DNA of 64,000 nucleotides from Paracoccaceae bacterium (GTDB lineage Bacteria > Pseudomonadota > Alphaproteobacteria > Rhodobacterales > Rhodobacteraceae), in the NCBI GenBank assembly GCA_028097405.1, contig JAOHEK010000016.1, positions 1 to 64,000 on the forward strand. The letters are read 5' to 3'. A program made the translations under genes and the position numbers. The notes beneath the pieces were generated by a model, which saw only the letters and a program-made list of their open reading frames with translations, ran no database searches and was not told where the DNA came from. Below, piece after piece: positions 1 to 64,000 of the stretch (position 1 is its first letter; each line of letters begins with the position of its first letter).

Positions 1-1
1 T

Positions 2-1885
2 CTGGAACCGGGCGATCCGGGCGTCGACATCTATCGTCTGCGTAAATTCCAGCGTTCGAACCAGAACACCTGCATCAACCAGCGCCCGCTGGTGAAAGTG
101 GGCGATACGGTGACTAAGGCCGAGGTGATTGCCGACGGTCCTTCGACTGAAATCGGGGAACTGGCGCTTGGTAAGAACGTCATCGTCGCCTTCATGCCGT
201 GGAATGGATACAACTACGAAGACTCGATCCTGATCTCTGAGCGTATCGTGCGCGACGACGTCTTTACTTCGATCCACATTGACGAATTTGAAGTCGCCGC
301 CCGTGACACGAAGCTGGGTCCGGAAGAAATCACACGTGACATCCCGAACGTCGGCGAGGAAGCATTGCGCAACCTCGACGAAGCCGGGATCGTTTACATT
401 GGTGCCGAAGTTGGCCCGGGTGACATTCTTGTGGGCAAGATCACACCAAAGGGTGAAAGCCCGATGACGCCGGAAGAAAAACTTTTGCGCGCCATCTTTG
501 GTGAGAAAGCCAGCGACGTGCGTGACACGTCCTTGCGTCTGCCGCCGGGTGATTTCGGAACGATTGTGGAAGTGCGCGTCTTTAACCGCCACGGTGTGGA
601 AAAAGACGAACGTGCGCTTCAGATCGAGCGTGAAGAAGTTGAACGTTTGGCTCGTGACCGTGACGACGAGATGGCGATCCTTGATCGCAACATCTACGCG
701 CGTCTAAGCGGTATGCTGAAAGGAAAAACGGCCGTCAAAGGTCCGAAGGGCGTCGCTCCGAAGGCCAAGATTGACGACGCTTTGCTGGATGAGTTGTCAC
801 GCGGACAGTGGTGGCAGCTGGCCATCGCCGAAGAAGATGACGCCAAACAGATCGAAGCTTTGAACGAGCAATACGAAGCGCAGAAACGCGCGCTTGAGCA
901 TCGTTTTGAAGACAAGGTCGAAAAGGTTCGTCGCGGAGACGATTTGCCACCGGGTGTGATGAAGATGGTCAAAGTCTTTGTTGCCGTGAAGCGCAAGCTT
1001 CAGCCGGGCGACAAAATGGCCGGACGTCACGGCAACAAAGGTGTGATCTCGAAGGTTGTGCCGATGGAAGACATGCCGTTCCTTGCAGATGGAACGCCGG
1101 TCGACTTCGTGCTGAACCCGCTGGGTGTGCCATCGCGTATGAACGTCGGTCAGATCCTTGAAACCCACATGGGTTGGGCGTCGCGCGGTCTGGGTATTCA
1201 GATCGACGATGCACTTGGTGAATATCGCCGCAAAGGCGATCTGACCCCGGTCAAGGATGCGATGAAGTTTGCCTACGGCGATGACGTCTATGAAGAAGGC
1301 ATCAAAGACCTTGATGATGATGCGCTGATCGCATTGGCTGGCAACGCCACACGCGGGGTTCCAATCGCAACGCCTGTCTTTGACGGTGCGAAAGAAGCCG
1401 ACGTTAACGATGCGCTTGTTCGCGCGGGCTTTAGCGAAAGTGGTCAGTCAGACTTGTTTGATGGACGCACGGGCGAGCAGTTTGCACGTAAAGTGACAGT
1501 GGGCATCAAGTACCTGCTGAAACTGCACCACCTTGTGGACGACAAAATCCACGCGCGTTCCACCGGGCCTTACAGCCTTGTCACGCAGCAGCCTTTGGGT
1601 GGTAAAGCCCAGTTCGGCGGTCAGCGTTTCGGGGAAATGGAAGTCTGGGCACTGGAAGCATATGGCGCTGCTTACACACTGCAAGAGATGCTCACCGTCA
1701 AGTCGGACGACGTTGCAGGCCGCACCAAGGTCTACGAGTCGATCGTCAAAGGCGAGGACAACTTTGAAGCGGGCGTGCCGGAAAGCTTCAACGTGCTTGT
1801 GAAAGAAGTTCGAGGCCTTGGTCTCAATATGGAACTTCTGGATGCAGTTGAGGACGACGATCCTTCGGATATCGCAGCTGAATAA
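2..1885 (+). CDS. rpoB: DNA-directed RNA polymerase subunit beta, C-terminal part (5' end outside window)
   Basis: This is the beta subunit of RNA polymerase, which forms one jaw of the active-site cleft together with beta'. About 628 codons are visible and the reading frame is already open at base 2, so the N-terminal half lies upstream of the window. The conserved [10 protein letters not shown] loop is encoded near 1015-1045. The C-terminal clamp/anchor motif ([18 protein letters not shown]) is encoded near 1615-1670. The protein ends in a short acidic tail, usual for alphaproteobacteria. It is followed by rpoC after a 99-nt spacer that carries an inverted REP pair. Family identity is certain. 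Confidence 0.98.
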
Positions 1886-1895
1886 TGAACGGGTC

Positions 1896-1954
1896 GCCGG
1901 GCTGAACCCCGGCCTACACCCAATGAATGTCGGTAGGCCGGGCTTCAGCCCGGC
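1896..1954. repeat. Inverted pair of REP-like palindromes in the rpoB-rpoC spacer
   Basis: Two copies of a 22-nt element, each with the palindromic core GCCGGGCTGAAGCCCGGC followed by CTAC, face each other at 1896-1917 and 1933-1954. They differ at one base. Each copy can form its own hairpin, or the two can pair into one long stem around a 15-nt loop. The same element occurs at 16830-16851 and 27929-27950. The position between two cotranscribed genes suggests an mRNA processing or stability element; that role is inferred. Confidence 0.85.
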
Positions 1955-1984
1955 ACACCACAACCCGACAAGACAGGAACTGAA

Positions 1985-4900
1985 ATGAACCAGGAACTGA
2001 CAGCTAACCCGTTCAACCCTGTGGCACCTCCACAGACGTTTGACGAAATCAAAATCTCGCTGGCGTCGCCCGAGCGGATCCTTTCGTGGTCTTACGGCGA
2101 GATCAAAAAGCCCGAGACCATCAACTATCGGACGTTCAAGCCCGAGCGTGATGGTCTGTTCTGTGCCCGTATCTTTGGGCCGATCAAGGACTATGAGTGT
2201 CTCTGCGGTAAGTATAAGCGGATGAAGTATCGCGGCGTTGTCTGCGAGAAATGCGGTGTCGAAGTTACGCTGCAAAAGGTCCGTCGCGAGCGGATGGGCC
2301 ATATCGAATTGGCCGCGCCCGTTGCGCACATCTGGTTCCTGAAGTCGCTGCCATCGCGCATCGGTCTGATGCTGGACATGACGCTGCGTGATCTTGAGCG
2401 GATCCTTTATTTCGAGAATTATGTGGTCATCGAACCCGGCTTGACGGACCTGCAATACGGTCAATTGATGTCGGAAGAAGAGTTCATGGACGCACAGGAT
2501 GCTTATGGCACCGACGCGTTTCAGGCGAACATTGGTGCCGAAGCGATCCGCGAAATGTTGGCCTCTATCGATCTGGAAGCCGAAGCCGAGCAACTGCGTG
2601 TTGATCTGTCGGAAGCCACGGGTGAGTTGAAGCCGAAGAAGATCATCAAGCGTTTGAAGATCATCGAAAGCTTTATCGAATCCGGCAACCGTCCGGAATG
2701 GATGGTTCTGACCGTCGTGCCTGTGATCCCGCCCGAGTTGCGCCCGCTGGTGCCCTTGGATGGTGGTCGGTTCGCCACGTCGGATCTGAACGATCTGTAT
2801 CGTCGGGTTATCAACCGGAACAACCGTTTGAAGCGTCTGATCGAGCTTCGCGCGCCGGACATCATTGTTCGGAACGAAAAGCGGATGTTGCAGGAATCCG
2901 TCGATGCATTGTTCGACAACGGCCGTCGTGGCCGCGTGATCACGGGTGCCAACAAGCGTCCGCTGAAATCGCTTTCGGACATGCTGAAGGGTAAGCAGGG
3001 TCGTTTCCGTCAGAACCTTTTGGGCAAACGCGTCGACTTTTCGGGTCGTTCGGTGATCGTGACTGGTCCTGAGTTGAAGCTGCACCAGTGTGGTCTGCCG
3101 AAGAAGATGGCGTTGGAACTTTTCAAGCCGTTCATCTATTCGCGACTTGAGGCTAAAGGTCTGTCTTCGACTGTGAAACAGGCGAAAAAGCTGGTTGAAA
3201 AGGAACGTCCCGAGGTTTGGGATATTCTGGATGAGGTGATCCGCGAACACCCGGTTCTTTTGAACCGTGCGCCTACGCTGCACCGTCTTGGCATTCAGGC
3301 GTTTGAACCTGTTCTGATCGAAGGTAAGGCTATCCAGCTTCACCCGTTGGTCTGTTCGGCGTTTAACGCTGACTTCGACGGTGACCAAATGGCGGTTCAC
3401 GTGCCGCTGTCGCTGGAAGCTCAGCTGGAAGCCCGCGTGTTGATGATGTCGACGAACAACGTGTTGTCGCCTGCAAACGGTGCGCCGATCATTGTGCCGT
3501 CTCAGGACATGATCCTTGGTCTGTACTACATCACCATGGAGCGCGAAGGCATGAAGGGCGAAGGCATGATCTTTGCCGACCCGGACGAAGTGCAGCATGC
3601 ACTTGATGCGGGCGAAGTGCATCTTCACGCCAAGATCACCGCGCGGATCAAGCAGATCAGCGACGAAGGTCTTGAGGTATACGAACGCTTTGAAACCACG
3701 CCGGGCCGCATGAAACTGGGCGCACTATTGCCTTTGAATGCCAAAGCGCCGTTTGAACTGGTGAACCGTCTTCTTCGGAAGAAAGAGGTGCAGCAGGTTA
3801 TCGATAGCGTTTACCGTTACTGTGGTCAGAAAGAGAGTGTCATCTTCTGTGACCACATCATGACTGCGGGTTTCAAGGAAGCCTTCAAAGCTGGCATCAG
3901 CTTTGGCAAAGACGACATGGTTATCCCCGAAGCTAAGTGGAAAATCGTGGGTGACGTTCGCGATCAAGTGAAAGAATTCGAACAACAGTACATGGACGGC
4001 CTGATCACTCAGGGCGAGAAGTACAACAAAGTTGTTGATGCTTGGTCGAAGTGTTCCGACGATGTGGCGGGCGCGATGATGGACGATATCTCGTCTATGA
4101 AGCGTGACGAGGACGGTTCTGAAATGGAACCAAACAGCATCTATATGATGTCGCACTCTGGTGCCCGTGGCTCGCCAGCGCAGATGAAGCAGTTGGGTGG
4201 TATGCGTGGTCTGATGGCCAAGCCTTCGGGCGAGATCATCGAAACGCCAATCATCTCGAACTTTAAAGAAGGCTTGACGGTGCTTGAGTACTTCAACTCA
4301 ACCCACGGTGCCCGTAAGGGTCTGGCCGATACCGCCCTGAAGACGGCGAACTCGGGTTACCTGACCCGTCGTCTTGTTGACGTGGCACAGGATTGCATCG
4401 TTCGTATGATCGACTGCGGCACCGAAACGGCGATTACGGCAGAGCCAGCGATCAATGACGGTGAAGTTGTGGCCTCTTTGGGCGAACGAATTTTGGGCCG
4501 GGTGTCTGCTGATGATGTACTTCGCCCGGGGACGGATGAGGTGCTTGTCATCAAAGGCGAGTTGATCGACGAACGCAAAGCCGATCTGATCGAGAAAGCC
4601 GAAGTGCCTTCGATGCGCATTCGGTCACCGTTGACCTGTGAAGCGGAAGAAGGTGTTTGCGCTCAGTGTTACGGTCGTGACCTTGCCCGTGGTACCCAAG
4701 TGAACATCGGTGAAGCTGTTGGCATCATTGCCGCGCAGTCCATCGGTGAGCCGGGCACCCAGTTGACGATGCGGACGTTCCACATCGGCGGTATCGCTCA
4801 GGGTGGTCAGCAATCGTTCATGGAAAGCTCGGCCGACGGTAAGATCGAGTTCAAGAACGCGAACCTGATCAAAAACTCCGACGGCGATCAAATTGTCATC

Positions 4901-6223
4901 GCACGGAATATGCAGATCGCGATTGTCGATGACAACGGAATCGAACGGTCTAGCCACAAGCTGAGCTATGGCACCAAGCTTTTCCCGAAAGAGGGTGAAA
5001 AGGTTGCGCGTGGCGACAAACTGTTTGAATGGGATCCTTACACCCTTCCGATCGTCGCTGAAAAAGCGGGTACGGCGAAGTTCGTCGATCTGATCTCGGG
5101 CATTTCTGTCAAAGACGAGACCGATGATGCGACTGGCATGACCCAGAAGATCGTAACCGATTGGCGTTCTGCGCCGAAAGGCAGCGATCTTAAGCCGGAA
5201 GTGATCTTGGCCGATAAGTCGGGCGAACCTGTTCGCAATGATGCGGGTACTCCGATCACCTATCCAATGTCTGTGGACGCGATTCTTTCGATTGAAGAGG
5301 GTTCCGAGATCAAGGCGGGTGAGGTTGTTGCGCGTATTCCACGTGAAGGTGCGAAGACGAAAGACATCACCGGTGGTCTGCCACGGGTAGCCGAGCTTTT
5401 CGAAGCGCGGCGTCCTAAGGACCACGCGATCATCGCTGAAATTGACGGTTACGTGAGATTCGGACGCGACTATAAAAACAAACGTCGTATGTCGATTGAA
5501 CCTGCCGACGACAGCTTGGAACCAGTGGAATACATGCTGCCTAAGGGTAAGCACATTCCGGTTGCCGAAGGTGATTTCATCCAAAAGGGTGATTACATCA
5601 TGGACGGTAATCCAGCACCCCATGACATCCTGTCGATTATGGGTGTCGAGGCGCTGGCGGATTACATGATCGACGAAGTTCAGGACGTCTATCGTCTGCA
5701 AGGCGTGAAGATCAACGATAAGCACATCGAGGTTATCGTGCGCCAGATGCTGCAGAAGTGGGAAATCCAAGACTCGGGTGAAACTACGCTGTTGAAGGGC
5801 GAGCATGTTGATAAGGCCGAGTTTGAAGCCGCCAATGCAAAGGCCGAGGCCGATGGCCGTCGTCCAGCGCAGGGCGAGCCGATCCTGCTGGGCATCACCA
5901 AAGCCTCGTTGCAGACCCGTTCGTTCATCTCGGCAGCATCGTTCCAGGAAACCACGCGGGTTCTTACCGAAGCTTCGGTGCAGGGCAAGCGCGACAAACT
6001 GGTTGGTCTGAAAGAGAACGTCATCGTTGGCCGTCTGATTCCGGCCGGTACAGGTGGGGCGACACAGCTTATTCGTCGCATTGCTGCCGAACGAGACCAG
6101 AAGGTGATCCAGGAGGCGCAAGCCGAAGCCGAAGCAGCGGCTGCCCTGGCCGCGCCGATTGCGATGGATGATGGCGGCACATTCGACGCCGATTTGGTGG
6201 AAACACCCGAAAGCCGCGACTGA
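1985..6223 (+). CDS. rpoC: DNA-directed RNA polymerase subunit beta'
   Basis: This is the beta' subunit, which carries the catalytic magnesium-binding loop of RNA polymerase. The protein has 1412 residues, close to the usual 1400. Zinc-ribbon cysteines C72, C74, C87 and C90 are near the N terminus. The catalytic NADFDGD motif is at residues 461-467. A second zinc-site motif ([15 protein letters not shown]) lies in the C-terminal half, followed by the conserved [17 protein letters not shown] segment. The tail is Ala/Glu-rich. The ATG start follows AGGAACTGAA. The gene is cotranscribed with rpoB and ends at a strong terminator. Confidence 0.99.
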
Positions 6224-6244
6224 TCGAATTGATCGCTAAGAAGA

Positions 6245-6273
6245 AAGGCCTCGCTTTTGCGGGGCCTTTTTTT
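6245..6273 (+). terminator. Intrinsic terminator of rpoBC
   Basis: A 10-bp GC-rich stem (AAGGCCTCGC paired with GCGGGGCCTT, one G-U pair) closes a TTTT loop and runs into seven T residues, 21 nt after the rpoC stop codon. Confidence 0.95.
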
Positions 6274-6577
6274 ATGGGGTGATTGTTTAGATTGGGGTGG
6301 GGATGGCTAATGTAACTCGGGCGATGCCGGGATTGATCTTGCTTAAGCAATTCATGTGGCCTCCGAATAGTGTCATTCATTGAGAAAACGAATGAGTGTT
6401 GACCCCTTCGAAAGATACCAGCCTCGGGACTGCTGCCGTCGGACCCCCGGCGGCATGTGTGGATGGTTAAAAGAAGACCCCGACCACTGGAGCACCAAGT
6501 TTCTGATTAATTCTTGAGGTTTGATACCTGCCAAAGATTAGGGCTCCGAAATACGGAGCCCCAGTTCTAATTGGTTT
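6274..6577. other. Gene-free spacer between rpoC and the fasciclin remnant
   Basis: No coding region is supported here. There is a GC-rich stem near 6433-6453 (GCCGTCGG facing CCCGGCGGC) and a stem GGGCTCCG/CGGAGCCC at 6541-6562. The second stem lies just after the minus-strand fasciclin remnant and may be its terminator, although no T-run follows. I recognise no known small RNA. Confidence 0.5.
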
Positions 6578-6878
6578 CTAGTGGCAGTCAGGACGTGTGC
6601 CTGGCAGCAGGACTTTGTCGACCACGTGGATCACGCCGTTGTCGGCTACGATGTCTGCGATGATGACGTTGGCGATCTGGCCTGTGCCGTCAGCGATCTG
6701 GACACCTGCGGAGGATTTGCTGATGCAAAGGCGTTCGCTGTCGAGGATCGGCTTAAAGAAGTTCGACCCATTTGGAATAGCAGCGGCCGACAGGTTACGG
6801 TCGTCTACATGGTACAGCAAAACATTAGTCAGCTACTGCGATGGCGGCGGCGGCGACGAATGATTTGATTTTAGTCAT
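6578..6878 (-). pseudogene. Fasciclin (FAS1) domain gene remnant, internally deleted and frameshifted
   Basis: Reading the minus strand from ATG at 6878 gives a signal-peptide-like start (MTKIKSFVAAAAIAVAD) that ends at a stop codon. Shifted by one base, the strand then encodes a clean FAS1 C-terminal half: LTNVLLYHVDDRNLSAAAIPN, and further on IADIVADNGVIHVVDKVLLPG, which is the H2-type FAS1 signature. The first half of a normal domain of about 130 residues is missing. The simplest reading is a secreted fasciclin-domain adhesion protein that lost an internal segment. A short ORF starting at TTG 6820 could still be translated, but it would lack a signal peptide and half of the fold. Confidence 0.8.
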
Positions 6879-7100
6879 TTATGAACCCCGTTGAAGTTTT
6901 GATTGTTTGTGTGAAGGGATACGGGGCCGCTTCGGGATTGGTTCACAATTGAATTCGAAGAACCAGAGCCATCCGATTCAAGCAATTGATAATTATCGAT
7001 ATAAAACATTGATATTTCTGCCGAGTAATGCACGGTTGCTTGTCAGAGCCTGCGCAAACAGACGCTAGATTCTGAGGATAGGGCCGTCAAAGTGATCGTC
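6879..7100. other. AT-richer spacer without recognised genes
   Basis: No gene is supported between the fasciclin remnant and the small ORF at 7101. The stretch around 6970-7020 is AT-rich, for example AATTGATAATTATCGATATA, and could hold promoters for the flanking divergent features. No specific site can be defended. Confidence 0.4.
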
Positions 7101-7235
7101 ATGCGGTACTGGTTTTTGATATATGCGATTACAGGGTTGGCGTTGGGATTGGACGTGTTGACTGGCGGCCCTCGTGCTTTGGGGCCAGCGCAAGATACTG
7201 CCGGTCGCAGCTTTGACGAAGACCGGGCACGATAG
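7101..7235 (+). CDS. Possible 44-residue single-span membrane peptide
   Basis: A short ORF (ATG at 7101, alternative GTG at 7092) encodes a peptide that begins MRYWFLIYAITGLALGLDVL, one hydrophobic segment of about 20 residues. A short polar tail ending DEDRAR follows. A purine-rich stretch (GAGGATAGGG) lies about 20 nt before the ATG, or about 10 nt before the GTG. I recognise no family. The hydrophobic-then-charged layout looks like a real small membrane protein, but the evidence is compositional only. Confidence 0.35.
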   Translation: MRYWFLIYAITGLALGLDVLTGGPRALGPAQDTAGRSFDEDRAR

Positions 7236-7265
7236 ACGTCACGCTGTCGTTCGCAAGGCAGCGTT

Positions 7266-7290
7266 AAAAAAGCCCGAGTGCGCGCGGCTT
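7266..7290 (-). terminator. Candidate terminator of the glycosyltransferase gene
   Basis: On the minus strand, AAGCC and GGCTT flank a GC-rich loop and are followed by TTTTTT, directly after the stop codon of the gene ending at 7292. The stem is short, so confidence is moderate. Confidence 0.45.
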
Positions 7291-7291
7291 G

Positions 7292-8380
7292 CTATCCCGC
7301 CAAAGTTTTCCGGATTGGCATCGGTTCCGGTTTCGGCGTGCGAACACTGGTGAAAACAGGTTGCCGACCGGGCATGCGAAATGGCGTTACCATGCTATCG
7401 CCTTTGGGCTGGTGTTCGTCCCTGTTCAAAAGCGCATTGCGTAAAGCGGCCATCTCGCGGCGTTCCAATAGGCCATTGAGCGCGGTCCGCCAACGATGGA
7501 TTGCGCGTTTGCGTAACCTTAAGAGCCGACCGTTCGACATCTCGTTCAATCGCGTCATTTCGGCCCAAAGTTCGGGTGCGCGGTCGACGAGTAAAAGGTC
7601 CTCTTGTTCGTTCCGATCATAGCGCGCCCAAAATCCTTGACCCATAGTTTGAGCGGTGCCGGCAGCATGGTCTCGGTCATACTTAAGAAGGAAGCTTTCA
7701 AGATCGCGCAATCCATAGTGGTTCACCTGTGCGAATTTTCGACCCAATGGATCGTTTCCGCGCCAGTTTTTCCGGAGGAACGCATCTTCTTGCAGTCCTG
7801 AACCGTTGCAAACCGCGGGTGACCCTTTCAACGAGCCTTGTGGCAAGTAGGGCCCCGGGCGTTCATATGCCGTGGTGCGGAAAAGCGTTTTGAACGTGGA
7901 AAGCTGGCCTGTGATGATGTCGTCGACAGGTTCCGCTTTCTGGAAGCGTTGGGTGATCAAGTCTTGGCCAAGGGTGCGTTGGCCATTCGAACCAAAGACG
8001 CGCGCATTTAGTAAGATGGCGTCAGACTCATCGGGGCAAGCTTTGATCAGATCGTGGATTTTACCAGCGCCTGTTTTGATAGCCAGAAAATCTTCGACAC
8101 CCAGAACCATGCACCAATCGGCTTGAGCATACGCCTCGCTTTGTGCGCTTTGCTTGCAGGCCCGCAGTTGATGTTCGTCCCCGTCATATTGGTTTTCAAC
8201 GCACTCAATAACACCAAGCCGATCAAGCGTTCGCAGCGTTGCGCTTGTCGTATCGGTGGAATCATGGTGATAAACTTGAATGCGGTCGAAACCGCACAGG
8301 CGATGGTGGGCGATCCATTCAAGAATGTTGGGGCCTTCGTTCTTAACGGAGGCCACCAGTAAGCTGGAGGGGTTATTCAT
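7292..8380 (-). CDS. Glycosyltransferase family 2-like protein (Glyco_tranf_2_4 type)
   Basis: The 362-residue protein resembles the family-2-like glycosyltransferases common in Rhodobacteraceae. The N terminus (ASVKNEGPNILEWIAHHRLCG) is the nucleotide-sugar-binding start of that fold. The segment DWCMVLGVEDFLAIKTG, around residue 90, sits where relatives have DVDEF, the metal-binding motif. Here the first aspartate is glycine, so metal binding may be altered. The C terminus is basic and probably unstructured. The gene stands alone, divergent from the VPLPA-CTERM gene. Substrate is unknown; capsular or surface polysaccharide is a guess. Confidence 0.75.
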   Translation of the reverse strand: MNNPSSLLVASVKNEGPNILEWIAHHRLCGFDRIQVYHHDSTDTTSATLRTLDRLGVIECVENQYDGDEHQLRACKQSAQSEAYAQADWCMVLGVEDFLAIKTGAGKIHDLIKACPDESDAILLNARVFGSNGQRTLGQDLITQRFQKAEPVDDIITGQLSTFKTLFRTTAYERPGPYLPQGSLKGSPAVCNGSGLQEDAFLRKNWRGNDPLGRKFAQVNHYGLRDLESFLLKYDRDHAAGTAQTMGQGFWARYDRNEQEDLLLVDRAPELWAEMTRLNEMSNGRLLRLRKRAIHRWRTALNGLLERREMAALRNALLNRDEHQPKGDSMVTPFRMPGRQPVFTSVRTPKPEPMPIRKTLAG

Positions 8381-8667
8381 TATTTGCTCGTTTGCTGCCT
8401 CTGCCCGCGATTTCGCGATGCGTTTTGTTCACCCTAAAATGTGGCGGCGTTCTAGCGCGCCGGGTAATTCAACAATGGTCAAAAAAGATCTGCACTGTGT
8501 CCGAAACGTACCAAGTGGACGTAAATTTGCCGTCATTAGTACATCTTTTAGTTACTAGGCGGATTTCTGCTGTTATTACGATTCATGTTGTGCGATCAGA
8601 GTTACGGGTCGCGTAAGTGGACCACGTTCAATGGTTGGCGTGGGTTTTAGATTGTGAGGGGAATTTC

Positions 8668-9318
8668 ATGAATATTCTGAGTAAAGCCGGTGCATTGGCT
8701 GTAGGTGCCTTCTTTGTGGCATCATCAGCAATGGCGGCAACTGTTTCGATCACCGCAATGGATACCAACGGTGACGGTGTTATGTTTACGGTTGAAAACG
8801 TGGGCAGCGGACAATGTGCTTCGGGTGCTGACTGTATCGCTTCAATCTTGTTTGATCTGACGGCTACAGTGGGCGAACAGAACGCTGTTTTTGCGAGTGG
8901 CGCAGACGGACCTGTCCTGATCCTTGATGAACGCACGATCGGCGGTACGGGTTTTGAAGTTTTGGACACGCCAGATGCGAATGGCGAATACGATATCAGC
9001 ACCGAAAATGCGCTTCAGTTCACATTTAAAACCGAAACCTTCGATCCCGGCAATTCGCTGGCATTCGAAGCTTGGGTTCAAAAATTGGCCGACGGAACTG
9101 GCGGTATCGACGACGACGCGGCAGAACTTTTCGCTCAGGTCACTCTTGAGAATGGTGACGTAGCGTCCGGGTTCTTCACGAACTCTGCAGCAGGTAAGGC
9201 TTCTTTGACGTTGTCCGACTTTGCACCGGTTTCGGAAGTTCCGCTTCCAGCATCAGCACTGCTTCTGATGGGTGGCTTGGCTGGCTTGGGCGCAATGCGT
9301 CGTCGCAAGAAAGCCTGA
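8668..9318 (+). CDS. VPLPA-CTERM sorting domain protein, secreted
   Basis: The chosen ATG at 8668 follows GTGAGGGG and gives a 216-residue protein with a clear signal peptide (MNILSKAGALAVGAFF, ending near SSAMA). The middle is an acidic, beta-rich, cysteine-poor region without a recognised domain; a DTNGDG stretch near residue 32 might bind calcium. The C terminus has the motif VPLPA, a hydrophobic helix (SALLLMGGLAGLGA) and a basic tail (MRRRKKA). This is the VPLPA variant of the PEP-CTERM signal, which is processed by exosortase-type enzymes and linked to exopolysaccharide or biofilm surfaces. An upstream in-frame start at 8617 would bury the signal peptide and is rejected. Confidence 0.9.
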   Translation: MNILSKAGALAVGAFFVASSAMAATVSITAMDTNGDGVMFTVENVGSGQCASGADCIASILFDLTATVGEQNAVFASGADGPVLILDERTIGGTGFEVLDTPDANGEYDISTENALQFTFKTETFDPGNSLAFEAWVQKLADGTGGIDDDAAELFAQVTLENGDVASGFFTNSAAGKASLTLSDFAPVSEVPLPASALLLMGGLAGLGAMRRRKKA

Positions 9319-9340
9319 TCAACCGATCATAACGAATTTG

Positions 9341-9370
9341 AAGGCGGCCCCTGCGGGCCGCTTTCTTTGT
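9341..9370 (+). terminator. Terminator after the VPLPA-CTERM gene
   Basis: A GC-rich stem (GCGGCCC paired with GGGCCGC) is followed by TTTCTTTGTTTT, 23 nt after the stop codon. Confidence 0.9.
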
Positions 9371-9418
9371 TTTAGGGCAAGAGTTTCGCATGCGCTTCGA
9401 ACATGAGTTGAGGGCCTG

Positions 9419-9447
9419 TTGACACCCCTTCCGACTCGTCCTAAATA
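9419..9447 (+). promoter_or_regulatory. Sigma-70-type promoter of the str operon
   Basis: TTGACA at 9419-9424 is separated by exactly 17 nt from TAAATA at 9442-9447. This is the best match to the vegetative consensus seen in the window. It lies about 210 nt upstream of rpsL, just past the preceding terminator, and implies a long leader. Confidence 0.8.
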
Positions 9448-9658
9448 ACGCGCTATTGGACGGAGTTCCGTCCCCTACAAAACGAAAGTGGTCACGATCC
9501 GGGTGTAATCGCCCCGATCCTCTGGAAACCCACCGCAGGCTCCCGAAAAGAAACGGGAGCTTCGCGGTCAGTCGCGTTTTCGTGGACGCACGATGCGCTG
9601 TGGAAGATGAGCCGGGGGGCGCCCCCCATGATGAGACGAAGAAACGGGATTTGAATTA
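9448..9658 (+). promoter_or_regulatory. Structured 5' leader of rpsL
   Basis: About 200 nt of untranslated leader precede rpsL. It holds a perfect 7-bp hairpin (GCTCCCG/CGGGAGC at 9539-9545 and 9554-9560) with an outer CCGC/GCGG extension at 9533-9536 and 9564-9567. A second palindrome, GGGGGGCGCCCCCC, lies at about 9614-9627 shortly before the start codon. Leader-mediated control of the str operon is plausible. I do not recognise a named leader family. Confidence 0.5.
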
Positions 9659-10030
9659 ATGCCCACGATCCAACAGCTGATCCGGAAACCCCGGCAGCCA
9701 AAAGTCAAACGCTCCAAGTCACTGCATATGCAGGGCTGTCCGCAAAAGCGCGGCGTTTGTACACGTGTATATACAACGACACCGAAGAAGCCGAACTCGG
9801 CCATGCGGAAGGTTGCCAAGGTGCGCCTGACAAATGGTTTCGAGGTGATCAGCTACATTCCCGGTGAAAGCCACAACCTTCAGGAGCATTCGGTGGTTCT
9901 GATCCGTGGCGGTCGTGTAAAAGACCTTCCCGGTGTGCGCTACCACATCCTGCGCGGTGTTCTGGATACCCAGGGCGTTAAAGACCGTAAGCAGCGCCGT
10001 TCGAAATACGGCGCCAAGCGTCCTAAGTAA
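9659..10030 (+). CDS. rpsL: 30S ribosomal protein S12
   Basis: S12 sits at the decoding centre and helps monitor codon-anticodon pairing. At 123 residues it has the normal length. The streptomycin-determining loop TPKKPNSA (residues 41-48) has wild-type lysines, and the second conserved loop [13 protein letters not shown] is intact. The ATG at 9659 fits the conserved start MPTIQQLIR. It is the first gene of the str operon, and rpsG follows after 12 nt. Confidence 0.99.
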
Positions 10031-10042
10031 GAGGAAGACGAT

Positions 10043-10513
10043 ATGTCCCGCCGCCACGCCGCCGAAAAACGCGAAGTTCTGCCGGACGCCAAATATGGCG
10101 ATCTGGTTTTGACTAAGTTTATGAACAACCTGATGGTCGACGGTAAGAAAGCCGTCGCCGAACGCATTGTCTATAATGCGTTCGAACGGGTTGAAGACCG
10201 CCTGAAGAAATCGCCGCTCGAAGTTTTCCATGAAAGCCTCGACAACATCAAACCATCGGTCGAGGTTCGTTCGCGCCGTGTTGGTGGCGCGACGTATCAG
10301 GTGCCTGTCGAAGTTCGCCCCGAGCGTCGCGAAGCATTGGCCATCCGTTGGTTGATCAACGCCGCCCGCGCGCGCAACGAAAACACAATGGAAGAGCGTC
10401 TTGCAGGCGAACTTTCCGATGCTGTGAATGGTCGTGGTTCGGCTGTGAAAAAGCGCGAAGATACGCACAAGATGGCCGACGCAAACAAAGCTTTCAGCCA
10501 CTACCGCTGGTAA
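10043..10513 (+). CDS. rpsG: 30S ribosomal protein S7
   Basis: S7 nucleates assembly of the 30S head by binding the 3' major domain of 16S rRNA. It has 156 residues, the standard length for the shorter form, with the conserved start [10 protein letters not shown] and the motif YQVPVEV. GAGGAAG precedes the ATG. It lies between rpsL and fusA in the str operon. Confidence 0.99.
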
Positions 10514-10534
10514 TTTAGATACAGGAGCAGGCAG

Positions 10535-12652
10535 ATGGCCCGCGAATATCCCCTTGAGCGCTACCGTAACTTCGGGATCATGGCTCACATTGATGCAGGC
10601 AAAACGACCTGTTCCGAACGTATCCTTTATTATACGGGCAAGTCGCACAACATCGGCGAAGTGCACGATGGTGCCGCCACTATGGACTGGATGGAGCAAG
10701 AGCAAGAGCGTGGCATCACGATCACCTCGGCTGCGACCACCACATTCTGGGAGCGGACTGAAGACGGCGTAACGCCTGACGGTCATAAGCACCGGATGAA
10801 CATCATCGACACGCCGGGCCACGTTGATTTCACCATTGAGGTTGAGCGTTCTTTGGCCGTTCTTGATGGCGCTGTTTGCGTGCTTGACGCTAACGCTGGT
10901 GTCGAGCCGCAGACTGAAACGGTTTGGCGTCAGGCTGACCGCTATAAGGTTCCGCGCATCGTCTTCGTCAACAAGATGGACAAGATCGGCGCTGACTTCT
11001 TCAACTGCGTTCACATGATCGAAGACCGCACCGGCGCGCGCGCCGTGCCTGTGGGCATTCCAATCGGTGCTGAGACCGAACTGGAAGGTTTGATCGATCT
11101 CGTGACCATGGAGGAATGGGTCTACATCGGGGAAGACCTTGGCGCGACTTGGGAAAAACGTGAAATCCGTGACGATCTGAAGGCTATGGCTGACGAATGG
11201 CGCGGCAAGATGATCGAAGCCGCCGTCGACATGGATGACGACGCGATGATGGAATATCTGGAAGGCAACGAGCCTGACGTTCCAACACTGCGCGCATTGC
11301 TCCGCAAAGGTACGCTAGCGATGGCATTCGTGCCCGTTCTTGGCGGGTCTGCCTTTAAGAACAAAGGCGTTCAGCCCTTGCTGAACGCTGTGATCGATTA
11401 TCTGCCCAGCCCGCTGGATGTTGTCGATTACATGGGCTTTAAGCCGGGCGACGAAGACGAAGTTCGTGACATCGCACGTCGTGCGGATGACAACATGCCC
11501 TTTGCTGGCCTTGCCTTCAAAATCATGAACGACCCTTTTGTGGGCACGTTGACCTTCGTTCGCATTTACTCGGGCACGCTCAAAAAGGGCGACTCGATGT
11601 TGAACTCGACGAAAGAGAACAACGAACGCGTTGGCCGCATGATGATGATGCACTCGAACGACCGGGACGAGATCGAGGAAGCCTTTGCGGGCGACATCAT
11701 CGCGCTTGGCGGTTTGAAGGGCACCACGACAGGTGACACGCTTTGTTCCAAAGCTGATCCGGTTATTCTGGAAACGATGAACTTCCCCGATCCCGTGATC
11801 GAGATTGCCGTCGAACCCAAAACCAAAGCCGATCAGGAAAAAATGGGCGCCGGTCTTGCACGTCTTGCAGCCGAAGACCCATCCTTCCGTGTGGAAACCG
11901 ATATCGAAAGCGGTCAGACCATCATGAAGGGCATGGGCGAACTTCACCTTGATATTCTGGTGGATCGTCTGAAGCGCGAATTTAAGGTTGAAGCCAACAT
12001 CGGTGCGCCACAGGTGGCATATCGTGAGACCATCAGCCGCGAAGCCGAGCATTCCTACACCCACAAGAAGCAGTCGGGTGGTTCTGGTCAGTTCGCCGAG
12101 GTGAAGATGACCATCACCCCGACCGAACCGGGCGAAGGTTTCTCGTTCGAGAGCAAGATCGTTGGTGGTGCGATACCGAAAGATTATATCCCCGGCGTCG
12201 AAAAGGGCGTGCGGTCGGTGATGGACTCAGGCCCACTTGCTGGCTTCCCGGTGATCGACTTCAAAGTTGTTTTGCTTGACGGCAAGTTCCACGATGTGGA
12301 CTCTTCGGTTCTGGCTTTTGAAATCGCGGCACGGTCGTGGATGCGCGAAGCAATGAAGATTGCTGGTGCGAAACTTCTGGAACCGATCATGAAAGTCGAA
12401 GTGATCACGCCTGAGGATTACACAGGCAACATCATTGGCGATCTGACATCGCGTCGTGGCCAAGTTTCGGGCCAAGAAAACCGCGGCAATGCCATTGCGA
12501 TCGATGCATTTGTGCCGCTGGCGAATATGTTCGGATACATCAACAACCTGCGTTCCATGTCCTCGGGCCGCGCGAACTTTACGATGCAGTTCGCTCACTA
12601 TGAAGCCGTTCCGAACAATATCTCGGACGAAATACAAGCGAAGTATGCGTGA
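10535..12652 (+). CDS. fusA: Translation elongation factor G
   Basis: EF-G is the GTPase that drives ribosomal translocation and takes part in ribosome recycling. The 705 residues match the canonical form. The P-loop AHIDAGKTT is at residues 17-25, followed by the switch regions ([17 protein letters not shown]) and NKMD. Domains II-V follow, with the conserved [15 protein letters not shown] in domain IV. AGGAGCAG precedes the ATG. The stop codon overlaps the ATG of the downstream lipoprotein gene by one base. Confidence 0.99.
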
Positions 12653-13170
12653 TGTTTGTGCGTCGTAAATTCTTTGCAGTGGGGCTTGTTGCCCTGCTTG
12701 CTGCTTGTGCTCCGCCAGCCGATGATGGGGTTGTGGATCGCGCGCAGCAACTGCCGTTCGATGTCACCGAGGTGACAATCGATACCAGTGCCGTCACCCA
12801 AGAAATGTTGGGTGATGCACTATCGCTTAGCGATCTTGAAGCTGATCTTCGGGGGCGTATTGCTCCCAAATTGGCCGCACGATCGACCGAGGGTGGCGAT
12901 GAGATAATGGTCAACGTTCAGGTGACTGAGGTCAAGTTGATCTCGTTGATTGCGGGCGCTGTTCCGGGGTTGAAAAGCCGCATCGACGGCACCGTAACAA
13001 CGACAAGCGTGGGTGCTCAGGCGGTGGATGGAAGAAGCGGACGTGTTCGTGTCCCAGGCGTGCTTGGGATCGTCACCGCACCAGACCGCGCAACCGACTA
13101 TAACGAAACCGCAAATGGTTTCGCGACTGCTATTGCCGATGCCGTTTTTCTACGGCCGGACCAAAACTAG
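12652..13170 (+). CDS. Putative lipoprotein of unknown function, coupled to fusA
   Basis: The ATG at 12652 shares its A with the fusA stop codon, so translation is probably coupled; a GTG at 12649 is the alternative start. The protein has 172 residues, with a basic start (MFVRRKFF), a hydrophobic stretch and a lipobox ending LLAAC, so it should be lipid-anchored in the envelope. The mature part begins with a low-complexity acidic linker and then shows alternating beta-type segments (VMVNVQVTEV region, RIDGTVTTTSV). I do not recognise a domain; it may belong to a Rhodobacterales-specific lipoprotein family. Placement between fusA and tuf is unusual for an envelope protein. Confidence 0.8.
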   Translation: MFVRRKFFAVGLVALLAACAPPADDGVVDRAQQLPFDVTEVTIDTSAVTQEMLGDALSLSDLEADLRGRIAPKLAARSTEGGDEIMVNVQVTEVKLISLIAGAVPGLKSRIDGTVTTTSVGAQAVDGRSGRVRVPGVLGIVTAPDRATDYNETANGFATAIADAVFLRPDQN

Positions 13171-13194
13171 AACACGAGGAATAAGGACGGAACG

Positions 13195-14370
<1,176 letters not shown>

Positions 14371-14378
14371 GTGAGTAG

Positions 14379-14444
14379 CGCGGGGGAAACCTCGCGTTGC
14401 ACTAAACAAAAACAAGTTCGACGTGGAGGCGATATCGCCTCCAC
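14379..14444 (+). promoter_or_regulatory. Two hairpins in the tuf-rpsJ spacer
   Basis: A stem built from GCGCGGG and CCTCGCG lies at about 14379-14397. A perfect 22-bp palindrome follows at 14423-14444 (GTGGAGGCGAT and its mirror), ending 23 nt before rpsJ. Neither has a T-run, so neither looks like a standard terminator. They may form a leader structure for the rpsJ block, comparable in role to S10 leaders; this is inference. Confidence 0.6.
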
Positions 14445-14467
14445 CTCTCAACAGAAGGAATACGACA

Positions 14468-14782
14468 ATGGCAGCTGCCAGTCAGAATATCCGGATCCGC
14501 CTAAAGGCGTTCGATTACCGCGTGCTTGATGCATCGACGCAGGAAATCGTGAACACCGCCAAGCGTACCGGCGCCCAAGTGCGCGGTCCGATCCCGATGC
14601 CGAATAAAATTGAGAAGTTTACGGTTCTCCGTGGTCCGCACGTCGACAAAAAGTCGCGCGACCAGTTCGAGATCCGCACGCATAAGCGTCTTCTCGACAT
14701 CATTGACCCAACACCCCAGACCGTGGACGCGCTGATGAAGCTCGACCTGGCTGCCGGTGTTGACGTCCAAATCTCAGTTTAA
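14468..14782 (+). CDS. rpsJ: 30S ribosomal protein S10
   Basis: S10 is a component of the 30S head and also the NusE partner in antitermination complexes. The chosen ATG at 14468 follows AGAAGGAA and gives 104 residues beginning [16 protein letters not shown], with the conserved loop [20 protein letters not shown] intact. An in-frame start at 14423 would read through the upstream palindrome and is rejected. It opens the first block of the S10 cluster; rplC follows after 12 nt. Confidence 0.98.
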
Positions 14783-14794
14783 GGAGGGCTACTC

Positions 14795-15655
14795 ATGTTG
14801 CGCTCCGGCGTTATTGCAAAAAAGGTGGGCATGACCCGCCTATTCATGGACGACGGCAAACAGATTCCTGTTACCGTTCTTCAACTCGATAAGCTTCAGG
14901 TCGTCGCCAAGCGTACGGCCGAGAAAGACGGCTATTCGGCTGTTCAACTCGGTGCCGGCACGGCGAAGGCCAAGCGCACATCTCAGGCGATGCGTGGTCA
15001 CTTTGCTGCGGCGAAGGTTGAACCCAAGCGTAAGATCGCTGAGTTCCGCGTTGATGCGGCTAACCTAATCGAGGTTGGCGAAGAAATCACCGCGAACCAT
15101 TACTTTGAAGGCCAATTCGTCGATGTGTCTGGCACGTCGATTGGTAAGGGTTTTCAAGGTGCGATGAAGCGTTGGAACTTTGGCGGTCTTCGCGCCACAC
15201 ACGGTGTTTCGATTTCGCACCGTTCGCACGGCTCGACCGGCCAATGTCAGGACCCAGGTAAGGTGTTCAAAGGCAAGAAGATGGCCGGCCACATGGGGGA
15301 TGCTGCTGTCACGACGCAGAACCTGCAGGTGGTGCGCACAGACGCCGACCGTGGTTTGATCATGGTCAAAGGCGCGGTTCCGGGTTCCAAAGGTGGTTGG
15401 GTCACGATTAAGGATGCGGTCAAAAAGCCGATCCCTGAAAATGTGATCTTGCCAGCTGCGCTTAAGTCTGATGCTGCTGCTGCTGAAAAAGCTGCCGAAG
15501 AGGCCGCTGCTGCGGCTGCCGCTGAAGAAGAAGCGGCGGCAAAGGCTGCTGCTGAGGCGGAACAAGCTGCAATGGAAGCTGCTGAAACAGAAACGCCCGA
15601 TCAGGCTGCTGACGCGGATGCCGCTGACGCCGAGAAGAAGGATGGCGACGAATGA
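14795..15655 (+). CDS. rplC: 50S ribosomal protein L3 with long Ala/Glu C-terminal extension
   Basis: L3 binds 23S rRNA near the peptidyl-transferase centre and starts 50S assembly. The core (residues 1-223) is normal, with the central loop [12 protein letters not shown] and the [10 protein letters not shown] motif. The protein runs to 286 residues because of a tail of about 62 residues from residue 225, almost entirely Ala, Glu, Asp and Lys, which probably forms a charged helix or disordered arm. Bacterial L3 is usually 205-220 residues, although acidic tails occur in other alphaproteobacteria. The stop codon overlaps the rplD start by 4 nt. Confidence 0.98.
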
Positions 15656-16272
15656 AACTCGACGTGATCAAACTGGACGGCAAGAAGGCTGGGTCTGTCG
15701 ATCTGGGCGACGAGATCTATGGTCTTGAGCCTCGTGTCGATATTCTTCACCGTGTTGTCCGTTGGCAGCGTAACAAGGCGCAAGCTGGTACGCATAAGGT
15801 CAAGACGCGGTCTGAAGTTAACTACTCGACCAAGAAAATCTATCGCCAGAAGGGGACCGGCGGCGCTCGCCACGGTGCGCGTTCGGCTCCGATCTTCCGC
15901 GGTGGTGGTGTTTACAAAGGCCCGACGCCTCGGAGTCATGGTCACGAATTGACCAAGAAATTCCGTAAGTTAGGCCTGAAGCACGCTTTGTCTTCGAAGG
16001 CAGCAACCGGCAATCTGGTTATCCTTGACGAAGCTTCGGCGAAAGACCCGAAAACGGGTGGATTGGCGAAGCAGTTGAAGAATCTTGGCTGGAAGCGCGC
16101 GCTTGTGATTGACGGTGCCGAGGTGAATGCAAATTTCGCCGCTGCCACGTCAAACCTAAGCGATATCAACGTGTTACCGTCGATGGGCGCGAATGTTTAT
16201 GACATCCTGAAAAGTGATACGCTGGTTATCACGAAGGCAGGTCTTGAAGCTCTGGAGGCACGACTGAAATGA
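15652..16272 (+). CDS. rplD: 50S ribosomal protein L4
   Basis: L4 lines the peptide exit tunnel and in enterobacteria autoregulates the S10 operon. It has 206 residues. The tunnel-loop motif [20 protein letters not shown] is present around residues 64-83 and is followed by [13 protein letters not shown]. The start overlaps the rplC stop (ATGA) and the stop overlaps the rplW start (ATGA), so the three genes are translationally coupled. Confidence 0.99.
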
Positions 16273-16565
16273 GTGCGACAGCAGAACAGTATGATGTGAT
16301 CCGTAAACCGATCATTACCGAAAAAGCCACGATGGTGTCCGAAAATGGCGCCGTGGTTTTTGAAGTTGCGATCGACAGCACCAAACCCCAGATCAAAAAG
16401 GCCATTGAGGCGCTGTTTGGGGTGAAGGTCAAAGCGGTCAACACCTCGATTACAAAGGGTAAGGTGAAGCGCTTTAAGGGTCAGTTGGGCAAACGCAAAG
16501 ACGTTAAGAAAGCCTATGTGACGCTTGAAGAAGGCAACACGATTGACGTGACGACTGGTCTTTAA
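16269..16565 (+). CDS. rplW: 50S ribosomal protein L23
   Basis: L23 sits at the tunnel exit and docks trigger factor and SRP. It has 98 residues with the conserved [14 protein letters not shown] start and the segment [15 protein letters not shown]. It is the last gene of the first S10 block: a strong terminator follows 22 nt later. Here rplB is displaced 1.4 kb downstream instead of following directly. Confidence 0.99.
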
Positions 16566-16587
16566 GCCCCCACGTTTAAGAATTGAG

Positions 16588-16620
16588 AGGCCCCGCTGGC
16601 AAGGCGGGGCCTTTTCTTTT
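16588..16620 (+). terminator. Terminator ending the rpsJ-rplCDW block
   Basis: The stem AGGCCCCGC/GCGGGGCCT with a 6-nt loop is followed by TTTTCTTTT. It splits the S10 operon after rplW. Confidence 0.95.
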
Positions 16621-17147
16621 GCGCAACGTTCGGTGGGGGGTGTTGCGAAATTGGGTGTGGTGGCGTTAACGCCTTTGTTTGTTGGGATTTGGGCGTCAGG
16701 GCTGTGTAGGTATCACGTGGGTAATGCGTCGGTATGACGTCGGTGCGCACTGCGGTGACATCAGGTTCGGACACCAGATGTGGTGCGGGCGTTAAGGTTG
16801 GTTAAGGTTTGGTGAATTGGCGTTGGAGTGCCGGGCTGAAGCCCGGCCTACGGGGTGTTGTGAAGGTCCCAGCACGGAATCAAGGCCGGAGGCCGCCGTG
16901 CCAGCGCCGGACCGGCCCGTCGCACCAAAGGTGCGCCGGATTATTTGATGGCACGCCTTTGGCGTGGCGTCTGGCGCTTTGTTTGTGTTGGTGCCTAGCT
17001 CGGGCAAACAATGTGTTTTGGCTGGCATTAAGTGTGTAGCGGATGGGTTGGAGCGCCAGCCCCCGATCCGGCGCTGGCACGGCTTGGGTTTGCAGCCACC
17101 CTACGCTTGCTTTGGTTATGCCTGCATCAGTGTGGTTAGTTGGACTT
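16621..17147. repeat. Gene-free palindrome-rich spacer after rplW
   Basis: No coding gene is supported. The spacer holds a REP copy (16830-16851) and a 21-nt inverted repeat with one mismatch, GCCGTGCCAGCGCCGGA plus CCGG at 16895-16915 and its mirror at 17063-17083. Between the repeat arms are the small palindromes CGCACCAAAGGTGCG (16920-16934) and ACGCCTTTGGCGT (about 16953-16965). A 24-nt sequence at 16709-16732 recurs at 54832-54855 with two changes. The arms flanking a palindrome-filled core resemble a small non-autonomous mobile or folding element. Confidence 0.6.
16830..16851 (+). repeat. REP-like palindrome copy 3
   Basis: This is a perfect match to the 22-nt element in the rpoB-rpoC spacer (copy at 1933-1954, opposite orientation), with core GCCGGGCTGAAGCCCGGC followed by CTAC. 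Confidence 0.85.
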
Positions 17148-17786
17148 CTAGCCCCAATCGCGACCTAAATTTAGTTCACTCGAAAGCGAAACTGTTCCAT
17201 TTTCTTCAACGACCAATGTGATGCATTTGATCCCATCATCTAGACCGAGGATGTAACGACATGCCGCCTGCCTCGCGGCTTCTTCGGTGCTCTTTATTGC
17301 ATGTGAAAACTCGTTAGAGCCAAACTCAGCCTTTTCGGGCCAATCCATTTCTATACGATTCGTCTCCAACAAGTCTTCGTATCCAGCAAATGTTGTGAAG
17401 TAGTGCCGGATAGCCATGTGAAACGAAATGGTTCCTGGATTGAGGCCAACCTCCTTAATGGCGTGATTAATTGCCAAGATTTGCGCTGTGTCGCGGTCGA
17501 TCCGAAATTCGCCGTGGAACTCCAAGATTTGCCCGACAACCTTATCGTAAATTTCTTTCCATCGCGGCCAATTCTCTTCGAAGGTCGCTGGGGCAGACAG
17601 TATCGCGATTGCAATTGCTGCGGCATTCAAGCTTTTCCAGACGCCTGCTGGCCAATCTGCCCCAAGGCCGGCATTCCCGTCCAAGACAACGATACCGTCT
17701 GGTGGGGTTTGTACCAGCCTTAGAAAGTCTGGATTGGAACGATCCCCTTCAACGTCATATACTCCGGTAGTGGTAAGTAGCTGCAT
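17148..17786 (-). CDS. Hypothetical protein inserted in the S10 cluster
   Basis: The ORF encodes 212 residues starting MQLLTTTGVYDVEGDRSNPD. I do not recognise the family. It looks soluble, with no signal peptide or strong membrane segment apart from a short alanine/isoleucine-rich stretch (LNAAAIAIAILSAPATF) near residue 52. Aromatic and acidic residues are frequent (TFEENWPRWKEIYDKVV, AIRHYFTTFAGYEDLL). Codon use and the lower GC differ from the adjacent ribosomal genes, and it is on the opposite strand. It is alone between a terminator and the restart promoter of rplB, which suggests a later insertion. Confidence 0.65.
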   Translation of the reverse strand: MQLLTTTGVYDVEGDRSNPDFLRLVQTPPDGIVVLDGNAGLGADWPAGVWKSLNAAAIAIAILSAPATFEENWPRWKEIYDKVVGQILEFHGEFRIDRDTAQILAINHAIKEVGLNPGTISFHMAIRHYFTTFAGYEDLLETNRIEMDWPEKAEFGSNEFSHAIKSTEEAARQAACRYILGLDDGIKCITLVVEENGTVSLSSELNLGRDWG

Positions 17787-17876
17787 AAAAGTACCCTTTG
17801 AAATGTAATTTGGTTAGTGGCCTATCTCGATGGCGAACAGTCTTTCGTCCAATCATCTACATCCGTGCGCACCCCC

Positions 17877-17905
17877 TTGCCACCCCCACACCCCCCTGCT
17901 AAACA
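17877..17905 (+). promoter_or_regulatory. Restart promoter for rplB
   Basis: TTGCCA (17877-17882), a 17-nt spacer and TAAACA (17900-17905) lie 104 nt before rplB. The layout and flanking CCCC nearly duplicate the predicted promoter before rpmC (24401-24429). Confidence 0.7.
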
Positions 17906-17966
17906 CCGCCATCGCTGCCTCGGATTCGTCCGGGGCTGCGTGTTTTTGGGGAAACCCACACAGATA

Positions 17967-17985
17967 GCAGGGGCTTAAGCCCCGC
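17967..17985 (+). promoter_or_regulatory. Hairpin in the rplB leader
   Basis: The palindrome GCAGGGGCTTAAGCCCCGC lies 24 nt before the rplB start, close enough to influence ribosome access. Function is unknown. Confidence 0.45.
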
Positions 17986-18008
17986 AGAGCAAACGGAAGA
18001 CAGAAAGC

Positions 18009-18848
18009 ATGGCACTCAAGTCGTATAAGCCGACGACGCCGGGCCAGCGCGGGCTGGTGCTGATCGACCGTTCGGAGCTTTGGAAAGGCCGTCCGGTCAA
18101 GACCCTTACTGAGGGCTTGACCAAAAAGGCGGGCCGGAACAATACCGGACGGATCACGATGCGTCGTCGTGGTGGTGGGGCGAAACGCCTTTACCGGATC
18201 GTAGATTTCAAGCGCACCAAGCGCGAAGAAGCGGTCGTATCCCGGATAGAATATGATCCCAACAGAACCGCGTTTATCGCTCTGGTTCAGTACTCGGATG
18301 GCGAGCAAGCCTATATCATCGCGCCTCAACGTTTGGCTGTCGGAGACAAGGTTGTTTCCGGTGACAAGGTTGACGTGAAGCCGGGCAACGTGATGCCGTT
18401 TTCGGGCATGCCAATCGGCACAATCATTCATAACATCGAGATGAAGCCCGGTAAGGGTGGTCAGATCGCACGTGCGGCGGGCACCTACGCTCAGTTCGTG
18501 GGTCGTGATGGTGGTTATGCTCAGATCCGTTTGTCTTCGGGCGAACTGCGTCTGGTGCGCCAAGAATGCAGGGCAACGGTTGGTGCAGTTTCAAACCCTG
18601 ACAATTCAAACCAAAACCTTGGTAAAGCGGGCCGCAACCGGCACAAGGGCATCCGCCCAAGTGTTCGTGGTGTGGTTATGAACCCCGTCGATCACCCACA
18701 TGGTGGTGGCGAAGGTCGGACATCAGGTGGTCGTCACCCGGTTTCGCCTTGGGGTAAGCCAACAAAGGGTGCGCGCACTCGCAACAAGAACAAGGCGTCG
18801 CAGAAGCTGATTATCCGCTCGCGTCACGCTAAGAAGAAGGGCCGCTAA
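18009..18848 (+). CDS. rplB: 50S ribosomal protein L2
   Basis: L2 is needed for subunit association and for the peptidyl-transferase centre. It has 279 residues with the conserved start [17 protein letters not shown] and the C-terminal signature [21 protein letters not shown], which holds the histidine implicated in peptidyl-transferase function. ACGGAAGACAGAAAGC precedes the ATG. It opens the second S10 block (rplB-rpsS-rplV-rpsC-rplP); rpsS follows after 2 nt. Confidence 0.99.
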
Positions 18849-18850
18849 AC

Positions 18851-19129
18851 ATGAGCCGTTCAGTATGGAAGGGCCCCTTCGTCGACAGCTATGTCCTGAA
18901 GAAGGCCGAAGCATCGCGCGAAAGTGGGCGCAAGGAAGTGATCAAGATTTGGTCACGGCGTTCGACAATCCTACCGCAATTCGTTGGCCTGACGTTCGGC
19001 GTCTATAATGGCCGCAAGCACATTCCGGTGAACGTGTCCGAGGACATGATTGGCCAGAAGTTCGGTGAGTATTCACCGACGCGGACCTATTACGGTCACG
19101 CGGCTGATAAAAAAGCGAAAAGGAACTAA
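18851..19129 (+). CDS. rpsS: 30S ribosomal protein S19
   Basis: S19 is part of the 30S head and contacts S13 and the intersubunit bridges. It has 92 residues, with the start [12 protein letters not shown] and the motif [19 protein letters not shown]. Spacing to both neighbours is a few bases. Confidence 0.99.
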
Positions 19130-19132
19130 GTC

Positions 19133-19513
19133 ATGAGCAAGGAAAAGAATCCTCGCCGCGTGGCGGATAACGAAGCGATGGCCAAGACGCGCATGCTGCG
19201 CACCTCGCCTCAGAAATTGAACCTGGTCGCAACGATGATCCGTGGCAAGAAGGTTGGCAAGGCTCTGTCCGATCTTACCTTCTCGAAGCGCCGGATTTCT
19301 GCGGATGTGAAGAAGTGCCTTCAGTCTGCCATCGCCAACGCTGAAAACAATCACAACCTTGATGTGGACGAGTTGATCGTGGCGGAAGCCTATGTTGGCA
19401 AAAACCTCGTCTTGAAGCGCGGTCGCCCGCGTGCCCGTGGCCGGTTTGGCGCTTTGCGCAAGCCGTTTTCGGAATTGACGATCAAGGTCCGCCAAGTCGA
19501 GGAGCAAGCGTAA
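19133..19513 (+). CDS. rplV: 50S ribosomal protein L22
   Basis: L22 lines the exit tunnel opposite L4, and its beta-hairpin is a site of macrolide resistance. It has 126 residues, slightly longer than the E. coli protein because of an N-terminal extension ([14 protein letters not shown]). The hairpin tip region [17 protein letters not shown] is normal. The stop shares one base with the rpsC start. Confidence 0.99.
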
Positions 19514-20238
19514 TGGGTCACAAGGTAAACCCGATCGGCATGCGTCTTCAGGTCAACCGTACCTGGGACAGCCGTTGGTTCGCAAACACCAAAGAATACG
19601 GTGATCTGCTTCTGGAAGATCTCGCTATGCGCGAGTTCATCAAGGAAGAGTGCAAGCAGGCGGGTGTGTCCCGCGTGATCATCGAACGTCCACACAAAAA
19701 GTGCCGTGTTACCGTCCATACCGCCCGTCCGGGTGTTATCATCGGTAAAAAGGGTGCTGACATCGAAGGTCTTCGCAAGAAGCTTGCCGCGATGACGGAC
19801 AGTGAACTGCACCTGAACATCGTCGAAGTTCGTAAGCCCGAGCTGGACGCCATGTTGGTTGCCGAAAGCATCGCGCAGCAGCTTGAGCGTCGTGTGTCTT
19901 TTCGCCGTGCTATGAAGCGCTCTGTTCAGAATGCAATGCGCATGGGTTCACTTGGTATCCGGGTGAACGTTGCCGGTCGTTTGGGTGGCGCGGAAATCGC
20001 GCGGACGGAATGGTACCGCGAAGGTCGCGTGCCGCTTCACACTTTGCGTGCGGACATTGATTATGCATTGGCCGAAGCCAAGACGGCTTACGGTATCATT
20101 GGCATCAAGGTCTGGATTTTCAAAGGCGAGATCATGGAGCATGACCCTGCAGCGCGCGATCGCCGCCAGCAGGAATTGCAAGATGGTCCTGCACCGCGCG
20201 GCGCCGGTGGCGGTGGTCGCCGGAATGAGAGGAAGTAA
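19513..20238 (+). CDS. rpsC: 30S ribosomal protein S3
   Basis: S3 forms part of the mRNA entry channel and helicase centre. It has 241 residues: a KH domain with the GXXG motif (IIGKKGADI, around residues 76-84) and the S3 C-terminal domain. It ends in a Gly/Arg-rich tail ([12 protein letters not shown]). The ATG overlaps the rplV stop. Confidence 0.99.
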
Positions 20239-20240
20239 CG

Positions 20241-20654
20241 ATGCTTCAGCCAAAGCGTACTAAATTCCGCAAGATGCACAAAGGCCGGATCCGGGGCGAA
20301 GCCAAAGGTGGCTCGGACCTGACATTCGGAACCTATGGTCTGAAAGCCGTCGAGCCTGAGCGTATTACGTCGCGCCAGATCGAAGCTGCACGTCGTGCCA
20401 TGACGCGTCACATGAAACGTCAAGGTCGCGTTTGGATTCGCATCTTTCCTGACACACCGATTTCGGCCAAGCCGATTGAAGTTCGGATGGGTAAAGGTAA
20501 GGGTTCGGTCGACCGTTGGGCGGCCAAAGTTAAGCCGGGACGCATCATGTTCGAGATCGACGGTGTCAACGACGCCACGGCCCGCGAAGCTTTGCGTTTG
20601 GCAGCGATGAAGCTGCCGGTGAAGACCCGGACCGTTGTAAGAGAAGACTGGTAA
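20241..20654 (+). CDS. rplP: 50S ribosomal protein L16
   Basis: L16 organises the tRNA A-site region of the 50S subunit. It has 137 residues with start [16 protein letters not shown] and the motifs [17 protein letters not shown] and [10 protein letters not shown]. It ends the second S10 block: a terminator follows, and rpmC, normally the next gene, lies 3.9 kb further on. Confidence 0.99.
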
Positions 20655-20740
20655 CGTCGCGTTTGCACGCAAACCCGTTGAGTGCGGTGTAGCGAGTTTC
20701 TGAAAGAAACTTGCGGGCCGTCACCCGGTGAAGTTTAAGA

Positions 20741-20770
20741 AAGGCGGGGCAATTTGCTCCGCCTTTTTTT
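20741..20770 (+). terminator. Terminator ending the rplB-rplP block
   Basis: The stem AAGGCGG(GGC)/GC(TCCGCCTT) with an AATTT loop is followed by seven T residues. It separates the ribosomal genes from the accessory segment at 20.8-24.2 kb. Confidence 0.92.
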
Positions 20771-20780
20771 GGATATAGAA

Positions 20781-21155
20781 TTGCTCAAGAAAATTTGGAA
20801 AAGTCTAAAACTCTGGCCCATTTGGCATGAAAAATTCGCGATTGAATTGGGCCTTAGGAGTATAATTCTGGTGGTTCCGGTCTTCTTTACAGTCTGGTTG
20901 GCTTGGTTCGGGATGCCTTTGCTAGCTATATCCTCAACAATTTTCATCGCGTTTGATTTTGCGGGGTTTGGCAGTTCCTCAATTGTTGTTTGTCTAGTGT
21001 TAATCCTGTTGGGTCTCGTGTTCTTGGGGCCGCTGGCAAGACTTTTCATTTGGTTTTCTAGGATATTTTTTATTCAAACGGATCTGATTTTCGTCGGTGA
21101 TGACTCTGCGCATGCTCGTTTGCAAAAGATCAATGAAATGCTCAACTGCGAATAA
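20781..21155 (+). CDS. Hypothetical membrane protein
   Basis: The frame encodes about 124 residues with two long hydrophobic stretches (SIILVVPVFFTVWLAWFG and IVVCLVLILLGLVFLG). A soluble tail ends HARLQKINEMLNCE. The start is uncertain. TTG at 20781 is used here because an earlier TTG (20754) lies inside the terminator hairpin. The sequence is clearly AT-richer than the ribosomal genes around it, which suggests recent acquisition. I recognise no family. Confidence 0.5.
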   Translation: MLKKIWKSLKLWPIWHEKFAIELGLRSIILVVPVFFTVWLAWFGMPLLAISSTIFIAFDFAGFGSSSIVVCLVLILLGLVFLGPLARLFIWFSRIFFIQTDLIFVGDDSAHARLQKINEMLNCE

Positions 21156-21479
21156 GGTTGAGGCCTTTGTCGCTAGCTCGACCCGGGCGACCAGCCCGGG
21201 CAGCGCCCGATCCTCCCCATGGGAGGGCGCTTTTCAACGCCTCAAAGACCACAACCGTTGAACGTAGGCCGCACCATAAAGCAGTCGCGCTCAATCGCCG
21301 CGAACGCCATCCCAGGCTCGGGCGCTGCCCTAATCTCCAAAAAATCAACAATCTTAACTATTTGCCACAATCTTAATCCATCTTTGCAATATCTTCGCCA
21401 CAATTGGCCCCAACAAGCTAACCCGATGAATTGGAAACAATCCAATTGTCTGAATTGAATTGAGAGCGGAGCAGATACA
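21156..21479. other. Spacer carrying element A and the promoter region of the H1-like gene
   Basis: No gene is supported. The first half holds an inverted-repeat-bounded element (21183-21330, listed separately). The second half, 21331-21479, is AT-rich and holds a small stem (AATTGG/CCAATT at 21429-21447). It should contain the promoter of the gene starting at 21480, but no clear -35/-10 pair stands out. Confidence 0.5.
21183..21330. repeat. Inverted-repeat-bounded element, copy A
   Basis: The ends are GGGCAGCGCCCGA at 21198-21208 and beyond, and the mirror GGGCGCTGCCC at 21320-21330, preceded by CGGGCGACCAG. Internal segments such as GGGCGCTTTTCAACG and AAAGACCACAAC recur, diverged, in copy B at 22061-22271, so the two are related elements flanking the H1-like gene. 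No coding capacity is seen. It may be a MITE-like element or a structured RNA. Confidence 0.6.
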
Positions 21480-21956
21480 ATGGCAGCTAAGACAGCTAAG
21501 ACAGCCAAGAAGGCCAAAACGACGGCCAAGGCAAAGACAGCAGCTAAAACCACGAAGGTTGCGGCAAAGGCGAAAACTGCAGCTAAGACAACAAAAGTTG
21601 CAGCGAAAGCAAAAGCAAAGCCAAAGGCAGCAGCCAAGACCACTAAGACGGTCGCTAAGGCGAAAACTGCTGCCAATACAACGAAGGTTGCGGCAAAAGC
21701 AAAAGCGAAGCCAAAGGCGGCAGCCAAGTCGAAGGCAACGGCTAAGGCAAAAACAGTCGCTACGGGCGCCAAGTCGTTCGCTGCGCCAAAGTATCAGGAA
21801 TTCACAATCCGCGACAACGCAGGTGTTGTCGGTTCGGTTCGCCTGAAGCCGAACGCGGTTGCATGGAAGCCAAAATCGGCAAAAGCCTACAGCCAAATCA
21901 GCATCGACCAGCTTGCTGCCTTCGCGGCCGAGCATGGACGTCAGGTAAAGGCCTAA
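21480..21956 (+). CDS. Histone H1-like Lys/Ala-rich protein
   Basis: The 158-residue protein has two parts. Residues 1-98 are almost only Lys, Ala and Thr, with a 30-residue period: residues 31-53 and 61-83 differ at one position. Residues 99-158 form a distinct, probably folded tail (PKYQEFTIRDNAGVVGSVRL and following) with conventional composition. The N-terminal part resembles eukaryotic histone H1 tails and bacterial H1-like or AlgP-type proteins, so DNA or RNA binding and nucleoid compaction are likely. The start ATG follows GAGAGCGGAGCAG. It is a single gene with its own terminator. The tail domain is not recognised. Confidence 0.8.
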   Translation: MAAKTAKTAKKAKTTAKAKTAAKTTKVAAKAKTAAKTTKVAAKAKAKPKAAAKTTKTVAKAKTAANTTKVAAKAKAKPKAAAKSKATAKAKTVATGAKSFAAPKYQEFTIRDNAGVVGSVRLKPNAVAWKPKSAKAYSQISIDQLAAFAAEHGRQVKA

Positions 21957-21977
21957 AGCCTCCTGAAGAAAAGCATC

Positions 21978-22008
21978 AGGCGGGGCATTGCCCCGCCTTT
22001 TTCGTTTC
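21978..22008 (+). terminator. Terminator of the H1-like gene
   Basis: A 9-bp stem AGGCGGGGC/GCCCCGCCT with an ATT loop is followed by TTTTTCGTTT, 22 nt after the stop codon. Confidence 0.95.
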
Positions 22009-22060
22009 TTGAACAAGACCCCTCAAGTGATCAGCTGAACCGTCGCAATAAGTGATTTGC

Positions 22061-22271
22061 ACGGGCGACCAGATCGGGCAGTATTCGACCCGCCAGCGCT
22101 TCGCGCGTTCGGCCCTGAAACCGTCCACTGGACGGCTTCCAAGACGGGCCTCACCCCCGGACGGGCGCTTTTCGACATTACAAAGATCACAACTGATATA
22201 GGTGGGCTGCGCGATTAAGTGCTTGCGTTCGGGAGGATCAACATGTGCCATCCTTGGCTCGGGCGCTGCCC
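22061..22271. repeat. Inverted-repeat-bounded element, copy B
   Basis: This is a diverged, longer relative of copy A. It starts CGGGCGACCAG and ends GGCTCGGGCGCTGCCC at 22256-22271, and shares the internal blocks GGGCGCTTTTC and AAAGATCACAAC in the same order. About 60 nt are extra (22090-22150). No gene is supported in the whole 22009-22346 gap apart from this element and the minus-strand terminator at its end. Confidence 0.55.
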
Positions 22272-22290
22272 GGTCTTACCGAAGCTTAGC

Positions 22291-22326
22291 ACAGCAAAAA
22301 GCCCGGAGCTTTCGCCCGAGGCTTTT
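22291..22326 (-). terminator. Terminator of the coiled-coil membrane protein gene
   Basis: On the minus strand, AAGCCTCGGG and CTCCGGGCTT pair around a short loop and are followed by TTTTTGCTGT, 20 nt after the stop codon. Confidence 0.85.
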
Positions 22327-22346
22327 CGATTGCTGGGTGGGTATTC

Positions 22347-23087
22347 TCAGTTTCTCATGGACTTCAGATACACATCGTTTGGATCGTCGTTGGCCGCTTG
22401 GGGCATGTTCAGCTCGATCAGATCGCCTTGCAGCGAGCCGATGCGGGCGGCCAGTTCTTCGTCGGTGATGCCGATGTCGTTGCGCATAAGCTCAAGTTCG
22501 GCGGTTTCTGATTTGATGCGTTCAAGCTGCTGTTCCAGCGAGTTGGCGTCTTCCTGACGTTGCACAAGGTTTTCGCGAACCCGGGCGACGCGACGATCCG
22601 AGAAGGTTTCGGCCAGTTCGCGGGATTGCTCGCTCATCTGGGCGCCGATTGTCAGCAAGTTGTCGTCGATATCGGCAATGCCGGGTTCGGCTTTCAGGTA
22701 CTTAAAGCGCTCGCGGATGGCGTCGAATTCGCGGCGAACCTCAAAAGTTTCGGCGCGGTCGGCGTAATGGGCGGCGCGATAGGCACGTGTGACATCATCC
22801 ATGTCGATTTCGAACCGGCGGTGTGAATGTTCCAGACGCAGTACGCGATAGGAGGCGGGCATGAACGAGGTTAGGATCAACAGAAGGACGGTAAAGCCGA
22901 TCTGAACGGCGGGTCCGGCCCATGGCAGGGCGGTGGCCCCGAAGGTGGCCGTGATGTCGAGCCATGGCAGCACGCCGCTTGCGGACAGGCCAGTGAGGGC
23001 GAGCAATCCGAGGCTTGCAATGCCGAGAATGACAAAGGCGATAAGCTGGGCGAAATTCGCGGCTTGGGCTAGGTATCTGGTTAACAT
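22347..23087 (-). CDS. Membrane protein with cytoplasmic coiled coil, unknown function
   Basis: From ATG 23087 the protein has 246 residues. Two transmembrane helices lie near residues 8-33 and 55-75 (LIAFVILGIASLGLLALTGL and VQIGFTVLLLILTSFM). A long charged region follows, with heptad-like spacing (RVRENLVQRQEDANSLEQQL) and predicted coiled coil. An upstream frame reaching 23198 exists, but its extra residues are basic and lack the look of a normal N terminus. I do not recognise a characterised family. Confidence 0.65.
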   Translation of the reverse strand: MLTRYLAQAANFAQLIAFVILGIASLGLLALTGLSASGVLPWLDITATFGATALPWAGPAVQIGFTVLLLILTSFMPASYRVLRLEHSHRRFEIDMDDVTRAYRAAHYADRAETFEVRREFDAIRERFKYLKAEPGIADIDDNLLTIGAQMSEQSRELAETFSDRRVARVRENLVQRQEDANSLEQQLERIKSETAELELMRNDIGITDEELAARIGSLQGDLIELNMPQAANDDPNDVYLKSMRN

Positions 23088-23268
23088 TTCATAACTCACT
23101 TTGTCTGTCGTCTGATTTACAGTTAAGCAGCGGGTGGGGATTCGCCTAGAAAACATGTCGTAACGCCGCAACACTAGCTGGTGAGCGGGGTGAAACATCT
23201 GTATATTAGGGAAAGATTCCGGTGCGTTAGCGATCCCGCTGGCACCCTGATTTGAGTGATGGCACCTG

Positions 23269-23871
23269 ATGAAAACCCTCTTTGTAACGCCGATTTTTCA
23301 GTCCCGCTTGTCGGATCAGATTAAACCGGGCGATCTGGAAGCCGCCTGTTTGTCGATTGCCGAGGATGATGAGGCGGGCCAGAACTGGTGCGAGGCCGAG
23401 GGATTTCCGGGCTATACCAGCTATGCCAGCCTGACGGATTTGCCGTGGCGGTTTCCGATTTTCGAAGCGGTGAAGGGTGAGTTGGACAAGCTTGTCGCCG
23501 CCTTTGCGGAAAAGTTGCAGCTTGATCTAGATGGTCGACCGTTGGAGCTGGAGGACATCTGGATCAACATCTTGCCCGAGGGTGGTATTCACACGGCTCA
23601 TATTCACCCGCATTCGGTGATTTCGGGCACGACCTATGTGGCGATGCCCGAGGGGACCAGCGCGTTGAAGTTAGAAGATCCGCGTCATGCGATGATGATG
23701 GCCGCGCCGCCACGCCGCAAGGATGCGCCCGAAGAACTGCAGCCTTTCGTTTATATTAGGCCTGAAGTCGGTGACGTTGTGATGTGGGAAAGCTATCTGC
23801 GTCACGAGGTGCCGATGAACATGACCGAGGACGACCGGATTTCGGTCAGCTTTAACTATAAGTGGAGCTGA
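23269..23871 (+). CDS. Putative 2OG-Fe(II) oxygenase (TIGR02466-type)
   Basis: The 200-residue protein matches the TIGR02466 family of putative 2-oxoglutarate/Fe(II)-dependent oxygenases. The segment INILPEGGIHTAHIHPHSVISGTTYV has the metal-ligand histidines of the double-stranded beta-helix. The later stretch WESYLRHEVPMN, followed by RISVSFNYKW, gives the distal histidine and the 2OG-binding arginine. Substrate is unknown. The gene is convergent with the small minus-strand gene, with only 3 nt between stops. Confidence 0.82.
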   Translation: MKTLFVTPIFQSRLSDQIKPGDLEAACLSIAEDDEAGQNWCEAEGFPGYTSYASLTDLPWRFPIFEAVKGELDKLVAAFAEKLQLDLDGRPLELEDIWINILPEGGIHTAHIHPHSVISGTTYVAMPEGTSALKLEDPRHAMMMAAPPRRKDAPEELQPFVYIRPEVGDVVMWESYLRHEVPMNMTEDDRISVSFNYKWS

Positions 23872-23874
23872 GGT

Positions 23875-24183
23875 TTAGGCAGCCCGCGCCGGGGGGTCGG
23901 CGGGGCAATCCAGATCTGCGGCTGTATAAAGCAGCCAAAGCTTCCGATTGCGTTTGGGCGACCAGTCGCGTGGCGGGCGTTTCTTCTTGGTTTGACGGGT
24001 GCGGCTATAAATCCAGCCGATTAGATCGCCATGGGTTTCGGGATTGCAGCGATCGAGAACGTCGTCCAATACACCGTCCGGCGCCGCGTTAAGGCGTGAT
24101 TTCACCCGCTCGATCGCGTGTTTAATCGCCAGTTCGTTGTTTTCCCGAGAAAGGATTTCGACACTTGTATAAAGCCGATCCAT
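23875..24183 (-). CDS. Hypothetical small basic protein
   Basis: The 102-residue frame starts MDRLYTSVEILSRENNELAI, using ATG 24183 rather than an upstream TTG. The N-terminal half looks helical. The centre is strongly basic (RTRQTKKKRPPRDWSPKRNRK) and could bind nucleic acid. No family is recognised. It is convergent with the oxygenase gene. Confidence 0.5.
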   Translation of the reverse strand: MDRLYTSVEILSRENNELAIKHAIERVKSRLNAAPDGVLDDVLDRCNPETHGDLIGWIYSRTRQTKKKRPPRDWSPKRNRKLWLLYTAADLDCPADPPARAA

Positions 24184-24509
24184 GAGACGCACCAATTTTA
24201 CTAATTAAGCTTAAATATAGGTAATGGTAAATCTGGGCGTCAGTTTGACCTTATTGTAGGTTTTTAGGGCCGAAGAGACGGTTCGACCGACACAACATTG
24301 ATGTTTGGGTATGATTGTTTCGTTACTGCGGATGAATTGGACCGTGGCCGACCATAGTTCAGAGTGGTTGCCGGCCTCGTCGCCTATGCCAACAAACCCC
24401 TTGCCAACCACCCGAATCCCGCCTAAACGCGGGCTTCGCCTAACGAAACTCCACCGGAGATTGGGTGACGCGCAAGCGGCCTACCGGTGATGTTGAAAGG
24501 AAGACTGGC
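24184..24509. other. Spacer before rpmC with restart promoter
   Basis: No gene is supported. The left part is AT-rich and includes the palindrome TTAAGCTTAA near 24205-24215. The right part holds the predicted rpmC promoter (24401-24429) and a CGCGGGCTTCGCC stretch. Confidence 0.5.
24401..24429 (+). promoter_or_regulatory. Restart promoter for the rpmC-rpmD block
   Basis: TTGCCA (24401-24406), a 17-nt spacer and TAAACG (24424-24429) lie 80 nt before rpmC. The -35 box, spacing and -10 box match the rplB promoter candidate almost exactly. Confidence 0.7.
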
Positions 24510-24743
24510 ATGGATGCCAAAGAACTCCGGGAGAAAACTCCCGATCAGCTTCGTGATGAGCTGGCAAACCTGAAGAAAGAGGCATTCAACCTCCGTTTTC
24601 AGCAGGCCACTAATCAGATGGAAAACACATCGCGTATGCGGATTGTTCGCCGCAATGCTGCACGTGTGAAGACTATCCTAAACGAAAAAGCGGCAGCTGC
24701 CGCAGGAACAGATAAGCGCGCCGCTGGCGCGACGGAGGCGTAA
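24510..24743 (+). CDS. rpmC: 50S ribosomal protein L29
   Basis: L29 sits at the tunnel exit next to L23. From ATG 24510, preceded by AAAGGAAG, it has 77 residues, a little longer than E. coli L29 (63) because of an Ala-rich tail. The L29 signature [21 protein letters not shown] is present. An in-frame start at 24465 would add a non-conserved leader. It is first gene of the third block; rpsQ follows after 1 nt. Confidence 0.97.
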
Positions 24744-24744
24744 G

Positions 24745-24975
24745 ATGCCCAAGCGTATCCTGAACGGCGTTGTAACGTCGGACGCGAACACTCAGACCGT
24801 AACCGTTTCGGTCGAGCGTCGTTTTAAGCACCCTCAGCTTCATAAGATTGTGCGTAAGTCGAAGAAATATCGTGCGCATGACGAGAAAGAGTCATTTAAA
24901 GTGGGCGATCTTGTCCGCATCCAAGAATGTGCTCCGAAATCAAAAACGAAACGCTGGGAAGTGATCGCGGAATAA
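24745..24975 (+). CDS. rpsQ: 30S ribosomal protein S17
   Basis: S17 is a primary 16S rRNA-binding protein with an OB fold. It has 76 residues, including [15 protein letters not shown] and the [18 protein letters not shown] signature. It is separated from rplN by 64 nt. Confidence 0.99.
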
Positions 24976-25039
24976 CGCGGCCACTTTTTCAGTTTTATCG
25001 AAACCCTGAGGACGATCCTCAAAGGTCGGGAGAAACCAA

Positions 25040-25408
25040 ATGATCCAGATGCAGACCAACCTGGATGTTGCTGACAACAGCGGCGCTCGCCGTGTTCAGT
25101 GCATCAAGGTTCTGGGCGGTTCCAAACGCAGATACGCTTCCGTGGGCGACATCATCGTAGTGTCGGTTAAGGAAGCTATTCCGCGTGGCCGCGTGAAAAA
25201 AGGCGACGTCCGCCGTGCGGTTGTTGTCCGCACTGCCAAAGAAGTCCGCCGCGAAGATGGCACCGCGATCCGCTTTGACCGGAACGCCGCCGTCATCCTT
25301 TCCAACAACAATGAGCCGATCGGCACCCGTATCTTTGGGCCGGTTGTGCGTGAGCTTCGTGGCAAGAACTTCATGAAGATCATCTCGCTGGCTCCGGAGG
25401 TGTTGTAA
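25040..25408 (+). CDS. rplN: 50S ribosomal protein L14
   Basis: L14 contributes to intersubunit bridges and is the binding site of the silencing factor RsfS. It has 122 residues with start [19 protein letters not shown] and [13 protein letters not shown] near the C terminus. GGTCGGGAGAAACC precedes the ATG. Confidence 0.99.
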
Positions 25409-25409
25409 G

Positions 25410-25715
25410 ATGGCAGCCAAACTTAAAAAGGGCGACAAGGTCGTCGTGCTGACCGGCAAGGACAAGGGCAAAGAGGGCGAAATCTCTTTGGTCATGCCAG
25501 CCAAAGGCAAAGCAGTTGTGGAAGGCTTGAACATTGCCATCCGCCACGTGAAGCAAAGCCAAGCAGATCAGGGTGGCCGCCAGCCAAAGGCGATGCCGAT
25601 CAATCTGTCGAACCTTGCTTTAGTAGATAGTAAGGGCAAACCCACACGCGTCGGCTTCCGTATGGACGGCGACAAGAAGGTGCGTTTTGCTAAGACCACG
25701 GGGGATGCGATCTGA
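25410..25715 (+). CDS. rplX: 50S ribosomal protein L24
   Basis: L24 starts 50S assembly at the 5' end of 23S rRNA. It has 101 residues and a KOW motif near the N terminus ([19 protein letters not shown]). The stop shares a base with the rplE start. Confidence 0.99.
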
Positions 25716-26293
25716 TGTTGGATGCTGCAAACTATACCCCGCGTCTGAAGGTGGTTTACAAAGACACCATTCGCGCGGCGATGAAGGAAGAGTTTTCCTA
25801 TAAGAATGACATGATGATCCCTCGGTTGGACAAAGTCGTTCTGAACATCGGTGCTGGCGCTGAGTCCGTTCGTGACTCGAAGAAAGCGAAAAGCGCTCAG
25901 GAAGACCTGACGAAGATCTCGGGTCAGAAAGCCTTGGTCACCACCGCCAAGAAATCCATCGCGGGTTTCCGGGTGCGGGAAGGGATGCCGTTGGGTTCGA
26001 AAGTGACCCTGCGCGGCGACCGGATGTATGACTTTCTGGACCGTCTGATCACTGTCGCATTGCCTCGCGTTCGCGACTTTCGCGGCGTGAAGGGTTCGTC
26101 GTTCGATGGACGTGGCAACTATGCCATGGGTCTGAAAGAGCACATCGTGTTCCCCGAAATCGACTTCGATAAAGTCGACGAAGTTTGGGGCATGGACATC
26201 ATCATCTGCACAACCGCGCCGACGGATGCAGAAGCCAAGGCGCTGTTGACGGGTTTCAACATGCCGTTCATCAGCGCAGGCGAGGAGACATAA
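25715..26293 (+). CDS. rplE: 50S ribosomal protein L5
   Basis: L5 binds 5S rRNA and contacts the P-site tRNA. It has 192 residues, slightly longer than E. coli L5 (179). Conserved motifs [13 protein letters not shown] and [13 protein letters not shown] are present. The start overlaps the rplX stop. Confidence 0.99.
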
Positions 26294-26295
26294 TC

Positions 26296-26601
26296 ATGGC
26301 TAAAAAAGCAATGATCGAACGCGAGAAAAAGCGTCAGAAGCTGGTGGACAAGTATGCCACTAAGCGTGCTGCGCTGAAAGAAATTGCAAAAGATGACAGC
26401 AAGTCGATGGAAGAGCGTTTCAAGGCCCGCCTTAAACTGGCGAAACTGCCGCGCAATTCGTCTGCTACACGTCTTCATAACCGATGCCAGCTGACGGGGC
26501 GTCCACACGCCTATTATCGCAAGCTGAGAATGTCGCGGATCGCGCTTCGGGAACTTGGCTCGCAAGGCCAGATTCCGGGCATGGTCAAGTCAAGCTGGTA
26601 A
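26296..26601 (+). CDS. rpsN: 30S ribosomal protein S14 (zinc-independent form)
   Basis: S14 is required for late assembly of the 30S head. From ATG 26296 it has 101 residues, the long form that lacks the paired CXXC zinc motif. The conserved [20 protein letters not shown] block is intact. An ORF extending upstream to 26185 overlaps rplE and is a frame artefact. Confidence 0.98.
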
Positions 26602-26613
26602 GGGGGAAAACAG

Positions 26614-27006
26614 ATGAATGATCCTCTTGGTGATATGCTGACCCGCATCCGGAATGCCCAGATGCGTGGAAAGTCCACAACCCTTACACCAGCGTCAAAG
26701 CTGCGTCGTTGGGTTCTCGATGTCTTGGCCGACGAAGGCTACATCCGCGGGTACGAAGAGACTGCTGACACGGCTGGCCATCCGGCCATCGAAATCAGCC
26801 TTAAGTACTACGAAGGTGAACCGGTGATCCGCGAGCTTAAGCGCGTATCGAAGCCGGGCCGCCGGGTGTACCTTGGTGCCACCGACATTCCTTCGGTCCG
26901 TCAGGGCCTGGGTGTCTCAATCGTCTCGACGTCGCAAGGCGTTATGTCGGATGCAAAAGCGCGCAATGCCAATGTTGGCGGCGAAGTGCTTTGCACCGTA
27001 TTCTAG
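26614..27006 (+). CDS. rpsH: 30S ribosomal protein S8
   Basis: S8 binds the central domain of 16S rRNA and in E. coli represses the spc operon. It has 130 residues with start [17 protein letters not shown] and the C-terminal [20 protein letters not shown] signature. Confidence 0.99.
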
Positions 27007-27015
27007 GAGTGGCCC

Positions 27016-27549
27016 ATGTCTCGTATTGGTAAAAAACCAGTGGCGCTTCCTTCGGGTGTCGAGGCCAACGTTTCGGGTCAAACCGTTTCGGTCAAAGGCC
27101 CCAAAGGCCAGCGTCAGTTTACGGCCAGCGATGATGTAACGCTAAGCGTCGCAGATGGCTCGGTTACCGTTGAGCCGCGCGGCAAATCAAAGCGCGCCCG
27201 TCAACAGTGGGGCATGAGCCGCACGCAGGTCCAGAATCTGATCACGGGCGTCACTGATGGTTTCAAGAAAGAGCTTGAGATCAACGGCGTTGGTTACCGG
27301 GCACAGGCGCAGGGCAATAAAGTGACCCTGAACCTTGGCCTGTCGCATGACGTGATTTTCGATGTGCCTGATGGGGTGACTGTTACCACGCCTAAGAACA
27401 CCGAAATCGTCGTTGAAGGCATTGATCAGCAACTTGTCGGTCAGGTCGCGGCTAACATCCGCGAATGGCGCAAGCCCGAGCCCTATAAGGGCAAAGGCAT
27501 CAAGTACAAAGACGAGTATATCTTCCGTAAGGAAGGCAAGAAGAAGTAA
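27016..27549 (+). CDS. rplF: 50S ribosomal protein L6
   Basis: L6 lies near the factor-binding site of the 50S subunit. It has 177 residues in two similar domains, with start [15 protein letters not shown] and the signature [14 protein letters not shown] at the C terminus. Confidence 0.99.
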
Positions 27550-27560
27550 GGACTGGATAA

Positions 27561-27920
27561 ATGGCACTTTCCAAAAGAGAATTGTTCCAGAAGCGCCGCA
27601 TGCGCGTCCGGAACAAGCTTCGCAAAGTCAACACAGGCCGTGTGCGTCTTTCGGTGCATCGTTCGAACAAGAACATCTTTGTTCAATTGATCGACGATGT
27701 GGCGGGCAAGACGTTGGCGTCTGCCTCGTCTTTGGAAAAAGACTTGGGCATTGTGAACAAAAACAACGTCGAAGCGGCGACCAAGATTGGCAAGACAATT
27801 GCCGAGCGCGCCAAGAAGGCGGGCGTTGAAGAAGCGTACTTCGACCGCGGCGGTTTCCTGTTTCACGGCAAGGTCAAAGCATTGGCCGAAGCTGCACGCG
27901 AAGCTGGATTGAAACTTTAA
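27561..27920 (+). CDS. rplR: 50S ribosomal protein L18
   Basis: L18 binds 5S rRNA together with L5. It has 119 residues, including [18 protein letters not shown] and [25 protein letters not shown] spacer of about 100 nt with a REP copy separates it from rpsE. Confidence 0.99.
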
Positions 27921-27928
27921 GGCGTAAG

Positions 27929-27950
27929 CCGGGCTTAAGCCCGGCCTACC
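27929..27950 (+). repeat. REP-like palindrome copy 4
   Basis: A perfect 18-nt palindrome GCCGGGCTTAAGCCCGGC is followed by CTAC, one base different from the copies at 1933 and 16830. It sits between rplR and rpsE, inside an otherwise compact operon, 9 nt after the rplR stop. Confidence 0.85.
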
Positions 27951-28024
27951 GATGACCGGGGGGCAGTCTGCTCACTGCGGTTGCAAGAACGCGCTACGGC
28001 GCACGAAATGAACAGGAGGCCTTG

Positions 28025-28609
28025 ATGGCCAGAGACCAAAACCAACGCGGTGGTGGCCGCGGACGTCGGGAGCAAGAAACGCCCGAATTCGCTGACCGTC
28101 TGGTCGCGATCAACCGTGTGTCGAAGACCGTGAAAGGTGGTAAGCGTTTTGGCTTTGCCGCTTTGGTCGTCGTCGGCGATCAGAAGGGCCGTGTTGGCTT
28201 CGGCAAGGGTAAGGCGAAAGAAGTACCCGAGGCGATCCGCAAGGCCACTGAGCAAGCCAAGCGTCAGATGATCCGCGTACCTTTGCGTGAGGGTCGGACA
28301 TTGCACCACGACATCGAGGGCCGTCACGGCGCTGGTAAGGTTGTGATGCGCACGGCTCCTACGGGTACGGGCATCATCGCCGGTGGTCCGATGCGTGCTG
28401 TGTTCGAAATGCTGGGCGTTCAGGACGTGGTTGCGAAATCAATCGGCACCCAGAACCCATACAACATGATCCGTGCAACCATGGACGGCTTAACGAAAGA
28501 ATCGTCGCCTCGTTCGGTTGCGCAGCGTCGTGGTAAGAAAGTGGCTGACATTCTGCCCAAGCGCGACAACGCGCCCAAGGCCGAAGAAGCCGCGACCGAG
28601 GAGGCCTGA
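28025..28609 (+). CDS. rpsE: 30S ribosomal protein S5
   Basis: S5 contributes to translational accuracy and the mRNA entry channel. It has 194 residues with a Gly/Arg-rich N terminus, the dsRBD-like segment ([21 protein letters not shown]) and the motif [16 protein letters not shown]. The ATG at 28025 follows AGGAGGCCTTG; a TTG at 28022 is the alternative. rpmD follows after 3 nt. Confidence 0.99.
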
Positions 28610-28612
28610 TCT

Positions 28613-28801
28613 ATGGCAAAAACCATCGTCGTTAAACAGATCGGTTCGCCGATCCGCCGCCCCGCCAAACAGCGCGCAACGCTTGTTGGTCTGGGCCTGA
28701 ACAAGATGCACAAAACCCGCGAGCTGGAAGATACTCCTAGCGTGCGTGGCATGGTCGATGCCATTCCGCATCTGGTCGAGATTATCGAAGAGCGCGGATA
28801 A
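28613..28801 (+). CDS. rpmD: 50S ribosomal protein L30
   Basis: L30 is a small 50S protein. It has 62 residues with the signature [20 protein letters not shown]. It closes the third block: a strong terminator follows, and rplO, normally next, is 2.7 kb downstream. Confidence 0.98.
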
Positions 28802-28828
28802 GCGCCTTTCAATTCACGAGAGTTTTAG

Positions 28829-28861
28829 CGCCCCGGTGGAAACACCGGGGCGTTTTCGTTT
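28829..28861 (+). terminator. Terminator ending the rpmC-rpmD block
   Basis: A perfect 10-bp stem CGCCCCGGTG/CACCGGGGCG with a GAAA loop is followed by TTTTCGTTT. The stem may also serve the convergent minus-strand gene. Confidence 0.96.
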
Positions 28862-28883
28862 GATAGCTTGATGATTAAACTTT

Positions 28884-30371
28884 TTAAGTTTCCGCGCCCT
28901 TTGGTGGGCACAATCTGTCCATCGGAACCGACAGCCCAGAGTCTTGCATGATCCGAACGTGAGAGCGTTTCAAAAGACGGGGTTCGGCGACGCCGACGGA
29001 ATGAGAGATGATCTCGACCTCTTTCACCATGTTCTGAGCAAAGGCCGACACACGTTTATATTTATCGCTGACGACAAGGCCTTTTTGTAAATGCGGATCG
29101 TGGGTCGTGATGCCAGTGGGGCAGGTGTTCTTGTTGCATTTCAGGGCCTGAATACAGCCAAGCGAAAACATAAAGCCACGGGCCGAGGTTATGAAATCGG
29201 CACCTGCCGCCAAGGCCCAAGCCACGTCGCCGGGACCGACCAACTTGCCGCTGGCAACGATTCGGATGCGGTTTTTCAGGCCCGCTTGGTTGCGCATATC
29301 GACGATCAGGGGCAGGGCTTCGCGGATCGACATACCCACGAGATCGATAAGGGGCATCGGCGCAGCCCCTGTGCCGCCTTCGCCGCCGTCCAGAGTGATG
29401 AAGTCAGGTGCGCTGTCTGCGCCGCGCTGAACGATGGTGTCGAACAGGTTGCCAAGGGCCTCCTCCGCGCCCATGACAGTTTTGATTCCGACAGGTTTGC
29501 TCGTGACCTTGCGGATGTGACTGATCAGGTCAAGAAGCTCGTCCCAGGTATTGACGTCGCGGTGGCGGTTGGGGGAAATCCCGTCTTGGCCCACTTCCAA
29601 TCCCCGTATTTTCGCGATTTCTTCTGTCACTTTCGCGCCGGGAAGAATGCCGCCTTTTCCGGGCTTTGCGCCTTGAGCCAGCTTGATTTCGAACATCCGA
29701 ACGGTGTCGTGTGCGGCGACTTCTGTTAGTTTTTCGTCGCTCAGGTTGCCTTCCTTGTCTCGGACGCCAAACTTTGCCGTGCCGATCTGAAACACGATGT
29801 CAGCGCCGCCTTTTAGGTGGTATTCGCTAAGGCCGCCTTCACCTGTGTTCATCCAGATACCAGCGTCTTTTGCGCCTTTGCTAAGCGCCAGAACGGCAGG
29901 TTTTGAAATCGCGCCGTAGCTCATGCCTGAGATGTTGAAGAAGGATTTTGCGAGAAACGGGTTTGGGCAATCCGGGCCGATGACCAAGGGCTCAGAACAG
30001 GCGAATTCGTCGTCCATGGGTGGGAAGGCGGCGTTCATGAATAGGGGGGTGCCGACGACGTTGATGTTACGGGTCGAGCCGAAGGCGACGGTGTTTCCTT
30101 TGCCGGACACGGCGCGGTGAATCCATTCGCGTTGAGCGCGGTTGAACGGCATTTCCTCGCGGTCCATGGCGAAAAAGTATTGGCGGAAAAACTCGCCAAG
30201 GGCTGAGAATATATGACGGAATCGACCGAGTACGGGATAGTTTCTGCGAATGGCATCATGGGTCTGAAGGCGGTCAATAACAAACAAGACCAATACCAAA
30301 GCAAAGATCAACCCGACGACAACGACAAAAGCCACAGCCAGGAAGTTAATAGTGTTCATCGCGAAGTCCAT
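28884..30371 (-). CDS. FMN-binding glutamate synthase family oxidoreductase, membrane-anchored
   Basis: From ATG 30371, preceded by AAGGAAAA, the protein has 495 residues. A transmembrane segment near residues 8-30 (FLAVAFVVVVGLIFALVLVLFV) is followed by the FMN-binding glutamate synthase barrel. That barrel has GISPNRHRD, IKTVMGAEEALG and FITLDGGEGGTGAAPMPL. The cysteines of CIQALKCNKNTCPTG fit the CX5CX4C pattern of the [3Fe-4S] site in glutamate synthases. The glutaminase domain is absent, so it is not a full GOGAT; the electron donor and product are unknown. An upstream frame to 30488 is non-conserved. It divides rpmD from rplO. Confidence 0.85.
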   Translation of the reverse strand: MDFAMNTINFLAVAFVVVVGLIFALVLVLFVIDRLQTHDAIRRNYPVLGRFRHIFSALGEFFRQYFFAMDREEMPFNRAQREWIHRAVSGKGNTVAFGSTRNINVVGTPLFMNAAFPPMDDEFACSEPLVIGPDCPNPFLAKSFFNISGMSYGAISKPAVLALSKGAKDAGIWMNTGEGGLSEYHLKGGADIVFQIGTAKFGVRDKEGNLSDEKLTEVAAHDTVRMFEIKLAQGAKPGKGGILPGAKVTEEIAKIRGLEVGQDGISPNRHRDVNTWDELLDLISHIRKVTSKPVGIKTVMGAEEALGNLFDTIVQRGADSAPDFITLDGGEGGTGAAPMPLIDLVGMSIREALPLIVDMRNQAGLKNRIRIVASGKLVGPGDVAWALAAGADFITSARGFMFSLGCIQALKCNKNTCPTGITTHDPHLQKGLVVSDKYKRVSAFAQNMVKEVEIISHSVGVAEPRLLKRSHVRIMQDSGLSVPMDRLCPPKGAET

Positions 30372-30625
30372 GGCGTTTTCCTTTTCAAGTTGCCACTTGG
30401 TACACTCTTGGTCTTCTTGACGCCATCCGGGGTGGGCCTGTTTCACACGATTGCGAACGAAATGTGCCGCCGCTGCGCGATAAAACATGGTATTTGGACG
30501 GCCGTTCTCAGATCTTTCATCGATTTTGATTGCATTTCCTGCAAATATAGGCCGCTAAACAGCCACATTCTGACGTCATGTTCGAAGCTGATGTCGAAAC
30601 CCTTTTATAGACCGTAGAGTGTAGA

Positions 30626-31378
30626 ATGCCTCCATGGACCGATCTTTTCATTGTGACCGCTGCCGTTTTGGTGGCAATGGCCCCTATGACGGCCAGCTTT
30701 TTGCAATGCTGGGCTGATCGGGCACGTCTTGATGCTGGAGTTGGGCTGCCCGCTGGAAGATCCGCCTGCGACGGCTGCGGAACAACACTGGGTCCGATTG
30801 ATTTGGTGCCGGTCTTTGGCTGGCTTTTGAACCGGGGCAAGGCGCGGTGTTGTGGCGCGGATTTGCATCCGAAATTCCTGTATGGCGAAGCTTTGGTGCT
30901 GTTTTGCGCGATTTGGGCGGTTCTTTTGCTGCCTTGGCCGGTTGTCTTGCCAACTTTGCTTTTGATCCCGGGCTTGCAAGGGATTGTTCTGTTGACTGGC
31001 CCTAAACCAAAGATTGCACGCGGTTTCGCTGGGGCCTTGACGGTTTTGGGGCTGCTTGTCGCTTGGCTGCTTTTGCAAGATCAACTGCTGAATCATGCTG
31101 GCGCCACGCTTTTGGGTCTGGCGCTTTGGATGATGGCAAGGTTGCAGCGTGCCGTTGCGCCGGATGCGTTGTTCCTGTTGCCGGTCGCGGGTGCATTTTT
31201 GGGCTTTGACGGTCTGGCGATCACCTGTTTCGTCGCAATACCGGGTGCTTTGGCCTATCAAGTGCTGAAACCGTTTTTGTATCCTGAGCATTTGCGCCGG
31301 CCTGTGATGCCCGGTGAGGCGGTGGTCTTTGGTCTTGCCGCCGCAATTTGGATCGTCTGGCTTTATTTCACGTTCTGA
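30626..31378 (+). CDS. Prepilin-peptidase-like membrane protein
   Basis: The 250-residue protein has an N-terminal domain of the type found in type IV prepilin peptidases. Cysteine pairs C48/C51 and C75/C76 surround [19 protein letters not shown], and the following FLYGEAL matches the family. Five to six hydrophobic segments follow. The catalytic aspartates expected in the family (an LPD-type motif and GXGDXK) are not evident, although a PDA at about residue 178 could be a relic. It may be an inactive or methyltransferase-only homologue. No pilus genes are nearby. It sits just upstream of the rplO promoter. Confidence 0.65.
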
Positions 31379-31382
31379 GGCC

Positions 31383-31411
31383 TTGCCAGAACCCGTCACC
31401 TTCCCTTATAC
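31383..31411 (+). promoter_or_regulatory. Restart promoter for rplO-secY-adk
   Basis: TTGCCA (31383-31388), a 17-nt spacer and TTATAC (31406-31411) lie immediately after the preceding gene and 98 nt before rplO. The -35 box is identical to those before rplB and rpmC. Confidence 0.65.
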
Positions 31412-31508
31412 GCCCCCGGTGGTCTCCTTTGGGGATCGCTTATCAATTACGTTATGCCGTGTCCGTCCTATTTCGCTTCGAGGGCGCGTCCGGCCAAGGA
31501 GAAGCGAC

Positions 31509-31982
31509 ATGAAATTGAATGAACTCCGGGACAATCCCGGCGCAACAAAACGGCGCAAGCGCGTTGGCCGTGGTCCGGGTTCGGGCACCGGTAAAATGGG
31601 TGGCCGTGGTATCAAAGGTCAGAAATCCCGTTCGGGTGTGGCGTTAAATGGCTACGAAGGCGGCCAGATGCCCCTGTACCAACGTCTGCCAAAGCGTGGC
31701 TTTAATAAGCCGAACCGCAAGGCATTCGCAGTGGTGAACCTTGGTTTGATCCAGAAATTCATCGACGAAAAGAAGATCGATGCGAAAGCCGAGATCACCG
31801 AAGACGCCTTGGTGGAATCGGGTCTGGTACGTCGCAAGAAAGACGGCATCAGGGTGCTGGCCAAAGGCGAATTTTCGACCAAAGCGACCATTTCCGTAAC
31901 GGGTGCTTCGAAGTCGGCGATTGCCGCGGTTGAAAAAGCCGGTGGTGCGCTGAACGTCACAACATCCTCGGCGGCCGAGTAA
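31509..31982 (+). CDS. rplO: 50S ribosomal protein L15
   Basis: L15 is a late-assembly protein of the 50S subunit. From ATG 31509, after AAGGAGAAGCGAC, it has 157 residues with start [20 protein letters not shown] and the motif GMKSRSG-like [19 protein letters not shown]. An in-frame extension to 31314 runs through the upstream gene and is rejected. A 102-nt spacer with a GCCGCTGACC/GGTCTGGCGGC stem precedes secY. Confidence 0.98.
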
Positions 31983-32084
31983 CGTCTTGTGGGCAGCGGC
32001 TTGGCTGCCTACATAACCTAAAGTTTCCAACGCCGCTGACCGGAAACCGGTCTGGCGGCGTTTGCATATAAAGAGAGGCCTCAA

Positions 32085-33443
32085 ATGGCATCCGCAGCAG
32101 AGCAAATGGCCTCCAACGTCAGTTGGGGCATGTTGGGCAAAGCGACTGAGCTTCGCCAGCGTCTGTTATTCACGATTGGGCTTTTGATCGTTTACCGGAT
32201 CGGAACATATATTCCGGTGCCGGGGATCGACGGGATCGCCCTTCGGGATTTCATGGACCAAGCCGCCGGTGGTATTGCGGGTGTCTTGGGGATGTTCACG
32301 GGCGGTGCGCTGTCGCGGATGGGCATCTTTGCGCTCGGCATTATGCCTTATATCTCGGCCTCGATCATCGTTCAGCTTTTGGGTGCCACTTGGGGCCCGC
32401 TGCAACAGTTGAAGAAAGAGGGTGAGAACGGGCGCCGCAAAATCACGCAGTACACGCGGTACGGCACGGTATTTCTTGCCACGTTCCAAGCTTACGGGCT
32501 TGCGGTGTCGATGGAAGCTGGCGATCTGGTCACCGACCCTGGCTGGTTCTTCCGCATTTCAACGGTCATCACGCTGGTTGGCGGCACCATGTTCCTGTTG
32601 TGGCTGGGCGAGCAAATCACTGCGCGCGGTGTCGGCAACGGTATTTCGCTGATCATCTATGTGGGTATTGTGGCCGAGCTTCCGGGCGCGTTCGCTCAGT
32701 TCTTCGAGCAGGGCCGTGTCGGTGCGCTGTCGACAGGTGTGATCCTTGGAATTGTCGCGATGCTGCTTGCGACGCTGGCCTTCGTGGTCTTTATGGAGCG
32801 ATCTCTGCGCAAGGTGCATATCCAGTATCCGCGCCGTCAGGTGGGCATGAAGGTTTATGACGGTGGATCGTCGCATCTTCCGATTAAAGTGAACCCCGCA
32901 GGTGTTATCCCAGCGATTTTCGCGTCGTCGCTTTTGCTGCTGCCGACAACACTGTCGACCTTTTCAGGATCGAATGCAGGGCCGGTAATGAGCTGGATTC
33001 TGGCGTACTTTGGCCCCGGACAACCTCTGTACCTGTTGTTCTTTGCAGCCATGATTATCTTCTTCACCTACTTCTACACGCTGAACGTGTCGTTCAAGCC
33101 GGATGAAGTGGCCGATAACCTTAAGAACCAGAACGGCTTTGTTCCGGGCATCCGTCCGGGTAAGAAAACCGAGGAATATCTGGAATACGTGGTTACGCGC
33201 CTTCTGGTTCTGGGTTCTGCCTATCTGGCGCTTGTCTGTCTGATTCCGGAAGTCATCCGAGGCAATTTGGCGATTACTGCCTATTTCGGAGGCACCTCAA
33301 TTCTGATTATTGTGTCAGTGGGGATGGACTTTATTCAACAAGTTCAGTCTCATTTGTTGGCTCATCAATACGAGGGGCTGATCGAGAAATCTCAACTGCG
33401 CGGCAAAAAGCGTGGGAAGGGTAAAGGGACAGCGAGACGATGA
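32085..33443 (+). CDS. secY: Preprotein translocase subunit SecY
   Basis: SecY is the channel subunit of the Sec translocon in the inner membrane. It has 452 residues and ten hydrophobic segments. The first signature, [12 protein letters not shown], is near residue 45, and the second, [10 protein letters not shown], near residue 90. The basic C-terminal tail ([10 protein letters not shown]) is typical of alphaproteobacteria. AGAGAGGCCTC precedes the ATG. The stop overlaps the adk start by 4 nt. Confidence 0.98.
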
Positions 33444-34084
33444 ATATCATTCTGCTCGGCCCACCGGGAGCTGGGAAGGGGACACAGGCGCGCTTTCTTG
33501 AGGATGAGCGTGGGATGGTTCAGCTTTCCACCGGTGACATGTTACGCGAGGCCCGGACGTCGGGCACCGAAATGGGCCAAAAGGTTGCCAGTATCATGGA
33601 TGCGGGCCAGTTGGTGACAGATGAGATCGTAATTGGGCTGATCGAAGAGAAGCTTCAAAGCGCCGATGGCAACGGATTTATCTTTGACGGATTTCCCCGG
33701 ACGCTGCCTCAGGCCGATGCTTTGGGCGACTTGCTGAAAGCCAATGGTCAGGGCCTGAACGCAGTGGTTGCGATGCAGGTGGACGACGAAGCCCTTGTGG
33801 CACGTATCACGGCGCGCTCGACCTGTGGCGCATGTGGCGAAGTTTACAACGACCAGACCAGACCCCAGCCAGCGGACGGCAAGTGTTCGAACTGTGGTGC
33901 GTCGGATTTCAAACGCCGGGCGGATGACAACGAAGACAGCCTGAAGACGCGGTTGATGGAGTACTACAAGAAGACCTCGCCGTTGCTTGGGTACTACTAC
34001 GCCAAGGGTGATTTGCGGACTGTGGATGGCTTGGGTGAGATCGACGCGGTGAAGGCTGAGATTGCCGGGGTGTTGGGCACATAG
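33440..34084 (+). CDS. adk: Adenylate kinase with zinc-type LID
   Basis: Adenylate kinase interconverts ATP plus AMP and two ADP. It has 214 residues, with P-loop [10 protein letters not shown] at residues 7-16 and FDGFPRT for AMP binding. The LID carries four cysteines (CGACGEVYN and CSNCGASDF), the zinc-stabilised form common in alphaproteobacteria and Gram-positives. The start overlaps secY (ATGA). Confidence 0.97.
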
Positions 34085-34181
34085 GAACGTCTGGGCGCAT
34101 TTCTTTATCGGATTGTGCCTGTCCTTAGCCTCGAGTTGGGTAGCCCTGAACAAATCTCTCTTGACACCCTTCCACAGGCTC

Positions 34182-34210
34182 TTGACGCCCCTGTGTTAAC
34201 AACATAATCA
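34182..34210 (+). promoter_or_regulatory. Promoter of the rpsM-rpsK-rpoA-rplQ block
   Basis: TTGACG (34182-34187), a 17-nt spacer and TAATCA (34205-34210) lie 112 nt before rpsM. A second -35-like TTGACA at 34161-34166 in a near-repeated context (TCTTGACACCC, CTTGACGCCC) has no good -10 at the right distance. No intrinsic terminator is seen after adk. Confidence 0.65.
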
Positions 34211-34236
34211 CCACATCTCGAATGAGAATCATATGT

Positions 34237-34266
34237 AAAGCCCGGTGGCCGCAATGCTCCGGGCTT
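34237..34266 (+). promoter_or_regulatory. Hairpin in the rpsM leader
   Basis: AAGCCCGG and CCGGGCTT form an 8-bp stem around a 14-nt loop in the predicted leader. No T-run follows directly, so attenuation or a protein-binding leader is possible but unproven. Confidence 0.5.
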
Positions 34267-34321
34267 ACGTTGTGAAAAAAGGGCCTGGGATCACGGGCTC
34301 GCAACGAAAAGGAAAATATAC

Positions 34322-34690
34322 GTGGCACGTATTGCTGGCGTGAACATTCCCACAGGGAAGCGTGTTCCAATCGCCCTCACTTATATCACTGGTATCGGCC
34401 ATACCTCGGCCAAAGCCATCTGCGAAGCTGTCAACATCGAAGCGTCCCGCCGGGTTAATGAACTTAGCGACGCCGAAGTGCTGGCCATTCGCGAGCACAT
34501 CGATGCGAACTTCTCTGTTGAAGGCGATCTGCGCCGCGAAGTGCAGATGAACGTCAAACGTCTGATGGACTTGGGTTGCTATCGCGGCCTGCGTCATCGT
34601 CGGAACCTGCCCGTGCGCGGTCAGCGGACCCATACCAACGCACGCACCCGCAAAGGCCCCGCAAAGGCCATTGCCGGCAAGAAGAAATAA
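34322..34690 (+). CDS. rpsM: 30S ribosomal protein S13
   Basis: S13 in the 30S head contacts P-site tRNA and the 50S subunit. It has 122 residues. The start is GTG ([10 protein letters not shown] read as Met), preceded by AAAAGGAAAATATAC. The conserved C terminus [25 protein letters not shown] is intact. It is first gene of the alpha block. Confidence 0.98.
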
Positions 34691-34705
34691 GGGAGGGCTT
34701 TCGAC

Positions 34706-35092
34706 ATGGCACGTGAACGTCGCATAAAGAAGAAGCCGTCAAAAAACATCGCGTCCGGTGTGGCGCATGTGAATTCAACGTTTAACAACACTCGGATCCT
34801 GATTTCCGACGTCCAAGGCAATGCGATTGCTTGGTCATCAGCTGGAACCATGGGCTTTAAGGGCTCGCGGAAATCCACGCCTTATGCAGCTCAGATGGCA
34901 GCAGAAGACGCGGGCAAGAAGGCTCAGGAGCATGGTGTCCGTACTTTGGAAGTTGAAGTGCAGGGACCGGGTTCGGGTCGCGAAAGCGCCTTGCGGGCAC
35001 TGGCCGCTGTTGGGTTCAACATCACGTCGATTCGTGACGTGACACCGATTGCACACAACGGTTGCCGCCCACCGAAGCGTCGCCGCGTTTAA
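34706..35092 (+). CDS. rpsK: 30S ribosomal protein S11
   Basis: S11 forms the platform that positions the Shine-Dalgarno helix. It has 128 residues, with [12 protein letters not shown] and the C-terminal [18 protein letters not shown] signature. GGGAGGGC precedes the ATG. An 87-nt spacer leads to rpoA. Confidence 0.99.
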
Positions 35093-35179
35093 GATGTCAG
35101 GGGCGGTTATTTCGCCGTCCACACCTCGGGAGCGACCGGTCTGGGACATGGGCCGGAAGCAGGAATTGAGGAGACCAAC

Positions 35180-36196
35180 ATGATCCATAAGAATTGGCAG
35201 GAATTGATCAAGCCGACACAGCTTGATGTAAAGCCCGGCAACGATCCCGCACGGGAAGCCACAGTAATGGCGGAACCACTAGAGCGTGGCTTTGGTCTGA
35301 CACTGGGGAACGCCATTCGTCGCGTTCTGATGTCGTCGCTGCAAGGTGCCGCGATCACAAGTGTTCAGATCGACAATGTGCTACACGAGTTTTCGTCTGT
35401 TGCGGGTGTCCGCGAGGACGTTACCGACATCGTTTTGAACCTGAAGGGTGTCGCGATCCGTATGGACGTGGAAGGCCCTAAGCGGTTGTCTGTCTCGGCC
35501 AAAGGCCCGCAGGTTGTGACTGCTGGTGACATCTCGGAAACGGCTGGGATCGAGGTTCTGAACAAGGACCACGTGATCTGTCACTTGGATGATGGCGCTG
35601 ATCTGTTCATGGAACTGACTGTTGAGAATGGCAAAGGTTACGTCGCGGCCGACAAGAACCGGCCCGAGGATGCGCCCATTGGCCTTGTGCCGGTTGATGC
35701 GATCTATTCGCCTGTGCGTAAGGTTAGCTATGACGTTCAGCCGACCCGTGAAGGTCAGGTTCTGGATTATGACAAGCTGACGCTTAAGCTGGAAACAGAT
35801 GGTTCGGTCACGCCGGATGATGCGGTGGCTTTGGCTGCGCGCATTTTGCAGGATCAACTGTCGATCTTCGTGAACTTTGACGAGCCAGAATCGGCGACTC
35901 GTCAGGACGAAGATGATGGACTTGAGTTCAATCCGCTTCTTCTGAAGAAAGTGGACGAATTGGAACTGTCTGTCCGTTCGGCGAACTGCTTGAAGAACGA
36001 CAACATCGTCTACATTGGGGACCTGATCCAAAAGACCGAAGCCGAGATGCTTCGGACCCCGAACTTTGGTCGGAAATCGTTGAACGAGATCAAAGAAGTG
36101 CTTTCCGGCATGGGTCTGCACCTTGGCATGGACGTCGAGGAATGGCCGCCTGAGAATATCGAAGATCTGGCCAAGAAGTTCGAAGACCAGTTCTAA
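35180..36196 (+). CDS. rpoA: DNA-directed RNA polymerase subunit alpha
   Basis: The alpha subunit assembles RNA polymerase and contacts UP elements and activators. It has 338 residues. The N-terminal dimerisation domain carries [22 protein letters not shown]. The C-terminal domain (from about residue 255) has the helix-hairpin-helix segment [21 protein letters not shown] and [21 protein letters not shown] precedes the ATG. It is cotranscribed with rpsM-rpsK. Confidence 0.99.
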
Positions 36197-36326
36197 ACGG
36201 ATAGAGAAAAATGCCCGGGATAGCCGGGGACAGTCAGGGCATCCGCCCCAAGGTGAGCGGGGGACACGCATCCCCCGCCGGACAAAGTAAAAACGCCCGT
36301 AGAGGGCATCTATTTGGAGAAGACAC

Positions 36327-36746
36327 ATGCGTCACGCACGAGGCTATCGCCGCCTCAATCGCACCCATGAGCACCGAAAGGCGCTTTTTGCCAACATGGC
36401 CGGGTCGCTGATTGAACATGAACAAATCAAAACCACGCTGCCGAAAGCCAAAGAGCTTAAGCGCATCATGGACAAGATCATCACGCTTGGTAAGCGCGGA
36501 GATTTGCACGCACGCCGTCAGGCTGCTGCGCGTTTGAAGCAGGACATGCACGTCGCTAAGTTGTTCGAGGTTCTTGGACCCCGCTACAAAGAGCGTTCGG
36601 GTGGGTACACCCGCGTCATGAAAGCCGGGTTCCGCTATGGTGATATGGCGCCAATGGCGATCATCGAACTGGTCGACCGGGACGCTGACGCGAAAGGTTC
36701 TGCTGACCGCGCGCGTCTTGCAGCCGAGGACGCTGCTGAAGAATAA
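36327..36746 (+). CDS. rplQ: 50S ribosomal protein L17
   Basis: L17 is at the tunnel exit. It has 139 residues with start [20 protein letters not shown] and an acidic Ala-rich tail. A 130-nt spacer after rpoA is rich in short GC palindromes (CCCGGGATAGCCGGG type). It ends the ribosomal super-cluster. Confidence 0.98.
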
Positions 36747-36770
36747 GGTGAGTTTTAGATTTACCGATGA

Positions 36771-36805
36771 AGCCGCTCTGGATGTTCGTCCGGGGCGGCT
36801 TTTTA
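36771..36805 (+). terminator. Terminator after rplQ
   Basis: A GC-rich stem (AGCCGCTCTGG facing CCGGGGCGGCT) is followed by TTTTTAG. It overlaps the stop codon of the small minus-strand ORF. Confidence 0.85.
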
Positions 36806-36982
36806 GTTTCTGATTGTTCCAGGCTTCAGCGCAAGTGTAAGCGACGTCAGCAAGTGATCCTGAGTTTCAGCGCCGCTTAGGTCGGAACGCGAACTGGCAT
36901 CCAGAAAGCTGAGCAGTTGTTCAAGCTGTGACGGTTCCGGATTTGCCGAATTTTTGATCTTCTTGGAGTTAGTATCGAACAT
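36803..36982 (-). CDS. Small hypothetical protein divergent from luxR
   Basis: The 59-residue frame starts MFDTNSKKIKNSANPEPSQL and contains one probable amphipathic helix (QLEQLLSFLDAS). It has no signal or membrane segment and no recognised family. It faces away from luxR and shares the 37.0 kb upstream region that holds the lux-box-like palindrome, so it could be quorum-controlled. Its ribosome-binding site is weak; an upstream in-frame start at 37021 is less likely. It may not be a gene. Confidence 0.4.
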   Translation of the reverse strand: MFDTNSKKIKNSANPEPSQLEQLLSFLDASSRSDLSGAETQDHLLTSLTLALKPGTIRN

Positions 36983-37028
36983 GGAGCACTCAATTAGGAG
37001 AAAGGTTAATATCACGTACAATTTAAGG

Positions 37029-37066
37029 TTGACTGAGTGTTGCGCAACTTGTCTAAAAGGACAGGT
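37029..37066 (+). promoter_or_regulatory. luxR promoter candidate with overlapping lux-box-like palindrome
   Basis: The 20-bp imperfect palindrome ACTTGTCTAAAAGGACAGGT (37047-37066) has arms ACTTGTC and GACAGGT with one mismatch. The length and half-sites are those of classic lux boxes (ACCTGT half-sites). It overlaps the -10 (TCTAAA, 37052-37057) of a candidate promoter whose -35 is TTGACT (37029-37034) at 17 nt. A LuxR-type protein bound there could act on luxR; the overlap with the -10 would fit repression. The role is inferred. Confidence 0.55.
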
Positions 37067-37137
37067 AAGTCCAACAAGTCGAGTGGCGCGCCTGCGAAAA
37101 ACTCAATAATTCCAAGAAGCCTGTCGAAAGAAGAACC

Positions 37138-37809
37138 ATGTGGCGTGACAATGAACCGTACGAGCGTCTGGATCGGAACCAGATAACTAAGACCGCCAAT
37201 GCCGACAAAACGTCGTTGTCGGCGAATTTTGACGCTTTGGGTCGCCTTTCTCCATGTGGTTTCTCAGCCGGACTTCACATCCGTTTTGCTTCGCCGATGA
37301 TTTACGTGCGTACGTATGATGAGGCGTGGACAAAACTCTACGATGAGAATGCGTATGCCTTACGTGATCCTCTTGTGTTTTGGGGGGTGGGTGTAAAAGG
37401 ACATACACGGTGGAGTGCGATTAAGCTTCCGGATCCGTTCAACATTCTCGGCCAAGCTCAAGACTACGGGCTTGTTTATGGGGCTGTGATATCTTGTGGG
37501 CCAATTACCTCGCGCAGTATCGTGGGCATGGCACATCATGAACGTGAGTTCACGGATGAAGAAATCTCGGAAGCAGTAAAGATCGTACAAAATCTTCACA
37601 TGGCAGCAGAGCCCCCAACCGAGTTGACGCGCGCGCAGATAGAAGCGTTGCGTCTGCTAGCTGATGGGGACCGGCACGCTGCCGCAGCTGCAAAACTTGG
37701 CATTTCAGAAAGCGCCTTTAAAGCGCGTCTGCAGTCGGCAAGGGTTCGGCTGGGTGCGCGCACAACGGCTCAAGCGCTAAAGAAGGCCCGAGAATACCAG
37801 CTTTTATAG
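37138..37809 (+). CDS. luxR: LuxR-family acyl-homoserine-lactone-responsive regulator
   Basis: The 223-residue regulator has an N-terminal autoinducer-binding domain. W64, Y68, D77, P78 and W92 keep exactly the spacing of the AHL-binding residues of TraR/LuxR (W57, Y61, D70, P71, W85). The C-terminal helix-turn-helix (LTRAQIEALRLLADGD to LGISESAFKARL, residues 161-200) retains the conserved Glu, Leu and Gly. It lies directly upstream of luxI on the same strand, so it is a cognate receptor rather than an orphan. The ATG follows AAAGAAGAACC. Confidence 0.93.
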   Translation: MWRDNEPYERLDRNQITKTANADKTSLSANFDALGRLSPCGFSAGLHIRFASPMIYVRTYDEAWTKLYDENAYALRDPLVFWGVGVKGHTRWSAIKLPDPFNILGQAQDYGLVYGAVISCGPITSRSIVGMAHHEREFTDEEISEAVKIVQNLHMAAEPPTELTRAQIEALRLLADGDRHAAAAAKLGISESAFKARLQSARVRLGARTTAQALKKAREYQLL

Positions 37810-37862
37810 GCAGTACCGTCTCCCTGATCAGGTTTTTTTAACCCAGACTGGAGACTGTACCA
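37810..37862 (+). promoter_or_regulatory. luxR-luxI spacer with inverted repeat
   Basis: GTACCGTCTCC (about 37814-37824) and GGAGACTGTAC (about 37849-37859) are an 11-nt inverted repeat with one mismatch that brackets the whole spacer and ends 3 nt before luxI. A T7 run lies between. It could form a hairpin that hides or exposes the luxI ribosome-binding site. The function is untested. Confidence 0.5.
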
Positions 37863-38453
37863 ATGCAAGTAACTACTCTTTCGTTCGCCAATTTACACAA
37901 CCATGGCGAGCTTTTTGCCAATATGTTTCGTGCTAGACGACAAACTTTCATCGAACGAAACAATTGGAATCTTCCCGAAGCAAATGGAATGGAATTCGAC
38001 CAATATGATACGCCAGCGAGCCGATGGGTCGCTGTTCATGAATTTGGTCGCGTTCTTGCGGGCGTGCGTTTAACGCCAACCACTGCGCGCTGCGGCATCT
38101 ATTCCTATATGATCCGCGATGCTCAATTGGGGCTTTTGGACAGCATCGCTCAGGATCTGCTGTTCGAAAAGGCACCGGTTGCACCGCACATCTGGGAATC
38201 GAGCCGCGTGTTTGTAGCGGATGATGTGCCGGCAAAGCTGCGGCTGCGTGTCCAATGCGCGTTGATTAGTGAAATGGTGCGGTCTGCCCGCGAGTTGGGG
38301 GCCACATCGCTGATCGGTATCGTGCCCGAGCATAGCCCACGGCTTGCCCGGCGTACTGGCATCGATTGTGTGCCTGCGGGTCGGGTCATTGAAACAGATG
38401 GCGGGGATCGCAGCGTGTGCATCAACATTGGTCTGGCGACCAAGCTGCACTAA
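37863..38453 (+). CDS. luxI: Acyl-homoserine-lactone synthase (LuxI family)
   Basis: The enzyme makes N-acyl-homoserine lactones from S-adenosylmethionine and an acyl carrier. It has 196 residues. The invariant residues are all present with standard spacing: R25, F29, W35, E44, D46, D49, R69, E112 and R115, in motifs FRARRQTF, MEFDQYDTP, RLTPTT and WESSR. The acyl chain length cannot be read from sequence. It follows luxR after 53 nt, and rarA begins 51 nt after its stop. Confidence 0.96.
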   Translation: MQVTTLSFANLHNHGELFANMFRARRQTFIERNNWNLPEANGMEFDQYDTPASRWVAVHEFGRVLAGVRLTPTTARCGIYSYMIRDAQLGLLDSIAQDLLFEKAPVAPHIWESSRVFVADDVPAKLRLRVQCALISEMVRSARELGATSLIGIVPEHSPRLARRTGIDCVPAGRVIETDGGDRSVCINIGLATKLH

Positions 38454-38504
38454 GGACGTTCTGCCCTTTTCGTCAGCGCGGCAGAGGCGTAGCTTCTGCC
38501 GCAG

Positions 38505-39812
38505 ATGGCAGATTTATTTGATACCACGGGGGCGGCGTCTCTATCGGCGCAGCGCCCGCTTGCCGACCGGTTGCGCCCGGCGTCGCTGAACGATGTGATC
38601 GGGCAAGACGATTTGTTGGGTGCCGAAGGGCCGCTTGGGGCGATGATCGCGGCCAAAAGCCTTGGGTCGCTTATCCTTTGGGGGCCACCCGGCGTCGGCA
38701 AGACGACAATCGCGCGCCTTCTGGCGGATGCGACGGACCTCAGCTTCGTGCAAATCAGCGCGATCTTTACCGGTGTACCGGACCTGAAGAAGGTGTTCGA
38801 GGCAGCGCGGATCAGGCGGGAGAACGGGCAAGGCACGCTTTTGTTCGTCGATGAAATTCACCGGTTCAACAAGGCTCAGCAAGACGGGTTTTTGCCGTTG
38901 ATGGAAAACGGCACGATCCTTTTGGTTGGGGCCACGACTGAGAACCCGTCGTTCGAGTTGAACGCAGCGCTTTTGTCGCGGGCGCAGGTGATGGTGTTGA
39001 ACCGGTTGTCGCTAGCTGAACTGGAACGGCTTGCGCAACGGGCTGAAGCCGATTTTGGCCGTGCTTTGCCTTTGGATGGCCGGGCCCGTGATGCTTTACT
39101 GGAAATGGCAGATGGCGACGGGCGCGCACTTTTGAACCTAATCGAGCAAGTCGCCAGCATTCCGACCGAGACAAAGTTGACCACCGAAGCCCTGACCAAA
39201 CGTTTGATGCGACGGGCGGCGGTTTACGACAAGTCGGGCGATGGTCACTACAACCTTATATCGGCTTTGCATAAATCGGTACGGGGATCGGACCCGGATG
39301 CGGCTTTGTACTGGTTTGCCCGGATGCTTGAGGGTGGGGAGGACCCACGTTTTTTGGCGCGGCGCATTTCACGGATGTCGGTTGAAGACATTGGTCTGGC
39401 TGATCCGCAGGCGCAAGGCGTGTGTCTTGAGGCGTGGAACACCTATGAACGCCTTGGCAGTCCCGAGGGTGAGTTGGCCTTGGCGCAGGCGGTGACCTAT
39501 CTTGCGCTCGCTCCGAAATCAAACGCGGGCTATGTGGCCTATAAAGCTGCGCGGCGTGACGCCAAGACCACTGGGTCAGAGCCTCCTCCGAAGCATATCT
39601 TGAATGCGCCGACGGGCTTGATGAAAGATCAGGGTTACGGCGATGGTTATACCTATGACCACGATGCCGAGGATGGGTTTTCGGGGCAGAACTACTTTCC
39701 CGAGACGATGAAACGGCCCGTGTATTATACGCCGGTCGAGCGTGGTTTTGAGCGCGAATTGAAGCGCCGTCTAGACTATTTTGTAAAACTGCGCGCCAAG
39801 CGCGAGAGTTGA
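38505..39812 (+). CDS. rarA: Replication-associated recombination protein A (AAA+ ATPase)
   Basis: RarA (MgsA) is a clamp-loader-like ATPase acting at stalled replication forks. It has 435 residues, with Walker A GPPGVGKTT near residue 63, Walker B LLFVDEIHRFNKAQQD and sensor 1 GATTENPSF. The C-terminal tetramerisation domain has a KSVRGSDPDAALYW motif. It begins a compact run rarA-crcB-rluC-ATP12. Confidence 0.96.
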   Translation: MADLFDTTGAASLSAQRPLADRLRPASLNDVIGQDDLLGAEGPLGAMIAAKSLGSLILWGPPGVGKTTIARLLADATDLSFVQISAIFTGVPDLKKVFEAARIRRENGQGTLLFVDEIHRFNKAQQDGFLPLMENGTILLVGATTENPSFELNAALLSRAQVMVLNRLSLAELERLAQRAEADFGRALPLDGRARDALLEMADGDGRALLNLIEQVASIPTETKLTTEALTKRLMRRAAVYDKSGDGHYNLISALHKSVRGSDPDAALYWFARMLEGGEDPRFLARRISRMSVEDIGLADPQAQGVCLEAWNTYERLGSPEGELALAQAVTYLALAPKSNAGYVAYKAARRDAKTTGSEPPPKHILNAPTGLMKDQGYGDGYTYDHDAEDGFSGQNYFPETMKRPVYYTPVERGFERELKRRLDYFVKLRAKRES

Positions 39813-39844
39813 CAAGCACGGGCGCAAGCGACAGACCCGGGCGC

Positions 39845-40225
39845 ATGTTTGGAACGTTGATTTCAGTGGCTGTTGGTGGCGCGATAGGAGCTTCGCTTCG
39901 GTATTTGACCGGGGTTTGGATCGTCCGTTTGATCGGTGTCACCAGTTTTCCCGTTAGCATCATTGCGGTGAATATTTTGGGGTCGTTTCTGATGGGTGTT
40001 TTCGTTGTTTTGGCCGCCCGACTGGGGCTGAACCATCTGTCTCCGTTTCTGATGACGGGTTTTTTGGGCGGTTTTACCACGTTTTCATCCTTTTCGCTTG
40101 AAGCCGTGACCCTTTACGAAAGGGGCGATGTGATGCAGGCAGGATTATACGTGGGGCTGTCGGTTGTGGTGTCGATTTTGGGCTTGATGATCGGCATGGT
40201 TGTCACGCGTGCTGTGCTGGCATGA
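39845..40225 (+). CDS. crcB: Fluoride ion channel CrcB
   Basis: CrcB (Fluc) exports fluoride across the inner membrane as a dimer. From ATG 39845 it has 126 residues with four hydrophobic helices. The motifs GGAIGASLRYL near the N terminus and GFLGGFTTFSSFS (residues 72-84) are diagnostic. An overlapping TTG at 39809 is rejected as start. The stop overlaps the rluC start by 4 nt. No fluoride riboswitch is visible. Confidence 0.93.
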   Translation: MFGTLISVAVGGAIGASLRYLTGVWIVRLIGVTSFPVSIIAVNILGSFLMGVFVVLAARLGLNHLSPFLMTGFLGGFTTFSSFSLEAVTLYERGDVMQAGLYVGLSVVVSILGLMIGMVVTRAVLA

Positions 40226-41268
40226 GCGCTGTACAGTTGATCGACGTCGGATCAGACGAAGGCGATCAACGGCTTGACCGTTGGTTTCGGCGCCACTTCC
40301 CCCATGTGCCGCAGGGACGCATTGAAAAGTTGTGCCGCAAGGGTGAAATTCGCGTTGATGGCGGGCGGGTCAAATCCTCGACCCGTGTGAACGCGGGACA
40401 AACCGTGCGGGTTCCGCCGCTGCCTGATGGGGCCGCGCCGACTCCGACGCGGGGGCCTATAATTTCTAATGAAGATATCGAGATGATGCGGAATGCGGTC
40501 ATTTACCGGGACGATCATATCATCGTGTTGAACAAGCCCGCTGGGTTGCCGACGCAGGGCGGTTCCAAGCAAAAGCGCCATGTGGATGGGTTGTCGGTGG
40601 TGTTGACCTTTGATGCCGATGAAAAGCCGCGTCTTGTGCATCGGTTAGACAAAGACACCTCTGGCGTGCTGATCATGGCGCGGACCCGTATGGTGGCAAG
40701 TGCCCTGACCGAGGCCTTCCGGTCTCGCGATACCCGCAAGATTTACTGGGCCGCTGTGGCTGGCGCGCCAAGCCCACGTATGGGTACGATCAAATATGGG
40801 CTGGTGAAAGCGGGGGGGCATGGGCCGCGCGGTGAAGGCGAAAAGATGCACGCGATACATCCCCGAGAGGTGGAAAGCACAACGGATGCGAAACACGCGA
40901 CCACGGATTATGCGGTGCTGTCATCCTTGGCGACCCGTGCGTCTTGGGTTGCGCTGGTGCCGATCACCGGACGGACGCATCAGTTGAGGGTTCATATGGC
41001 CGAGCTGGGACATCCGATCATAGGTGACGGGAAGTACGGCGGATCTGGGCAAGAGAACCTTGGTGATGGGTGGGGCGCGCAGTTGGGGGGTGAGTTGAGC
41101 CGCAAGCTGCACCTTCATGCCCGTAGCCTGTCTTTGACCCATCCGATTACCGGAAATCGGCTGGAACTGACGGCCCCCATGCCCGACCATATGGTCCGAA
41201 CATGGGAGATGCTGGACTGGCATGCACGCGATGTGCCTGCCGATCCATTCGACGAGGACGAAGAGTGA
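40222..41268 (+). CDS. rluC: Ribosomal large subunit pseudouridine synthase RluC
   Basis: RluA-family enzymes convert uridines of rRNA to pseudouridine; the RluC type modifies 23S rRNA. It has 348 residues, with an S4 RNA-binding domain at about 17-65 and the catalytic motif HRLDKDTSGVL with D143. GRTHQLRVHMAELGHPIIGD lies in the C-terminal half. RluC is preferred over RluD from the S4-domain layout and length. The start overlaps the crcB stop. Confidence 0.9.
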   Translation: MSAVQLIDVGSDEGDQRLDRWFRRHFPHVPQGRIEKLCRKGEIRVDGGRVKSSTRVNAGQTVRVPPLPDGAAPTPTRGPIISNEDIEMMRNAVIYRDDHIIVLNKPAGLPTQGGSKQKRHVDGLSVVLTFDADEKPRLVHRLDKDTSGVLIMARTRMVASALTEAFRSRDTRKIYWAAVAGAPSPRMGTIKYGLVKAGGHGPRGEGEKMHAIHPREVESTTDAKHATTDYAVLSSLATRASWVALVPITGRTHQLRVHMAELGHPIIGDGKYGGSGQENLGDGWGAQLGGELSRKLHLHARSLSLTHPITGNRLELTAPMPDHMVRTWEMLDWHARDVPADPFDEDEE

Positions 41269-41969
41269 GCGATTGGGCCATGAAGCGGTTTTGGGAGGCG
41301 GTGTCTTTTGAAGCGACGGACGATGGCTACCTGATTAAGCTGGACAACCGCCCGGTGAAAACCCCAGCAAAGACCCTGTTGATCGTGCCGAACGAAGTTA
41401 TCGCGGCGCATATCGCCTCGGAATGGGAGGCTCAGGTGGAAACGGTCGATCCCTTGACGATGCCGTGGACGCGCACGGCGAATGCGGCCATTGATAAGGT
41501 TGCTGTGCAGCGCGCAGGCGTGATCGAACACCTTAGCGGTTATGCGGGGACGGACCTTTTGTGCTACCGGGCCGCGGGCCCCGATCGCCTTGTGCAGCTT
41601 CAGCAACAGACTTGGGACCCCATTCTTGAGTGGCTGGCGGTGCATCTGAACGTAAGCTTGCGCAGCACGGTCGGTGTGATGCCTGTTGATCAGGCCCCGT
41701 CAGACATTGCACGTCTTGCCAAAGCGATGGACCCGATGACCGATTTTCAGCTGACCGGTTTCCACGATCTGGTCGGCCTTTCAGGATCCTTTGTGATCGG
41801 TTTGGCCGCTGCCAAGAACGCTTTTACTATCGAAGAGTTGTGGGCCGCGTCCTGCCTAGATGAGACTTGGCAGATAAAGCAATGGGGTGAGGATGTGGAA
41901 GCGCGCGCTAACATTGCGCTTAAGAAACAGGCATTCCTTCACGCCACGGAAGTTTATCGTGCAGGCTGA
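41265..41969 (+). CDS. ATP12 family F1-ATPase assembly chaperone
   Basis: ATP12 proteins chaperone the F1 alpha subunit during ATP synthase assembly; bacterial homologues are restricted to alphaproteobacteria. The GTG start at 41265 overlaps the rluC stop and gives 234 residues. It opens VSDWAMKRFWEAVSFEATDDG, followed by LDNRPVKTPAKTLLIVP and the conserved DLLCYRA and LQQQTWDP segments. An in-frame start at 41202 inside rluC is rejected. Confidence 0.93.
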   Translation: MSDWAMKRFWEAVSFEATDDGYLIKLDNRPVKTPAKTLLIVPNEVIAAHIASEWEAQVETVDPLTMPWTRTANAAIDKVAVQRAGVIEHLSGYAGTDLLCYRAAGPDRLVQLQQQTWDPILEWLAVHLNVSLRSTVGVMPVDQAPSDIARLAKAMDPMTDFQLTGFHDLVGLSGSFVIGLAAAKNAFTIEELWAASCLDETWQIKQWGEDVEARANIALKKQAFLHATEVYRAG

Positions 41970-42180
41970 ATATTTGACCAACAATTTGTAACCGAACAAT
42001 AATCACCTTTTCTTGACCGGCGATTAATTTGCCGATCACCCTTGACCTTAAGGGGGGAATCCCGCCAAAATTTGTTAGTTCGGTGTAGAAATCATCGATA
42101 CTGCAAAAAAACAGGGCTTGAAGTTACGTGGGGTCCAAATGCGACCGTCCGGTAGGACGGGAACTCAGGAAGAGGTAAAA
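41970..42180 (+). promoter_or_regulatory. Upstream region of the bzt operon
   Basis: The 211-nt region is AT-richer than its flanks and has several TTGACC boxes (41978, 42013 and 42041 areas), none with a convincing -10 at 16-18 nt. A 6-bp hairpin (CCGTCC/GGACGG, 42150-42165) lies just upstream of the bztA start. This should hold the operon promoter; nitrogen control is expected from family knowledge but no NtrC site is clear. Confidence 0.4.
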
Positions 42181-43197
42181 ATGAAAACATCTATATTTAT
42201 CAGCGCGTTGGCAGCTGCTGTGGCCCTTGGTGGCCTTGCAAGCGCCCAGACGTTGGACGACGTGAAGGCGCGCGGAAAGATTAACTGCGGCGTCACCGAA
42301 GGCACTTTGGGCTTCTCTGCTCGGGACGGCGAAGGCAAGCATCAGGGTTTCGATGTTGATTTCTGCCGTGCTTTGGGTGCTGCTATTTTTGGCGACTCTG
42401 AAGCGGTTGAATACATCGAACTGTCGTCAAAGAACCGTTTCACCGCATTGTCGGCTGGTCAGGTTGACCTGCTGTATCGGACAACGACTTGGACGTTCTC
42501 GCGCGATGTCGATCTGAAGACGTCTTTTGTCGGCGTGAACTACTACGACGGGCAGGGCTTCTTGGTCCCAACGGGTCTGGGTGTGTCATCGGCAAAAGAG
42601 CTGGACGGCGCAACAGTTTGCATCGAAACAGGCACAACGACCGAATTGAACTTGGCTGACTTCTTCCGCGTCAACGGCATGTCTTACACGCCGCTGCCAG
42701 TTGGTGGCACGACTGAAGCGAAAGCCTTGTTTGAAGAAGGTGCATGCGACGTTTACACGACAGACGCTTCGGCGCTGGCCGGTGTTCGTGCTTCGCTGAA
42801 AGACCCAGCTGCATTCCAAATTTTGCCCGAGATTGTCTCGAAAGAGCCGCTTGGACCAACTGTGCGTCACGGAGACGACCAGTGGGGTGACGTCGTGCGT
42901 TGGACACAGAACGCGCTTGTCGCAGCAGAAGAGCTGGGCGTGACTTCGGCTAATGTTGCCGAACTTGCCAACGGCACTGACAACCCTGAAATCAACCGGA
43001 TGCTTGGTTCGGAAGGTGCTTTGGGTGCGATGCTTAACTTGGACGCTGACTGGGCTGCCCGCGCGATCGCGGCAACTGGTAACTATGGCGAAATCTTTGA
43101 GCGCAACATTGGTGAGAACACACCAATCGGTCTGGCCCGTGGCCTGAATGCTCAGTGGACCCAAGGTGGTCTTCAGTATTCGCCACCGTTCCGGTAA
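42181..43197 (+). CDS. bztA: Amino-acid ABC transporter periplasmic binding protein (BztA/AapJ)
   Basis: The 338-residue protein is the solute-binding subunit of a glutamate/glutamine/aspartate/asparagine or general L-amino-acid uptake system. The ATG at 42181, after AGGAAGAGGTAAAA, gives a signal peptide (MKTSIFISALAAAVALGGLA, cleavage after ASAQ). The mature protein has the family-3 binding motif GKHQGFDVDFCRALGAAIFG and continues to the conserved LGLARGLNAQWTQGGLQY-type end. It is first of four genes. Confidence 0.92.
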   Translation: MKTSIFISALAAAVALGGLASAQTLDDVKARGKINCGVTEGTLGFSARDGEGKHQGFDVDFCRALGAAIFGDSEAVEYIELSSKNRFTALSAGQVDLLYRTTTWTFSRDVDLKTSFVGVNYYDGQGFLVPTGLGVSSAKELDGATVCIETGTTTELNLADFFRVNGMSYTPLPVGGTTEAKALFEEGACDVYTTDASALAGVRASLKDPAAFQILPEIVSKEPLGPTVRHGDDQWGDVVRWTQNALVAAEELGVTSANVAELANGTDNPEINRMLGSEGALGAMLNLDADWAARAIAATGNYGEIFERNIGENTPIGLARGLNAQWTQGGLQYSPPFR

Positions 43198-43210
43198 GAT
43201 AAAAAATCAG

Positions 43211-43243
43211 AAAGAGACGCCTTCGGGCGTCTCTTTCGCTTTT
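43211..43243 (+). terminator. Intercistronic hairpin between bztA and bztB
   Basis: GAGACGCC and GGCGTCTC form an 8-bp stem with a TTCG tetraloop followed by TTTCGCTTTT. Such hairpins after binding-protein genes usually act as partial terminators and stabilise the upstream message, so more BztA than permease is made. Confidence 0.85.
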
Positions 43244-43294
43244 ATAGCATAACAAAATAAGCTTGCGTGCCGCGTTCAACAGGGGTGAACCATT

Positions 43295-44551
43295 ATGGCC
43301 GACCAGACCATCCAGCCACCGCGCGAAAGCTTCAATCTTTCGATGTTGCTTTACGATCAGCGTTACCGTGGTTTGACCATTCAGGTTGTTGTCCTGATCC
43401 TAGTTCTGTCAGGGTTTTTCTGGCTGGCGAATAATGCGGCCACCAATCTGGCGGCTATCGGTAAGCCAATCCGTTTTGACTTTATGGATGACACCGCCGG
43501 TTACGACATCAGCCAACATCTTATCGAGTATAACTCTACCGACAGCCATGGCCGCGCCACGCTGGTCGGTCTTATGAACACACTTTTGGTTGCCTTCATG
43601 GGCTGCGTCACCGCCACGATCATTGGCGTTGTTGGCGGTGTTCTTCGCCTGTCGAACAACTGGCTGGTATCGCGTCTGATGACGCTTTACGTCGAAATTT
43701 TCCGCAACGTTCCTGTGCTTTTGTGGATCCTTGTGTGCATGTTCACCTTCACAGCACTTGCGCCTCAGCCACGAGAGTTTCGAGGGGAAAACCCCGAAGC
43801 CACGATGAAGATGTGGGACTCGGTGGCCGTGACGAACCGGGGTATCTATCTGCCGGAACCATTGTTTTCCCGGCCTTTGGGCGACATCGACATTGGGGTC
43901 TTCAAGATCAGTATCGAGCTGTTGGTTTTGCTTGGGCTGCTGGCTGGAGGCATATTATTCGCGCGTTGGAACGCAGCACGGGCCAATAAAATTCAGGCCG
44001 AAACGGGGGAGCGCCCGACCACGATCTGGATGGCTGTCGCGGCGATTGTGATCCCGCCAATTGTTGTGTTGATCGCCCTTGGCTTCCACGTTGGCAAACC
44101 CGAGCTAACCGGTTTCAACTTTCAGGGCGGCATCAACATGAGCGCCCCATTGATTGCGCTTTGGCTGGGCCTTTCGCTGTATACAGGCACCTATATCGTT
44201 GAGGCCGTGCGCTCGGGTATTGAGAGCGTTAACAAGGGCCAAGCCGAGGCCGCATCGGCGCTTGGTATCCGGCCCGGCCGTACGATGAAGCTTGTGGTGC
44301 TACCGCAGGCGCTTCGGGTCATTCTTCCGCAGCTCACCTCGCAATACCTGAACCTGACCAAGAACTCGTCGCTGGCGATTGCCATTGGCTATATGGACCT
44401 TGTGGCGACGCTTGGTGGCATCACGCTGAACCAGACTGGTCGCGAGATGGAGACGATCCTAATGACGATGGGGATTTACCTGACAATATCGCTTTTGATC
44501 TCGTTCAGTATGACTAGGTTCGAAAATCGCGTGAAATTGGTGGAGCGGTAG
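43295..44551 (+). CDS. bztB: Amino-acid ABC transporter permease (BztB/AapQ)
   Basis: The 418-residue inner-membrane permease has a His/Gln/Glu-type transport domain with a long N-terminal loop. The EAA-loop segment (GIESVNKGQAEAASALGI followed by RPGRTMKLVVLPQALR) couples to the ATPase. At least eight hydrophobic segments are seen. bztC starts 1 nt after its stop. Confidence 0.92.
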   Translation: MADQTIQPPRESFNLSMLLYDQRYRGLTIQVVVLILVLSGFFWLANNAATNLAAIGKPIRFDFMDDTAGYDISQHLIEYNSTDSHGRATLVGLMNTLLVAFMGCVTATIIGVVGGVLRLSNNWLVSRLMTLYVEIFRNVPVLLWILVCMFTFTALAPQPREFRGENPEATMKMWDSVAVTNRGIYLPEPLFSRPLGDIDIGVFKISIELLVLLGLLAGGILFARWNAARANKIQAETGERPTTIWMAVAAIVIPPIVVLIALGFHVGKPELTGFNFQGGINMSAPLIALWLGLSLYTGTYIVEAVRSGIESVNKGQAEAASALGIRPGRTMKLVVLPQALRVILPQLTSQYLNLTKNSSLAIAIGYMDLVATLGGITLNQTGREMETILMTMGIYLTISLLISFSMTRFENRVKLVER

Positions 44552-44552
44552 G

Positions 44553-45857
44553 ATGGCAAGAGAAATCGCATTCGTTCGCTCGGAAATGCTGGGCGAAAAG
44601 CCTCCACCGGCCTCGATCGTCGGTGTTCAGGGCTGGATCAAAGACAACCTGTTTTCGTCGGTCAGCAATTCGATCCTGACGGTCGTCGCCCTTTATTTGG
44701 TCTTCGTTATTCTGTCGGGTATCCTGCCGTGGATCTTCCTTGGCATCTGGAACGCTGAATCATTGGCTGAATGCCGCGAAATCTTCGCAGAGCGCTATGG
44801 AGACGGGACGGAATACGCCTGCTGGGCTGTGGTCAAAGCGCGCTGGCATCAGATTGTCTTTGGGTACTATTCGCCCGATCAATACTGGCGACCGATCCTT
44901 GGTTTCATCCTGATCGCTGTGTCGATTGCACCGATTTTGTTCCCGAAGTTGCCGAAAAAGCTATTCTTCGTCTCATTCGCATCGCTGTTCCTCTATCCTT
45001 GGTTGATCTGGGGCGGAAGCTTCTGGACGCCAATCACTGCAGCTTTGGGAGCAGTCATTGGCTTTTTCGCTTACCGGTATGTGACGGAACGGTTCGGCTT
45101 TCTGTTTGGCGTTTTGGCTGGCTGTGCGGCGGCCTTGATCTGGTGGAGTTTTATCTCGGGGTTTGCCGCGTCTGCTTTGCAAAGCGCGATTCCGGCGACG
45201 ATTGCACAGGTCAGTTCGTTGAACCTTGCGGGCTTTGTTCTGTCGATCACCATTGGGATCGTTGCCATCGTTGCGTCGCTGCCCATTGCCATCGTTCTGG
45301 CGCTTGGCCGTCAGTCGGACATGTGGATCGTTAACAAACTATGCACCGGCTTTATCGAGACCATCCGTGGCGTGCCGCTGATCACGCTGTTGTTCGTGGC
45401 CACGGTTTTGCTGAACTACTTCCTGCCGCGTGGCGTCGAGTTTGACGTGATCTTGCGGGTGAACATTCTGGTGACGCTGTTTACGGCGGCCTACATCGCC
45501 GAAGTAATCCGGGGTGGCCTTGCGGCCTTGCCCAAGGGCCAATACGAGGCGGCTGATGCCTTGGGGCTGACCTATTGGCAGGCGCAACGTCAGATCATCT
45601 TGCCGCAGGCGCTTAAAATCTCGATCCCGGGTATCGTTTCGAACTTTATCTCGGTCTTCAAGGACACCACGCTGGTGTCCATTGTGGCCCTGAACGATCC
45701 GCTTGGCATCGCCAACAACATTCGCGCGAATTCCGACTGGAACGGTATCGTCTGGGAGCTTTATGGCTTTATTGCCCTGATCTTCTGGGTCGTCTGTTTC
45801 AGCATGTCGCGTTATTCCATGTATCTGGAGCGTAAGCTTCAGACCGGACACCGCTAA
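44553..45857 (+). CDS. bztC: Amino-acid ABC transporter permease (BztC/AapM)
   Basis: The second permease has 434 residues. Extra N-terminal hydrophobic segments, including IAPILFPKLPKKLFFVSFASLF, precede the permease core. The EAA loop (GGLAALPKGQYEAADALGLTY) is followed by IILPQALKISIPG. The length is that of BztC from purple non-sulfur Rhodobacterales, and longer than AapM, which is why the bzt names are used. Confidence 0.92.
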   Translation: MAREIAFVRSEMLGEKPPPASIVGVQGWIKDNLFSSVSNSILTVVALYLVFVILSGILPWIFLGIWNAESLAECREIFAERYGDGTEYACWAVVKARWHQIVFGYYSPDQYWRPILGFILIAVSIAPILFPKLPKKLFFVSFASLFLYPWLIWGGSFWTPITAALGAVIGFFAYRYVTERFGFLFGVLAGCAAALIWWSFISGFAASALQSAIPATIAQVSSLNLAGFVLSITIGIVAIVASLPIAIVLALGRQSDMWIVNKLCTGFIETIRGVPLITLLFVATVLLNYFLPRGVEFDVILRVNILVTLFTAAYIAEVIRGGLAALPKGQYEAADALGLTYWQAQRQIILPQALKISIPGIVSNFISVFKDTTLVSIVALNDPLGIANNIRANSDWNGIVWELYGFIALIFWVVCFSMSRYSMYLERKLQTGHR

Positions 45858-45870
45858 AGGAGCCTAGATT

Positions 45871-46659
45871 ATGGCCGAAGTTACAGAACACGCGGTTGAC
45901 CGCTCGCGATTGCAAGTCTCAGACGAAGTGGCGATCCAGATCAACGATATGAACAAGTGGTACGGCACCTTCCATGTGCTGCGCGACATCAACTTGACGG
46001 TGAACCGAGGCGAACGGATCGTGATTTGTGGCCCGTCGGGGTCAGGTAAGTCGACGCTGATCCGCTGCATCAACCGGCTGGAAGAACATCAGGCGGGCGA
46101 CATCATTGTGGATGGAACCGAGCTTTCCAGCGATTTGAAGAACATCGACAAGATCCGCTCGGAAGTTGGTATGTGCTTTCAGCACTTCAACCTGTTCCCG
46201 CATCTTTCCATTCTGGACAATTGCACCCTTGCCCCGATTTGGGTGCGAAAGGTGCCCAAGCGGGAAGCCGAAGAAACGGCGATGCATTACCTCGAAAAGG
46301 TGAAGATCCCAGAACAGGCCGATAAGTTTCCCGGTCAGTTGTCAGGTGGTCAGCAGCAGCGCGTGGCCATCGCCCGGTCGCTGTGCATGAAGCCACGGAT
46401 CATGTTGTTTGATGAACCGACGTCCGCGCTTGACCCTGAGATGATTAAAGAAGTGCTGGATACGATGATCGAACTGGCCGAAGAGGGTATGACAATGTTG
46501 TGCGTGACCCACGAAATGGGATTTGCGCGTCAGGTTGCCAACCGTGTGATCTTTATGGATGCGGGTCAGATCGTAGAGCAGAACGAGCCGGAAGAGTTCT
46601 TCAACAACCCGAAATCGGATCGCACCAAGCTATTCCTAAGCCAGATTTTGGGTCACTAA
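45871..46659 (+). CDS. bztD: Amino-acid ABC transporter ATP-binding protein (BztD/AapP)
   Basis: The 262-residue ATPase has Walker [10 protein letters not shown], signature LSGGQQQR, Walker [15 protein letters not shown] and the switch histidine in CVTHEMG. It energises the BztB/BztC permease pair. The spacer to bztC is 13 nt, with AAAGGAGCC before the ATG. After its stop, a short AT-rich convergent spacer (46660-46737) with small stems (GATACATTAAGTATC, GAAACCTTTAGTTTC) separates it from sixA. Confidence 0.95.
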
Positions 46660-46737
46660 AGCACTTCTCGGAAAACCCGATACATTAAGTATCATTTAAC
46701 ACGTTGAAACCTTTAGTTTCAGGCAGCGTTAGGTGGG

Positions 46738-47262
46738 TCAAGTTTTTTCGAAAGGGCTATCGTCCAAATCACTGGGCACGACGAAGTCGATTGCGCGCCC
46801 TTGCTGCCAGTTGATGGTGTCCCAATTGGGTGCGTCAAATTCGATGATCGTGGTGGCTGCGGTCGGATGCCGGGCGAACTTGGGATGATCGGGTTTGGCT
46901 TGTAAAATACGCTCGGCAAATTCGGCAATACCTGGGTTGTGTGCGATCAGCATGATCACGGGCGATGTCTGGTTTTTCACAACATTCAGGATGATGTCAG
47001 GGCTGGCCAGATAAAGCGCGGGGTTGCTTTCCATCGTTGCGGTTTCGGGCATGATCGCGGCCATCCGTTCCCATGTCTCAACGGTGCGGCGCGCGCTAGA
47101 GACCAGCACTGTATCGGGAAGATATCCTTTCGCGACCAACCAGTTTGCAATTGCCGGAGCCGCGATGCGTCCGCGCGCGTTCAAGCCACGCTGGGAATCG
47201 TCCATGGTTGGATCGTCCCAAGTCGATTTGGCGTGTCGCATCAGAACAAGCGTTAGGCTCAT
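46738..47262 (-). CDS. sixA: SixA-type histidine phosphatase
   Basis: The 174-residue protein belongs to the histidine phosphatase superfamily: the RHG-type motif is LMRHAKSTWDD near residue 8, and a second active-site histidine is in LIAHNPGIAEFAE. SixA proteins act on phosphohistidine. ATG 47262 overlaps the stop of the upstream Fe-S gene (ATGA). A longer frame to 47445 is an overlap artefact. Last gene of the minus-strand chain. Confidence 0.88.
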   Translation of the reverse strand: MSLTLVLMRHAKSTWDDPTMDDSQRGLNARGRIAAPAIANWLVAKGYLPDTVLVSSARRTVETWERMAAIMPETATMESNPALYLASPDIILNVVKNQTSPVIMLIAHNPGIAEFAERILQAKPDHPKFARHPTAATTIIEFDAPNWDTINWQQGRAIDFVVPSDLDDSPFEKT

Positions 47263-47900
47263 GAATGGAAAACCTTCATATGATAAGCGGAATGCTGGGG
47301 TAGTCTTGGATAGTTCTGCCCCAAAGGGCAATAGCGGCGGACGGTACATCCTTGTGACATGCAGGTGGTGCCCTGTGCGCTGTCCAGAAAGCTGTGGCAC
47401 GCGGGAAGGTTGTAGCCTTGATCGGTGATCGCCTGTACCGGGCACGCGGTCAGGCAGGGTTTATCTGCGCAGGTGTCACACGGATTGGCCATTGGGCCGG
47501 GCAGGGGGATTTCCTCGGGCAATAGCAAAGCGCCCCGATAAGACACCAGTAAGCCGGCCTTTGCGTGCACCAGCATGGCAGCAGGGGAAACGAAGGCCTG
47601 CCCGGTGCGAAGCGCCCAGCCGATAAACGGACGCGCTGGCTGGCCGAAGGGAAAGAGGGCCGTGGCGCCAAGTTCGTCCGCCATTTCGGTGATCACACGG
47701 GTCGACCATCGGTCGACGGGATCGGGCGCGCCATCGTTATATTCGGACGATGCGGTGAAATGGGGCCAAAAGCCCGGCTCGGCAGGGCCCAAAAGCACGA
47801 TTGTGCCGCGCCCGACGTTGTCGTCTGCCGTTGCATGGAGCGCGCCAAAACAGGTCAGGTGATGCGGTTTGGCGAGAGCTTCGATGCGATCAAGGGGCAT
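47259..47900 (-). CDS. 4Fe-4S ferredoxin-type protein
   Basis: The 213-residue protein has a non-ferredoxin N-terminal domain of about 135 residues. A cluster-binding C terminus follows with two motifs, CX2CX4CX3CP (CDTCADKPCLTACP) and CX4CX5CP (CMSQGCTVRRYCP). The arrangement recalls the C-terminal half of QueG-like proteins, but the cobalamin-binding part is not evident. Function is unknown. The stop overlaps sixA, and argB ends 8 nt upstream, so it is part of the same operon. Confidence 0.75.
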   Translation of the reverse strand: MPLDRIEALAKPHHLTCFGALHATADDNVGRGTIVLLGPAEPGFWPHFTASSEYNDGAPDPVDRWSTRVITEMADELGATALFPFGQPARPFIGWALRTGQAFVSPAAMLVHAKAGLLVSYRGALLLPEEIPLPGPMANPCDTCADKPCLTACPVQAITDQGYNLPACHSFLDSAQGTTCMSQGCTVRRYCPLGQNYPRLPQHSAYHMKVFHS

Positions 47901-47908
47901 GGGGGGTG

Positions 47909-48775
47909 TCAGCGCGCCATTCGGATCAGGCTGCCTGCGCCATGTTCGGTGAACAGTTCCAAAAGGCAGGCATTTGGTGCGCGTCCGTCCAAGATTACGA
48001 CGGCGCGCACGCCACCTTCGATCGCGGCAAGTGCTGTTTCCGTTTTGGGGATCATACCACCGGCGATCACGCCATCCTTGGTCAGGCTGCGGATTTGATC
48101 GGGCGTCAGTTCCGTCAGGACATTGCCGTCGCTGTCTTTCACGCCTGAGACGTCGGTCAAAAGCAGCAACCGGTCGGCGTCGAGGCTAGCGGCAATGGCT
48201 CCGGCGGCGGTGTCACCGTTTACGTTCAGGGTTTCGCCGTTCCTGCCCGCACCCAAGGGGGCAATAACGGGGATCACCTCGCCTTCCAGCAGGGTTTTCA
48301 ACAGGCTTGGGTCCATCTCGGCGGGTTGGCCGACAAATCCCAGCTCTGGCGCTGCCTGATCGCAGATCATCAGGTTGGCATCCTTGCCCGAAAGCCCGGC
48401 AGCGCGCCCACCTTCGGCATTGATCGCCTGCACGATCCGCTTGTTCACAAGGCCGGACAGAACCATTTCGACGACTTCGACCGTGGCGGCATCGGTGACG
48501 CGCTTGCCACGGATAAATTCGCTTTTGATGTTCAGCCTGTCGAGCATTTCGTTGATCATCGGCCCGCCACCGTGAACGACGACAGGATTCACGCCAACCT
48601 GCCGCATCAAAACGATGTCGCGGGCAAAGCTTGCCATGGCATCGGCGTCGCCCATGGCATTGCCGCCAAACTTGATGACAACGGTCGCGCCATCATAGCG
48701 CTGCATGAAAGGCAAAGCTTCGGTCAGCGTACGGGCGGAATTGATCCAGTCGCGGTTCATGTCTTGTGACCTCAT
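47909..48775 (-). CDS. argB: Acetylglutamate kinase
   Basis: ArgB phosphorylates N-acetylglutamate in arginine biosynthesis. ATG 48775 follows AGAGAGGG and gives 288 residues. The motifs are [24 protein letters not shown] (substrate), and [12 protein letters not shown] with KTETAL (nucleotide site). A start five residues on (48760) is possible; an extension to 48826 runs into the engB gene. It follows engB after 47 nt. Confidence 0.96.
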
Positions 48776-48822
48776 GGAAATACCCTCTCTTGGGCTTTCA
48801 CTAGTCGTTCCAGCGCTTTGGC

Positions 48823-49470
48823 TCAAGCCAGCGTGGCAATGATTGCCCGAAGCGTGTCTATCCCGTCGCCGGTCTCGGACGAGGTCATGACGATCTCGGG
48901 GTAGGCGGCGGGGTGCTTGGCAAGGGCTGCGCGGACTTGGGTCAGCACGGCCTCGCGGTCAGCGGCTTTGACCTTGTCGGCTTTGGTCAGCACCACTTGG
49001 AAGCCCACGGCTGATGTATCGAGCAACTTAAGAATATCGGCGTCCACCGCTTTGACCCCGTGGCGGGCGTCGATCAGCACAAAGGCCCGGCGTAACGTGG
49101 CGCGGCCCGCCAGATAAGCCTTGAGCAACCGTTGCCATTTTTCGACGGTTTGCAGTGGCGCTTTGGCAAAGCCATAGCCCGGCAGATCGACCAGATAGTG
49201 GGTGTCTGGCAGGGTAAAAAAGTTGATCTCTTGCGTGCGTCCCGGTGTGTTCGAGGCCCGCGCCAAGGCGCGTCGTCCGGTCAGCGCATTGATCAGGGTG
49301 GATTTTCCGACGTTCGAGCGGCCTGCAAAGCAGACCTCAAGCCGATCCGCAGGCGGCATTCCGTCCATGGCGACAACGCCTTTCAGGAAATCCGCACCTT
49401 TGGCGAACAACATGCGGCCCGTCTCGATTTCGGCGGGGTCCATTTCGGCTAGGGGAAAGGCAAGTGTCAT
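48823..49470 (-). CDS. engB: Ribosome biogenesis GTP-binding protein EngB/YihA
   Basis: This small GTPase is needed for 50S subunit maturation. It has 215 residues, with P-loop GRSNVGKST, switch TPGRTQ, G3 VDLPGYG and G4 TKADK. ATG 49470 shares 4 nt with the MOSC gene stop. It is the third gene of the yidC chain. Confidence 0.95.
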
Positions 49471-50219
49471 GATGTTAGGGCCAGTTTGTCGCCGATGGCG
49501 ATATGACCGTCGGTTTGAGCGATCAGGGCAATGCCAAAGTCGTGATGGCCCCAATGTGTATCCATGACGGCCACGGGGTCGGCGTCGCGTTTCCCGGTGT
49601 CAGGATTTGCCATGGTGGACGAGCAACGCGTGATGCGGTCTTCTGCGTGGAAGGCGGTGTCTGCGATTTTCAGGTCTTTCCCGACCCATTCGAATTCTTC
49701 GAAAGGGGCCAGATCTTCGACCCAAATATTGATGCGGAACCGGCGGACATCCAAGGTTTGTCCAGCGCGTTGTTCCAACACTCGTAACGTTGCCAGATTG
49801 CCGATGCTGATTGATGGGAAGGGTGTGTCTGTCATCCCCTGTTCGGTGGCACGGATAAGCCCGGTTGTGGCCGCACGGTCGCTTGGCATAAGCGGTGCGA
49901 TCCAGTCGACGAAACGTGCAACGTCTTGCGGTTCATCCGGGCGGAAGGTAAGCGCGCCGTGGTCTGGGTGCTGCAATGTAAGCTGTGCGGTGTCAGTGTC
50001 GAGAGTGGCGCTGATCGCCATCAAGTGGGGCGCTTTGGCACCACGGGAAAAGTTGGCGCAAGACACCCAGGCTCCGGTTTTTGCCCTAGAGGCTTCGTGC
50101 GTCGCGGCCCAGACCCGATCCCACGGCAAGGTTTCATTGGCTTTGATTGCACTCGCTTGAAGCGCCTCGAAGCCATGTGCCTTGATGGGGTGGCGCCAGA
50201 TCTGAACCAGATCGGCCAT
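49467..50219 (-). CDS. MOSC domain-containing protein
   Basis: The 250-residue protein fits the MOSC family with a beta-barrel N-terminal part (VQIWRHPIKAHGFEAL, ATHEAS). The core includes IWVEDLAPFEEFEWVGKDL and ends with a VMDTHWGHHDFG segment. MOSC domains bind sulphur or molybdenum cofactor. The conserved catalytic cysteine often seen late in the domain is present as RCSST. ATG 50219 overlaps the yidC stop by one base; a GTG at 50222 is the alternative start. Confidence 0.82.
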   Translation of the reverse strand: MADLVQIWRHPIKAHGFEALQASAIKANETLPWDRVWAATHEASRAKTGAWVSCANFSRGAKAPHLMAISATLDTDTAQLTLQHPDHGALTFRPDEPQDVARFVDWIAPLMPSDRAATTGLIRATEQGMTDTPFPSISIGNLATLRVLEQRAGQTLDVRRFRINIWVEDLAPFEEFEWVGKDLKIADTAFHAEDRITRCSSTMANPDTGKRDADPVAVMDTHWGHHDFGIALIAQTDGHIAIGDKLALTS

Positions 50220-52228
50220 CACTTTTTCTTTCGGTTTTTACGCGGCTTTTTGTTTATCGGAGCTTTCGGTTTTGGCGACGCATCGGTGGTTTCCTCGGCC
50301 ACATCTTCAACCTTGGCGACGGGTTCGTCAGCAACGTCGGGCTTCTTGTCCTTGTTGGCCGAAACAGCCACGGGCGCTTTGTTCTTACCGCGGATATTGC
50401 CCCAAAGGTCGGGTTTGAACCCGTGGTTTCGCATGATGAGGTACTGCTGCGTGAAGGTGATCACGTTGTTCGCGATCCAATAGACCACCAAGCCGCTTGC
50501 AAAACCGCCAAGCATGAACATGAACACCCAAGGCATCCATGCGAAGATCATCTGCTGAGTAGGGTCTGTCGGGGCCGGGTTCAGCTTTTGTTGCAGCCAC
50601 ATCGAGATCCCAAGCAGGATCGGCAGGATACCGATAAAGATTAACGACAGGATGGATTCCGGGGCAGGTGCCGCAAAGGGCAACAACCCAAACAGGTTCA
50701 TGATCGATGTCGGATCGGGCGAGCTTAGATCTTGGAACGGGCCAAAGAACGGCGCGTGGCGCAGTTCGATGGTGACAAAGATCACTTTGTACAGCGAGAA
50801 AAAGATCGGGATCTGCATCAAAATCGGCAGACACCCTGCGGCCGGATTGACTTTTTCCTTCTTATAAAGCGCCATCATTTCTTGCTGCATTTTTGCGCGG
50901 TCGTCGCCCGTGCGTTCCTTCAGCTTTTCCATCTCGGGCTGCAGTTCTTTCATCTTCGCCATCGAGATGTAGGATTTGCGCGCCAACGGAAACAGCAACG
51001 CTTTTATCAGCAAGGTCAAAGCGATGATGGCCCAACCCATGTTGCCGATTGCTGCGTTGAATTCGTGCAGTGCGAAGAAAATCGGCTTGGTCAGAAAATA
51101 GAACCAGCCCCAATCGATGGAATCGACAAAGCCTTCGATTTTCGCATCGCCGGCGAACCCAAAGAAATATGACACCGATGCTCCGAACCCTTCGATGCGG
51201 CGACCGGCTTCGTAGTCACGAATGGTCTCCCACTCTTTGGCGCCGGCGAAAAGCTGCGTCGTGGTGCTGGAACTTGCGCCCGCGGCGACCTCAACGGTCG
51301 GCATTTGTGCTGCCGTGCGGTAAATATCTTGATTTGGCAAGTATTCCACAACGCTGGTGAAGGGATTCCCCTGTTCCGGGATCAGTGTGGCCATCCAATA
51401 ATGATCGGTGAAACCGACCCAGCCGTTTTGTTCGACCTGAACTTTCTCAGCGCGGCCCTGAGGGGCCCAGCCATCGCCGGTCATATCCGGCATGTCAGCA
51501 TAATCCAGATCGTCCAATTCACCATCGTTTCGACGGATCGCGCCTTCGTGGATGATGAAAAAACCAGAGAGGTTTTGCGGTTCGCCTTGTCGCGCCACAA
51601 GGCTGAACGGAGCGACGCTTACGGAACTTTCAGTTGTATTTTCAACAGTTTGCGTAACGGTGAACATAAAGCGGTCATCGACATCGACAGTGCGGCGAAA
51701 GATCAGGCCGGCGGGGCTGTCCCAGCGTAGGACAAGCGTCGTGTCGGGGGTTAACTTTTCACCACTTTCCACCGACCAAAGCGTATCTGTGGCAGGGACG
51801 TCATCAGGTGTAAGATCGCCGCCGGGCAGCCAACCGAAGGCAGCATAATAGGGTTCTGGGCTGCCGACTGGTGAAAAAAGCTGAACGTCAGTAGAGGCGT
51901 CGTCCAATGAAACGTCATACTCGGCAAGGGACAGTTCATCGATGCGGCCACCCGCTAACGAGATCGAGCCTTGCAGACTTGGGGTTTCGATTGGAAGGCG
52001 GGGCGCTGCCGGTGTGGCTGCGACTGTTTCGGATGGTGCGGTGGTTGTTGTTTCAACACCACCCGCCGAAGAGGGCAGCGCTTGCCCACTTGCAACCTGC
52101 TCTGTCAGTGTTCCATCGGGGGTCAATGACGGGTCGGTCGGCTCGGGTGCGAATAGTACCATCCATACCACCAGCACCAGCGAGCTGAGCACCATCGCAA
52201 GGATTAAGTTCTTGTTCTGATCGTCCAT
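50219..52228 (-). CDS. yidC: Membrane protein insertase YidC
   Basis: YidC inserts and folds inner-membrane proteins, alone or with SecYEG. It has 669 residues with an N-terminal anchor (LILAMVLSSLVLVVWMVLF) and an Ala/Thr/Pro-rich linker. The large periplasmic domain and five C-terminal membrane helices follow. The last region includes INPAAGCLPILMQIPIFFSLYKV-type sequence and ends in a Lys-rich tail (INKKPRKNRKKK). It begins the chain yidC-MOSC-engB-argB-FeS-sixA, the usual rhodobacterial order for the first four genes. Confidence 0.96.
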   Translation of the reverse strand: MDDQNKNLILAMVLSSLVLVVWMVLFAPEPTDPSLTPDGTLTEQVASGQALPSSAGGVETTTTAPSETVAATPAAPRLPIETPSLQGSISLAGGRIDELSLAEYDVSLDDASTDVQLFSPVGSPEPYYAAFGWLPGGDLTPDDVPATDTLWSVESGEKLTPDTTLVLRWDSPAGLIFRRTVDVDDRFMFTVTQTVENTTESSVSVAPFSLVARQGEPQNLSGFFIIHEGAIRRNDGELDDLDYADMPDMTGDGWAPQGRAEKVQVEQNGWVGFTDHYWMATLIPEQGNPFTSVVEYLPNQDIYRTAAQMPTVEVAAGASSSTTTQLFAGAKEWETIRDYEAGRRIEGFGASVSYFFGFAGDAKIEGFVDSIDWGWFYFLTKPIFFALHEFNAAIGNMGWAIIALTLLIKALLFPLARKSYISMAKMKELQPEMEKLKERTGDDRAKMQQEMMALYKKEKVNPAAGCLPILMQIPIFFSLYKVIFVTIELRHAPFFGPFQDLSSPDPTSIMNLFGLLPFAAPAPESILSLIFIGILPILLGISMWLQQKLNPAPTDPTQQMIFAWMPWVFMFMLGGFASGLVVYWIANNVITFTQQYLIMRNHGFKPDLWGNIRGKNKAPVAVSANKDKKPDVADEPVAKVEDVAEETTDASPKPKAPINKKPRKNRKKK

Positions 52229-52433
52229 TGGACAGTACCCGGATTTTGTCGATTGCGCCCGTGGTTCAATCCTCCAGCGGCGGAAAGGTCAAGGCGTTTT
52301 CCCCTTTTGATCGGGTAAACATAGGTCTTCGGGTATCGATTTACATCGGTTTGTCGAAACACAGGCGTCGTGTGGAAAGCCGGGAAGGTGAAAGTCAGCG
52401 AAAGCGCCGTTTCAAATCACTGGCCAATTCGGC
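52229..52433. other. Spacer between the EAL gene and yidC
   Basis: About 205 nt without a gene. It should hold the yidC promoter on the minus strand. No clear -35/-10 pair was found and rnpA/rpmH, often upstream of yidC, are absent here. Confidence 0.4.
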
Positions 52434-53969
52434 CTATTTCACTGATCTTAGCTTCGGTCTTGTCGACGTCGGAGGTGCCACCTCTTCGAGCCACAAGAGG
52501 GTTTCGCCAAGCGGCATCGGACGGGCCGCGACGTAGCCTTGAATTTCTTGACAATTCAACAGTTTCAAGGCCTCGACTTCTTCTTTCGTCTCGACACCCT
52601 CGGCGAGCGCGTCGATCTTAAGTTCCCGGCTGAACGCAAGTAAGGCTGAAACCATTCTGTTCTGGGCGTCATCGCGATCCAAATGGCTGACAAGGCTTCG
52701 ATCAATCTTAATGCGCCCCACGTTAAAACGTCGGATATTGATGAAACTTGTGTAACCAGTCCCAAAATCGTCCAAATCAATGCGACAGCCAATTTGCGAC
52801 AATGCGTTCAACGTCCGCGAAATGATGTCTTCGCTGGTTGCTGCAACAACACTTTCTAGGACTTCGACCACCAGACGCTGCGGATCGATGTTGTGCCGGT
52901 CCAATTCCCAACGAACATAGTCTGGCAGTCTTGGATTGCGCAGCTCTTCGCTGGAGAAATTGACCGAAATGGATGGGACATCGAAGCCCGCTGCGTCCCA
53001 AGCGGTGAGCGCGGTCAAAGACTGCTTCAAGATAACTTCCGCCAAACGCTGGGATAGTCCGGCTTTTTCGATGTCTTCAAGAAAGGCACCCGGCGCGATG
53101 ACACCGCGCTCTGGGTGGTGCCACCGCGCGAGGGCCTCGAATCCGGTCACGACATTCGTGCCGGTCTTAAGTTGCGGTTGGAACCATGCAAATATCTCGC
53201 CAGTTTCCAATGCACCGGACAATTCGCGTGCCGTGTCCACATCACTGGCCCGAATGCCGGACAGACCTTCGCTGTAAACTCTGACCGAGCCGGGCCCGGA
53301 AACAGCTGCCAACTCGCAGGCTCGCTGCGCGCCAGCCACCAAGTTCGCGCCACCTTTGCCTTTGACATGGCATTCCGAAGCAAGGCCAAGGGACATTGAG
53401 CAATACGTGCGCGTCGGCCCTTCGCAAAACGGTTCGTCAAAAATCGATTGAAGGCGGCGCGCCAGTTGCAACAGAATTTCCGTTTCGGGTGCCCGAACGT
53501 TCTTCAAGCCGATAGCAAAGCCGGGATTTATTCGTGCGATGACGTCTTCCTCACGCAGAAAGCCACGAATGCGGTTTGCAGTTTCTTCGACAACGGTGTC
53601 ACGCATGGCTCGACCGAAACGGTTTTCCAGATTATCAAGATCGTCGATAACAAGTGAGATCACCGCAATTTCGCGATCTGCTTTGGCTGCTTGCGGTGCG
53701 GCATTATCTACCCAAGCGATCAAACCGTCCCTTAACAGGCTGCCAGTTAACTCATCGGTTTCGCTGTTAAGCCAAACCGCGCTTGATCCCATTTGGCCCA
53801 ACGCGATCAAGGCGAGGGGTAGTAATATTGCGATGATAATCAGTGCGATTTCGCCAAACGCCCAGTATGCCAGCAATGACGAAACCGGCAGGCATGCCAA
53901 GACGTAGGGTCGCTTGATGATGCGGCCGAGTTTCAAGAGCATGTATCCGGTTGGCATTTTGCCGGTCAT
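52434..53969 (-). CDS. EAL-domain cyclic-di-GMP phosphodiesterase with degenerate GGDEF domain
   Basis: From ATG 53969 the protein has 511 residues. Two adjacent hydrophobic segments near the N terminus (YVLACLPVSSLLAYWAFGEI and IIIAILLPLALIAL) anchor it. The GGDEF domain has lost its active loop: the signature is replaced by INPGFAIGL near residue 147. The EAL domain has GFEALARWHHP, the asparagine of VNFSSEEL, EVLES, DDFGTGYTS, the lysine of IKIDRSLV and EGVET, so phosphodiesterase activity is expected. The degenerate GGDEF may bind GTP as a sensor. A TTG start at 53981 adds four residues. Confidence 0.9.
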   Translation of the reverse strand: MTGKMPTGYMLLKLGRIIKRPYVLACLPVSSLLAYWAFGEIALIIIAILLPLALIALGQMGSSAVWLNSETDELTGSLLRDGLIAWVDNAAPQAAKADREIAVISLVIDDLDNLENRFGRAMRDTVVEETANRIRGFLREEDVIARINPGFAIGLKNVRAPETEILLQLARRLQSIFDEPFCEGPTRTYCSMSLGLASECHVKGKGGANLVAGAQRACELAAVSGPGSVRVYSEGLSGIRASDVDTARELSGALETGEIFAWFQPQLKTGTNVVTGFEALARWHHPERGVIAPGAFLEDIEKAGLSQRLAEVILKQSLTALTAWDAAGFDVPSISVNFSSEELRNPRLPDYVRWELDRHNIDPQRLVVEVLESVVAATSEDIISRTLNALSQIGCRIDLDDFGTGYTSFINIRRFNVGRIKIDRSLVSHLDRDDAQNRMVSALLAFSRELKIDALAEGVETKEEVEALKLLNCQEIQGYVAARPMPLGETLLWLEEVAPPTSTRPKLRSVK

Positions 53970-54400
53970 TCCACAATCCAAGGGCTTTTCCTCGGATTAC
54001 AGTCAATCGTTATACAACCCGTTAATCTTGAGTATTTTTTCGCTCAAGCCTCACAAATTCGAACCACGCCATTGTCTGAATAAAGGTTGCCAAAAAAAAA
54101 CTGTTTCCACTTTGGTGCGCAAAACAGACGATTTAGGAAGATTTTTCTCAGCATTTCCATTTGTTAGTCTTTCTAATGACACATTAGACTGGCTTATTAT
54201 GACTACGTAACGAGTTGAGTTGTATGAGTGTGTGTGTACGTGAGTAACGAGTGCGAGTGAGTGTGTGCGTACGTGTGTGACGAGTTTTTAAGTAACCCCC
54301 CGTCAAACTTCGCAGGTGGCGAAGTCTAGTTGACGAGGCCGCTGTTTCGCCATCGCCGATATTCCCGGCTTGGCAAAACGGCGGAGAGGGGGGGAAACGC
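53970..54400. other. Low-complexity, AT-rich intergenic region
   Basis: The left half is AT-rich, with hairpins CTTGAG/CTCAAG (around 54025-54047) and CTAATG/CATTAG (54174-54188). At 54205-54280 there is an alternating GTGTGT/ACGTGAG-type tract. At 54301-54335 CGTCAA, ACTTCGC, an AGGTG loop, GCGAAGT and TTGACG form a long nested stem. No gene is supported here. Confidence 0.5.
54301..54335. other. Strong nested stem-loop
   Basis: CGTCAAACTTCGC and GCGAAGT(CTAG)TTGACG pair as 7 plus 6 bp, with a 5-nt loop and a CTAG bulge. No T-run follows on the plus strand. It could be an operator or a structured transcript; unknown. Confidence 0.6.
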
Positions 54401-54748
54401 GTGCTACTCGATCTAGTAGTGAGTGATGAGATGTTTAGTATTAAAAGAGAAGATCTGACGAAATTACCGATTTCATTGCGTTATGCATATGATGTGACAA
54501 CGGGCTTTCGCCGCGTGTCATACAGGGCGTCGATTAAGGAAGGCGAACCTGATCCCGCCGTCGCGCGTCTTGCGCCCAAACAGTCTTCGATAGGCTTGGA
54601 GACAAGTGTCGCCCCCGAACACGTTGAACCGATTGAGTGTTTGGCCAACGTTGAAGACGTGCCCAAATCTTGTTCGTTGAAACGGGCAGATAACGGGCTT
54701 ATTCGCCCGACACACCTACGCGAGAGACGCTACGGTATTGCCGCATAA
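54401..54748 (+). CDS. Hypothetical ORF, doubtful
   Basis: The frame from GTG 54401, after GGAGAGGGGGG, or from ATG 54431, encodes 115 or 105 residues: a start MFSIKREDLTKLPISLRYAY and a tail with no recognised domain. There is no signal or membrane segment. The composition is not clearly protein-like and no homologous family is recognised. It may be a short unique gene or a chance frame in the accessory spacer. Confidence 0.3.
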   Translation: MLLDLVVSDEMFSIKREDLTKLPISLRYAYDVTTGFRRVSYRASIKEGEPDPAVARLAPKQSSIGLETSVAPEHVEPIECLANVEDVPKSCSLKRADNGLIRPTHLRERRYGIAA

Positions 54749-54767
54749 AGTCTTGAGCACCTACGAT

Positions 54768-54811
54768 ATCGTCGGTGGCGTCTAACATTATCGTCGGTAG
54801 CGTCTAACATT
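54768..54811. repeat. 22-bp tandem duplication
   Basis: Two adjacent copies of ATCGTCGGTGGCGTCTAACA plus TT (54768-54789 and 54790-54811) differ at one base. They follow the doubtful ORF and precede a further GGTATCACGTCGGTATTGCG stretch. The 54749-55046 spacer otherwise shows no gene. Confidence 0.85.
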
Positions 54812-55046
54812 TGGCCGATATGCCAGTGATCGGTATCACGTCGGTATTGCGTCGGGGGGTGGGGCGATGTCGAAGGGGTGGGCCCTCGAAATACCAGCGT
54901 GCGTTAAGTAAGATAAACGGGTGGTAACAGTAACGTCATTTGTGCGACGGAAACCTGTGAGCGATCCGTATAAAATCTGTGCGAAGTTATTTTATCGGGA
55001 TTTAGCTGACCTATATCCCTGTCATATGCAGAAGGAAGAACCACCG

Positions 55047-55544
55047 ATGATGCGATATGTCTTAGTTACCGCCCTTACGCTTGCCGCAACGCCGCTGTTG
55101 GCTCAATCGGATGGTGAGGTTCAAAGCCCGTCAAATTTTGATGCGGCGCGGGCGACTGTCGAGTTGCGGGCGCTAGAGCTTGATACCAACAAAGATGGGG
55201 TGATTAACCGCCCAGAGCTAACTGCCGCCGCGACAGCCGCGTTTCCAATCTATGATGCGGACGCGTCTGGCGATATCGACGTAGTCGAGTTCAAAACTGC
55301 GCCGTTCGGATTTTCCGATATGGCAAGTTTTCGGGGCCGGGAACAGGCCTATGATGCGGCTTTTGGACTGGTGTTTGATCTGTTTGATCGCGACGAGGAC
55401 GGACGTTTGAACGAAGAGGATTTCCTGACGTCCATTGATCGTGCTTTCAACTATGCCGATATCGATTCCGACGATGCGCTGACCAATGATGAATTTTTAC
55501 GTGGCTTTATCACCAACGTCGCCCTACGCCACGCCATGCGCTGA
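55047..55544 (+). CDS. Secreted four-EF-hand calcium-binding protein
   Basis: ATG 55047 (an ATG also at 55050), after AGAAGGAAGAA, gives 165 residues with a signal peptide (MMRYVLVTALTLAATPLLA). Four EF-hand loops follow: DTNKDGVINRPE, DADASGDIDVVE, DRDEDGRLNEED and DIDSDDALTNDE. All carry most of the D-x-D/N-x-D-G pattern, so calcium binding in the periplasm or outside the cell is likely. Partners are unknown. An in-frame frame reaching 54921 would bury the signal peptide. Confidence 0.85.
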   Translation: MMRYVLVTALTLAATPLLAQSDGEVQSPSNFDAARATVELRALELDTNKDGVINRPELTAAATAAFPIYDADASGDIDVVEFKTAPFGFSDMASFRGREQAYDAAFGLVFDLFDRDEDGRLNEEDFLTSIDRAFNYADIDSDDALTNDEFLRGFITNVALRHAMR

Positions 55545-55721
55545 GACGACGCCACTGCGCATCCGCGGTAGGTGTCCAAACGACCGCCGGCTGGATTAAA
55601 CCCTTAACCAAACGGTTTAATGACGGTCAGCGGTCGCGTTTGGAGTTCATCCCGCATACATAGCAAAAAATACACCTTAAAACAATATCTTAAGGCTGGC
55701 TTCCCTGCGACCGACCGTCGC

Positions 55722-55750
55722 TTGACTCGGAGCCGCCCCATACATAGACA
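55722..55750 (+). promoter_or_regulatory. Candidate promoter of the Fo operon
   Basis: TTGACT (55722-55727), a 17-nt spacer and TAGACA (55745-55750) lie 30 nt before atpI. The -10 is weak. A 7-bp palindrome TTAAACC/GGTTTAA (around 55598-55622) lies further upstream. Confidence 0.5.
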
Positions 55751-55779
55751 GCAATCGAACTCTCATGGGGTGTTTAGGC

Positions 55780-56115
55780 ATGGCCACAGCCGATCAAGAT
55801 CGGAAGGCCCGGTTGGAAGCGTTGGACGCAAAACTTGCGGAAAAGCGCGTTCTGGACGAGCCGAAACGTCATCAGGACGAGCATCACAGTCAAGTCCAGC
55901 AGGGCTGGCGGATGGTGACCGAACTGGTTGCAGGGCTGGGGATCGGCTTTGGCATGGGATACGGGTTGGATTTGGTCTTTGGCACATTGCCTTGGTTTTT
56001 GATCATCTTCACCCTTTTGGGATTTGTCGCGGGCGTCAGAACGATGATGCGAACGGCACAAGAGATGCAGGCGCAGGAGAACTCCGGCGACTTGGACGAG
56101 ACGGAAAGGGACTGA
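55780..56115 (+). CDS. atpI: ATP synthase subunit I
   Basis: AtpI assists assembly of the c-ring and may act in magnesium handling. ATG 55780 gives 111 residues with a charged N terminus and two membrane helices (LVAGLGIGFGMGYGLDLVF and WFLIIFTLLGFVAGV). An in-frame start at 55765 is weaker. atpB follows after 3 nt. Confidence 0.88.
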   Translation: MATADQDRKARLEALDAKLAEKRVLDEPKRHQDEHHSQVQQGWRMVTELVAGLGIGFGMGYGLDLVFGTLPWFLIIFTLLGFVAGVRTMMRTAQEMQAQENSGDLDETERD

Positions 56116-56118
56116 CAC

Positions 56119-56949
56119 GTGGCCGAGCCTAGCGAACAGACAGCAAGCCGCACTCCGGCATTCATCATTTTTGGGTTGGTCGCAGTTGTTTTCATCTTTG
56201 CTTTTATAAATAGCAAGAGTTCAGGGCTGTCGTTCTATCCGCTGGATCAGTTCAATGTAAAACCGATCTTGGGCAAAGGCCCTGTTGGAACCTTCACGAT
56301 CACCAATGTAACTCTTTGGATGGCGCTGACTGTCGCGGGGATTGCGTTGTTGTTGGTCATGGGGACACGGGGCCGCGCTTTGGTGCCGACGCGTATGCAG
56401 TCGGTTGCAGAGATGGCCTATGGGTTCATCTACAAAATGGTTGAAGACGTCACGGGTAAAGATGGCCTGCGGTACTTCCCATACATCATGACGCTGTTCA
56501 TGTTTATCGTCTTTTCGAACTTTCTTGGGCTTTTGCCACTGTCGTTCACCACAACCAGCCACATTGCGGTGACGGCCGTTATGGCCGTTGCCGTGTTCCT
56601 TGCGGTTACGATCCTTGGCTTTGTGTTGAACGGTGCCGGGTTCCTAAGCTTGTTTTGGATCAGCAGCGCGCCTTTGGCGCTGCGCCCGATCCTCGCACTG
56701 ATCGAGGTTATCAGCTATTTCGTGCGCCCCGTCAGCCACTCTATTCGTTTGGCAGGCAACATGATGGCTGGCCACGCGGTGATCAAAGTTTTCGCAGCGT
56801 TTTCGGCAATCGCAGTTATTTCGCCTCTGTCTATCGCGGCGATCACGGCAATCTATGCGCTTGAGGTGCTTGTTTGCTTCATTCAGGCCTATGTCTTTAC
56901 CATCCTGACATGCGTTTACCTGAAGGACGCGCTGCATCCGCATCACTAA
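56119..56949 (+). CDS. atpB: ATP synthase Fo subunit a
   Basis: Subunit a forms the proton half-channels. It has 276 residues from a GTG start preceded by AAAGGGAC. Six hydrophobic helices are seen, with the essential arginine in [12 protein letters not shown] near residue 211. It is followed by atpE after 58 nt. Confidence 0.97.
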
Positions 56950-57007
56950 TTCGAACTAGGGCAGATATCTGCCCAAATCTGACACTTTCAACGTAAGGAG
57001 AATTCTA

Positions 57008-57244
57008 ATGGAAGGTGACGTCGTACAAATGGGAGCTTACATCGGTGCTGGTCTGGCCTGTACAGGCATGGGCGGTGCTGCTCTCGGTGTGGGCCAAGTT
57101 GTTGGCAATTTCCTATCGGGTGCCTTGCGCAACCCATCGGCTGCTGGTGGCCAGACTGCTACCATGTTTATCGGTATCGCATTCGCAGAAGCACTGGGGA
57201 TCTTCTCGTTCCTTGTTGCGCTTCTTTTGATGTTCGCAGTCTAA
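57008..57244 (+). CDS. atpE: ATP synthase Fo subunit c
   Basis: Subunit c forms the rotor ring. It has 78 residues in two helices with the proton-carrying glutamate in [13 protein letters not shown] and the polar loop RNPSAAGGQ between them. AAGGAGAATTCT precedes the ATG. An 81-nt spacer to the next gene contains a CGATGCCC/GGGCATCG stem (57272-57293). Confidence 0.98.
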
Positions 57245-57325
57245 GACCTTTTGACGATCCTTACGTTTCTCGATGCCCGAAATGGGCATCGAGAATGATC
57301 CAAGAAGGTCTGGAGGGAGGTCGCT

Positions 57326-57889
57326 ATGGCGACAGAAACAGAACAGGCTCATAGCACGGCAGCGGCCGGCCGTGGTTTGCCGGACAACTCGGCCGATGCG
57401 CCGGGAATGCCGCAGCTGGATTTCAGCACCTTCGCGAACCAGATTTTCTGGCTCGTGGTCACTTTGGTGGTCATCTATCTGGTGCTGTCGAAAATTGCGC
57501 TGCCGCGGATCGCTTCGGTTTTGGCCGAGCGGCAAGGCACGATTACGAATGATATAGCGGCAGCCGAAGAACTGAAGCAACAGGCAGCGGATGCCGAAGC
57601 GGCTTATGAAAAGGCACTTGCAGATGCACGTGTCGAAGCTGGCCGGATTGCTGACGAGGCCAAGGCAGAAATGCAGGCCGAGGTGGATAGCGCCATGATC
57701 AAGGCTGATGCCGAGATCGCCGCACAGACTGCCGAAAGCGCAAGCCGGATCGATGAAATCCGCGCCGGTGCTGCCGACGCCGTAAAAGTTGTGGCACGCG
57801 ACACTGCAAAAGAAGTGGTCGCTGCGTTGGGCATCGACATCGACGACAAGGCTGTAGAGGCCGCTGTCGCCTCTCAGGTGAAAGGGTAA
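57326..57889 (+). CDS. atpF': ATP synthase Fo subunit b'
   Basis: Subunit b' pairs with b to form the peripheral stalk, the heterodimer found in phototrophs and alphaproteobacteria. It has 187 residues, with a membrane helix near residues 36-54 ([20 protein letters not shown]) and a long coiled coil. Preceded by GGAGGGAGGTCGCT. atpF follows after 3 nt. Confidence 0.95.
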
Positions 57890-57892
57890 GAC

Positions 57893-58465
57893 ATGAGACA
57901 TACGCTTACCCTACTTGCCTTGGTTGCGGCGACGCCGACACTTGCCGCATCGAAGAACCCGTTCTCGGCCGAGTTCTACAAGCTGTCGAATACGGACTTC
58001 ATCGTCGCACTTTCGTTCTTCTTGTTCATCGGCGTTTTGTTCTATTTCAGGGTGCCGTCTTTGCTGGGCGGTCTCTTGGACAAACGGGCCGTGGGCATTC
58101 AATCGGAACTGGACGAGGCACGAGCCTTGCGTGAAGAGGCTCAGTCGATCCTTGCCAGCTTCGAGCGTAAGCAGCTTGAAGTGCAAGAACAGGCAGACCG
58201 CATCGTGGCGCAGGCCAAGGAAAGCGCGACGGAAGCCGCCGAACAGGCCAAGACAGACTTGGCCCTTTCCATCGAACGCCGGGTGCAGGCCGCTAAAGAC
58301 CAGATTGCTTCGGCCGAACAGGGCGCGGTCAATCAGGTTCGTGATGAAGCCGCACGCATTGCCGTCGCTGCTGCAGGTCAGGTGGTCGCCAAAGAAATGT
58401 CGGCAGCAAAATCTGGCTCGCTGATCGACGATGCGATCAAAGTGGTCGAAGCCAAGCTTCACTAA
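57893..58465 (+). CDS. atpF: ATP synthase Fo subunit b
   Basis: The peripheral-stalk subunit b has 190 residues: a hydrophobic start (MRHTLTLLALVAATPTLAAS), a membrane helix at about residues 33-52 (FIVALSFFLFIGVLFYFRV) and a long helical tail. The tail carries the VRDEAARIAVAAAGQVVAKE motif. It ends the Fo operon; F1 genes are not in the window. Confidence 0.95.
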   Translation: MRHTLTLLALVAATPTLAASKNPFSAEFYKLSNTDFIVALSFFLFIGVLFYFRVPSLLGGLLDKRAVGIQSELDEARALREEAQSILASFERKQLEVQEQADRIVAQAKESATEAAEQAKTDLALSIERRVQAAKDQIASAEQGAVNQVRDEAARIAVAAAGQVVAKEMSAAKSGSLIDDAIKVVEAKLH

Positions 58466-58487
58466 GCGAAACACGCAAAAGATGATG

Positions 58488-58520
58488 AAACCCGGCCATT
58501 TGGTCGGGTTTTGTTTTGTT
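58488..58520 (+). terminator. Terminator of the Fo operon
   Basis: AAACCCGGCC and GGTCGGGTTT pair around ATTT and are followed by TGTTTTGTTTT, 23 nt after the atpF stop. Confidence 0.9.
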
Positions 58521-58528
58521 TTAGGTGT

Positions 58529-58903
58529 TTAGCTGTCGCAGGCGTTGGCCATCAGAACGTCCAGCGGAACGATATCCAACGCGCGTCTGTGAGTGGACGA
58601 CAGGCGGACTTTTGGCGCTGCCCCTTCTTCGGCGGCTTGCAGAAATCGTCCGGCACAAAGGCACCAGGCATCTCCGGGATTGAGGCCGCGAAACTGAAAT
58701 TCAGGGCGCGGCGTCGACAGATCGTTTCCAAGGTATTTTGAGAAGGCGAGGAACTCGGCAGTCATGATAGCGCACACGGTGTGGCTGCCTTGATCTTCGG
58801 CGCAGGTATTGCAAGCGCCATCACGAAAAAAGCCCGTAACCGGATCGGTCGAACAGGATTGCATCGGGTCACCTAAGACATTGACTGGCGATTCTTTTTC
58901 CAT
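58529..58903 (-). CDS. DUF2237 family protein
   Basis: The 124-residue protein has the DUF2237 signature: VLGDPMQSCSTDPVTGFFRDG near the N terminus, GSHTVCAIMTAEFLAFSK in the middle and GDAWCLCAGRFLQA. Several cysteines (C17, C31, C34, C44 and the CLC pair) are conserved in the family, whose function is unknown. It is preceded by AGGAGGAGAG on the minus strand. The gene is alone. Confidence 0.9.
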   Translation of the reverse strand: MEKESPVNVLGDPMQSCSTDPVTGFFRDGACNTCAEDQGSHTVCAIMTAEFLAFSKYLGNDLSTPRPEFQFRGLNPGDAWCLCAGRFLQAAEEGAAPKVRLSSTHRRALDIVPLDVLMANACDS

Positions 58904-58943
58904 CTCTCCTCCTAGTCGAATGTTAGGCCCAAGCGCCAGCGGA

Positions 58944-59951
58944 TCAATACCAGTCTATCCAACGTCCATGGAAATCGGCGCGACCCAGACGGGTTGTCGT
59001 CCCATTCGGCCATTCCGTCAGGGTCAAAGCAGCGCCGGGTGTGTTGTCGTCAGCTTCCATCGCGATCTGAAGGGTCAGATCGGCGGTGTTTTGAAGCGCG
59101 TTTCGTGCGCGGGCTTTGGTGGCTTCGGGAAAATACTGCCATGCAACCGAATGAAACACGACGCGTAGATTCTGGGTTGGTTCCGCCAACGCGTGCTCTA
59201 GCCAAGCGCCGGCATCGCCTGCGGAAAGGACGACCGGTGTTACACGCGCTTCGGTCAACGCAAGTTCGGTCAGGCGCAACCGTTCGGGCTGATCGGGCCA
59301 AAGGTAGGCCAGAAAACGTAACCGATCTGCGCTGTGTGTGGGATCAAGCGGTGCCAGATCGACGCCGCTTCGCGCTGTTATCCTTGGCAAGGTATGATGC
59401 GGTAAGGGCCCGGTCCAATCTGGCGTCAGAATCAAAGGGGCGTTGGGCGGTCCAAGGCTCAATCCCGGCAGATCAAGGCGATAGCGATCCATAAACAGGT
59501 TCAACCCGCCGCTTGCGCCAAGTTCCAGCAGTTCGATGTCGCAGTCTGGGTGGTTCTTTGCCACCTGCGCCAAACTAACCAGCAAAGGGCCAGAGCGGCG
59601 CACTTCGTTGGTTTGAGGCGGGCGCGTGAGCCAATCAAGCAGTCGGTCGCGGTGAGTCTCAAAAGTGTCCAGAATCGACTGCCAAAGGGCGTCGTCACTG
59701 GCCGTTTCGGGGGGATAGACATCGCCCAAGGCCAATCCGTCCAGCTTCAATGCGTGCAGTCCGCCTGCCAATCGCAAAGGCACACTGTCCGCGTTCGTGC
59801 TGGGATCACCGGGCCAGTTCAAAACTCGGTCAGCGACTGCACTGCCGGGGGCAAGCCGGTTTGCGCATAGCGTCATTAGACGACCCATAAAGGGCGATCC
59901 CATCCCGGCGCAGGATCGCGACTGGCCGTGGAACGCGTCGCGAACCGTCAC
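58944..59951 (-). CDS. DUF2332 family protein
   Basis: The 335-residue protein belongs to DUF2332, recognised from LLELGASGGLNLFMDRYRLD and the following TPDWTGPLP region. The GASGGLNL loop resembles an SAM-dependent methyltransferase motif I, but the family function is unproven. The GTG start at 59951 overlaps the pth stop (GTGA), so the two genes are probably coupled. Confidence 0.85.
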   Translation of the reverse strand: MTVRDAFHGQSRSCAGMGSPFMGRLMTLCANRLAPGSAVADRVLNWPGDPSTNADSVPLRLAGGLHALKLDGLALGDVYPPETASDDALWQSILDTFETHRDRLLDWLTRPPQTNEVRRSGPLLVSLAQVAKNHPDCDIELLELGASGGLNLFMDRYRLDLPGLSLGPPNAPLILTPDWTGPLPHHTLPRITARSGVDLAPLDPTHSADRLRFLAYLWPDQPERLRLTELALTEARVTPVVLSAGDAGAWLEHALAEPTQNLRVVFHSVAWQYFPEATKARARNALQNTADLTLQIAMEADDNTPGAALTLTEWPNGTTTRLGRADFHGRWIDWY

Positions 59952-60637
59952 TTGAACTTGTCCATAAGCCTTTGCAGCGCCGAGCGACCGTCGGGTTCCG
60001 GTTCCGGGTCAGGGGCTGGTTTGGGGTGTGATTTCGCGGATTTTTCCGCCGTATCGTCCTTTTTGCGTGGCGGTTTTAGGCGCAGTGCAACGGCGTTCTG
60101 AAATCGGCCAGCATCGCCTTTTGCAAGGTCCGGCGCTCCGTCGGCGATGCCGTCCAACATGGGCCAAAGCCAATCGTGATCCGCCTTGGCAAAGTCTTTC
60201 AGGACGAAATGGGGAACCGCGTCCTTGTGGCCGGGATGGCCGACGCCGATGCGGACGCGTTCGTAGCCATCGTTGATATGCGCATGAAGCGACCGCAAAC
60301 CGTTGTGCCCGGCATGGCCGCCACCTTGTTTGACGCGCAACTTGCCGGGGGCCAGATCGATTTCGTCGTGAAAGACGGTCACGTCGGCGGGTGTCAGCTT
60401 GTAAAACCGCATGGCTTCGCCGACGGATTGCCCAGAATTGTTCATGAAGGTTCCGGGCTTTAAAAGCACCACTTTTTCCGACCCAAGAAGTCCGTCACTG
60501 ATCTGCCCCTGATACTTACCGCGCCACGGTCCAAAACCATGAGCGTCGGCAATCCGGTCCAGCGCCATAAACCCGACGTTGTGGCGATTGCCAGCGTATT
60601 TGGACCCGGGGTTTCCAAGGCCAACAAACAACTTCAT
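59948..60637 (-). CDS. pth: Peptidyl-tRNA hydrolase
   Basis: Pth frees tRNA from peptidyl-tRNA that drops off the ribosome. It has 229 residues. GLGNPGSKYAGNRHNVGF carries N9 and H19 of the active site, and HDEIDLAPGKLRVKQGGGHAGHNGL the catalytic aspartate. A tail of about 40 basic and proline-rich residues exceeds the usual 190-200 length, as in many alphaproteobacteria. Confidence 0.96.
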   Translation of the reverse strand: MKLFVGLGNPGSKYAGNRHNVGFMALDRIADAHGFGPWRGKYQGQISDGLLGSEKVVLLKPGTFMNNSGQSVGEAMRFYKLTPADVTVFHDEIDLAPGKLRVKQGGGHAGHNGLRSLHAHINDGYERVRIGVGHPGHKDAVPHFVLKDFAKADHDWLWPMLDGIADGAPDLAKGDAGRFQNAVALRLKPPRKKDDTAEKSAKSHPKPAPDPEPEPDGRSALQRLMDKFK

Positions 60638-60673
60638 AAACCCGTGGTCCTTGTTCTGGGGGTTTCTTGCAGC

Positions 60674-61279
60674 CTAGCGTCCAAAGCCTGAAAACCTGCG
60701 ACTGGCATCCGGCCCGATGCCAAGCCAAGCTTCGGTCACACGCGCCAAATGGTTCACGATGCGGACCCGCTGGGTGTTGCCTTGGACAGCGGCGGTAACC
60801 GCGGCTTCCTTAACAAAGGCCTCAAGATCAGCGGTGACCGGTGTCGGTTCTGTCAATTTTGCACCCGTGCCGGCGTCGACCACTTGGATGTTGTATTGAA
60901 TATTGTGAACAGCACCGGGCGCGATGACAATGGCCTTAGGGGTGACCGCGTGAAACTCGCGAAGACTGGCAATGATGATCACACGTCGGTTTCCGTTAAG
61001 GCCTGCTGCGCCCTTTTCGATACCCTCTTTCATGATTTTAGCCACCTGTGCGCGTCTGTCGCCAAGGGGTTCGCCGCGCCAGACAATGTTGGCATTGGGC
61101 GCGACACTATTGTCTTCTGATACGGTTAGGGTGCTGGGGACGATCGCTTGAACGTCGGTCACTCTCCACGTGCGGGACACAGCCGGGCTAATCGGAGGTC
61201 CATAGTCAACGGTCCAATTGTTGGAACATCCGCAAAGGAAAGCGGCGCCCCCGCTGAGAAGGACAGTTCTTCGGTGCAT
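60674..61279 (-). CDS. Putative lipoprotein of a Rhodobacterales family
   Basis: ATG 61279, the first Met of MHRRTVLLSGGAAFLCGCS, gives 201 residues with a lipobox ending FLCGC, so it is a likely lipoprotein. The mature part has alternating beta segments (WRVTDVQAIVPSTLTV, RRVIIIASLREFHAVTPKA, IQYNIQVVDAGTGA). It resembles in layout, though not clearly in sequence, the lipoprotein at 12652-13170. A frame to 61444 lacks a signal and is not favoured. Function is unknown. Confidence 0.7.
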   Translation of the reverse strand: MHRRTVLLSGGAAFLCGCSNNWTVDYGPPISPAVSRTWRVTDVQAIVPSTLTVSEDNSVAPNANIVWRGEPLGDRRAQVAKIMKEGIEKGAAGLNGNRRVIIIASLREFHAVTPKAIVIAPGAVHNIQYNIQVVDAGTGAKLTEPTPVTADLEAFVKEAAVTAAVQGNTQRVRIVNHLARVTEAWLGIGPDASRRFSGFGR

Positions 61280-61453
61280 GATGGTCTCATCTTCTTGTTT
61301 TTGTGCTCGTTGGCGACAATTTGTCAGATCTTCGCCCAGATTTCCACAACCTGAGTTAAGAAGCAGCCGGTTCTGTCTAGAATGTGTTCTGCAGGGCAGT
61401 TTTTTGATGCAAAAACGCTCGCACCTATTGCTTAGATGTGACAAAGTTTTTGC

Positions 61454-61771
61454 ATGAGAATTGGCCTGAATTTACTATTCATCACTTGTTTTGCAGGTCT
61501 TTTGCTGACCGGCGCCAGCGTGCAGTCCGAAGCCATTCGGCGCGCCTGTCTGCAATCGGATCGCAGCGGTTCTGGACCGACGGTTTGCCGCTGTATCCAA
61601 GGTGTCGCGGATCAAACCCTGTCAACGCGTGATCAACGGCGGGCGGCAAAGTTCTTTTCTGATCCAGACGAAGCGCAAAGCGTGCGCCAATCAACCCGTC
61701 GCGGGGACGAGGCGTTTTGGGAGCGTTACAAGCAGTTCGGAGTCTTCGCCGAGCGATCTTGCCGCAGTTAA
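61454..61771 (+). CDS. Small secreted cysteine-containing protein
   Basis: The 105-residue protein has a signal peptide (MRIGLNLLFITCFAGLLLTG) and a mature core with RRACLQSDRSGSGPTVCRCI, then QRRAAKFFSDPDEAQSVRQS and FWERYKQFG, ending SCRS. Four cysteines (C32, C45, C47, C103) suggest disulphides in the periplasm. It resembles a conserved rhodobacterial family of unknown function. RBS is weak; the ATG is in TGCATGAGAATTGG. Confidence 0.75.
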   Translation: MRIGLNLLFITCFAGLLLTGASVQSEAIRRACLQSDRSGSGPTVCRCIQGVADQTLSTRDQRRAAKFFSDPDEAQSVRQSTRRGDEAFWERYKQFGVFAERSCRS

Positions 61772-61792
61772 GGTGCTATTGTTCAAGCTGAA

Positions 61793-62512
61793 ATGACCAT
61801 GATGAACGCATCACCGAACAAGATTGTCATTCTGACGGGCGCTGGTGTGTCGGCGGAAAGCGGATTGGGCACCTTTCGCGACAAGGGGGGCGTCTGGACC
61901 AAGTACGATCTGAACGACGTGGCGACACCGGAAGGTTTTGCCCGCGATCCGGTCAAGGTGCATGATTTCTACAACTCGCGGCGGGCGAACGCTTTGGGCT
62001 CTGAACCAAACGCGGCGCATTTCGCCCTAGCGCGCCTGCAAGCGGAATATGCGGGCGACGTGGTGTTGATCACGCAGAATGTCGATGCATTGCACGAAGC
62101 CGCAGGTGCAAACGCGATCCACATGCATGGTCGTTTGGATCGGGCCTGTTGTGCGGCTTGTGGCGAGGATTGGGATGCGCCGCTTGCGATGACGGCCACA
62201 GACCCATGCCCGTCGTGCGGTGTGCCTCAGACGCGGCCCGACATCGTCTGGTTCGGAGAGGTGCCGCAATCCTTGGACGCCATTGCCGCGCATCTTGAGA
62301 CAGCAGAACTATTTGCCGCCATTGGCACCAGCGGACAGGTCTATCCAGCGGCGGGTTTCGTGGCGGAAGCGTCAAGGTGTGGGGCCCGGACTGTCGAGAT
62401 CAATCTTGAACCCTCGGACGTGGCAAACCTTTTCGACGAACACATCGGGGGCCCCGCAACCGAAAGCGTTCCGGCTTGGGTTTCAAGTCTGTTGGATAGG
62501 TTAGTGGTCTGA
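61793..62512 (+). CDS. cobB: NAD-dependent protein deacylase (sirtuin, CobB type)
   Basis: The sirtuin removes acyl groups from lysine using NAD. It has 239 residues, with GAGVSAESGLGTFRD, TQNVDALHEAAG, the catalytic histidine in HMHG, and a zinc site (CAACGED, CPSCGVPQ). Tyr and Arg of FYNSRR match the class III pair that favours succinyl/malonyl lysines. Its 3' end overlaps the convergent PCu(A)C gene by 12 nt. Confidence 0.93.
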   Translation: MTMMNASPNKIVILTGAGVSAESGLGTFRDKGGVWTKYDLNDVATPEGFARDPVKVHDFYNSRRANALGSEPNAAHFALARLQAEYAGDVVLITQNVDALHEAAGANAIHMHGRLDRACCAACGEDWDAPLAMTATDPCPSCGVPQTRPDIVWFGEVPQSLDAIAAHLETAELFAAIGTSGQVYPAAGFVAEASRCGARTVEINLEPSDVANLFDEHIGGPATESVPAWVSSLLDRLVV

Positions 62513-62959
62513 GTGTTTATGATCGCTGCCGGGTTGGCCGCGTTGGTTGTCGACCTTGACCTCAACCGTCACTTCGCCAGCTTTTTCAAAGATCAGGGTT
62601 ACTGGAACCGCGTCGCCATCGCTCAGCTTTTCGGTCAGCCCCATCAACATCACATGGTCGCCGCCGCGGCCAAATTCGTGCATCTTACCTGCGGGAAGCG
62701 GAACACCGTCTTCAAGGTGGCGCATGCGGACGATGTCGTCTTTGACCTCGGTCGCGTGTATCTGAGCGGCACGCGCGACGGATGACGATGCACCAATCAG
62801 GCGATCGTCTTCGGCGCCCATGTTATGGATCATCATGAACACAGCGCCAGTTGGCGCGCCGGGTCGTCCGACACGGGCGTAGGCATCCATCACCATGATT
62901 TCGGCGGCTGACACCGGGCCTGCGATCAATATCGCAAGGGCAGCAAAGAGGTTCCGCAT
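62501..62959 (-). CDS. Periplasmic copper chaperone, PCu(A)C family
   Basis: The 152-residue protein has a signal peptide (MRNLFAALAILIAGPVSAAE) and the PCu(A)C copper site: a His/Met set in IHATEVKDDIVRMRHLEDG and HVMLMGL, matching H(M)X10MX21HXM. A His-rich tail (SDHKHSDH) could bind extra metal. PCu(A)C proteins deliver copper to the CuA site of cytochrome oxidase. It is transcribed towards the sirtuin gene. Confidence 0.92.
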   Translation of the reverse strand: MRNLFAALAILIAGPVSAAEIMVMDAYARVGRPGAPTGAVFMMIHNMGAEDDRLIGASSSVARAAQIHATEVKDDIVRMRHLEDGVPLPAGKMHEFGRGGDHVMLMGLTEKLSDGDAVPVTLIFEKAGEVTVEVKVDNQRGQPGSDHKHSDH

Positions 62960-63106
62960 GTTACGCTTCCTTGATTTCGAACTTGTCTTATCTATGGATG
63001 AAGCGGTCGGAAATCAAAGGCAACAAATTGACGCGCGCACCCGTGACACTTGCACCTAAACATCACGCGCCTTAAGACCGAGCCGAGCCAAGGGAATCCG
63101 AGGGAA

Positions 63107-64000
63107 ATGCCTTTACTTGTTATGAAATTCGGGGGGACGTCCGTCGCTTCGCCGGACCGCATCCGCCGGGCTGCCAAGCGCGTGGGGCGCGAAGTGGCGA
63201 ATGGCTATGACGTGATTGTTATCGTTTCGGCCATGTCGGGCAAGACGAACGAGCTGGTCGGTTGGGTTGAAGAAACCTCGCATCTTTACGACGCGCGTGA
63301 ATACGATGCGGTGGTGTCATCCGGCGAACAGGTTACGGCAGGATTGATGGCGCTGACGTTGCAGGATATGGACGTGCCCGCGCGATCTTGGTCCGGCTGG
63401 CAGGTGCCTTTGAAGACCGACAGCGCCCATGCTTCGGCCCGGATTGAGGAAATCGGCACAGACAACATCAACGCCAAATTCGCCGAAGGCATGAAAGTGG
63501 CGGTGGTCGCAGGGTTCCAAGGCATTTCGCCGGAAGGTCGGACCACAACGCTTGGACGCGGCGGATCAGACACCACGGCGGTTGCCTTTGCGGCAGCCTT
63601 TGGGGCCGAGCGTTGCGATATTTATACGGACGTTGACGGTGTTTACACGACCGATCCCCGGATCACGTCGAAGGCGCGTAAGCTTGATAAAATCGCCTTT
63701 GAGGAAATGCTGGAACTGGCGTCGCTGGGCGCCAAAGTGCTGCAAACCCGCTCGGTGGAATTGGCGATGCGCTATAAGGTGCGCCTGCGGGTTCTGTCCA
63801 GCTTTGAAGACAACAACGAAAATGCAGGCACGCTTGTCTGCGCCGAGGAGGACATCATGGAAAGCAATGTGGTCGCAGGCGTCGCCTTTGTGCGCGACGA
63901 AGCCAAAATGACGCTGTTGTCCGTGGCCGACCGGCCGGGTATCGCAGCCGCTATCTTTGGACCCCTAGCCGAGGCCAGCGTGAACGTGGATATGATCGTG
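63107..64000 (+). CDS. lysC: Aspartate kinase, N-terminal part (3' end outside window)
   Basis: Aspartokinase catalyses the first step of the aspartate family pathway (lysine, threonine, methionine). About 298 codons are visible in an uninterrupted frame that runs off the window. The kinase domain has KFGGTSVASPDRI at residues 7-19, VVSSGEQVTAGLMAL, TLGRGGSDTTAVA and YTDVDGVYTTDPR. The first ACT domain begins near residue 265 (MTLLSVADRPGIAAAIFGPL). The start ATG follows CGAGGGAA. A full-length protein of about 410 residues is expected. Confidence 0.98.
   Translation, partial: MPLLVMKFGGTSVASPDRIRRAAKRVGREVANGYDVIVIVSAMSGKTNELVGWVEETSHLYDAREYDAVVSSGEQVTAGLMALTLQDMDVPARSWSGWQVPLKTDSAHASARIEEIGTDNINAKFAEGMKVAVVAGFQGISPEGRTTTLGRGGSDTTAVAFAAAFGAERCDIYTDVDGVYTTDPRITSKARKLDKIAFEEMLELASLGAKVLQTRSVELAMRYKVRLRVLSSFEDNNENAGTLVCAEEDIMESNVVAGVAFVRDEAKMTLLSVADRPGIAAAIFGPLAEASVNVDMIV

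Follow-up and report, generated by a model that had tools for sequence, protein, structure and literature searches.

The window analysed here, a 64,000-nucleotide stretch of a Paracoccaceae bacterium genome (contig JAOHEK010000016.1, positions 1 to 64,000), carries a luxR-luxI cassette flanked upstream by rplQ (36327-36746) and downstream by rarA (38505-39812). luxR (37138-37809, plus strand), of the gtaR/luxR1 type, encodes 223 residues and was assigned by its Autoind_bind match and its neighbourhood; luxI (37863-38453, plus strand), of the gtaI/luxI1 type, encodes a 196-residue acyl-homoserine lactone (AHL) synthase and was assigned by its Autoind_synth match and an alignment of 17 sequences. 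An earlier note had described both genes as intact, and indeed both frames are open. The LuxR protein is a LuxR-type receptor by its score of 36.9 bits to Autoind_bind (Pfam cut-off 23), and the LuxI protein is a LuxI-type AHL synthase by its score of 60 bits to Autoind_synth (Pfam cut-off 24). W35, D46, D49, R69, E112, and R115 of LuxI, which we take to be the catalytic landmarks, are invariant among the 17 sequences. Residues W64, Y68, D77, P78, and W92 of LuxR are invariant in an alignment of nine, and their labels as AHL-pocket residues come from an offset to positions given in the available text of PMC11655674 and not from an alignment with TraR. The window LuxR is extended at its N-terminus by about 20 residues and scores 16.2 bits to GerE (Pfam cut-off 23.5); the GerE score of Cereibacter sphaeroides GtaR is likewise weak, going by the text available (PMC11655674). 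A second Autoind_synth match in the same genome (L002, G000:C25:58717-58995) reaches 23.5 bits, below the cut-off of 24. Following rplQ, a terminator-like stem (36769-36802, plus strand) of 15 pairs and a T-rich tail abuts the stop codon of a small ORF described below; four such sites were found vs. a mean of 2.1 in shuffled sequences, which supports this stem weakly.

LuxI matches at E 1e-5 occur in 116 of 198 family genomes, that of the window included, and the best 81 loci were studied, with weaker matches left out. An adjacent LuxR of the same type is present in 64 of these 81, rplQ as well in 59, and RarA too in 53; among 80 named loci, LuxR is adjacent in 79, rplQ also in 68, and all four genes in 65, some loci in both sets being incomplete at a contig or extract edge. 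The order rplQ-luxR-luxI-rarA is thus kept in 53/81 extracted and 65/80 named loci. gtaR, luxR1, and C. sphaeroides gtaR are reported to share a conserved neighbourhood (PMC11655674, PMC6363796, in the text available), and in GtaR/GtaI of Rhodobacter capsulatus and LuxR1/LuxI1 of Dinoroseobacter shibae, as in the window, luxR precedes luxI with a GtaR box upstream. From the motif, the neighbourhood, and the available text of PMC11655674, we take the cassette to be the chromosomal gtaRI/luxR1-luxI1 quorum-sensing locus of the R. capsulatus/D. shibae kind. The earlier note had grouped the palindrome, a divergent ORF, and a luxI leader hairpin as a regulatory unit; each of the three is conserved in many genera, but the cassette and its box are an already established system (gtaRI/luxR1-luxI1, with the box published in PMC11655674 as far as its available text goes). 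At the rplQ locus of L014 and L021, and also of L106 and L115, a second luxR-luxI pair stands in tandem with the first, and the LuxI copies have about 60% identity to that of the window, beside one at 66-76%.

The spacer between rplQ and luxR holds a putative operator at 37046-37067, without assigned strand, which agrees with the published GtaR motif RACMTGTCYWWWWRGACAKGTY at 20 of 22 positions. According to PMC11655674 (available text), 18 of 24 Rhodobacteraceae have this motif upstream of their GtaR orthologues. The palindrome noted earlier at 37047-37066 is present, although imperfect: the 20-mer has 6 symmetric pairs out of 10. A search for the GtaR box allowing up to three mismatches gave one match in the whole window (0.01 expected), and one further site with three mismatches (C51:2122) elsewhere in the incomplete genome, where the reversed control gave none; this second box-like site is locus L233 (G000:C51:2122-2143). 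In the available text of Fogg 2019, other predicted GtaR sites are reported as not bound in vitro.

The overlap of the palindrome with a -10 candidate of luxR was confirmed. TCTAAA (37052-37057) forms the centre of the box and lies 17 nt from a candidate -35, TTGACT (37029-37034, plus strand), a pair that a generic sigma-70 scan did not report. Among 59 box-bearing loci (box score at least 17/22, with L128 and L138 removed by hand as chance box scores), TTGAC starts exactly 17 nt upstream of the box in 45, in the geometry TTGAC-17-TCTAAA, so that the -10 candidate is inside the box. The distance from box to luxR varies between groups of loci. The end of the box and the luxR start are 71 nt apart in the window; in 34/59 loci (e.g., L036, L052, L108) the luxR ATG is inside the box, in frame, 5-8 nt past the -10 candidate, from which a leaderless luxR mRNA may be predicted there. 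The position of the box over the -10 candidate agrees with what the available text reports for R. capsulatus, where GtaR occupies the -10 and the start site of its own promoter (PMC6363796). As far as the sources are available, GtaR is described as a repressor of its own operon, relieved by AHL (PMC11655674), and in D. shibae an increase in luxR1 is seen 10 min after AHL addition (PMC6473078), a response that fits both derepression and activation by the AHL-bound receptor.

Facing away from luxR across the same spacer is the small ORF of the earlier note (36803-36982, minus strand; 59 residues from the ATG), assigned as a gene by profile search, context, and coding signature; the window copy has no clear Shine-Dalgarno (SD) sequence. 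A pairwise search with the 59 residues matched only its own genome (1/198), and the ORF is absent from a congener; both would be expected if the frame were open by chance or were carried along with the intergenic region, a reading that the following evidence renders very improbable. The minus strand of rplQ-luxR intervals carries an ORF of about 55-65 residues, in many cases with a shared core LxxLPxxxRxDLLEFLG. An alignment of 50 of 51 compiled small ORFs (A5; L103 left out) was used as a profile against 295 whole genomes, blind to position and with a threshold of E ≤ 0.01, and gave 54 matches in 53 genomes. Of the 54, 50 (that of the window among them) are at the rplQ-rarA/luxR locus; the other four score lowest (E 0.0023-0.0086), and the neighbouring genes are all absent around them. 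Seventeen of the 50 on-locus matches lie outside the A5 training set (G271, G235, G103, G069, G203, G237, G180, G202, G241, G040, G270, G205, G225, G253, G219, G268, and G231), and all 17 are beside luxR and/or within the rplQ-rarA interval: luxR is adjacent in 14, and a box of at least 19/22 is nearby in 14. Locus context for ten genomes (G184, G048, G080, G132, G140, G049, G060, G159, G120, and G163) was taken from the A5 loci. Profile matches in 119 distinct intervals, mostly in-sample, fall 52 times on the minus strand and never on the plus strand. The profile search thus reversed an apparent refutation, and the verdict of an unconserved ORF drawn from the pairwise search was dropped. Beyond the family, a class-wide profile search of 289 genomes gave, besides the window genome, only three marginal matches (E 0.005-0.009), none of them convincing.

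The small ORF and the box tend to occur together. In the same 119 intervals, with the box scored at 18 or above, 45 have both, 10 the box only, 7 the ORF only, and 57 neither (Fisher p 1.2e-15, kinship ignored). Among the 50 intervals shorter than 200 nt, none has the ORF and two have the box. In 43/47 loci the ORF starts 54-69 nt from the box, typically at about 60 nt. The ORF is absent from G151 (L004/L087), the one congener among the genomes compared, where the interval measures 286 vs. 391 nt, and from another close relative (L008). Taken literally, this is the disruption in close relatives that the earlier note had named as grounds for refutation, but profile matches occur in some 50 other genera, and we argue on that distribution that the gene was probably lost in G151 and L008, as opposed to never having been a gene.

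Judged by its substitution pattern, the small ORF is protein-coding and under purifying selection. Two close gap-free pairs have dN/dS of 0.17 and 0.14 and an excess of third-position changes (10/8/27 and 13/6/25 substitutions by codon position), which argues against a chance frame. The closest pair, with only 12 substitutions (3/4/5; dN/dS 0.29), is hardly informative, and other unsaturated pairs range from 0.20 to 0.68, the pairs having been picked by protein similarity, which biases the more distant ones. The predicted product belongs to a conserved, fast-evolving family of apparently helical microproteins of about 60 residues. Fifty members compared with Pfam, NCBIfam, and PHROGs gave best E values of 0.022, 0.011, and 0.033, each in one or two members, and so no known family; comparison with PDB sequences gave no match (best E 0.18). 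The structure model of the window copy has two helices (pLDDT 68, pTM 0.34), and that of the Nioella homologue L108 has three (pLDDT 79.5, pTM 0.58), and together the models suggest a small helical bundle. A fold search with the L108 model returned only generic three-helix matches (best E 4.7 in PDB and 1.1 among viral structures). The best Z score, 5.5 to the Noc DNA-binding domain, was tied with affibodies, and no function is claimed from the fold.

The small gene and box also occur where luxRI is gone. Genomes G271 and G103 have the order rplQ - small ORF - box - rarA, with neither luxR nor luxI between, and box scores of 20/22 and 22/22, respectively. Since ORF and box outlast luxRI there, the box appears, from this arrangement, to have a role for the small gene independent of luxRI. 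Elsewhere in both genomes is a row comprising a LuxR in which the C-terminal portion of the profile is missing, a complete LuxR that includes GerE, another LuxR, and a distant LuxI. These rows of HTH-less LuxR, GtaR-like LuxR, LuxR, and LuxI (L237, 1819-4531; L238, 3191-5792) resemble the cerN-cerM-cerR-cerI order, and no box of at least 17 was seen in either region. CerM and CerN of C. sphaeroides, from a different locus, are GtaR-related regulators that recognise a similar site. The available text of PMC11655674 describes CerM as binding GtaR-like sites and acting chiefly as an activator, with weak repression of gtaR, and mentions no divergent small gene for CerM/CerN. In G069, luxRI has moved to contig C1 (L020/L221) and the ORF stays between rplQ and rarA on C56 (L199); no box is left at the old locus, where the best score is 14. 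Another locus, L204 (G241:C14), keeps luxR and the small gene and lacks luxI, with a second close LuxR on contig C7; the same state, luxI missing beside gtaR, is reported for C. sphaeroides in the text available.

Persistence of the small gene in G271 and G103, where a GtaR-like paralogue and an HTH-less LuxR occur elsewhere, may also be read in terms of a direct partner or anti-activator of GtaR/CerM that closes a feedback loop and is not an effector with other targets. TraM acting on TraR is the model for such an anti-activator. A divergent neighbour under the same operator and the fast evolution of the protein would suit this role, but 67/119 intervals have no ORF match, many gtaR genomes are without the small gene, and the fold search matched no known anti-activator. 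We regard this role as rather improbable.

The placement of the box relative to the small gene bears on the sign of its regulation. A candidate -10 on the minus strand (TAAATT, 37020-37025) falls in a conserved CAnTTTAAGGTTGAC block of the 59 box-bearing loci; this promoter assignment is putative, and it would put the start of small-gene transcription near 37013 and the box centre near -43. Activation by an AHL-bound regulator from such a position is classical (class II) LuxR activation. The box position relative to this presumed start therefore also suits a switch of opposite sign, in which AHL-bound GtaR would activate the small gene and the small protein would be a high-density output or a negative feedback, and most LuxR regulators are activators with AHL (PMC11655674, of activators in general, available text). 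However, the reported repression by GtaR of its own operon and its relief by AHL (PMC11655674), and the binding of DNA without AHL by the related CerM and EsaR (PMC11655674, PMC13365800), all as given in the available text, speak against it, and we consider the opposite sign unlikely. The closer parallel is esaR/esaS of Pantoea stewartii, where, in the text available, AHL-free EsaR represses its own promoter and activates the divergent one (PMC13365800; also PMC11655674). There, as in the window, one operator lies between two divergent promoters, and the geometry agrees as far as sequence can tell: the box covers the -10 candidate of the regulator's own gene and lies upstream of the other. EsaR differs in belonging to another LuxR subclass, with an extended linker and C-terminus (PMC11655674, available text), and the divergent product in the window is a conserved protein. 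Because the box geometry matches the esaR/esaS operator, we propose an EsaR-like regulatory logic for the window.

The 53-nt luxR-luxI gap (37810-37862, plus strand) contains the third feature. The 11-nt inverted repeat that the earlier note had placed around this gap is there, at 37813-37823 and 37850-37860, with 10 of 11 positions complementary by eye. The gap has a predicted fold of -19.8 kcal/mol, in which the luxI SD core GGAG (37850-37853) pairs with CUCC at 37820-37823, 11-14 nt past the luxR stop. In predicted folds the SD core is paired upstream in 56 of 61 loci, which are the 64 LuxR-adjacent loci minus L037 and L071 (excluded for gap length) and L067 (excluded for its start codon). 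SD accessibility compared with dinucleotide shuffles in 63 loci gave a weak result (mean paired probability 0.79 vs. 0.66; median fraction reaching the observed value 0.20), and since the pyrimidine-rich arm was thought to bias the shuffles, this test was replaced by one in which arms were swapped between loci. Cognate arms of the 61 loci average -17.98 kcal/mol vs. -14.59 for swapped arms (z -8.8, 0/20,000 permutations). The effect persists from L018 on, i.e., outside the closer relatives of the window (z -7.0, n = 46), and for swaps within GC bins (z -7.0, 0/20,000). At single loci the median rank of the cognate pair is 0.20, and it is the best of all in 6/61. Controls gave z values of +1.5 for the rplQ leader, -1.1 for luxI coding sequence, -1.1 for the 5′ part of the gap with luxI coding sequence, -2.2 (a weak effect) for the rarA leader, and -2.8 for the 5′ part of the gap with the rarA leader. 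A held-out set of 66 further named loci, still relatives, after removal of 10/76 gaps identical to ones used before, gave z -7.6 (0/20,000); like all the swapped-arm statistics, this value ignores kinship. In the held-out set the SD core is paired upstream in 50/66 luxI leaders, 13/111 rplQ leaders, and 9/15 rarA leaders, and the luxI 5′ arm lies a median of 13 nt past the luxR stop. Next to the core, pair types vary (C-G 52 and T-A 24; G-C 43 and T-A 23), as read from the predicted folds themselves and not from an independent test.

MAFFT and RNAalifold on the luxI leaders yielded 0 consensus pairs, since the 5′ arm of the hairpin was misaligned. No common hairpin was seen upstream of luxI in the 17 loci without adjacent LuxR; as the start codon is probably misplaced in several of them, they were not counted. 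In an Rfam scan of the locus, sub-threshold hits to L10_leader (27.2 bits vs. 44) and sX7 (26.6 vs. 55) were not accepted. The swapped-arm comparison shows, at the level of predicted folds, that the luxI SD is enclosed in a stem with co-varying arms, the 5′ arm of which comes after the luxR stop. Hairpins that couple translation by sequestering the SD have the SD in the 3′ arm and the 5′ arm just after the upstream stop, and the luxI leader of the window has this layout. A stem covering the SD is also the usual form of an RNA thermometer, so that the hairpin could instead be a thermometer, a small-RNA target, or a processing site. The Rfam scan, however, matched no family at the hairpin, and the 5′ arm is so near past the luxR stop that ribosomes finishing luxR would disturb the stem. 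We consider this alternative less likely than not and favour a coupler.

We lean, if only slightly, toward a two-way switch in which AHL-free GtaR represses gtaRI and activates the small gene, with luxI translation coupled to that of luxR. Conservation, coding, co-occurrence, geometry, and the co-varying stem are documented by the genome comparison, and to these we add promoter positions, a sign of regulation, and a translational coupling that we infer. At low cell density, AHL-free GtaR would sit on the box, block the luxR promoter, and from about -43 activate the small gene. As AHL accumulates, GtaR would leave the box, luxR-luxI transcription would rise, and the small gene would fall silent. 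A ribosome terminating at the luxR stop would open the luxI hairpin, so that the synthase would be made in step with the receptor, and the small protein would act at low density as an effector or a brake.

As far as could be found in open-licence literature, neither the divergent small gene nor the luxI hairpin has been described; the available accounts of GtaR/GtaI and LuxR1/LuxI1 describe neither, and the literature searched, in the text available, contained no SD-sequestering coupling hairpin for any luxR-luxI pair. Both parts occur in relatives such as Nioella, Jannaschia, and Silicimonas, which are among the named loci. The small protein is easily missed because it is short and fast-evolving. 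Our tentative view, held at slightly under even confidence, is that gtaRI has a third component, a fast-evolving microprotein under the GtaR operator, expressed when AHL is scarce and sufficiently independent of gtaRI in its role to persist with its box in genomes that have lost gtaRI but retain a CerM-type paralogue, together with a conserved RNA coupler linking synthase output with translation of the receptor. In well-studied Rhodobacteraceae, systems of the gtaRI type act on gene transfer agents, motility, and CtrA (PMC11655674, PMC6363796, PMC6473078, in the text available). A small protein on the GtaR operator may be a concrete candidate for relaying the low-density state of the AHL-free receptor, and the luxI hairpin would explain proportionate levels of receptor and synthase.
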